Origin: an uncultured Anaerolineae bacterium
Lineage (GTDB): Bacteria > Chloroflexota > Anaerolineae > Anaerolineales > Villigracilaceae
DNA: 34,294 nucleotides
NCBI GenBank assembly: GCA_903822545.1
Contig: CAIJPN010000134.1
Coordinates: forward strand, 1 to 34,294
Direction of reading: 5' to 3'
Shown: piece by piece, positions 1 to 34,294 of the stretch
Layout: every line of letters starts with the position of its first letter
Numbering within the stretch: position 1 is the first letter of the stretch
The notes under the pieces: model-generated
Databases searched by the model: none
The model's input: the letters and a program-made list of their open reading frames with translations, nothing else
Told to the model about the DNA's origin: nothing
Made by a program: the position numbers and the translations under genes

Positions 1-1
1 C

Positions 2-220
2 CAGGCCGCGCTCGAAGGCAAGGTTTTGAGCGCCCAGGGAGCCAAACTCACCGGCATTTTCACAGATGGCAGCGAACGCCAGGTGTCCATCAGCACCGCG
101 CCCACCGGCAGCATGGTGGCCGCCAGTCCCACCCTGGTGGTGGTGACCGAAGCCCCCAGGCAGATGACCCTGTTCGGGGAGATGGTGGTTGTGGAAGGAG
201 GAAAGAAGAAGAGAAGGTAA
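2..220 (+). CDS. 3' end of a gene that starts before the window, unknown function
   Basis: The frame is open from base 2 to a TAA at 218-220, giving the last 72 residues of a longer protein. An internal TTG at 26 could be read as a start, but nothing resembling a ribosome binding site precedes it and the frame stays open to the window edge, so a partial gene is more likely. The tail is rich in Val, Thr and Ala and ends in a basic run (KKKRR). I do not recognise the family. The gene is followed after one base by a strong hairpin terminator, which supports its being a real transcribed gene. It is on the opposite strand from the DGR and converges on target gene 1. Confidence 0.55.
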   Translation, partial: QAALEGKVLSAQGAKLTGIFTDGSERQVSISTAPTGSMVAASPTLVVVTEAPRQMTLFGEMVVVEGGKKKRR

Positions 221-221
221 C

Positions 222-258
222 AAAAATCCCCGCCGGGACGAAACTGGCGGGGATTTTT
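222..258. terminator. Bidirectional intrinsic terminator
   Basis: A perfect 13-bp inverted repeat (222-234 and 246-258) with an 11-base loop. The stem is GC-rich in the middle, with A5 at its left edge and T5 at its right edge, so it works on paper in both directions. It closes the plus-strand gene ending at 220 and could also end minus-strand transcription from target gene 1. Confidence 0.85.
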
Positions 259-298
259 GCTTACCTGGCTAGTGCAACGCAGCCTGTTTCACAAAATT

Positions 299-380
299 TT
301 TAACGCGACCCGCTTCGCGGGGAAGGATAAGAGCACAGAACACAGAAAACCCGCTGCGCGGTCACAGGAAACAAAACCTT
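299..380 (-). repeat. VR1 3' flank, shared with the VR2 flank
   Basis: These 82 bases directly downstream of VR1, in coding orientation, are almost identical to 5124-5205 downstream of VR2. I count two differences (A/G at 327 versus 5152, T/C at 356 versus 5181). The TR has no such flank. The block contains two short GC-rich hairpins, CCCGC-TTC-GCGGG at 309-321 and CCGC-TGC-GCGG at 350-360. In studied DGRs a hairpin just downstream of the VR helps mark it as the recipient, so this is a candidate cis element for target recognition. Confidence 0.75.
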
Positions 381-3201
381 AATTAGGCGGGGAAAACAAA
401 CCCAACACACGAAAACCGATGTCGTCGTAACGGTTGTTCGGGTGGAAGTAGCTGCGGCCGGACACACGCGCGCTGACTACACTGAAGTCCCACGAGCCGC
501 CGCGCAGCCCCAGATATTGACGTGAAGTGGATGAATAATTGGCCTGCCACTCCCAAACATTTCCAGACATATCGATTACTCTGGTTGGACTTTCTCCGGA
601 TGGGTACATCCATACCGGGGTGGTACGGCGTATACCGCTTTCGCTGGTGTTGGCGTGGCGGGTAATTTCATCTGTTTTCTTCAGTTCGCCAAAGGCAAAG
701 CGATTTCCAGCAGGGCCACCTGCCGCCAGTTCCCACTCGCTTTCTGTAGGCAGGCGGATTTCCTTGGGCCTTGGTAAGCCCTGTTTGCCTTCATCCAGCT
801 TATCCCAATTCGCCAGCAGCCACTTACAGTAGGCATTGGCTTCCCACCAACAAACTCCCACTACCGGTGCGTTGGGGCGCATTTCGCCAAAACGCGCATC
901 AGACCAAGAGCCAGGTATCACTTTATTCCGCTCATCCAGCTTTTGTTTGAGCCACTGGTAGCCTTCATCACCCCAATCGCCAATCTTGGTGGATTTTTTC
1001 TCCGGCTCGGCGTATTTTGGGAAGCCCGTCCAGTATTTTTCGGCGTGAAAATCTTCCGCTTCAATGAAGCGCTTATATTGAACGTTGGTGACGGGGTAAC
1101 GCGCCAGGTAGAACAAAATCCCATTTTGTTCGATGGGGATAAATTTGTGCAGGTCATCGGGTTGGTAGCCCAGTTCATCAGCCAGGTCAGCGCAATTGGC
1201 GCGGATGCGAGCATCGGGCAGGGCGGCAACAGCCTGTTCACGTAGTTGTACGAGAATGTGCCCATCGGCATGGGCGGTCTTGTTGGGAAAAGCGCGCCGG
1301 AATAAGGCCAGCATTTCCCCGGCCAGCCAGGCCATGCGCGCTTTTTCCTCCGCAGATGCGGTTGCGGGCGGGCTGGATAGCGCATCCAGCCAGGTTTCCA
1401 TAGTTCCGCGCTGGGGCGAGCCAAAGCACAGGTGCTCACCCAGCAGTTTGATGGATTCGCGCCAACGGTCGCTTACCCCTGCCAGTAAATAAGCCTTTTC
1501 GTCAGGCTCCTCGTTTGCCAGGTAGCGCGCCGCCAGGTACTCTTCAAAGGTCAGATGCGGGAAGGCATACACTTTGCGGGATGGACGCCCCGGCGCCGCC
1601 AGTGTGCCTTGCTGCATCAGCAGGCCGTTGGTGCTTTCGCAGTATTTCAGGAAAGTCTCAACTTTGGCGCTTTCTTTCAGGTAGATTTTGAGCTTTCCAT
1701 CCAGCAGGTCTTCCGTTACCAGGGCGGCCTGTCCATCCCCGGCCTGGCGGCCCTCGTGGGCAAAATAGGCCACTTCCCACAGGGCCTGGAGCAGCACACT
1801 TTCGGGGACATCCAGCGCTTCAAGGATGCTGCGTTGGGTTTCCACACCCTGCACAGGGCGCTTATCCTGCCAATGGATCAGCAGCAGCTTGACGCAGCTT
1901 TCATAAACCTGGGCGCGTGTATCGGGCAGGTCGCCGTAATGGGTATGCACAATCGCCATAATGGTCAGGATAATCGGGAACGCGGCAATATCCAGCAAAC
2001 GGCGGCGGTCATCGGGCTGGAGATGCTGGAGCAGGCCATCGCGCTTTCGCGCAAATTCCGCTTTTCGGGCTGGTTCGATCTGGGTCAATTCGGCATACCA
2101 GGCGTTAACAAAATACTCGATCTTTTCCCGGTTGAGCAGGGCCAGTTCGTGGCTGGGCCAGCCTGCCAGTTTCCAATCGGCATCGTTGCGATACGAATAC
2201 GTGCGGCAGGTGACCAGGAAGTGGTTGTTGGTATTCCGGCCATATTTCAAGACAAAATCTTCCACGGCCTGCACCACCAATGGGCGTTTAGCCAGTTCGG
2301 CCACTTCATCCAACCCATCGAACATCATCAGGGCGCCTTCCGTGTTTAAGATGCGCAGGGCTAGCGGCGCAAAGCTTTGGGTGGATTCTTCGCTTTTCAG
2401 GGTTTCAACCAGGTAATTTTCCACCAGAGCCGCGTGACCCTTACGGCAACCGGCTGGCAGGCTTTCGGCAAAGCGCCCCAGCGAGAGCATGAACGGCAGC
2501 AGCGGGCGTCCCTGCCAGCCTTTGGGCAGTTCGGCAGTGCGGAAAAGTTCGGCTTTGGCCATCGTCAGCGCCAGGTAGCGCACAAAGGTTGATTTCCCCG
2601 TGCCGGGTAATCCCAATAGCACCATGCGTCGCTGGTCGCTGGCAAGCCAGGCTTCCAGCGCGCTCAGGGGCTCACTTTCCTTGTCTGGGCGGATTGAAAT
2701 TTCCTGCTCTTTCTTGTTTTTTCTATCCGGCTTCTCTTTTGGCGTGGTCGTATCCAGCGAAACATACAGCTTTTCCAGTGAAATCCCGCTGCGGTTGGGG
2801 TCAGAAGCATTCGGGTCCAACCCGGCCAGGCGCACCGAACTGCATTCTTTGAAAATGGCGCGCAGGTAAGCTTCGCGGGCGGTGAAAACATCCGGCGCGG
2901 CAGGTGGCGGGGCAGCGGGTTGGGGTTGCTGGGGGGCGGGTTCAACTGGTTTGGGCGGCGCTGCCTGTTCTACCGGTAGCTTTGGGGCTTCATCGCGCTG
3001 ATACTTGCCGCGCAGTTGCAAATATTGCAGCGCGGCATAGACCAGCAGCCCACCAATCGAAAGGATGTAAACCAGGGTGCTGAATGTGTCTGGGATGTTA
3101 TTACCCAATAAGGCAATCACAATCACCAAAATCACCACAAATGCAAACATGGCTGTCAGCTTTTTTGCCAGTTCGAGCAGGATATCTTTCCACTCTTTCA
3201 T
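379..3201 (-). CDS. DGR target 1: membrane-anchored NACHT NTPase with C-terminal FGE/C-type-lectin-fold sensor
   Basis: A 940-aa protein. ATG at 3201 is preferred because GGAGAG lies just upstream; an in-frame GTG at 3213 would add four residues. Residues about 14-36 and 41-60 are two hydrophobic segments, followed by a Pro/Ala/Gln-rich linker (about 75-105). The NACHT-type NTPase has Walker A GLPGTGKST at 197-205 and Walker B ALMMFDGLDE near 290-299. From about residue 683 a formylglycine-generating-enzyme/sulfatase-modifying-factor-like domain runs to the C-terminus, with landmarks FIPIEQNGILFYLARYPVT, RLPTESEWELAAGG, DMSGNVWEWQ and GLRGGSW. This fold is used by many DGR targets as a variable C-type-lectin scaffold. 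The last 43 or so residues are VR1. Inference: a membrane-bound STAND sensor whose ligand surface is diversified while the ATPase stays constant. The N-terminus could be an effector or only an anchor. Confidence 0.93.
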   Translation of the reverse strand: MKEWKDILLELAKKLTAMFAFVVILVIVIALLGNNIPDTFSTLVYILSIGGLLVYAALQYLQLRGKYQRDEAPKLPVEQAAPPKPVEPAPQQPQPAAPPPAAPDVFTAREAYLRAIFKECSSVRLAGLDPNASDPNRSGISLEKLYVSLDTTTPKEKPDRKNKKEQEISIRPDKESEPLSALEAWLASDQRRMVLLGLPGTGKSTFVRYLALTMAKAELFRTAELPKGWQGRPLLPFMLSLGRFAESLPAGCRKGHAALVENYLVETLKSEESTQSFAPLALRILNTEGALMMFDGLDEVAELAKRPLVVQAVEDFVLKYGRNTNNHFLVTCRTYSYRNDADWKLAGWPSHELALLNREKIEYFVNAWYAELTQIEPARKAEFARKRDGLLQHLQPDDRRRLLDIAAFPIILTIMAIVHTHYGDLPDTRAQVYESCVKLLLIHWQDKRPVQGVETQRSILEALDVPESVLLQALWEVAYFAHEGRQAGDGQAALVTEDLLDGKLKIYLKESAKVETFLKYCESTNGLLMQQGTLAAPGRPSRKVYAFPHLTFEEYLAARYLANEEPDEKAYLLAGVSDRWRESIKLLGEHLCFGSPQRGTMETWLDALSSPPATASAEEKARMAWLAGEMLALFRRAFPNKTAHADGHILVQLREQAVAALPDARIRANCADLADELGYQPDDLHKFIPIEQNGILFYLARYPVTNVQYKRFIEAEDFHAEKYWTGFPKYAEPEKKSTKIGDWGDEGYQWLKQKLDERNKVIPGSWSDARFGEMRPNAPVVGVCWWEANAYCKWLLANWDKLDEGKQGLPRPKEIRLPTESEWELAAGGPAGNRFAFGELKKTDEITRHANTSESGIRRTTPVWMYPSGESPTRVIDMSGNVWEWQANYSSTSRQYLGLRGGSWDFSVVSARVSGRSYFHPNNRYDDIGFRVLGLFSPPN
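381..511 (-). repeat. DGR variable repeat VR1 (3' end of target gene 1)
   Basis: 131 bases that align without gaps to TR 3518-3648 (offset 3137). I count 16 differences, and at every one the TR has adenine on the coding (minus) strand, with C, G or T replacing it. Non-adenine positions are all identical. The first non-adenine mismatch (512 versus 3649) marks the 5' edge. The template NNN triplets become DFS, SYF and YDD, while the HPNN stretch is unchanged. The 3' part is the constant, initiation-like segment ending at the stop codon. Confidence 0.97.
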
Positions 3202-3254
3202 ATATCTCTCCACGCCATCAGTCGCAACGAAAGCAGGATTGTTGCTATAAGATG

Positions 3255-3260
3255 ATTATA
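3255..3260 (-). promoter_or_regulatory. Candidate -10 box upstream of target gene 1
   Basis: TATAAT on the minus strand, 54 bases before the ATG at 3201. I see no convincing -35 hexamer at 16-18 bases. If active, target gene 1 is transcribed separately from the rest of the DGR, which fits the structured region on its upstream side. Confidence 0.35.
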
Positions 3261-3299
3261 TAATAGCTGCGTAAGTTCTGCCCACCCCGGAAATGAATT

Positions 3300-3412
3300 C
3301 CCCGCCCGGACGGTGGCTCTCACGGCTATCCACAGGATACGCCTTCGGCTATCCACAGGATACCCCTTCGGCTATCCACAGGATACACCTTCGGCTACTA
3401 GAACGGGCGGGG
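3300..3412. repeat. Long inverted repeat enclosing three tandem 23-bp units
   Basis: CCCCGCCCG at 3300-3308 pairs with CGGGCGGGG at 3404-3412. Between them are three tandem 23-base units (3324-3346, 3347-3369, 3370-3392) that differ mainly at one base, plus a partial fourth (GGCT). Each unit contains a small hairpin, TATCC-ACA-GGATA. This lies in the 304-base stretch between the TR and target gene 1, which has no gene. It could end the TR transcript or stabilise its 3' end. It is not CRISPR-like, because there are no spacers. Confidence 0.7.
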
Positions 3413-3483
3413 ATGTTTTGTATTTGGCTCCTTCCCGAAAGAAGGTTCGCCGGGCAGAAGGTCAGCTAATTTGGCCTCGATGC

Positions 3484-3497
3484 CAGTTTGCAAACTG
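3484..3497. promoter_or_regulatory. Perfect 14-bp palindrome just beyond the TR
   Basis: CAGTTTGCAAACTG is its own reverse complement and lies 20 bases beyond the 3' end of the TR in transcription order. It may be a protein-binding site or, in RNA, a short hairpin. Sequence next to the TR contributes to cDNA priming in studied DGRs, so this is a candidate structural element of the template RNA. Confidence 0.5.
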
Positions 3498-3517
3498 AAC
3501 ATACTGCTGGCCAGACA

Positions 3518-3648
3518 AATTATGCGGGGAAAACAAACCCAACACACGAAAACCGATGTTGTTGTTACGGTTGTTCGGGTGGTTGTTGTTGCGGTTGGAC
3601 ACACGCGCGTTGTCTACATTGTTGTTCCACGAGCCGCCGCGCAGCCCC
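3518..3648 (-). ncRNA. DGR template repeat (TR), core of the template RNA
   Basis: A non-coding copy of the VR, read on the minus strand and starting 28 bases after the avd stop codon. The central part contains thirteen AAY (Asn) codons in the VR reading frame, in blocks NNN, N, N, NNN, NN, NNN, plus GAC, CAC and ATC. Adenine replacement in AAC or AAT can reach many amino acids but never a stop codon. Both VRs differ from this sequence only at its adenines (16 in VR1, 22 in VR2). In known DGRs the TR RNA is reverse-transcribed with adenine errors and the cDNA replaces the VR. The 5' and 3' ends of the actual RNA cannot be set from sequence alone. Confidence 0.97.
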
Positions 3649-3676
3649 CATGACCTTTGCCCAATTATCCAGGCGC

Positions 3677-4012
3677 TCAGGCCTGTTTAATCCATGCTCC
3701 CAACAGCCGCCCCATTTCCACCATCATACGGGCGGCATGTTCGTACTGACCGATATTGATTAATCCCAGTTCGATTGAAAGGCGCAGCCAGAAACGCATT
3801 TGTTCCAGGGCAATATCGGCCTTTTTGAGCCAGGCGCGGCGCTCTTCGTTTTTCGATTTCCCGGCAGCGATGATGTGATCCTGGAAATCCATGCCGGTGC
3901 GCTGGATGCGTTCGGACAGGCTGAAACGATAGGCGCGCGGGAATTTTTGGACTTGCGGCAGCAGCCAGAGCAAAAAATCATGTGTGCGCACAAATAAGGG
4001 CGATTCATCCAT
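3677..4012 (-). CDS. avd: DGR accessory variability determinant (Avd-like four-helix-bundle protein)
   Basis: A 111-aa protein. The ATG at 4012 overlaps the RT stop codon (ATGGATGA, 8 bases) and has AGGAG seven bases upstream, so it is probably translationally coupled to the RT. The ORF can be extended to 4105, but that would lie fully inside the RT gene. The sequence is almost entirely helical and rich in basic and aromatic residues ([57 protein letters not shown]), as expected for the bAvd/four-helix-bundle family. Avd proteins of about 110-130 residues form a pentameric barrel that binds the RT and the template RNA and is needed for mutagenic cDNA synthesis. Its position between RT and TR is the classic arrangement. 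Confidence 0.9.
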
Positions 4013-5066
4013 GTTGCGCTCCTGGCGGAACGGTGAAACGGAACATTTTTCGGCGCAGCCCCCAGGTATCACCGTAACGCGCGTGGTTGGCCCAGCCTTG
4101 AACACTGGCTTTTAGGGCTGGGTACGAAAAACGCTGGGCCAGCCTGGCGCGGATTTTGCGCCGGAAATTGATGACTTTGCGGCTTTTGATGCGGCGATGT
4201 TCCGGGTAGATGCGAAAACCGAGAAACGGAATACCGGATGCTGTGGGGTAGACCAGGGCGCTCTCCTCGTGCAGGGTCAGGCGCAGGGAGGCCATTTTGG
4301 TGATAATTTGGCTGCGCCATTCGTAGAGTTGATCGAGATCGTTACCAAACAATAAGAAATCGTCAACGTAGCGTAAAAAAGCCAGGCATTTTAATTCGCG
4401 TTTAACGAACTGGTCAAACTGGTTGAGATACACGTTGGCAAGGAACTGGCTGGTAAGATTGCCGATGGGCAATCCCCTGGGCCGGGCGGCTGCAAACAGG
4501 TTATCGCCGGGGAACCAGGCCATTTCGTATTCTTCGCTCAAGACGCCTGTTCCGCTGTTCAAAATGACATCACACAGCCAGAGCAGGTCTGGATCGGAGA
4601 TCAGACGGGCCAGCTCTGCCCGTAAAAGGGCGTGATCAATGGATGGGAAAAATTGTTTGACATCGCATTGCAAGAACCAGCGGTAGCGCCGGGCGTATTC
4701 GGTGGTTTTGTCGAGGGCGCGATGGGTGCCCTTTCCAACCCGGTTGGCATAACTGGTATCGATGAAACGCGGCTCCCAAATGGGTTCAATGACCTGGCAC
4801 AGGGCATGATGTACCACCCGATCCCTGAACGGGGCGGCAGAGATCAGGCGCTTTTTGGGTTCATGCACATAAAAACTGGCATACGGGCCGGGCTGGTAGG
4901 TTTTCTCGCGCAACTCGTGCTGCAATGTAAACAATTCTTCCTCGTAATGGCGCTCAAACTGGGCGACATAGGCCTTGCTGCGTTTCTTTTTGCGGGCCTT
5001 GTGGTAGGCCAGGTAGAGGTTCTCAAAATCCCAGACCTGCGGGTAGAGATGGCGGTACGTTTTCAT
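4005..5066 (-). CDS. DGR reverse transcriptase
   Basis: A 353-aa protein. The start ATG at 5066 follows GGAGG closely; the longer ORF to 5168 runs into the repeated VR2 flank and is not credible. Motifs: RLISAAPFRDRVVHHAL (73-89), catalytic Asp in CDVKQFFPSID (134-144, D135), LPIGNLTSQFLANVYLNQFD (199-218), catalytic YVDD at 233-236, and GIPFLGFRI (278-286). The GNLTSQ form, with SQ where group II intron enzymes have QGG, is characteristic of DGR-type RTs. No maturase, integrase or endonuclease domain follows, and the length matches the family. It copies the TR RNA into cDNA with errors at adenine. It is coupled to avd by overlap and lies downstream of target gene 2. Confidence 0.96.
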   Translation of the reverse strand: MKTYRHLYPQVWDFENLYLAYHKARKKKRSKAYVAQFERHYEEELFTLQHELREKTYQPGPYASFYVHEPKKRLISAAPFRDRVVHHALCQVIEPIWEPRFIDTSYANRVGKGTHRALDKTTEYARRYRWFLQCDVKQFFPSIDHALLRAELARLISDPDLLWLCDVILNSGTGVLSEEYEMAWFPGDNLFAAARPRGLPIGNLTSQFLANVYLNQFDQFVKRELKCLAFLRYVDDFLLFGNDLDQLYEWRSQIITKMASLRLTLHEESALVYPTASGIPFLGFRIYPEHRRIKSRKVINFRRKIRARLAQRFSYPALKASVQGWANHARYGDTWGLRRKMFRFTVPPGAQHG

Positions 5067-5081
5067 AAGCCTCCATGGTTC

Positions 5082-5087
5082 AGTATA
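5082..5087 (-). promoter_or_regulatory. Candidate -10 box for RT-avd-TR
   Basis: TATACT on the minus strand, about 16 bases before the RT start and overlapping the T-run of the preceding hairpin. It would give a very short leader and has no clear -35. Offered only because a terminator-like hairpin separates the RT from target gene 2. Confidence 0.2.
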
Positions 5088-5115
5088 AAAACAGACGCTG
5101 GTTTTATTACCAGCG
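5087..5115 (-). terminator. Terminator-like hairpin between target gene 2 and RT
   Basis: A 7-bp stem (CGCTGGT at 5096-5102, ACCAGCG at 5109-5115) with a 6-base loop, followed on the minus strand by TCTG and then a T5 run (5091-5087). It lies in the 137-base gap between the target gene 2 stop and the RT start. It could end target transcription or attenuate it, letting only part of the transcripts continue into RT-avd-TR. Confidence 0.55.
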
Positions 5116-5123
5116 CCTGAAAA

Positions 5124-5205
5124 TTTAACGCGACCCGCTTCGCGGGGAAGGGTAAGAGCACAGAACACAGAAAACCCGCTGCGCGGCCACAGGAAACAAA
5201 ACCTT
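5124..5205 (-). repeat. VR2 3' flank, shared with the VR1 flank
   Basis: Second copy of the 82-base block at 299-380, with two substitutions and both short GC-rich hairpins kept. Non-coding conservation this high beside two otherwise diverged genes points to recent duplication, gene conversion or functional constraint. Confidence 0.75.
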
Positions 5206-8200
5206 AATTAGGCGGGGAAAACAAACCCAACACACGAAAACCGAAGCCGTTGCCACGGCCGTACGGGCGGTTGCTGCCGCGGAGGGACACACGCGCGAAG
5301 ACTACATTGCCGAGCCACGAGCCGCCGCGCAGCCGTAGCGTATTGTGATCTTTATTGTAGAAATTGGCCTGCCACTCCCAAACATTGCCAGACATATCCA
5401 TGAGCTTGTAAGGATCGCTGGATCCCTGTGGGTACATCCATACCGGCGTGGTGCGCCCAATGTCGCTTTCTGACGTATTGGCATGTTGAGTAATTTCCCG
5501 GGCCAGGTCTTTCAACTCGCCAAAGGCGAAACGGTTATTTTGTTCGCCGCCCGCTGCCAGGATCCATTCTGCTTCGGTGGGCAGGCGGAATTTCAATTCA
5601 GAATTCAGATTTTTGAATTCTGAATTTTGTTCAGCTTCCAGCGAACTCCGCCAGTTGGCAGCCAACCATTTGCAGTAGGCGTTGGCTTCGTACCACGAAA
5701 TCCCCACTACCGGCGCGTTCGGGCGCAGCGCGCCAAAACGCGCGTCCTTCCAGTAGCGCGGGAGAACAACCCCATTTTCTACCTCGATATCTTGTTTTTC
5801 CTGGAAGGCCGCATCTGAAAGAGCCTGTTTTAGCCATTGCCAGCCTTCATCACCCCAATTGCCAATCTTTGCATACTTCTTTTCGGGTTCAGCGTATTTG
5901 GGGAAGTCCACCCACAGGTCTTTGTTGGCAAAGTTCTCCGGTTTCAAGAAGCGGGCATACTGGGCGTTGGTGACGGGGTAACGCGCCAGGTAGAACAAAA
6001 TCCCATTTTGTTCTATGGGGATAAAGGTACAAATATCTTTATCCAATTCGCGCGACAAGCCAACATCATCCAGCAAGTCTGCAAAATGGGCGCGGGTTGG
6101 CGCGGGGAGTCCAGTATCAGTGGCAGCCTGGTACAGGCTGTTTTGAACTTCAACGCGCTGGGCATGCGGCAGGCGGTTGGTCATGTCACGCGCCATCATG
6201 CCTGCAATCGTTAGACGGCGCGCCCAGGCTTCGGAGCCGCGCTCAAACCGGCTCGCGTCTGCCAGCAGGGCAGGGGTCCACTTTTTATAGAGTACTGAAC
6301 CGGAGGGGTGCGCCGCGGCAAAGCACAGCATTTCATCCCACCAGGTCGGATCTTCATCCAGAACTGCCAGGGCCGCATCCACTGGATCATCCAGGGTTTG
6401 GATAAGGGCCGTGGCAGCGAAATATTCCATGAAATTTTTGTGGATGAAGGAGTAGGTGCCGGGGCTGATTTCCACCAGAATACCGCTGCGGTCGTGCGAA
6501 TTGCGCAGGAAACCCTTTGCCCATCGTTTGGCATCCATCGGTGATGCGCCTTCAATTTCCTGAAGGTAGGCGGCCAGAGACTTCTGGGCCTGGGTTTCGC
6601 TGATTTCGACCGATTTCAACTCGGTCTGCATCCCGTAGGCCAGGTGCGCCAGGCGGTTGCGCTTGTACTCAACCGATTCTTGTGTGCCATCATAGTGCTG
6701 CTCCGTGCCATCTTCTTTGGCCATTTCATGGGATTCGGCGACATCCTTTTGGGCGTGCCAGAAACCGAGCAGCAAATCAGCAATTTCAGCCAGCACATCC
6801 ACCCGGCGCTGAGGCAGGTCAATACCATGATATTTGTAAACCTGCACCAGCGCCGAACAAAAGAGTGGCACCCCAGCAATTTCGGTCAGACGTGGGTTGC
6901 CCAGCACACGTTCAACCAGATGGGTGTCATTTTTATATTTTTCGCGGCCTTCATCATCCATCCATAGCAGGTTTTGAATGAGTTGACGGATGCCAGCGGG
7001 CTGCAAGGGGGTCACTTCGGCCAGGGCCAGGTCTGCTTCTTTCAGGCGGGCGCGCACATCTTCATCGTAGCCGCGCGGGCGGGATGAAATGCCAACCCGG
7101 TTGCCATTCCTGCCATATTCCTCGATAAATTTCTGCACAAAATGGGCAACTTCAACGCGGTTACCCGCGACTTCGTCCAGCCCATCGAGCAGTACCAGAC
7201 ACTTGCCCTCGGACAGGCGGCTGTCGAAGAAATCGGGAGTCAGGCTGTGGCGTTTTCCGGTTTTTTGCATCCGTTCCAGGTAAGCCACCAGCGCACCGGA
7301 GGATGGCTCGCAAAACTCGGCGCTATTTTTTGCCAGGAAACTGCCAAAGTTCCGCAGGCGCACAAAAATGGGCAAAAGGGGGGCGCCTTTCCAGCCCAGG
7401 TCTTGTTCGGCGCGGCCTTCGGCAAAAGCCAGTCCTGCTCGCCGTAACAGGGTGGTTTTGCCGGAACCAGGCAAGCCAATCAGCACAAAGCGTTCATAAC
7501 GTGCCAGCAGGTTATTAAAATCCACCGGGCGCACATCCTCGATCTTATCCATATCTTGTGGGCGCGGCGAGCGTTTTTCGGCTTTTTTGCGAGCCTGTTC
7601 TTCTGCTTTTTCATCACGCACGTACAGCGGCACAAATACGTTGGTCAGTTTGGCGGTGGACGTGCTGGCTGGACCTTTGCGCACAAACGGCAGGGAGAGC
7701 GTCCCCAGGCTGGTGCGCAGATCTTTCAGGTAAGCCTCGAGCACAGCGGGGTCGCTCCCGGTCAGGCCGCGCTCGGCGGTCAGCAGTTCGAGCAGGCTTT
7801 TCATGCGCGATGTGTCTGAAACCAAGCGCGCAATCTCAGTGGCGATACCATCCAAGCGGTGGTTACGGGCCATATCGTTTGCAAAAGTAATCAGCGGTTG
7901 GAAAGTGGCAGCTTTCTCGATGTGCTTGCGCAGGTAGGTCAGGTAGCGCGCCAGCCAGGGACGGTCTGTTTCTTCCATGTGTAAGGCTGCGAGCAGTTCT
8001 GCCGGAATATGTCCTGGCTCGGGGCTGGTCATTTCAACTGCACTGGCGGCCAGTAGTTGGTGTGCATCCGCGTTGAGTGCGGTCAGGGAATTGACGATTT
8101 TCAAACGCTCGAACTTGTCTCCCACCTCGGCCTTGAAATCATCCAGGGCATCCTGGGTCGTCGCGCGCAGTTCTTCTGCGGCCTTTTTCTTATCGTACCC

Positions 8201-8326
8201 GCTGGTCAGCCATTTCTGGAACGGCTCCAAACCTGTTTTGAGAGCTGGTTCGATAACAGCTTTCTCGGCCAGCTTTTTCCCAACTTCCACCAGCGCAGCG
8301 GCAAATAACGCAGTTTCGATGACCAT
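5204..8326 (-). CDS. DGR target 2: soluble NACHT NTPase with C-terminal FGE/C-type-lectin-fold sensor
   Basis: A 1,040-aa protein. ATG at 8326 has AGGAG six bases upstream. Residues 1-215 are mostly helical with no transmembrane segment and resemble no effector I can name; 236-262 is a charged Lys/Glu linker. The NACHT-type NTPase has Walker A GLPGSGKTT at 284-292 and Walker B LVLLDGLDE at 377-385, followed by a sensor-like ISSRPRGY and a helical winged-helix-like region. The FGE/C-type-lectin-fold domain begins near residue 765 and closely matches target 1 (FIPIEQNGILFYLARYPVTN, FPKYAEPEKK, DMSGNVWEWQANF, LRGGSW). VR2 covers about residues 997-1040. It is the first gene of the DGR, with a TATAAT box upstream. 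Inference: a cytoplasmic STAND switch with a hypervariable recognition surface. Confidence 0.93.
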   Translation of the reverse strand: MVIETALFAAALVEVGKKLAEKAVIEPALKTGLEPFQKWLTSGYDKKKAAEELRATTQDALDDFKAEVGDKFERLKIVNSLTALNADAHQLLAASAVEMTSPEPGHIPAELLAALHMEETDRPWLARYLTYLRKHIEKAATFQPLITFANDMARNHRLDGIATEIARLVSDTSRMKSLLELLTAERGLTGSDPAVLEAYLKDLRTSLGTLSLPFVRKGPASTSTAKLTNVFVPLYVRDEKAEEQARKKAEKRSPRPQDMDKIEDVRPVDFNNLLARYERFVLIGLPGSGKTTLLRRAGLAFAEGRAEQDLGWKGAPLLPIFVRLRNFGSFLAKNSAEFCEPSSGALVAYLERMQKTGKRHSLTPDFFDSRLSEGKCLVLLDGLDEVAGNRVEVAHFVQKFIEEYGRNGNRVGISSRPRGYDEDVRARLKEADLALAEVTPLQPAGIRQLIQNLLWMDDEGREKYKNDTHLVERVLGNPRLTEIAGVPLFCSALVQVYKYHGIDLPQRRVDVLAEIADLLLGFWHAQKDVAESHEMAKEDGTEQHYDGTQESVEYKRNRLAHLAYGMQTELKSVEISETQAQKSLAAYLQEIEGASPMDAKRWAKGFLRNSHDRSGILVEISPGTYSFIHKNFMEYFAATALIQTLDDPVDAALAVLDEDPTWWDEMLCFAAAHPSGSVLYKKWTPALLADASRFERGSEAWARRLTIAGMMARDMTNRLPHAQRVEVQNSLYQAATDTGLPAPTRAHFADLLDDVGLSRELDKDICTFIPIEQNGILFYLARYPVTNAQYARFLKPENFANKDLWVDFPKYAEPEKKYAKIGNWGDEGWQWLKQALSDAAFQEKQDIEVENGVVLPRYWKDARFGALRPNAPVVGISWYEANAYCKWLAANWRSSLEAEQNSEFKNLNSELKFRLPTEAEWILAAGGEQNNRFAFGELKDLAREITQHANTSESDIGRTTPVWMYPQGSSDPYKLMDMSGNVWEWQANFYNKDHNTLRLRGGSWLGNVVFARVSLRGSNRPYGRGNGFGFRVLGLFSPPN
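5206..5334 (-). repeat. DGR variable repeat VR2 (3' end of target gene 2)
   Basis: 129 bases aligned without gaps to TR 3518-3646 (offset 1688). I count 22 differences, all at TR adenines on the coding strand. The first non-adenine difference (5335 versus 3647) marks the 5' edge. Relative to the template, Asn blocks become LGN, GSN, YG and GNG, His becomes Arg and Ile becomes Phe. More sites have changed here than in VR1, including the HPNN stretch that VR1 leaves intact, so the two targets have been mutated independently. Confidence 0.97.
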
Positions 8327-8365
8327 TTTCCACTCCTATCAGAACATCATGATTAGCCTGGTGTG

Positions 8366-8371
8366 ATTATA
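8366..8371 (-). promoter_or_regulatory. Candidate -10 box for target gene 2 / DGR
   Basis: TATAAT on the minus strand, 39 bases before the ATG at 8326. No good -35 is visible at 16-18 bases, so the promoter may be weak or activator-dependent. Confidence 0.45.
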
Positions 8372-8469
8372 CCCAGCGTGGGTGCGAATTGTGCTTTTCT
8401 CATAACGCGGAAAGCGCAAAAAGTACCTATTCGCGCAATCTATGTAACTGATTTCACAAGTGTATTATG

Positions 8470-8475
8470 TATAAT
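8470..8475 (+). promoter_or_regulatory. Candidate -10 box for the recombinase 1 unit
   Basis: TATAAT on the plus strand, 71 bases before the small ORF at 8547. No clear -35. It is divergent from the DGR promoter about 100 bases away. Confidence 0.4.
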
Positions 8476-8504
8476 CCAATGCCTTTGATCAACAGGGTCA
8501 CATC

Positions 8505-8518
8505 GCAAACCGGTTTGC
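8505..8518. promoter_or_regulatory. Perfect 14-bp palindrome, candidate operator
   Basis: GCAAACCGGTTTGC lies between the candidate -10 at 8470 and the start at 8547, about where a repressor or autoregulating recombinase would bind. The HTH protein at 10439-10894 is a candidate binder (inference only). Confidence 0.45.
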
Positions 8519-8546
8519 AAAATCCCATTCCTTTTGGAGTTTTGCA

Positions 8547-8684
8547 ATGAAAGCCAACATAACAACGTCCCACCAAGAACGCATCGATAGCTTCCAACGT
8601 CAACTTGCGCGGGCCATCCGCCGCCTGAAACAACGAACCACCACAACTCAACCCGGGGACTGCCAGCATGAACGCGCCCAATGA
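8547..8684 (+). CDS. Small 45-aa protein upstream of recombinase 1
   Basis: ATG at 8547 with GGAG about eight bases upstream; stop TGA at 8682-8684, overlapping the recombinase start at 8668 by 17 bases. The product is basic and hydrophilic, with a probable helix (QERIDSFQRQLARAIRRLKQR) and a Thr/Gln tail, and has no recognisable domain. The good ribosome binding site and the overlap suggest it is translated and coupled to the recombinase. It may act only as a leader peptide setting recombinase expression, or as a small accessory protein. Confidence 0.5.
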   Translation: MKANITTSHQERIDSFQRQLARAIRRLKQRTTTTQPGDCQHERAQ

Positions 8685-9516
8685 TCCCACTTTCAAAGCT
8701 CCCGGTAATCTTGAAGAATTGCTCGCCCCACTTGGCTCGAACTTTGGCACCCGCAGGGGCCTGACCTGGGCGGTCTATTCGCGCATCTCCAGGATTGACC
8801 CGCACCACCCGGGTTATTCGATGGAATCCCAGCCCGACCATGCCGAAGGTTATGCCCGCTCGCATGGGGCAGAAACCATCCTCAGCTATGCCGATCCAGA
8901 TCGCACCGGGAAAAACAGCAAACGTGAGGGTTTGCAGGCAATGATCCGTGACATCAAGGCTGGCCGGGTGGATGTGGTCGTCATCCACCGGCTGGATCGC
9001 CTGTATCGCAACCTGGAATCGCTGCTGGCTTTCACCCGGCTGCTGAAGAAGTACAACGTCAAGCTGGTCTCCGTGACCGAACAGATCGACACCACCTCCT
9101 GGTGGGGCCGCCTGGCCCTGGCAGTCCTTGGGCACATGGCCGAGTCCTACCTGCACCAGACCAGCAGCAACACCCGCACCGGCCTGAACACCCGCCGCCG
9201 GGCCGGGCTGCACCTGGGGCACCTTCCAACCGGCTACTGTAACGGCCTGTGCTCCACCTGCACTGATCCCAACGGGGCTGGCTACTGCCCAGGCTATGGC
9301 GGCCCGGATCGCCCGGAAAGCCAACGCGGACGATTGGCGGTTCCCCACCCGGTAGACCGGCATGTCATCCCGCTGATCTTTGAGCTGTACCTGCAAGGCC
9401 TGAGCTGTCGTGAGATCGCCGCCCATCTCAACAACCACCTGGCGCAACTGCCGGATGGTAGTCAGGTGCGTTTTCGTCCGCGCAGGAAAGGGGATAAAGG
9501 CCATGAAGAGGCATGA
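8668..9516 (+). CDS. Large serine recombinase 1, N-terminal part (resolvase domain)
   Basis: A 282-aa product. The resolvase/invertase catalytic domain is clear: VYSRIS near 36-41 holds the presumed catalytic Ser, with YSMESQ, then VDVVVIHRLDRLYRN and WGRLALAVLGHMAESY. A Cys-rich insertion (CNGLCSTC, YC) and the start of the recombinase (DNA-binding) domain follow. The protein stops at 9516, mid-domain, exactly where the intact recombinase 2 continues into QKDSVRALLNNPFY. The rest of the domain lies in another frame (next entry), so this gene is either frameshifted or split into two coupled ORFs. Such recombinases integrate and excise mobile elements through a covalent serine-DNA link. Confidence 0.85.
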   Translation: MNAPNDPTFKAPGNLEELLAPLGSNFGTRRGLTWAVYSRISRIDPHHPGYSMESQPDHAEGYARSHGAETILSYADPDRTGKNSKREGLQAMIRDIKAGRVDVVVIHRLDRLYRNLESLLAFTRLLKKYNVKLVSVTEQIDTTSWWGRLALAVLGHMAESYLHQTSSNTRTGLNTRRRAGLHLGHLPTGYCNGLCSTCTDPNGAGYCPGYGGPDRPESQRGRLAVPHPVDRHVIPLIFELYLQGLSCREIAAHLNNHLAQLPDGSQVRFRPRRKGDKGHEEA

Positions 9517-10456
9517 GTTTCGCAAGGACAGCATTCGCAGCATCATCGAAAACCCCTTCTATGCCGGAATGATCGCGCGTTACCCACGCCCGAAGTTTGA
9601 CACCGAAGACAACATCGAACACCCTGAGAACATCCCGTCTCCCAACGTGGATGGGAAACGGCGCGAGATACTGGCCTTGCATCCAGGCCAGCACGAAGCC
9701 CTGATCACGGTGGCCCAGTGGCAGGCCGTGAACGACCTGCGTCACCAAAAGAACAACACCCCAATTGCCACAGACAACGGCAAGCGCATCTACATGCTGA
9801 GCGGGATCGGGCGCTGCTGGGAATGTTACCAGGCCAGCGGGCATGAATACAGCCTGCGTGGTTCAACCGGCGGCAAGGGCACAGCCTACTATCGCTGCGC
9901 CTACCAGCACGACAGCGCCAGCAAGCGTACATCAAGCAGGAAGCCGCGTCCCACCGGCCTGAACCTGGTTCCCGCTGAAATCGATCTCGCCCTGGCCAAA
10001 CGCCATGCCAGCCTGCGCGCAGACCGGCTGGAAAGCCAGGTCAACCAGCTGGTGTCCCGGCTGGTCATCCCCCAGGAATGGCGCGAAGCCATCATGGCCT
10101 ACTACCTGTCCGATGACGGCATGGGCGAGTTCGAGCGCGAAGGCTACAACCTGCGCCAGTCGCTCAAACGGCACCGGGATCTGTACCTGCAAGGTCACAT
10201 CTCGAAGCGTGACTATGAACAACAGGCTCGCTTTATCACCCAGCGCCTGGATGCGCTCAAACCATCGGCCAGCCCTGAAGCCAGGGAGATCCTGCCCCTG
10301 CTGGATTCGTTTGCCAGCACCTGGAGGCAGTTGAACAACGGCGAAAAACGCGCCATGCTGGGCACGCTTTTCGCCGGATTGTATTTTGATCGGGATGGGG
10401 AATTGCGCCATATCCTGGCGCATGAGCCTTTTGGAGAGCTACTGGGGTTGTCCTGA
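9503..10456 (+). CDS. Large serine recombinase 1, C-terminal part
   Basis: A 317-aa product from ATG 9503 (AGGAAAGG upstream), overlapping the previous ORF by 14 bases in a different frame. It begins with the motif that continues the recombinase domain (RKDSIRSIIENPFYAGMI), then a zinc-ribbon-like CWECYQASG...YYRC and a coiled-coil helical tail. Together the two ORFs equal about 594 residues, a normal large serine recombinase. Possible readings are a recent frameshift inactivating the gene, a sequencing error, a programmed frameshift, or two polypeptides that assemble. Its 3' end overlaps the convergent regulator gene by 18 bases. Confidence 0.8.
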   Translation: MKRHEFRKDSIRSIIENPFYAGMIARYPRPKFDTEDNIEHPENIPSPNVDGKRREILALHPGQHEALITVAQWQAVNDLRHQKNNTPIATDNGKRIYMLSGIGRCWECYQASGHEYSLRGSTGGKGTAYYRCAYQHDSASKRTSSRKPRPTGLNLVPAEIDLALAKRHASLRADRLESQVNQLVSRLVIPQEWREAIMAYYLSDDGMGEFEREGYNLRQSLKRHRDLYLQGHISKRDYEQQARFITQRLDALKPSASPEAREILPLLDSFASTWRQLNNGEKRAMLGTLFAGLYFDRDGELRHILAHEPFGELLGLS

Positions 10457-10894
10457 TGCAAACATATCGGCCAGGGCCTTGAGCGCATCCGCCACTTGCT
10501 GGCGCCGCCTGGGGTCTGGAATTCTGGATACACTCAACGCCACAGCTACCGCCTCCTGGGCCACCGTAGCTGTGGCGGTTTTCATTTCAAAGGCACGCAA
10601 AGTGGGCCAGCCAGCCAGTTTCAAGAATTCATTCGGGTTGATCTCGAAATAATCGGCCAGCAGGATGCAGGTCGCCATATCCGGGCGGGTTTTTACGGTA
10701 TGCAAACGGCGGATGGCCTGGTGATCGAGGCCAGACATCAGGGCCAGGGCGCGTCCGCTCAGGTTGCGGGCTTTCATCAGTTCTTTCAGGCGTGAGACAA
10801 GCGGGGTTGGATCATACGGGACGGCCATGGCTTTGCGTTTTTGGCGGGCAATGGGTTCCCCCTGGAACTTGGGAGAGACGGGTCTGGGTGTCAT
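10439..10894 (-). CDS. XRE/Cro-CI-type HTH regulator
   Basis: A 151-aa protein. Start ATG 10894 is supported by GGAG five bases upstream; an internal ATG at 10828 has no such site. Residues about 30-95 form a Cro/CI-like helix-turn-helix domain (LVSRLKELMKARNLSGRALALMSGLDHQAIRRLHT, then ILLADYFEINPNEFLKLAGW). The C-terminal 50 residues are Ala/Val-rich and helical, possibly for dimerisation. The gene lies between the two recombinases, on the opposite strand and divergent from recombinase 2, the usual place for a regulator controlling an integrase and itself. Target sites are not known. Confidence 0.8.
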   Translation of the reverse strand: MTPRPVSPKFQGEPIARQKRKAMAVPYDPTPLVSRLKELMKARNLSGRALALMSGLDHQAIRRLHTVKTRPDMATCILLADYFEINPNEFLKLAGWPTLRAFEMKTATATVAQEAVAVALSVSRIPDPRRRQQVADALKALADMFASGQPQ

Positions 10895-10930
10895 TTTGGC
10901 TCCAATTTTGAGTAGGGTAGAATTATCAGC

Positions 10931-10947
10931 CTGGCCCAGCGGGTCAG
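10931..10947. promoter_or_regulatory. Imperfect palindrome between divergent regulator and recombinase 2
   Basis: CTGGCCC-AGC-GGGTCAG, one mismatch in 7-bp arms, in the 86-base divergent region. A possible -10 for the regulator (GATAAT, 10922-10927, minus) lies beside it. Candidate operator. Confidence 0.35.
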
Positions 10948-10980
10948 ATTATATCATCCCCAAAAAGGAGGTCGTATTCC

Positions 10981-11394
10981 ATGCGCAACACAACTTTGCG
11001 CGCCGCCGGATACCGGCGAGTTTCCATGCGAGAACAGGTAGATGGACACAGCCTGGCCGCCCAGGAGACCAATATCCGGCAGCATGTCCAGTCCCAGGGT
11101 TGGGAACTGGTGGAACTGTACACCGACGCGGGTATCTCCGCCAAGAAGGACAGCAACCGCCCGGCCCTCAACCAGCTGCTCCAGGATGCCCAGGCAGGCA
11201 AGTTTGATGTCATCATCGTGGACAAGCTGGATCGTTTCTACCGCCACCTGCGCGGATTACTGATGGCCCTTGACCAGATCAACGGCTACGGGGTGTCGTT
11301 TGTCTCGGTGCAGGAACGCCTGGACTTCACCACCGTCTGGGGCAAGCTGACCCTGGCGATCCTGGGCACGCTCGCAGAAATTTATTTGCAGAAT
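10981..11394 (+). CDS. Large serine recombinase 2, exon 1 (catalytic domain)
   Basis: 138 codons from ATG 10981, with a strong AAGGAGG upstream. Catalytic features: GYRRVS with the presumed nucleophile Ser, YTDAGISAKKDSNRPALNQL, FDVIIVDKLDRFYRHLRG, WGKLTLAILGTLAEIYLQN. The gene is interrupted at 11395 by a group II intron; without splicing, translation runs into the intron and stops at 11430. Joined to exon 2 (13851-15005) it encodes 522 residues. The joined sequence aligns without gaps to recombinase 1 from AESYL/AEIYL to TGYC/FGYC across the junction, which supports the splice sites to the codon. Confidence 0.92.
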
Positions 11395-11923
11395 GTGCGC
11401 CGTTCGATGGCATGTGCTGATTGCGCTTAAGGCGCCACAGGTTGAAGAGCATACCTGTGAGGCCGTCCGACCTACCGAAAAGGGAAACCTGAACGGGAAC
11501 ATCGCCTGTCGGAAAAGGGGCGAGCCGGGAAACTGTTTACCGGTGTCGTCGCCCCAAGGCCTGGATGATATGGGTAAAGCTGGATTGCTTGAAGTCTAAT
11601 GGTCGTTGGAGACAAGGTACTCCCTTGACACAACAGTTGAAGTCAAGACCCGGCGGCAGCAGTCAGAAGTTTTGGGGCTGCGAAATCTTCCCAGCCGGGA
11701 ACAAGGTCAGTGAGACTGATAAAACCATGAGTAGACACCCTAACCCATCCTGTTACGTCACACATGACTGTACAACGGGATCGCCTAAGGGGCGCGAGCC
11801 CTATGGCGACGGAAACTCCATAGTAGTCGGTGGGGTCACGTCCACCCGGGGCGGTTGGGAAAGCCAACCACAGGGCCAAGGGAGTTAGGAACTGAGCTTG
11901 TCAGGAAATGAGAGGTATGCGTA

Positions 11924-13714
11924 ATGCAAACAGCCGAACACATTCTACAAGCAATGCGAAAGATGGGAGAAAAGCGAACCCCATTGGAGCGCGCGTATCG
12001 CAGCCTGTTCAGCGAGGACTTGTTCCTTGCTGCGTATGGCAAGATAGCCCGCAACAAAGGCGCTTTGACGGCAGGAAGTGATGAAAGGGATACAGTGGAT
12101 GGGATGAGCCTGGAGCGCATTCGGAAAGTGATCGAAGAACTGCGCAATGAGCGTTTCCGGTTCCATCCTACCCGGCGTATTCGAGTACCCAAGAAAAGCG
12201 GCGGTGAAAGACCGCTCGGCATTCCAAATTTCACGGACAAGCTGGTGCAAGAGGCGCTGCGACAGGTGCTGGAAGCCTACTACGAACCCCGATTTCGGAA
12301 CAGTTCACATGGCTTTCGCGCAAAACGTGGCTGCCAGACCGCATTAGCCGCCATGAAATACAAGTTCAAGGGCGCAACATGGTTCATCGAAGGTGACATC
12401 CGAGGATGCTTTGACCATATCGACCATCAGGTTTTGATGGAAATCCTGGCAAGGGACATCAAGGATGGACGCTTGCTCAACCTGATACGGATGGGGCTGG
12501 AAGCAGGTTACATGGAAGAATGGGAATACAACCGCACCTACAGTGGCACACCGCAGGGCGGCATTCTCAGCCCGCTTTTGGCGAACATCTACATGAACGA
12601 GTTGGACAGCTTTATCGAGGATGTGCTCATCCCGCAATACAGCCGAGGCGAAAAACGAGCCGAAAACCCGGAATACAAAAGGTTGCAGTGCGCCGTAACA
12701 CAGGCCCGGAAGAAAGGCGATGTCAAGAAAGCCAAAGAAATCGAATTCCAGCGGCGACACGTGCCATCGCAGAATGTGTACGACCCCAACTACCGGCGCT
12801 TGCAGTACATTCGCTGTGCGGATGATTTCATCCTGTGTTTTATCGGGACAAAGGCCGAAGCGGAAGCCATCAAAGAAGCCATCGGAACATTCTTGAGAGA
12901 AAAGCTGCACCTTGAACTCAGCCCCACCAAAACACTCATCACTCACGCCCGGACAGGGTATGCCCGCTTCGTGGGATACGCCCTCAGCGTGTACAACGCA
13001 GATGACAAACTCTCACCCCGCCAGGGAACCAGGATAAAACTCCGCTCTCAAAGCGGTCATGTCCGTTTTGGAATTCCCTTTGGCAAGGTGGATGAACTGA
13101 TAACCCGTTACATGGAAAACGGCAAAGTAACGCACGATAACAGCCTGTTGAAATTCACCGATGCAACGATTGTCAACATCTACCAGCAACGTTTTCGCGG
13201 TCTGGCGGAATTCTACAAATACACCACCGACCGGCGACGCCTGCAAAAGTTGAAGTACTACATGGAAATTGCCTTGACCAAAACCCTGGCCTGCAAGCAC
13301 AAAACATCGGTAAAGAGCATCTACCGCAAGTACGCCTCCCGGCGGGAAGTGGATGGACACTCTTACAAGGTGCTGGCAGTTGAAATTCCTGGATCACAGG
13401 GAAAGCAGTATGCGTACTGGGGCGGCATCTCCCTGAAAAGGGTGGATGTCGGGCAAGGCTACCTCATCGACCGCGCGGTAAAAGACGAACTCCCACAGCC
13501 AACGAAGTTGGAACTGATACGGAGATTGCAAGCGAACCGCTGCGAACTTTGCGGCTCAACCGAAAAATGTGAAGTCCATCATGTGAGAAAGTTGGTGGAC
13601 ATCAAGCGTCAGTGGCGCAACCGTGAGAAACCCGCCTGGGTAGAGAGAATGCTTCAAATCCGAAGAAGAACGCTGGTTGTCTGTGAGGAATGCCACCATG
13701 AAATTCATTCCTGA
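11924..13714 (+). CDS. Group II intron-encoded protein: reverse transcriptase, maturase and HNH endonuclease
   Basis: A 596-aa protein; ATG 11924 is preceded by GAGAGG. Residues about 60-330 are the RT: KKSGGERPLGIPNFTDKLVQEAL, FIEGDIRGCFDHIDH (catalytic Asp), TYSGTPQGGILSPLLANIYMNELD, and YIRCADDFILCF, in which ADD is the catalytic pair. The QGG motif distinguishes it from the DGR RT. The maturase (domain X) region follows (about 400-500, QQRFRGLAEFYKY). The C-terminus holds an HNH-type zinc-binding endonuclease, CELCGS...CEVHHV...CEECHHEIH (about 542-595). It binds the intron RNA to help splicing, cuts the target and copies the intron. All parts look intact, so the intron may still be mobile. 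Confidence 0.95.
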   Translation: MQTAEHILQAMRKMGEKRTPLERAYRSLFSEDLFLAAYGKIARNKGALTAGSDERDTVDGMSLERIRKVIEELRNERFRFHPTRRIRVPKKSGGERPLGIPNFTDKLVQEALRQVLEAYYEPRFRNSSHGFRAKRGCQTALAAMKYKFKGATWFIEGDIRGCFDHIDHQVLMEILARDIKDGRLLNLIRMGLEAGYMEEWEYNRTYSGTPQGGILSPLLANIYMNELDSFIEDVLIPQYSRGEKRAENPEYKRLQCAVTQARKKGDVKKAKEIEFQRRHVPSQNVYDPNYRRLQYIRCADDFILCFIGTKAEAEAIKEAIGTFLREKLHLELSPTKTLITHARTGYARFVGYALSVYNADDKLSPRQGTRIKLRSQSGHVRFGIPFGKVDELITRYMENGKVTHDNSLLKFTDATIVNIYQQRFRGLAEFYKYTTDRRRLQKLKYYMEIALTKTLACKHKTSVKSIYRKYASRREVDGHSYKVLAVEIPGSQGKQYAYWGGISLKRVDVGQGYLIDRAVKDELPQPTKLELIRRLQANRCELCGSTEKCEVHHVRKLVDIKRQWRNREKPAWVERMLQIRRRTLVVCEECHHEIHS

Positions 13715-13747
13715 CGATAATATCCCATCCCAAACATCAGTTTTGGA

Positions 13748-13781
13748 GAGCCGGATGATCCGAAAGGGTCAAGTCCGGTTC
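13748..13781 (+). ncRNA. Group II intron domain V
   Basis: Exactly 34 bases, beginning GAGCCGGATG and ending AGTCCGGTTC, with a GAAA tetraloop and the AGC catalytic triad near the 5' strand. This is the most conserved active-site hairpin of group II introns. Domain VI follows immediately. Confidence 0.93.
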
Positions 13782-13850
13782 GGAGGGGGGTCTGTGGAAA
13801 AGTACCGTCCGTGTATCAATGGGCGGCAACTCGCCACTTTCCTACCCAAC

Positions 13851-15005
13851 TTGCAACAGGAGACTCGGAAAGGCAAGATCCAGCGTGCCCGGGAAGGCTT
13901 GTGGAACGGCAACCCGCCCTTTGGATACTGCCGGGGGCTGTGCTCTCAGTGCGAAGAAGTCAACGGCCCCAACTACTGCCCCAATGTTGGCAATCCCAAC
14001 CTGGGTGATGGCAAGCACCTGCTGCCGCATCCCATCGAAAGTGAAGTGGTGCGGCTGGCATTCAACTGGTATGCCAACGGCCAGGGTTCTGATAGCGGGA
14101 TCGCTGTCTTGCTGAACGAATATCCGCTGAATGAGAACGGGCTGCGGCCTCGCACGCGTGGCATTCCTGGGCGAACACTTCCTGGCCCATTCCAGAAGGA
14201 TTCTGTGCGCGCGCTGCTCAACAACCCGTTTTACACAGGCGTGATTCCCTACTATGGCAAGCAGCTCAACGGCTCTCGCCCAGATAAAACACCCCAGCTC
14301 TTCCCTGGACAGCATGAAGCCATCGTTGAGCCGGAGAAATTTGCCCAGGTGCAGGAAGTGCGCAAGATGTTCACCTATTCACCGCGCAAGCGTGGGTCGG
14401 TGGTCGTGCGGGATTACCTGCTGACGGGGATTTTGCGCTGTGGCTATTGTGGCAGGCCGATGCGCGGTTCCTGTGATGGAACCGGCAGGAAACATTACTA
14501 CCGGGATGCCACGCGCATCGACAGGTCGGGGGATTGTCCGCAGTGCACCCTGAAAGCGCCGGTGATCGAGGCCATGTTCCTGGACTGGCTGCGCAAGACG
14601 CTGGACAACCAACAGGTTGTGCAAGCGTTGGAAAGCCAGCAAGCCAGCATGGATCAGGCCGATGCGCGCTTTGAACGAGCGCGGGATTTGTACCTGGCTG
14701 GGCAGTTGAGCCGGTCTGCGTATGATCTAGAGAAGGAAAGGCAGTTAAATGCAAAAAAGCACTTGCTAGAAAACGCTTACAGTGCTAATATCGGGGATAT
14801 TAATGCGATGCGGCAAGCAGCATCGATGTGGGATACCCTTATCCCAATAAATCGTAAAAGACTGTTCCTGTTATCGGCAGAAACAGTCTTCGTACGGGAC
14901 AGCGTTTTGTTAGGCGTTCAACCAACTAGCACGCTGTTGCCATTTACGGGAAATGGCTTTTGTTGTAGCTGCGGACCCGACGAGATTCGGGTTCGCGGTG
15001 CGTAA
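13851..15005 (+). CDS. Large serine recombinase 2, exon 2 (DNA-binding and zinc-ribbon part)
   Basis: 384 codons and a TAA stop, in frame with exon 1 after intron removal. The frame stays open upstream inside the intron, but that part is intron sequence. It starts LQQETRKGKIQRAREGLW, then a Cys-rich segment (CRGLCSQCEEVNGPNYC), the recombinase domain (FQKDSVRALLNNPFYTGVI), a four-cysteine zinc ribbon (CGYCGRPM...CPQC) and a coiled coil. Unlike recombinase 1 it has no frameshift, so after splicing it should be functional. The last 20 or so residues (FCCSCGPDEIRVRGA) look atypical and may be read-through into flanking DNA. Confidence 0.9.
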   Translation: MQQETRKGKIQRAREGLWNGNPPFGYCRGLCSQCEEVNGPNYCPNVGNPNLGDGKHLLPHPIESEVVRLAFNWYANGQGSDSGIAVLLNEYPLNENGLRPRTRGIPGRTLPGPFQKDSVRALLNNPFYTGVIPYYGKQLNGSRPDKTPQLFPGQHEAIVEPEKFAQVQEVRKMFTYSPRKRGSVVVRDYLLTGILRCGYCGRPMRGSCDGTGRKHYYRDATRIDRSGDCPQCTLKAPVIEAMFLDWLRKTLDNQQVVQALESQQASMDQADARFERARDLYLAGQLSRSAYDLEKERQLNAKKHLLENAYSANIGDINAMRQAASMWDTLIPINRKRLFLLSAETVFVRDSVLLGVQPTSTLLPFTGNGFCCSCGPDEIRVRGA

Positions 15006-15150
15006 CTCTAAAGTGGTTTCCGATGAAGTTGAGTTAAGGTGTCCAGTGGGTGAAGTGCTACTCACCGACCAAGAGATTTTATAACGACTGAGAGAACTGG
15101 TCAAGGATTTTCGGGGAAGTTCAGAAAAAGTCTGGAACTATGTCCACAAC

Positions 15151-16302
15151 TCAAATTGTGATTTGTTTCAAATCTCGCCAGCTCACTAATTTCCCGGCAC
15201 TGGTTTGTATCGATTGCTCGCCACCATAAACCACGTACCCTTGTTCGTTGGGCAAGGATGCAAGTTTTTGCCAATTTCTAAGATTATCGAAAAAGCTCAT
15301 AGACATTGTTTTTCCAGACTTGATTTCTACCGGAATGATCTTTTCGCCATCTACCAACACGCAATCAATCTCTTTTCCATGATTGTCTTGCCAGAAATAT
15401 GGTTGGTTGTTCTCACCGCGATGAGCATAACGTTTGGTAAAGTCGGTGACGATGAAGTTCTCGAAAAGCGCTCCCTTCATATAATGTAGTCCTACCTGGG
15501 CTTCATCACGAATGCCTAGCAGGGAGCAGGCAACGCCTGTATCGTAAAAATATAGTTTGGATGATTTGACCAACCGCTTGTTGAAATTGCGGTAATAGGG
15601 TTGTAATCGGTATAGGATGTATGAGCTTTCCAAAATGGAAACCCAGGTTTTTGCTGTGTTTGGGCTGATCCCGGCATCATATGCCAGACCGGCATAATTG
15701 ATCAACTGCCCAATCCGGCCTGCGCATAATTGGGTGAATTGAATGAAGGCATTAATATCGCCGATGTTCTTGATCATGCGGACATCTTTTTCCACATAGG
15801 TTTGAATGTAAGATGGGTAAAAATCAGTTGGGGCGATGTCGCGATCATAAATACGAGGGTATTGGCCTTTGAATATCAAGCTTTCGTATGAAGCAGTGCT
15901 TGGGGTGAGTTCTTCAAAAGAGAAGGGAAGCAGGTGTAAAACTGCCGCGCGTCCGGCCAGGGTCTGGCTGATTTTTTCCATGAGCAGGAAGTTTGAAGAG
16001 CCAGTCAGGATAAATTGGATACTGCGGTTGTTATCTACCAACCCCTGAATGTAGGAGAAAAGATCAGGGGTGTGTTGAACTTCATCCAGGATGGCTCCCG
16101 CAGGGTAATTGGAGAGAAACCCACGGGGATCGGTAAGGGCAATCTGGCGGATGTCCGGTTCTTCCAGGGAAACATAAGGTAAGTGGGGGAAAGCTGCCCT
16201 GACCAGGGTGGTTTTTCCAGATTGACGCGGGCCGGTAAGGGTGATGACCTGGAATTTCTGCGCCAGGGCGGTGATTTTGGTAGAAAGGGTTCTTGAGATC
16301 AT
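15151..16302 (-). CDS. AAA ATPase with DUF4143 C-terminal domain
   Basis: A 383-aa protein of the AAA_14 plus DUF4143 type. Walker A GPRQSGKTT is at about 24-32, Walker B AILDEVQH near 70-77, and a sensor-like FILTGSSNFLL follows. The C-terminal half has a winged-helix-like region and a nuclease-like EIDCVLVDGEKIIPVEIKSG. The family is widespread in bacteria and archaea; its biochemical role is not settled, and the C-terminal motif resembles PD-(D/E)XK folds. It stands alone on the minus strand between recombinase 2 and the giant secreted genes, with its own candidate -10, so it does not look operonic with either. Confidence 0.88.
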   Translation of the reverse strand: MISRTLSTKITALAQKFQVITLTGPRQSGKTTLVRAAFPHLPYVSLEEPDIRQIALTDPRGFLSNYPAGAILDEVQHTPDLFSYIQGLVDNNRSIQFILTGSSNFLLMEKISQTLAGRAAVLHLLPFSFEELTPSTASYESLIFKGQYPRIYDRDIAPTDFYPSYIQTYVEKDVRMIKNIGDINAFIQFTQLCAGRIGQLINYAGLAYDAGISPNTAKTWVSILESSYILYRLQPYYRNFNKRLVKSSKLYFYDTGVACSLLGIRDEAQVGLHYMKGALFENFIVTDFTKRYAHRGENNQPYFWQDNHGKEIDCVLVDGEKIIPVEIKSGKTMSMSFFDNLRNWQKLASLPNEQGYVVYGGEQSIQTSAGKLVSWRDLKQITI

Positions 16303-16337
16303 AAGCCTGCTCTAAAAGAGAAGAAATCAACAAAATA

Positions 16338-16343
16338 ATTATA
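16338..16343 (-). promoter_or_regulatory. Candidate -10 box for the AAA/DUF4143 ATPase
   Basis: TATAAT on the minus strand, 35 bases before the ATG at 16302. A 12-bp perfect palindrome (TTTTGTACAAAA, 16349-16360) sits just upstream, between the -10 and the terminator hairpin, and could be an operator. Confidence 0.4.
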
Positions 16344-16362
16344 GTATATTTTGTACAAAAAT

Positions 16363-16403
16363 AATCCTGGGTTGCATTTTTGCACAAAACGCAACCCAGG
16401 ATT
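16363..16403 (-). terminator. Terminator after the 2,152-aa secreted protein gene
   Basis: A perfect 13-bp inverted repeat (16363-16375 and 16391-16403), loop 15 bases, followed on the minus strand by ATTTTTGT. It ends transcription arriving from the gene that stops at 16475 and isolates the ATPase gene. Confidence 0.75.
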
Positions 16404-16474
16404 CACAATTGCCAAGGATGCAGCATTCTTGGCTGGTTTGGGGTTCCAACCCCTATCAATCAGATTTAATCCAT

Positions 16475-19400
16475 CTATGGCAATGAATATTGGATGATGA
16501 GCTTGGGTCGATAGATGGCTGATGCATTACCGCTGTAGAACTTCATATAATCATCACTCAGATCATCGTTATCATCTTTGGTGAAATACAGCCTGAACTG
16601 CGTTTGGCCAATCTTGTTGATTTGGCCCAACCCAATAGAATTCAATGAACTACTGTACCAACCGCTGGAAGGGATTGAGTTAAAGCTTCCCACTTTTAGG
16701 GCTGATGCAGCGGCATTGAAATCGGTTAAGGTCAGTGTGGAACTTGTTCCAAACCAGGGGGAGCGGATATCCACCAGCAGGTTCCCCAAAATGGAGAAGG
16801 GATTGCTATTTACCGGGAGGCCAGATTGTCGAATCTTGAGCACTGCGGAGACAATTTGGGCGTTGTCGGGCAATCCGGTGGTGTTGAACGAGAGAATGCT
16901 CCGATACTGACGATCTCCCAGGGCATCTCCAAGCGGGAATGTGGTTTGGGTGGTGTTCAAGCTGCCGCCAGTATTGGCGGTTTCACTTTTTTCAAGAATC
17001 CAGCCATCTTGTGCGCCATCGGAACTGGCAGTAAAGGTGAAGACCGGGCGTGTGGCGGTCGCAGTTGGCGTAGCCGTCGGCGGGATGGGGGTGTTGGTAA
17101 CATCTGGCGACGGGCTGGCAGATGGTGTACAGGTAGGTGGCAGGGTTGGGACAGGCAGCATTTGTGAGAGGCTGTTGTTGTTCTCGCTACTTTCCACAAC
17201 CAGGGAAGTGGAATCCACCATAACAATGTTATTTTCGCTTGAACGATAGCCTGCAAACCAGAGCGAGCCGCCCTGACCGGCTGCCAGCCCATCTGTGACA
17301 ATTTGTTGCACCCCATTGACATCCACCACGAAAAGCTTGGCATCGGCTGAACCGTTGTTGCGGAACCAGACGCGGACACCCAGTCTTGTGGATGTGTATC
17401 CACAAGAATCGCCTGTTTCAATTGTGATTGAGATCCCCGTGATAAGCAAATCTGGCAGGCTGGGGGTTGATGTGGCAGTATAGGTGCTCGTTGGTGGCAA
17501 TGGCGTGAAAGTATCTGTTGCAGTTGGCGGCAGCGGAGTGAAAGTATAAGTCGCAGTAGGTGGTAAAGGCATTGGCGTATCAGTTACGGTTGGTGTAAAT
17601 GTAAATGTCGCCGTTGGGGGAAGCGGGGTAGATGTGTAGGTTGAAGTTGGGGGTAATGGCGTGGAAGTGTATGTGGCCGTCGGCGGCAGTGGAGTGAAAG
17701 TATTGGTAGCTGTCGGTGTAAACGTAAATGTCGCTGTCGGCGGCAGTGGGGTAGATGTGTAGGTTGAAGTTGGGGGTAATAGCGTGGAAGTATATGTGGC
17801 TGTTGGTGGCAGCCGAGTGATGGTAATGGTAGCTGTCGGTGTAAACGTGAATATCGCTGTTGGTAGCAGTGAAGTAGCTGTATAGGTCGAAGTTGGGAGT
17901 AATGGAGTAAAAGTATTGGTTGCTGTTGGTGTAAATGTAAACGTCTCAGTTGGTGGAAGGGGAGTAGATGTGTAAGTCGAAGTTGGGGGTAATGGCGTAA
18001 AAGTGTATGTGGCTGTCGGCGGCAGCCGAGTTAAGGTACTGGTAGCTGTTGGTGTAAACGTAAATGTCGCTGTCGGTGGCAACGGGGTGAAAGTATGAGT
18101 AGCTGTTGGTGTAAACGTAAATGTCGCTGTCGGTGGTAACGGGGTGAAAGTATGAGTAGCTGTTGGTGTAAACGTAAATGTCGCTGTCGGTGGCAACGGG
18201 GTGAAAGTATGAGTAGCTGTTGGTGTAAACGTAGATGTCGCGGTTGGGGGAAGCGGAGTAGCTGTATAGGTTGAGGTCGGGGGTAATGGCGTGAAATTGT
18301 ACGTGGCTGTTGGCGGCAACGGAGTGAAAGTATGAGTAGCTGTCGGTGGCAGCGAGGTAGGTGTGTAGGTTGCAGTCGGAGGCAATGGCGTGAAAGTATT
18401 AGTAGCTGTCGGTGTAAATGTAAATGTCGCAGTTTGGGGAAGCGGGGTAGATGTGTCGGTAGCAGTGGGAGGCAAGGGTGTAAAGGTGTGAGTCGCAGTA
18501 GGTGTAAAGGTAAATGTCGCAATTGGTGGAATGGGAGTAGATGTGAACGTCGAAGTCGGGGGCAATGTGGTGAAAGTGTATGTAGCCGTCGGTGTAAATG
18601 TTGCAGTTGGCGGCAGCGGGGTAGGTGTGTAGGTCGCAGTTGGGGGCAACGGCGTGGCAGTGTATGTGGCAGTTGGCGGCAGCGGAGTGAAAGTATTAGT
18701 AGCTGTCGGTGTAAATGTAAATATCGCCGTTTGGGGAAGCGAGGTAGGTGTATAAGTTAAAGTTGGGGGTAATGGCGTGAAAGTGTATGTGGCTGTAGGC
18801 GGCAGAGGAGTGAAAGTATTAGTAGATGTTGGCGTAAACGCGAATGTCGCAGTTGGGGGAAGCGGGGTAGATGTATAGGTCGAAGTAGGTATAAATGTAA
18901 ATGTTGCCGTAGGCAGTTCAGATGTAAAGGTGGCTGTCGGTTCGGGCGTGAAAATATCAGTAACTGTTGGCGTCAATGTAGGCGTGGGTGTATCTGATGG
19001 GGCAACAATGATGAACGGAGTCCGGGTTGGGATGGGGGTGCTGGTTGAGTGGGCGCTGCAATCGGTGAAGGGAAATGTTCCGTTGCGCGGGGAGGCTGCA
19101 GCCAGGAAGAAATCATTTTCGGCGTTGTCGAAGTCGGTGCAACCATTGTCGATACGGAAGGCGGCTCCGGTCGGGTTTGGCGTAGGCGCAACCGGCGGAT
19201 ACGGGGAATACGGTAAATAATGGCTGTTGCCATATTCCACCCAATCTACCAGGGCGGTTGTATCGCCGCAAAATCCACCCAGGCCAGAACAAATCACAGG
19301 GTTGCTGGTGTTTGCCAGGGCGATCAGCCCATCATTTGGATACAGATTGAACGAGCTGGTGAAATCGGGCGTGATCAGCGTGCCTTCTGTGCCGCCAGCC

Positions 19401-22400
19401 AACTGGACGAGGCGATATTGTCCGGGGGCGATGGAACCACTCAACGGGATGGTAGTCATGTTTAAAAAGTTCTTTGCTTGCAACGACCAGCCATCCAACA
19501 AAACAACCTGGTTGCTGCGGTTGAATATCTCAACATAGTCATTTTTGTAGGCCGCGCCGCTTCCCCCGCCTGAAACATAGAACTGGCTGATGACCACTTC
19601 GGAGAAATCCCGCTCGTACGCGCCGAGGTCGCATTTTGCTCCTTGCGGACGCACCATACCACGCTGATCGGTGGGCTGGCAGTAAGCCGGGTCACCTGCA
19701 TCGATGAATGGGCCGTAAGCATCCAGAATCCATATTGGCATTCCGGCGACGGGATCATTTACGGGGCCGACCAGGCCAAAGTCAGATGGCGAGCCAGTGT
19801 AATAGCCGGACCACACTCCGTAACTCAGGTTGATACAATCGGGGTCGAATGGGTCACATAGAACGATTGAATTGCCGGTTGCAAACCGGTTATTTACAAA
19901 ATACAACTCGCTGCCAGATTCTGTTGCCTGGTTTTGGAGCAGAGTGCTGTGCATGATTTCGGTGTATCCATTGTATGGATCTTCGAAATTGTACCAACCG
20001 GCCAGCGCCCCACCCCGGGCAGCAGTATTCGAGTATATGGTGCTATTTTTTATATATGCGAGAGACTCGTTATAAACTGCGCCGCCTTGCCCCCCGGCAT
20101 GGTTATTGTAAAGGGTCAAATTGTTAAGATAAACCCGACTGGTAGTCCAACCCCAGAATGAATATACCCCGTGGTTATAAATCGCGCCACCATTGCCAGT
20201 GGTGGTGTTATTTTTCATCACGAGATTGGATAAAACCAGATCATTTGTTTCCTCGGCTTCGATACCCCCGCCACCTGAGCCGGTGTTGTAACCATCCGCA
20301 ATTGTCAGGCCGGAAATGGAAACAGATCCAAAAGAATCTGTTATCTTGAACACACCCACACTGTTGTTCCCGCTGATGGTTAGTTTATCCGCACCAGGGC
20401 CCTGGATGTTCAAGCTGTGATCGATCAACAGTGTGCTGGAGAGCGTTATCGTGGCCGGGTAGCTTAAAAAGAACTGAATCGCTTTATCCATACCCGTCAC
20501 TGCTATCGCAGCGCGCAGTGAGCCAGGGCCGCTATCGTTGGTATTGGTAACCCAAACTGGCACTAACGTGGGTATGGTTGTGGGTGTGGGGGGTAATGTT
20601 GCTGTGGGTGTCCAATTGGGAGTGTTGGTGGGGGTTGGTGTGGCCGTAGGCTGCAAGGATTGGTAAAGAACTACGAGGCCGTAGTTATAATCTGCAATGG
20701 CAATATCCTGCATACCATCGTGATTGATATCACCTACCGCCAATCCTTGCGGCTTGTAATGGGATGTACGAGGAATAGAGTAGGTAGAGTACGCTTTGAG
20801 CGTTTTGTTGCTTTGCTGGAGGAATATACTCGCGCGAGACCAGTCGCCATGTAAAACAGTTACATCCAGCCGGCCATCCTCATTCATATCTGTAACTTCC
20901 ACTGGCTCTGGAATATCATTCGCCGGATAGGAAACCGGTGCGTTCAAGGTTCCATCCCCTGCCTGGGCAAAAACAGCCACAAAAGATGATGGGGAATTAC
21001 CGCCATAGCTCATCACTACATCCGCTTTTCCATCGCCAGTCACATCCCCGATTCCAATTCCCTTCCCCCAAATACTACCAGACATGGAGTAGGAAACTGC
21101 AGCGTTCAAGGTTCCCGAAACCGATTGTGTATACACTGATAAGTCAGGATTTAAGCCCTGTCCATTCATCTTGATCGCATCGTTCAGGCCATCCCCATTA
21201 ATATCGCCAATGGCAATATCATCATACCCAGCCTGGGGCGAGGCATATGTCATCATGGTATTCAGCGTACCGCCCGCGTTTTGGATGAAAACCCCGATAT
21301 TGGCAGCATTCCAATGCGAGATGACGATATCGTCCCAACCATCAGCATTGAGATCACCAACTGCAACAGCATCCGGACTGGTGTTGGTTGCATAAGTCAC
21401 GCGATTTGCGAGCGTGCCATCTGGTTGTTGGAGAAAAACACTGATCGTATTGCTATTAAAATTGGCAACAACGACATCCTTTAAGCCATCATGATTAAGG
21501 TCGCCAACAGCCAGGGATTCAGGTCGGGAACCGACATCATACGCCACTGCCGTGTTGAGTGTTCCATCTGCTTTTTGTTTGAATACGAAAAGTTGGCTGG
21601 ATAGCGTCGATGTCATGACCACATCTTCCAACCCATCACTATTAAGGTCGGCAATGCCAACCACCTGACCATCACCAACTGGATAGTTGACATATGGTTT
21701 GAAATACAGTGCAGACATGGGCTCAGGTGTATTTGTAGCTGTCGGCGGAATCGGGGTAAAGGTGTAAGTGGCAGTTGGTGGCAGCGGAGTGGATGTATAA
21801 GTTGCGGTTAGCGGCAATGGTGTGAAAGTTGATGTGTTTGTAGATGTTGGGGTGAAAGTGGCAGTATTCGTGGGGGTAACTGTTACGGTTGGGGTAAAAG
21901 TTGGGGTGGATGATAACAGAGTCGGCGTTGGGATGGGAGGCGCGCCGTTGTATTCATACGCACCGAGGTCACATTTTGCTCCCTGCGGACGGTTTATGCC
22001 GCGCATGTCGGTGGTGAGACAGGTTAAGTCATCACCGGCATCGATCAGTGGGCTGGTTGCATCCAGCGCCACCACGAGCATCCCGCTCGCAGAGTCCCAC
22101 AGCGGGCCAACCAGGCCAAAGTTCGAGGGCGTGCCATTTTGTATTGATAATCCATCCCAAAATCCGCCAAAGTAAAGACAGTAAAAATCACTGGGATCGC
22201 ACTGGATGAATGTGTTCGCTCCGGCTACATCAGCGACAGAATATATGGCGCTGCCGCGCCATGAGGCGTGATTATCCACAAAGGTATTGTTTGTCAGTGT
22301 CAGTTCGGTGGTGCCATCGACACGCAATGCGCCGCCGGTAGAGCCAGAATTGGAGACAAACACGCTGTTTTGGATCACCCTGGTAGGGTTCAGGTTCCGT

Positions 22401-22933
22401 AGTGTAACGGCGGTACCCTGGTTATTATAAAAAGTGGAGTTTTTTATGATCACCGGCGCATCAGATACCAGCGCCCCGCTGGCATTGTTCATCATCACAA
22501 CGCTATCCAACGTCAGCGGGATGGTGGTGACGCCATTTTGGTTATAAATGCCATTGCCAGAATATCCATCGGCGATGGTCAGATGCAAGAACGAAACGTC
22601 CAGTGGCGAACTGCTCGCAATTTTGAACACCCCAACCGCATTATTCCCGCTGATGGTCAGTTTATCCGCGCCAGGGCCTACGATGCTGATGGATTTGTCG
22701 ATCAGCATCGTGCTGGAGAGCGTTATCGTGGCCGGGTAGCTCAAATTGAATTGGATCACATCCCCAGGGTTTGCCGCCGCTATGGCAGCGCGCAGTGATC
22801 CAGGGCCGCTGTCGTTGGTGTTCGTGACACTAATAACCGATCCGGCAGCCCTGGCTGGCAACAACCCGGCAAACAATAAAATCCCGGCCAGGATGACGGT
22901 CAAAAAACGGAAAAATGCTTTTGAAAATTTCAT
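16475..22933 (-). CDS. Giant secreted mosaic: beta-helices, FG-GAP repeats, lamin-tail, Thr/Pro stalk, CARDB, DNRLRE-like
   Basis: A 2,152-aa protein; ATG 22933 has GAGGGA upstream. Residues 1-30 are a signal peptide ending in ARAAG. Order of domains: right-handed beta-helix with a choice-of-anchor-Q end (31-330, ending CDLGAYEY); short Thr/Pro linker; FG-GAP/VCBS repeats (about 405-755, repeated DLNxDGxxD calcium-type loops); second beta-helix with the same start (VTNTNDSGPGSLRAAI, about 793-1110); lamin-tail domain (about 1112-1240, YVEIFNRSNQVVLLDGWSL); Thr/Pro-rich stalk (about 1314-1826); CARDB-like domain (about 1826-1925); DNRLRE-like domain to the end (about 1966-2152), matching the C-terminus of the 3,367-aa neighbour. 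It is probably an extracellular adhesion or surface protein. No enzyme active site or sortase motif is visible. Confidence 0.85.
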   Translation of the reverse strand: MKFSKAFFRFLTVILAGILLFAGLLPARAAGSVISVTNTNDSGPGSLRAAIAAANPGDVIQFNLSYPATITLSSTMLIDKSISIVGPGADKLTISGNNAVGVFKIASSSPLDVSFLHLTIADGYSGNGIYNQNGVTTIPLTLDSVVMMNNASGALVSDAPVIIKNSTFYNNQGTAVTLRNLNPTRVIQNSVFVSNSGSTGGALRVDGTTELTLTNNTFVDNHASWRGSAIYSVADVAGANTFIQCDPSDFYCLYFGGFWDGLSIQNGTPSNFGLVGPLWDSASGMLVVALDATSPLIDAGDDLTCLTTDMRGINRPQGAKCDLGAYEYNGAPPIPTPTLLSSTPTFTPTVTVTPTNTATFTPTSTNTSTFTPLPLTATYTSTPLPPTATYTFTPIPPTATNTPEPMSALYFKPYVNYPVGDGQVVGIADLNSDGLEDVVMTSTLSSQLFVFKQKADGTLNTAVAYDVGSRPESLAVGDLNHDGLKDVVVANFNSNTISVFLQQPDGTLANRVTYATNTSPDAVAVGDLNADGWDDIVISHWNAANIGVFIQNAGGTLNTMMTYASPQAGYDDIAIGDINGDGLNDAIKMNGQGLNPDLSVYTQSVSGTLNAAVSYSMSGSIWGKGIGIGDVTGDGKADVVMSYGGNSPSSFVAVFAQAGDGTLNAPVSYPANDIPEPVEVTDMNEDGRLDVTVLHGDWSRASIFLQQSNKTLKAYSTYSIPRTSHYKPQGLAVGDINHDGMQDIAIADYNYGLVVLYQSLQPTATPTPTNTPNWTPTATLPPTPTTIPTLVPVWVTNTNDSGPGSLRAAIAVTGMDKAIQFFLSYPATITLSSTLLIDHSLNIQGPGADKLTISGNNSVGVFKITDSFGSVSISGLTIADGYNTGSGGGGIEAEETNDLVLSNLVMKNNTTTGNGGAIYNHGVYSFWGWTTSRVYLNNLTLYNNHAGGQGGAVYNESLAYIKNSTIYSNTAARGGALAGWYNFEDPYNGYTEIMHSTLLQNQATESGSELYFVNNRFATGNSIVLCDPFDPDCINLSYGVWSGYYTGSPSDFGLVGPVNDPVAGMPIWILDAYGPFIDAGDPAYCQPTDQRGMVRPQGAKCDLGAYERDFSEVVISQFYVSGGGSGAAYKNDYVEIFNRSNQVVLLDGWSLQAKNFLNMTTIPLSGSIAPGQYRLVQLAGGTEGTLITPDFTSSFNLYPNDGLIALANTSNPVICSGLGGFCGDTTALVDWVEYGNSHYLPYSPYPPVAPTPNPTGAAFRIDNGCTDFDNAENDFFLAAASPRNGTFPFTDCSAHSTSTPIPTRTPFIIVAPSDTPTPTLTPTVTDIFTPEPTATFTSELPTATFTFIPTSTYTSTPLPPTATFAFTPTSTNTFTPLPPTATYTFTPLPPTLTYTPTSLPQTAIFTFTPTATNTFTPLPPTATYTATPLPPTATYTPTPLPPTATFTPTATYTFTTLPPTSTFTSTPIPPIATFTFTPTATHTFTPLPPTATDTSTPLPQTATFTFTPTATNTFTPLPPTATYTPTSLPPTATHTFTPLPPTATYNFTPLPPTSTYTATPLPPTATSTFTPTATHTFTPLPPTATFTFTPTATHTFTPLPPTATFTFTPTATHTFTPLPPTATFTFTPTATSTLTRLPPTATYTFTPLPPTSTYTSTPLPPTETFTFTPTATNTFTPLLPTSTYTATSLLPTAIFTFTPTATITITRLPPTATYTSTLLPPTSTYTSTPLPPTATFTFTPTATNTFTPLPPTATYTSTPLPPTSTYTSTPLPPTATFTFTPTVTDTPMPLPPTATYTFTPLPPTATDTFTPLPPTSTYTATSTPSLPDLLITGISITIETGDSCGYTSTRLGVRVWFRNNGSADAKLFVVDVNGVQQIVTDGLAAGQGGSLWFAGYRSSENNIVMVDSTSLVVESSENNNSLSQMLPVPTLPPTCTPSASPSPDVTNTPIPPTATPTATATRPVFTFTASSDGAQDGWILEKSETANTGGSLNTTQTTFPLGDALGDRQYRSILSFNTTGLPDNAQIVSAVLKIRQSGLPVNSNPFSILGNLLVDIRSPWFGTSSTLTLTDFNAAASALKVGSFNSIPSSGWYSSSLNSIGLGQINKIGQTQFRLYFTKDDNDDLSDDYMKFYSGNASAIYRPKLIIQYSLP
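17470..18960 (-). repeat. Coding minisatellite for the Thr/Pro-rich stalk
   Basis: Degenerate tandem repeats of units such as FTPLPPTATYT. The most uniform part has a 57-base period (19 residues), with copies beginning at 18054, 18111, 18168 and 18225 nearly identical to one another. Uniform copies inside a degenerate array suggest recent expansion and length variation between strains. The stalk probably holds the C-terminal domains away from the cell and may be glycosylated. Confidence 0.85.
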
Positions 22934-23260
22934 CAGTCCCTCACATCATCGAAAATGATCCATCCCCGGATACCCCATAAATCTCCATCTCAATATATTT
23001 TTATTGTACTACACAAGCTGTATGGACAATGATGGTAGTTCCAAGGCGGTATAGGCGCCTAATGTGGTTTTACTTTCCGAGTTTACCCTGAGAAAGTTGG
23101 GAAACTGCTCATTTATCTACCTTTTAATAGGGAGTGCAAGAAGGCTGGAAGTTTTGCCAGTCTACGACTCCGGGTTGGTTTGGAAGAATGTTTGATAAAA
23201 ACGCGCCGAAATCGGCGCGTTTTAGTGATCCCTTGCGGATTGGGGTAGTACCGGATTTTC
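22934..23260. other. Intergenic region between the two giant secreted genes
   Basis: 327 bases without a convincing gene. It holds the terminator at 23198-23223. Upstream of the 2,152-aa gene there is a weak candidate promoter on the minus strand (TTGTCC at 23024-23029 and TACAAT at 23003-23008, only 15 bases apart). Nothing else is evident. Confidence 0.5.
23198..23223. terminator. Bidirectional terminator after the giant M4 protease gene
   Basis: An 11-bp perfect stem (23198-23208 and 23213-23223) with core CGCGCCG/CGGCGCG and a 4-base loop, flanked by A and T runs. It lies 37 bases beyond the stop at 23261, so the two giant genes are probably separate transcription units. Confidence 0.8.
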
Positions 23261-26200
23261 TTAAGGAACATAATACTCAATCAACAAGGTTGGGCGAGCA
23301 CTGGCAGATGAGCTATTTCCGCTAGAGAAGGCCAGGTAATCGCTGCCATTATCATCGTTATCATCTTTGGCAAACCTGAAACGGAATTGTGTTAAACCGA
23401 TCTTATTGACCAATGCACTGGCATCGGTATTAAGTACAGCGTAATACCAGGAATTGATTGGCTTACTTAAAAAGCCACCTGCGGTCATTAATGATGGGGG
23501 TGCCTGGAAATCTGATCCGATTAAAGTTGATGCTGTGCCAAAGTATGATTTGCGAATATCAAATTTCAAGCCTTGATGAGTCAAAAAAGGATCGGTACCT
23601 ACCAGCGCCTGTTTTTTCAAACTGAGGGTGGCCCCCACGATAACAGCGTTATCTGGCAATCCGGCCGTGTTGAAGGATAGAATGGCGCGGTATTGCTTGT
23701 CACCAACAGCATCGCCAACAAATAACGATGTGCCCGATGTATTTATTGAACCGCCCTTGTTACTGGTTTCGCTGGTTTCGAGTATCCAGCCATCTTCTGC
23801 ACCTGAAGAACGAGCTGTAAATGTCAAAGTATTTGTGCAAGTAAAGATGGATACATCATCGATCCACCAGCCCAAACTGCTACCGAGATCATCCAGCCCC
23901 ATACGCCATCGAAACGCAACCATTTTTCCTACTAGCGGCGACAAGTTCAGATGTGTACTGATATACCCGTGGCTACTTGAAACAAAAGCTGGTTTACCTT
24001 TAAGTGGGTTGTTCCAACCCGAGTAAATTGAACCGTTATAGCCATTATGATCAATGAGCAGGCTGGCATCCTGCCAGGTGACGCCATTGTCAGTGCTGTA
24101 TTCCACAACACCGCCATCATAATATTTTGTAATTGATCCAGCGGCAGTTTCAAAATCGTAGGCGTGCCAAAATTGCAGATAAGCCTTGGGAGGAACCAGA
24201 ACACTCTGGATGCTTGCCACAGCATCTGTAATAGCTGCAGGAGAATCTGCTGCAAATAATGAGTGAATCCCGGAATGAACATATGTTCCATAAGGGGAAT
24301 CCACTTGCCAGCGTTGCCTGGTTCCGGCTTGGAACATCCAATTGCTTGACCCATTTTCCAGATTGTCCAAGAAAACAAAGCTGACGGGTTGCCCGGTGCC
24401 ACAGGTAGGCGCGTGTGAGTTGAAGTTTTTGGCTGGTTGGGAATTCATTTCAACTGCATCCAGCGCATTTTTCACTTGCAAGCAATCATCTGGAACAATG
24501 CTTTTTTGCCCAATCAGATTGGTACAGGCTTGTTGAAGAGCATAATAGAGATCAGAGTAATCGGCACCTGATGCAAGCATATTTATGCTCGTCTCGTAAT
24601 AAATTGCCGCAGTTTTTTCCCAACCAAGCGGGGCAACTGTTTTGGCGTTGAACGCACCGCCATCAACCATGAGAGATACAGCTTTATTGTTGATGCCGCT
24701 ATTGGTGTGAACGCCACCATTATCATCGATACCTTTTGCATAATTGGGGCTGCTCATTTTATCTGGATCGCTAAAAGCGGGCGGATTACTCATGCTGCGA
24801 AATGCCCCCAACCCGCTGACATCTTCGCCAATTTGCCACTTTATCGCGGCTGCATCATTCCCCTGCTCATTAGTCTGGTCATAATATTCACCCCAAAGAT
24901 CAGAGAGCGATTCGTTAATAGCCCCAGACTGATAGTAATAAAACAGGTTGGATTCGTTTTGGGTTACTCCATGCGTTAACTCATGCGCCACCACATCATC
25001 GGCCAGGGCAAAACCATGCGCATCCCCATAGATCATCATATAGCCATTCCAGAAGGCGTTGTCGTACCCCGTGCGATAGTGTACGCTCGAGAGGAGTTCA
25101 ATACCCTGGTTGTCGAGGCTGTTGCGGTTGTATTTTGTTTTGTAGAGTTGGTATGTGCCAGCCGCAAACTTGTGAGCCATTTTGGCGTGCTGGTCACTCC
25201 CAGCGGCAGCACAAGATAGGTCAGATTGATCACAGATTAATTGGCTGCCCAGGTCAGTGGTATTTTGGGCGCTATAGGTTTTGAGCAACAGGGTATCAGC
25301 GCGATTGAACTGGTATTCGATGGCACCAATATCGCAAGCGCTCCCTTGTGGGCGCGCCAGGCCGCGCTGGTCGGTGACCTGGCAGGTGTTCAGCCCATTT
25401 TCTGGCTGGGAAGGGCCGCCGTTATCGATAACCAGGCTACCCAGCGGCACAGAATTTGCCCAAACACCATTCCCGAAATCGGTTAGTGGGCCGAGGCCAG
25501 GGTCGATGGTGTTTGAAATCCATTGACCGTTCGAGTAGTAACCCGAGCCAATCCTATCTGTGCTGGTGACAGAGACGAGAATGCACAAGCCTTCGGTGTG
25601 CCCGATGATGTTGTAGCCTTCCAGCGCCAGGTAGCCTTCACAATCAAGGCTGATATTGGCTGATAATTTGTTTTTGGCAACCACCGAATTGCGCAGATGG
25701 ATGGGGTGGGTACCAGTAGCTGAATTGTGAATCGCGGCGCCATTCAATTTCAGATTGTCGACGATAGTGCTGTTGACAATCCAAACCTGGGCATCTGTGT
25801 TGTAGTCGTGATCAAAATGCAGAGCGTACTGTATGTTCGACCCGGTTAATGCGCCGTTGCTGCTAATGGTACTGTTAACCATCTCCAGGCTGGATTCAGA
25901 CAGATAAATGCCGCCTGTGTTATAGCTGATGGTGGTGTTATAAATGTGCAGGTTGGCAAAATAAGAGTAGATGCCAGTGTTATTGGTATTTTTGATTGTC
26001 AGGTGATCGAGGGTAATATCTTCCAGGTCAGAGCCAGCGCGGAATGAATCATAGATGATGGACGCGCCGATTTGTTTGGTGAAATCCATGTTCCAGCCCC
26101 CATAAATTGCCACAGGGCGGGAGATGGAGATCGCCAGGGTATCAGATGCGCTGCCAAATTCCCCAACCGAAATCCAGATGGGGTCGCCATCCCTGAAATT

Positions 26201-29200
26201 CGGTTTTGCCATCACACCTTGGATGCTGGCGCAAGCTGTGGCCGGGGATGCGCAATTTGACGCATCATTGCCACCGCTGGATGCTGGAATCACCATCCAA
26301 CCGCCGTTATTGAGCGAAAAATCCACACCTTGCAGGCCATCCGCGGTAGCGCTGACAATATAGGCTCCCAGGATATCATTTGCAACCAGTTCACCAGCGC
26401 TGGCCAGCCCATTTAGCGTGCTGCTGGCCTGGGTTGTGCGCGTGCCAGATGCGCTGAATACCCCGCTGGGGCCGCTTTCGGGCGCGGTGAATGTTACATT
26501 GATACCTGGAACCGGGTTGCCATAGACATCAACCACTATCACCGATAGTGGGGATGAACTGGAACTGTTGGGAATGATGCGCATGGAGTTGCCCTGAACC
26601 GGGTGCATGGCTGATGCCGCGCCAGGTGCGCTATGTTCATACGCGCCAATATCGCAAGGGATATTACGAGCAACGCCGCGCTGGTCGGTGGCCGGACAAG
26701 CCGCCGGGTTGGCAGCGTTGATGGCCGGGCTATCTGACGCAAGCGGATGCAGTCCTAAAACTTCAATGTAGGGGGCCAGGCCGGGGTTGACGTTGAATTG
26801 ATCGCCCTGCGCAGCAGTAACGGTGCATCCCAGCGTGGATTGGACAATGTTATTGCCCAGCGAGACGATATTTCCTCTGCAATCGGGGGCGTTCAGGAGT
26901 TGGGAAACGTTTTCAGCCAGGATGCTGTTTTGCAGGGTGGCTTTCCCTCTTGCCCAAATGCCATTACCGATGTTGCCAGTGATGGTGACATTGGTTAGGA
27001 AGGCATCACCACCATCCACCGTAATCCCGGCACCATATGTCAGTTCGCCAGTGGTGTTGCCATGAATGGTGCTGTTCGTAATGACCAGTGTTCCACCGGT
27101 GGTGTAAATTCCCCCCGCATAAGATGATGCGGTTGTGAATTGGCTTGTCCCCCGGTTATGATGGACAACACTGTTTTGAATGGTGAGATTCCCGTTACTG
27201 TAAATGCCAGAGTTACTCCCGTTTTGAACCATGAAATGATCCAACAGGGAGGTTGTTCCGCTGTTTGTGATGACCCGGCGCGCATTTTGCCCATCGACTA
27301 CAACATAACCCTTTTGGCTGGTGAAGCTGGCATCCCAACCGCCGAAGAAGGTCAGGTTTTTGGTGATTTTAACCACTTCATATACATATTCATCCCTGGT
27401 ATATGTGCCTTGCGCCACGAGTATTGTATCCCCGGACAGGGCTTTGCCAATTGCCCCCTGAATGGTCAGGCATGGGGTGGCAGGGGATGTGCAACTGTTC
27501 GCGTCCAGGCCGGTGGGGGATACATACCAGGCAAAATTTTCCTGGCTGAAAGTAACCGCGCTTACCCCGCCCGCGCTGGCTTTCACACTATAAGCGCCAA
27601 ACTCCCCGTTTGTTTTTAGCCGGGCCGAGGCTTTTCCGTTGATATCTGTAGTGATGGTTGTGGTGTTGGCACCAGTATCAATAAACAGGCCGCCTGGCCC
27701 ACTTTCAGGGGCGGTGAACGTCACCTGGACACCCGGGACGGGGCTGCCCAGTTTGTCAATGGCAACCACGTTCAACGAGTTGAGCATCGCCAGGTTGGGG
27801 GCCACACGCTGGCCTGAACCGCCGGAAATGAGCAGTTGGGTTGCTGCGCCAGGAAGAGTGTATTCAAACGAGCCAATATCACAGGCACCAACTCGCGGCG
27901 CACCACGCTGATCGGTGGCCGGGCAGGCTGCCGGGTTGGCGGCGTTGATGGCCGGGCTGGCCGGCTTCAGCGGGTAAAACCATAATCCTGGCAGGGGCGT
28001 TCCCAGTTGGGGCTCAACGCCAAACTGGTCTCCCGCTTGGGCCACAATGTCACAGCCCTGGATGGAATCTATGATGTTATTCCCCAGCGAAATAACTTTC
28101 CCCTTGCAATTGGGGCCATCTTGACCGGCAAAATTCCCGGCCACAATGCTGTTCTGGATAGTGATGGGATTGTTGTTGAAATGATAAATGCCACCGCCAT
28201 CATACGATGATGAATTATTGGTGATCGTGGAATTGATAACCGTCAGGCTGCCGTAGTAAGCAAAAATCCCGGCCCCCGTGCTACTGTAAGAAACAGTGTT
28301 GTGACTGACGGTGACGTTGATGAGCGTCAAATCACCATCGCTCCATATCCCGCCACCCGTATTTTGGATGACAGCGCTGTTGCGGACAATAAGCACTCCA
28401 GAGTTGCGAATTCCAGCCCCAGAAGCATGGAAACGGCCATTTTGGATAACGAATCGATCCACACTGGCAGGGTTTCCTGCAACCCCGCCGTAGACACTGA
28501 CCCCAATGTGGTTATCACCGCCATCGATGATTGTGTACCCATCCTGCGATGTGAAACCAGCATTCCACCCGCCCGAAAGATTGAGACTTTTCAGGAGATT
28601 AACTACCGGCGTCCCATAGACTCCGCCGATGGTATAGGTTTCTGCGCTAATTTTGATGGTGTCCCCATCTGCGGCTTTTTCCATTGCCGCACGGATGGTT
28701 GCGCAGGGTGCATCGGGCTTTTGGCAGCTGTTAGCATCATTCCCGGCTTGAGAGACAAACCATGACAGGTTTTGTACCGCCAGGTTGAGTGGGGTAAGCC
28801 CGGCAGAAGAAGCCACCAGGTTGTATATCCCTAATTCTGCATTGGCCGTAAAAGCCGAAAAAGTGGCAATGCCGTTTACATCGCTCACTGCCGAAGTAGT
28901 GTTGCTTCCGGTGTTTTCGAAAATGCCACTGCTGCCGCTGGATGGGGCGGTCAAGGTCACATTGATGCCCGGAATCGGGCTGCCTTTCACATCCAGGACA
29001 ATCACTTTGAAAACATGGACCTGACCGGGGGTCAGGGATTTTGGCCAACTATCGTAGGCAGCCAGCCGGGCTGCTGCGCCAGGCGTAGTGTATTCATACG
29101 CGCCCATATCACAGGTTCCCTGGCGAGCCGCGCCCCTCTGGTCTTTGGTGGGGCACCAGGCTGGGTTGGCGGTATTGATGGCCGGGCTGGTGGAGAGCAG

Positions 29201-32200
29201 CGGATGGTAGCCTTGTTCTGGCAAAAGCGAACTAAATTTTGCCGCAATGTTGAATTTATCCCCGATTTGAGCAGTGATTGCGCAATTTTTCGTTGTCCCG
29301 ATCAGGTTATAGCCAGCGGATGTGATTGTTCCGTAGTTGAAACAGTCTGGCCCCTCAGGAGAAGCTGTATTGCCAGCGATGATGCTGTTTTTGAGCGTTG
29401 CCTTTCCGCTGCTACCCACAAACAGACCGCCACCCTGCTGAGCACTGTGATTATTGATGATAGTGGTATTGGTTAGGACTGCATCTCCAGAATCGATAAG
29501 CACTCCCCCCCCTGAACTTGCATACGAGTTTCCACTGACGGTGACATTGGTCAGGATCAGGTTGCCCTGACTCTCGATACCTCCCATTGTATTATTTACA
29601 ACCGCGCTATCCAGTAGCGTCAGGGTTGTATAGTTGTTTGCATCGTTGTTAATGCCTCTCATTGAATTTCGGACAATAAACCGGGCGACTGTGGATGTTG
29701 CAGTGCTGTAAATGCCAGTACTCCTCCCCTGCCCGTCAACGATTGACATGCCATCTTGCTGGGTGAAGCCTGCATTCCAGCCTCCAGAAAGGGTCAGCTT
29801 TTTGTTAATATATACGGCAGTGCTGCTGCTATAAATACCACTTGCAACGCGCAGCGTATTCCCATTGGCAGCTTTGCCAATCGCGGCATTGATGGTAGCG
29901 CAGGGCGCTGTGGGTACTTTGCAAGAATTATTGTCATCCCCTCCAGGTGCAACAAACCACAGGATGTTTTCGATGTTGTAATTGACTTGATTCAATCCGC
30001 CAGCAGTTGCAACCACAGCATACAGCCCAGGTTGCGCATTGGCGGTCATCAGCGGGGATGTCGCCACACCGCCGCCATCGGTGGTTACAGAGACTACGTT
30101 TGTTCCGTTGCTGGCAAATGTGATGCTTGGGCCGCTGACAGGCGCGCTAAATGTAACATTCACACCTGGCACCGGGATGTTCATATTATCGAGAACAACT
30201 GCAACAAGCGGCCTGGCAAACACTGCCCCGCTGGAGGTTTCCTGCCCGCTGCCGCTGACAATAACCAGGCTGGATGGAAGGCCCGGCGACACATATTCAT
30301 ACGCGCCAATATCACAGATGCCATTGCGAGCTGTGCCGCGCTGGTCGGTACTCGGGCACGTGGCCGGATTTGCAGCATTAATAGCCGGGCTGGTTGCCAT
30401 CAGCGGGTGATAGCCCAAACCTGACAAGAAAGTGCCCAGCCCATGCGCCACATTGAACTTATCCCCGTCAACACTTGTAACTGTACAGCCAGCGGTTGAA
30501 CCAATCAGGTTATTGCCTTGCGATGATAGTGCACCAAAACAATCTGGGCCAGATGTGGCTGTATTGGCGGCGATCAGGCTGTTCTGGATGGTAATGCTCC
30601 CGGATGAGTGGTAAATGCCACCACCAGAAGCTGCCGTATTATTGGATACTGTAACGTTGGTCATTGTCAGGTTGCTCGCATAAACAGCAATGCCGCCACC
30701 ATTACCACTGGCTGTGTTATTACTCACGGTAACATTGACCAGCGATGCATTACCCTGGGATAAAGAGATGCCGGCCCCGTTGCTGCTACCAATATTATTG
30801 TGCACTACGCTATCACGAATTGTCAGGAACCCACCATTTTGGGAAATCCCCATGCTATTCCAGCGTATAGTGGTGTTTTTTATCTCCAGTTCACCATTGG
30901 TATAAATGCCTTCTGCGCTACTATTCTGAATAATAAATCGTTCAATGCTGACCGGCGCTGTCGAAATGTTTTGCAGCCCGCGTTTTGCTTTTTTCCCATC
31001 CACTACAACATACCCATCCTGACTGGTAAAACTGTTATTCCAACCACCCGATAGGGATACACCTTTGTTTATGATGACAACATAGCCATCGTAGCTACTA
31101 AGAGCAGTATCATATGTTCCCGACATTACCAGGATGCGGTCGCCGTTGGCGGCTTTGTAAACAGCTTTGCCGATGTTTGCACATGGTTCTGTTGGAGTTT
31201 TACAACTATTAGCATCATTCCCGGAGGGGGCAACATACCAGGTCAGGTTTTCTAGATTCAAAATTGCCGGGGTCAGACCATTGGCCGATGCAGTGACGAC
31301 ATATGTTCCATTTGCGGCATTGGCCGTGAAAGTAGGCGCGGTTGCAACACCGCTATCGTCAGTAAGTGCGCGGGAAACATTTGTCCCTGTATCTTTAAAA
31401 GTGCCACTGGCGCCGCTTTCTGGGGCAGTAAATGTCACGCTGAACCCTGGAACCGGGCTGCCCAGGTTATCGAGCACAGCAACCTGGAAGGCAGTAAATT
31501 CCTTGCCGGGAGAGACGTGCTGGCTTGCAGTGCTCACCATGTTCAGCTGCGCAGCAGGCCCGGGCGTCAGGTATTCATACGCGCCTATATCGCAAGTTCC
31601 CTGGCGGGTTGCGCCGCGCTGGTCAGTGGCCGGGCAGGTGGCCGGGTTGGCAGAATCGATGGCCGGGCTGGATGGCAGCAGGGGTAGATAACCCACAGCG
31701 GGCAGGAATGTTCCCAGGTTGGCAGTTACATTAAGTAAATCCCCAGTATTCGAGATAACCGTACAATTGGTTGTGATGCCAATCAGGTTATATCCCTGTG
31801 ATGTTAATGTCCCATTGCAATCTGGTCCGAATGATGAAGACACTGTATTGCCTGCAATAATACTGTTCTGAATACTGCTTGCACCAGAAATACCAGCACC
31901 CCCATAGGCGCGATTCCCGCTAATGGTGCTATTCAGAATGGAAACATTCCCACTTTCGTTATAAACCCCCCCACCATAGTAATAGTAGTAGTTGTTACTG
32001 ATGGTGGAATTAATAATAGACAGGTTGGAATAATAATAATTATGGATTCCACCATATTTATTATTATTGATGCTGCTATTTTGAATGGTCAGATTTCCTC
32101 TGTTGTAGATACCGCGATAATACATCCCATTTCGAACGATAAATTTATCCAGCATGGTTGTGACAGCTGTGTTATTGGCAATACCGCCTCTGGTGCTTTG

Positions 32201-33364
32201 TCCGTCGATGACACTATACCCATCCTGGCTGCTAAAATTGGCATTCCAACCGCCCAAAAGAGTCAGGTTTTTGTCAATTGTTACAACATAATCTCCACTG
32301 GCAGATGTGTACGTTCCCGCCGCCACATAGACAGTATCCCCTGCCGTAGCCTGGGAAATGGCATAGTTAATAGTGGCGCAGGGGGTCACAGAAACGCTAC
32401 AATCTCCGCTGTCACTGCCGCTGGCGCTGCTGACATATCGATTTACCCCAGATAACCCAACAACATCTTCGCTGCCATTAATTGGGACCGATGTCGAGTC
32501 AGGTGTGGTAACTATGTTTTCTATCGGTAAAGGAGTCGGTGAAGGTTCTGGCGTAGTTGTCTCGGTAACGGGCAATGTTTCAACAGGGGTGGCTGTTTCA
32601 GTGGGAAGGATATCCTGTTTGGCAAGCGCAGCATTCCAGCTTGTATCCACTTGATTGAAGTGCAAGCTGATTCCCCCTGTTTTGGCATTGACCAACACCA
32701 ACTCGCGCAAGGGCTGGCTTTCATTGGATGCCGTCACTTCCATACGCCATACCAGTTCTGTCGGACGGGTGCTGGGCATCAAAAGATTTTCATCAAAAAC
32801 CCACAGGGCGGGCTGGGTTACCTGATAATCGCTTTCCTTCCCCCCATACCACTTTGCAGCCAACTGCCCAACGCTGGTGGATGCTTCATTGGCAGTGATT
32901 TGGGGAATAATATCAAGGGAAAGCCCGGGGGATACTTCCCCGCTCATCGAATATAACTCACCCCAACGACCGGAATTCACCATCAATTCCCCACCCACCA
33001 CCGGGATACCGTTATACATTTGTTGATAGCGGCTATTGGTGCGGCCTTGTCCTGTGGCAGTTTCCTGGCTCAAAACCAAATCACGAGCCGGGTTTTTAAT
33101 CCCAAATTCGGGGGCAAACTTTTCTAGAAGAGTTTCTACCCGCTGCTGGCCGGATAATCCATCAGCCATTGCGCCGGAATCTTTGATTGGGGCTGTTCCA
33201 CTACCACTTATGAGCGTCACCCGGTTGCTGACTGAATTGCGCCAGCGTTGGATGCCATCATTGCCCTGTGCGACTGCAAGACCTGGCTGTGCTGCATTGA
33301 ACAGGGTTGTCAAAATGACCAAAACGGCAATGATTCTGTTTAGAAAGGAATATTTTGCTGACAT
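23261..33364 (-). CDS. Giant secreted M4 (thermolysin-like) metalloprotease with six beta-helix modules inserted before the catalytic domain
   Basis: A 3,367-aa protein; ATG 33364 is preceded by GAGGGTGAC. Residues 1-33 are a signal peptide. An FTP propeptide (about 70-150, YQQMYNGIPVVGGELMV) and a PepSY-like part (to about 245) are followed by a Thr/Pro linker. Six modules start near residues 308, 708, 1136, 1536, 1945 and 2358. Each has a GNDANSC-like start, a parallel beta-helix and a CDIGAYEY end, and modules 1-5 are followed by an Ig-like (Big_1-type) domain. The M4 catalytic domain (about 2683-2975) has HELTH near 2791, the zinc-ligand Glu in GAINESLSD and the catalytic His region GGVHTNSGINNKA, so it should be active. 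A jelly-roll-like domain (about 2990-3175) and a DNRLRE-like domain end the protein. Probably an extracellular or surface protease; substrates unknown. Confidence 0.9.
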   Translation of the reverse strand: MSAKYSFLNRIIAVLVILTTLFNAAQPGLAVAQGNDGIQRWRNSVSNRVTLISGSGTAPIKDSGAMADGLSGQQRVETLLEKFAPEFGIKNPARDLVLSQETATGQGRTNSRYQQMYNGIPVVGGELMVNSGRWGELYSMSGEVSPGLSLDIIPQITANEASTSVGQLAAKWYGGKESDYQVTQPALWVFDENLLMPSTRPTELVWRMEVTASNESQPLRELVLVNAKTGGISLHFNQVDTSWNAALAKQDILPTETATPVETLPVTETTTPEPSPTPLPIENIVTTPDSTSVPINGSEDVVGLSGVNRYVSSASGSDSGDCSVSVTPCATINYAISQATAGDTVYVAAGTYTSASGDYVVTIDKNLTLLGGWNANFSSQDGYSVIDGQSTRGGIANNTAVTTMLDKFIVRNGMYYRGIYNRGNLTIQNSSINNNKYGGIHNYYYSNLSIINSTISNNYYYYYGGGVYNESGNVSILNSTISGNRAYGGAGISGASSIQNSIIAGNTVSSSFGPDCNGTLTSQGYNLIGITTNCTVISNTGDLLNVTANLGTFLPAVGYLPLLPSSPAIDSANPATCPATDQRGATRQGTCDIGAYEYLTPGPAAQLNMVSTASQHVSPGKEFTAFQVAVLDNLGSPVPGFSVTFTAPESGASGTFKDTGTNVSRALTDDSGVATAPTFTANAANGTYVVTASANGLTPAILNLENLTWYVAPSGNDANSCKTPTEPCANIGKAVYKAANGDRILVMSGTYDTALSSYDGYVVIINKGVSLSGGWNNSFTSQDGYVVVDGKKAKRGLQNISTAPVSIERFIIQNSSAEGIYTNGELEIKNTTIRWNSMGISQNGGFLTIRDSVVHNNIGSSNGAGISLSQGNASLVNVTVSNNTASGNGGGIAVYASNLTMTNVTVSNNTAASGGGIYHSSGSITIQNSLIAANTATSGPDCFGALSSQGNNLIGSTAGCTVTSVDGDKFNVAHGLGTFLSGLGYHPLMATSPAINAANPATCPSTDQRGTARNGICDIGAYEYVSPGLPSSLVIVSGSGQETSSGAVFARPLVAVVLDNMNIPVPGVNVTFSAPVSGPSITFASNGTNVVSVTTDGGGVATSPLMTANAQPGLYAVVATAGGLNQVNYNIENILWFVAPGGDDNNSCKVPTAPCATINAAIGKAANGNTLRVASGIYSSSTAVYINKKLTLSGGWNAGFTQQDGMSIVDGQGRSTGIYSTATSTVARFIVRNSMRGINNDANNYTTLTLLDSAVVNNTMGGIESQGNLILTNVTVSGNSYASSGGGVLIDSGDAVLTNTTIINNHSAQQGGGLFVGSSGKATLKNSIIAGNTASPEGPDCFNYGTITSAGYNLIGTTKNCAITAQIGDKFNIAAKFSSLLPEQGYHPLLSTSPAINTANPAWCPTKDQRGAARQGTCDMGAYEYTTPGAAARLAAYDSWPKSLTPGQVHVFKVIVLDVKGSPIPGINVTLTAPSSGSSGIFENTGSNTTSAVSDVNGIATFSAFTANAELGIYNLVASSAGLTPLNLAVQNLSWFVSQAGNDANSCQKPDAPCATIRAAMEKAADGDTIKISAETYTIGGVYGTPVVNLLKSLNLSGGWNAGFTSQDGYTIIDGGDNHIGVSVYGGVAGNPASVDRFVIQNGRFHASGAGIRNSGVLIVRNSAVIQNTGGGIWSDGDLTLINVTVSHNTVSYSSTGAGIFAYYGSLTVINSTITNNSSSYDGGGIYHFNNNPITIQNSIVAGNFAGQDGPNCKGKVISLGNNIIDSIQGCDIVAQAGDQFGVEPQLGTPLPGLWFYPLKPASPAINAANPAACPATDQRGAPRVGACDIGSFEYTLPGAATQLLISGGSGQRVAPNLAMLNSLNVVAIDKLGSPVPGVQVTFTAPESGPGGLFIDTGANTTTITTDINGKASARLKTNGEFGAYSVKASAGGVSAVTFSQENFAWYVSPTGLDANSCTSPATPCLTIQGAIGKALSGDTILVAQGTYTRDEYVYEVVKITKNLTFFGGWDASFTSQKGYVVVDGQNARRVITNSGTTSLLDHFMVQNGSNSGIYSNGNLTIQNSVVHHNRGTSQFTTASSYAGGIYTTGGTLVITNSTIHGNTTGELTYGAGITVDGGDAFLTNVTITGNIGNGIWARGKATLQNSILAENVSQLLNAPDCRGNIVSLGNNIVQSTLGCTVTAAQGDQFNVNPGLAPYIEVLGLHPLASDSPAINAANPAACPATDQRGVARNIPCDIGAYEHSAPGAASAMHPVQGNSMRIIPNSSSSSPLSVIVVDVYGNPVPGINVTFTAPESGPSGVFSASGTRTTQASSTLNGLASAGELVANDILGAYIVSATADGLQGVDFSLNNGGWMVIPASSGGNDASNCASPATACASIQGVMAKPNFRDGDPIWISVGEFGSASDTLAISISRPVAIYGGWNMDFTKQIGASIIYDSFRAGSDLEDITLDHLTIKNTNNTGIYSYFANLHIYNTTISYNTGGIYLSESSLEMVNSTISSNGALTGSNIQYALHFDHDYNTDAQVWIVNSTIVDNLKLNGAAIHNSATGTHPIHLRNSVVAKNKLSANISLDCEGYLALEGYNIIGHTEGLCILVSVTSTDRIGSGYYSNGQWISNTIDPGLGPLTDFGNGVWANSVPLGSLVIDNGGPSQPENGLNTCQVTDQRGLARPQGSACDIGAIEYQFNRADTLLLKTYSAQNTTDLGSQLICDQSDLSCAAAGSDQHAKMAHKFAAGTYQLYKTKYNRNSLDNQGIELLSSVHYRTGYDNAFWNGYMMIYGDAHGFALADDVVAHELTHGVTQNESNLFYYYQSGAINESLSDLWGEYYDQTNEQGNDAAAIKWQIGEDVSGLGAFRSMSNPPAFSDPDKMSSPNYAKGIDDNGGVHTNSGINNKAVSLMVDGGAFNAKTVAPLGWEKTAAIYYETSINMLASGADYSDLYYALQQACTNLIGQKSIVPDDCLQVKNALDAVEMNSQPAKNFNSHAPTCGTGQPVSFVFLDNLENGSSNWMFQAGTRQRWQVDSPYGTYVHSGIHSLFAADSPAAITDAVASIQSVLVPPKAYLQFWHAYDFETAAGSITKYYDGGVVEYSTDNGVTWQDASLLIDHNGYNGSIYSGWNNPLKGKPAFVSSSHGYISTHLNLSPLVGKMVAFRWRMGLDDLGSSLGWWIDDVSIFTCTNTLTFTARSSGAEDGWILETSETSNKGGSINTSGTSLFVGDAVGDKQYRAILSFNTAGLPDNAVIVGATLSLKKQALVGTDPFLTHQGLKFDIRKSYFGTASTLIGSDFQAPPSLMTAGGFLSKPINSWYYAVLNTDASALVNKIGLTQFRFRFAKDDNDDNGSDYLAFSSGNSSSASARPTLLIEYYVP
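25310..32440 (-). repeat. Six intragenic beta-helix modules of about 1.2-1.3 kb
   Basis: The conserved end motif CDIGAYEY recurs near 31575, 30296, 29092, 27861, 26635 and 25315, a spacing of about 1.2-1.3 kb. The copies are diverged, so this is an old duplication series, with the last module the most different. Conserved Cys residues near the start and end of each module suggest disulfides. Confidence 0.8.
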
Positions 33365-33552
33365 GTCACCCTCAAGAAAACGGATCTGAAGTATAAAAAT
33401 GGTTCCCCACTATCCAATCTTGGTGCAAAGATAGTGAAAAAGATCGAATAGTTATCACTCATTCAGAACAAAACTTTATACCTTTTATTTGTGATTTAGT
33501 GAACTATTGAGTTGGCTTCGAAATTATACCTCCCCTAACCTTTAAATATATG

Positions 33553-33587
33553 AGACATTTGCCTATAAAAACATGAGACAAATGTCT
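33553..33587. repeat. Inverted repeat AGACATTTG / CAAATGTCT with embedded direct repeat
   Basis: Nine-base perfect arms (33553-33561, 33579-33587) with 17 bases between. ATGAGACA also occurs as a direct repeat at 33550-33557 and 33573-33580. It lies in the AT-rich 283-base gap between the giant protease gene and the third recombinase, which holds no gene. It may be a recombinase or transposase end site, or an operator. Confidence 0.45.
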
Positions 33588-33647
33588 ATGACTTGAGCAA
33601 ATAATGTGCAGCGTCGAGAACAATAATACGCTAAGTCTAATAAACTT

Positions 33648-34294
33648 CTATGTGGCCATCAACCTAAACAACACCTCATACTCCTGCTTCGGGATCACCT
33701 TCACCACATCCCCAGTCTCGAAATCATAGACCACCTGCCTCAAGATGATCTGGCAGAGCTCCTGCTTCTCATCCATCGTGGCCGCGCGCCAGGCGGTTTG
33801 CAGGTTGGCCAGCACCGCCCCGGCCTGGCGCATTTCGTGCGGGGTGAGTTGCTCCAGCGCATCCAGTTGGGATTGCAGGGCCTCGACTTCGCGCCAGAAG
33901 GTGCGCTCATCGTCTTCGTACATCCCGCGCTTGTAGGCTTCGCGCATCCGGCGCATCTCGCTTTTGAGACGCGCCTTTTCCTTTTGCGGGTCGATCTCAT
34001 CCTTCTTGGCGTTCAGGATTTCCTGCAAGTCGGCCTGCCAGGTCTTGGGAAGCACCAGCTTTTCCATCAGCTCGGAGATTTTTGCTTCCACCACATCGGC
34101 GCGGACGCTTTTGCCGTCATGGCGGCAGTGACTGCCCACCAGCCGGGATGAATCACGATAGTAGCGGCCACTTTTGGCGCTCTGGGCACGCATCCGGTGG
34201 CCACATTCAGCGCAGACGATGATGCCCGAGAGCAGGTACACCCGCCGGGTGACCTGGTTCGAGTTGATCTGCCGCCTGCGCTCGGCGCGGATGG
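33648..34294 (-). CDS. Large serine recombinase 3, C-terminal part (5' end outside the window)
   Basis: The frame is open from the window edge to the stop at 33648. The GTG at 34241 is not a real start, because coding sequence (INSNQVTRRVYLLSG) continues upstream of it. Visible are the end of the recombinase domain, a zinc ribbon (CAECGHRM...YYRD...CRHDG) and a long charged coiled coil (residues rich in Arg, Glu and Lys), then a beta-rich tail. The catalytic domain would lie beyond the window. It differs from recombinases 1 and 2 in the ribbon and coiled coil, so it is not a recent copy of either. Confidence 0.85.
   Translation of the reverse strand, partial: IRAERRRQINSNQVTRRVYLLSGIIVCAECGHRMRAQSAKSGRYYRDSSRLVGSHCRHDGKSVRADVVEAKISELMEKLVLPKTWQADLQEILNAKKDEIDPQKEKARLKSEMRRMREAYKRGMYEDDERTFWREVEALQSQLDALEQLTPHEMRQAGAVLANLQTAWRAATMDEKQELCQIILRQVVYDFETGDVVKVIPKQEYEVLFRLMAT

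Follow-up and report, generated by a model that had tools for sequence, protein, structure and literature searches.

A group II intron at a conserved site of a serine recombinase gene and its expected 522-aa splicing product

Introduction

What interrupts the large serine recombinase gene in the window, the 34,294-nt stretch of DNA from an uncultured Anaerolineae bacterium analysed here, and can a complete recombinase still be made from it? Group II introns that reside in other mobile elements have been described before, Ll.LtrB and RmInt1 being examples. Among the literature matches listed in recombinase-targeted searches, none reports a serine recombinase as the host of such an intron. The features compiled in Table 1 make it very probable that the window carries a mobile IIA/mitochondrial-like group II intron in a conserved recombinase site, whose splicing would be expected to give a 522-aa recombinase. 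The locus adds a clear new case, located at a conserved site, to the nesting of mobile elements already known in bacteria.

Table 1. Features of the interrupted recombinase gene (positions in the window)
Feature	Position	Strand	Basis
Whole serine recombinase gene, intron included	10981-15005	+	Large serine recombinase
Exon 1, codons 1-138, catalytic (Resolvase) domain	10981..11394	+	Pfam PF00239 7.3e-31
IBS2, TATTT, exon positions -12 to -8	11383..11387	+	5/5 pairs with EBS2 (3 Watson-Crick)
IBS1, CAGAAT, exon positions -6 to -1	11389..11394	+	6/6 pairs with EBS1 (4 Watson-Crick, 2 G-U)
Group II intron, 2456 nt, GTGCGCC...CTACCCAAC	11395..13850	+	RF00029, empty sites, EBS/IBS
5' portion of the ribozyme (domains I-III with the beginning of IV, taken as one)	11395..11923	+	87% nucleotide identity with L026; 16-intron alignment
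EBS2, AGGTA	11615..11619	+	Covariation over 16 introns
Delta nucleotide A, directly 5' of EBS1; partner delta' = T13851	11668	+	Pairing across introns
EBS1, GTTTTG	11669..11674	+	Covariation over 16 introns
Intron-encoded protein, 596 aa: RT, maturase (X), HNH endonuclease	11924..13714	+	Pfam
RT catalytic motif, CADD in place of YADD (Cys at residue 298)	12815..12826	+	Comparison with 75 relatives
Domain V, 34 nt	13748..13781	+	RF00029; fold of 14 sequences
Domain VI and intron 3' end	13784..13850	+	Fold of 14 aligned 3' ends
Bulged branch-point adenosine	13844	+	Unpaired column 107, A in 14/14 aligned introns
Exon 2, 384 codons and stop	13851..15005	+	Pfam PF07508 (Recombinase) 1.8e-14, PF13408 (Zn_ribbon_recom) 6.5e-14

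A recombinase gene interrupted between two codons

The insertion point lies between codons 138 and 139. When 11395-13850 are removed in silico, the exons join to 522 codons plus a stop, and the Resolvase, Recombinase and Zn-ribbon domains are found in one frame, as judged by Pfam for each exon and by relatives aligned through the junction. Both the intron coordinates and the joined frame of the first-pass annotation were recovered on re-derivation. Because the intron is located exactly between two codons, its excision from the RNA should restore the full recombinase. This is a clean nested-element case: the inner element would have to splice before the recombinase of the outer element can be made. 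Plain ORF calling cuts intron-bearing recombinases of this kind in two. As had been anticipated, it misleads here by reporting a truncated ORF of 149 aa (10981-11430) and, with a TTG start, another of 442 aa (13677-15005) that begins inside the intron and continues into exon 2. The neighbouring recombinase 1 (8668-10456), to which the joined product had been said to align gaplessly, serves as a comparator by eye only at the junction and is itself frameshifted downstream of the junction position (frame change between about 9483 and 9518).

Boundaries and class of the intron

The first-pass annotation had suggested a search for empty sites and for EBS/IBS pairs; both are found. All 29 fetched intron-free relatives have an uninterrupted site, with a protein alignment free of gaps from 15 residues ahead of the junction to 14 residues beyond it. 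Over 16 introns of the lineage, EBS1 and IBS1 form 88 of 96 pairs (permuted mean 67.0) and EBS2 and IBS2 73 of 80 (permuted mean 56.1), and in neither case were any of 5000 permutations as good. For IBS2, three registers were tried (79/96, 78/96 and 73/80 pairs; 0/5000 permutations each), the last of which is reported. EBS1 is imperfect in L004 (4/6 pairs) and in six others of the 16 introns (5/6), EBS2 in L021 (2/5). In the window, EBS1 and EBS2 match their own exon despite its difference from the usual target. The same pairings recur in 25 further introns (EBS1-IBS1 136/150, EBS2-IBS2 116/125; 0/5000 permutations as good), a set that began with 43 loci, from which 16 were dropped for want of a single 5' end and two for exon tails repeating others, and that retains L024, a close copy of the L018 intron of the first set, as well as other near-copies. 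Delta-delta' is kept in 11 of 14 introns and fails in three (130/20000 permutations as good); in the further set it is kept in 13 of 14 (0/20000). A GATAAA near 11718, picked by eye as EBS2, was dropped, and a scan over relatives places EBS2 at about 11611-11617.

The 3' end is covered by a match to the group II model RF00029 of Rfam (13746-13850, 58.7 bits at a cut-off of 40), which ends exactly at 13850. The termini fit the GUGYG/AY rule, with GTGCG at 11395 and AC at 13849-13850. Folding covered domains V and VI. The proposed 34-nt domain V agrees with both the RF00029 match and the 14-sequence fold, and for 18 of the 33 pairs in the domain V/VI fold, one or more sequences have both partners replaced. 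A13844 is the seventh base from the 3' end, in accordance with the 7-8 nt criterion for a branch adenosine. Empty sites, the EBS/IBS and delta-delta' pairings and the domain V-VI fold together fix the intron boundaries. A chance co-occurrence of an intron and a split gene is ruled out by covariation and empty sites. The initial reading, a group II intron within a serine recombinase gene with exact restoration of the frame, is supported by the empty sites, the EBS/IBS covariation and the fold, and in addition by another allele that carries an intron at this codon (see below).

The pairing rules and an LtrA-like protein suggest that the intron is of the IIA/mitochondrial-like (LtrB-like) type. 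Two other classes were considered. A IIC terminator-type intron is ruled out by the EBS2 pairing and the location in coding DNA. A IIB-type EBS3 is rejected as well: among the alignment columns occupied in 12 or more of the 14 introns, none attained 11 pairs.

The intron-encoded protein

Pfam assigns RVT_1 (1.2e-28), Intron_maturas2 (8.3e-9) and AI2M-like_HNH (PF21368, 5.8e-10) to the intron-encoded protein. Its nearest solved structure in the PDB is LtrA (374 bits, residues 21-595), and with NCBIfam group_II_RT_mat it scores 265 bits, under the cut-off of 300. The RT motif is CADD in the sequence, not YADD. YADD is present in 71 of 75 relatives, and none of the 75 has Cys at the first motif position. 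The protein had been described as an intact RT-maturase-HNH protein: the maturase and HNH domains are indeed present, whereas 'intact RT' is doubtful and too strong, since Cys replaces Tyr at the YADD motif. The substitution may impair the intron's own mobility; the window copy may therefore now be kept mainly by splicing.

A second intron at the same codon

The exon proteins were compared with 98 and then with 45 fetched loci (L129-L173). Apart from L001 and L003, which belong to the window itself, L026 alone among these has a match at an intron junction; five weak exon matches in the fetched loci (L066, L061, L041, L051, L029) are all located elsewhere than at the junction. L026, in the MAG of Anaerolinea sp. 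D180 (JARKPU010000051.1), is the closest intron found (RT identity 76%). It occupies the same codon of a diverged homologous recombinase and carries YADD where the window intron has CADD. Its EBS1, ATTGTC, is matched to its own target, IBS1 GATAAT, and both sequences differ from those of the window. Because the same codon is occupied and EBS1 is differently tuned, the window intron and L026 form a pair suited to the question of whether such introns hold back the elements that host them, in the manner of Ll.LtrB.

Did the recombinase genes of the window and of L026 receive the intron by descent from one ancestral gene, with loss in the others, or did it arrive twice by homing? This question concerns history only. 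Common inheritance is possible but the less favoured of the two: the AU test does not reject a single clade for the two recombinases with introns (p 0.304), but 0 of 200 bootstrap trees unite them, and agreement at fourfold sites is 100/197 in the RT vs 17/43 and 30/77 in the exons, with all values near saturation.

Comparison with known nested introns

Ll.LtrB is a IIA intron that uses delta-delta', and RmInt1 is not known to have an endonuclease domain. The intron of Tn5397 differs from that of the window in that its host, orf14, is not known to be the recombinase gene of Tn5397. Ll.LtrB resides in the ltrB relaxase gene of the conjugative plasmid pRS01 of Lactococcus lactis (PMC6003770) and shares with the window intron a DNA-processing gene of a mobile element as host; among solved structures, its LtrA matches the protein of the window intron best. 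It differs in the host gene, a relaxase there and a serine recombinase here, and the window intron has the RT motif CADD. RmInt1 is likewise a group II intron housed by another mobile element, the insertion sequence ISRm2011-2 of Sinorhizobium meliloti, whose spread it is argued to limit, and it uses EBS3-IBS3 (PMC4238363); the window intron has delta-delta' and HNH. A mobile element is also the host in Tn5397, a conjugative transposon of Clostridioides difficile with a group II intron in orf14, for which splicing has been demonstrated (PMC4430133).

Proposed mechanism and alternative explanations

We propose that the intron arrived by retrohoming, at a conserved site in the part of the gene that encodes the catalytic domain of the large serine recombinase. 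On transcription, EBS1 and EBS2 would base-pair to the 3' end of exon 1, and delta to the base that opens exon 2. With the assistance of the maturase that it encodes, the ribozyme would be excised as a lariat through A13844, whereby codons 138 and 139 would be joined (...CAGAAT|TTGCAA...) to encode the 522-aa recombinase. We infer that the intron would splice in the cell, that the recombinase would be active and that its level would depend on splicing. The idea that one mobile element depends on the splicing of a second one is plausible but a weaker part of the initial reading, and the partner recombinase 1 is frameshifted.

In addition to this mechanism, the spliced intron might attack the ligated mRNA and in this way curb both the recombinase and the outer element. 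This addition is tentative. Precedents are described in the reports on Ll.LtrB and its relaxase (PMC6003770) and on RmInt1 (PMC4238363), and the EBS pairing would permit re-targeting of the ligated junction, but the two G-U pairs in EBS1-IBS1 could weaken it. A broader and rather doubtful extension would regard the conserved Asp-Asn/Leu site where the catalytic domain of large serine recombinases ends as a niche to which LtrB-like introns home repeatedly in Chloroflexota-type bacteria, with EBS1 and exon coevolving after landing; the window intron would have lost full RT function and kept its maturase, and the outer recombinase would depend on splicing and be gated by it. That the insertion is dead or splicing-deficient and the recombinase a pseudogene is very unlikely: CADD, the frame change in recombinase 1 and, at another place in this genome, a probably decayed copy of the intron (a piece of 115 nt with 82% identity) would fit it, but exon 2 has 384 open codons and retains its domains, EBS1 and EBS2 fit an exon that departs from the usual target, and domains V and VI as well as the maturase domain are present.

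Reading frames joined by related introns

Splicing would join a frame open over more than 40 codons on each side in 10 of the 14 introns with both ends found, the window included, and in 8 of 14 of the further set (6 of 14 lack such a frame), both being raw counts without a chance baseline. L006, L007 and L016 have no clear joined frame. In L004 and L008, a second frame of this kind also occurs and is probably meaningless. The L015 intron is located in a tRNA gene.

A group II intron within a serine recombinase gene

The window carries a large serine recombinase gene that is interrupted by a group II intron of 2456 nt (see table). The intron starts with GTGCGCC and ends with CTACCCAAC, and the last base matched by the Rfam group II model (cut-off 40 bits) is the proposed intron end. 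Joining both exons yields 522 codons plus a stop codon. The intron-encoded protein scores 265 bits against NCBIfam group_II_RT_mat, below the model cut-off of 300, and its best solved-structure match is LtrA. In the genome (5.5 Mb, 237 contigs), of which the window is all of contig 134, the full intron was found once; a 115-nt piece with 82% identity lies on a different contig. The general appearance of its proteins, together with the Chloroflexota locus L026 described below, suggests that this genome is a member of Chloroflexota. The first-pass annotation had proposed that splicing restores the recombinase frame. Empty sites in relatives, covariation between intron and exons and the fold of domains V and VI agree with this prediction.

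Features of the window
Feature	Position	Strand	Remarks
DGR-like region	300-8326	-	
Repeats of this region	300-509; 5125-5334; 3437-3646		88% (second); 64%, possible template (third)
Two large ORFs	379-3213; 5204-8326	-	similar C-terminal ends
Small ORF, possible Avd	3677-4105	-	by position only
RT of DGR-like region	4005-5168	-	
Recombinase 1	8668-10456	+	frameshifted; homology switches frame between about 9483 and 9518
Split recombinase gene	10981-15005	+	
Exon 1	10981-11394	+	Resolvase domain (Pfam)
Group II intron	11395-13850	+	
Intron-encoded protein	11924-13714	+	596 aa; RT, maturase, HNH domains
Rfam group II match	13746-13850		58.7 bits
Exon 2	13851-15005	+	Recombinase and zinc-ribbon domains (Pfam)
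Serine recombinase piece	33648-34241	-	contig end; zinc ribbon, C-terminal part

Empty sites and intron boundaries

A search of 396 genomes from the same class, counting that of the window, gave a recombinase match (E ≤ 1e-40) in 41. Of 58 places listed outside the window's genome, the best-scoring one per genome was fetched. In all 29, the protein continues ungapped across the junction (15 residues before, 14 after), so that the empty site is present in related recombinases. Many of these 29 read close to AEIYIDN/LRQETRKGK there. Two of them (L121 and L125) have one in-frame stop each, away from the junction.

Relatives of the intron were detected in 18 of the 396 class genomes (E ≤ 1e-60, own genome counted) and, across the phylum, in 28 of 400 genomes (1e-80), partly the same ones; the named genomes contributed 73 loci, many of them distant. 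Because these relatives occupy many different sites, exon ends vary among the copies. In 16 aligned introns, 88 of the 96 possible pairs between EBS1 and the last six exon-1 bases are formed (67.0 on average and at most 78 with permuted exons), as are 73 of 80 between EBS2 and exon positions -12 to -8 (permuted mean 56.1); for neither were any of 5000 permutations as good. The poorest fits are L004 (EBS1, 4/6 pairs) and L021 (EBS2, 2/5 pairs). Since the EBS columns had been located by scanning this same set, the test was repeated on 25 further introns, where 136/150 EBS1 and 116/125 EBS2 positions pair (0/5000 permutations as good). Exon 2 begins with a base that pairs with the one immediately upstream of EBS1 in 11/14 introns (130/20000 permutations as good) and, in the further set, in 13/14 (0/20000). 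This is the delta-delta' pairing, which is the rule of group IIA introns, and it agrees with LtrA as best match.

Fourteen aligned 3' ends fold into domain VI and a domain V of 34 nt, the length noted previously. In these domains, 18 of 33 pairs are kept with both sides changed in at least one sequence. The unpaired A of domain VI is invariant among the fourteen and corresponds in the window to A13844, seventh from the intron end.

A second occupied allele

L026, a locus in the Anaerolinea sp. D180 MAG (JARKPU010000051.1; Anaerolineaceae, Chloroflexota), has a homologous recombinase that an intron interrupts at the very codon used in the window. RT identity is 76%, exon 1 is about 70% and exon 2 about 40% identical. 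A 5' ribozyme search of its genome gave one match. Exon-1 end and EBS1 are GATAAT/ATTGTC in L026 vs. CAGAAT/GTTTTG in the window. At both exon positions at which they differ the pair is kept; in swapped combinations each EBS1 forms only 4/6 pairs with the other's target. The EBS1 of L026 would pair with at least five of six bases at 21 of the 29 empty sites, that of the window at one. Judged from these sequences, the window recombinase has drifted away from the usual Asp-Asn codons, and the intron drifted along or was retargeted.

A tree was built from 31 recombinases; of its 200 bootstrap trees, 0 place the window gene and that of L026 as sisters. This speaks for two separate gains and against one gain in a shared ancestor followed by losses. 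However, a single clade of both is not rejected by the AU test (p 0.304). Therefore, either history may apply.

Insertion sites across the intron lineage

Among 14 introns for which both ends were located, the window's among them, 10 would on splicing leave an open frame of > 40 codons to either side of the junction; in the further set, 8 of 14 would, both as raw counts. Hence, frame-restoring placement within genes appears to be a common habit of this lineage, of which the window is one case among several. Pfam, run on the exons separately, assigns the host genes to helicases (L005, L009; L004 below cut-off), SSB (L018), a ThiF-family protein (L010) and a methyltransferase/helicase-like family (L023, near cut-off). 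The exons of L008 and L021 have no Pfam family match, and a clear joined frame was not found for L006, L007 and L016. The SSB-like frames of L018 and L022, probably also L024, are hit at the same place (...NLGxDPEMR/...), another repeated site; Pfam confirms the SSB identity for L018 only.

L015 (G196:C26) is a related intron (locus 990-3399) that interrupts a tRNA-Arg(CCU) gene within its anticodon loop: the intron flanks, once joined, are called as this tRNA, and EBS1-IBS1 forms 6/6 pairs. An empty copy of the loop sequence (≤ 2 mismatches) was not found in that genome. Its 46 tRNA matches comprise 42 that were read, with no tRNA-Arg(CCU) but one unclear anticodon, and four of 82-87 nt. Among the papers listed in literature searches, no title or abstract pointed to a bacterial group II intron in a tRNA gene.

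RT motif and mobility

The intron-encoded protein had been described as intact. Its maturase and HNH domains are indeed present, but the RT motif reads CADD, compared to YADD in 71 of 75 readable relatives (YCDD 2, FADD 1, YTDD 1). Consequently, this copy is predicted to splice but may have lost its mobility. A sequencing or assembly error is a possible source of CADD.

Group II introns nested in other mobile elements are already well known. Ll.LtrB in a relaxase gene lowers host-gene expression and conjugation (PMC6003770), RmInt1 within ISRm2011-2 is argued to restrict the spread of that element (PMC4238363), and the orf14 intron of Tn5397 is spliced (PMC4430133). Housekeeping genes, too, can harbour CL and ML introns, as stated in PMC4424553, whose reference list includes a recA intron in Geobacillus kaustophilus. 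A published group II intron inside a serine recombinase gene was not found among the papers listed in searches covering few subscription journals.

Other elements in the window

The window's two recombinases have CcrA/CcrB-type NCBIfam matches well below cut-offs. Close pairs of serine recombinase matches on one contig occur in 12 further genomes (e.g. G375:C93, G211:C256, G103:C57). The region 300-8326 looks like a diversity-generating retroelement (DGR); the names DGR and Avd are our presumption and not database matches.
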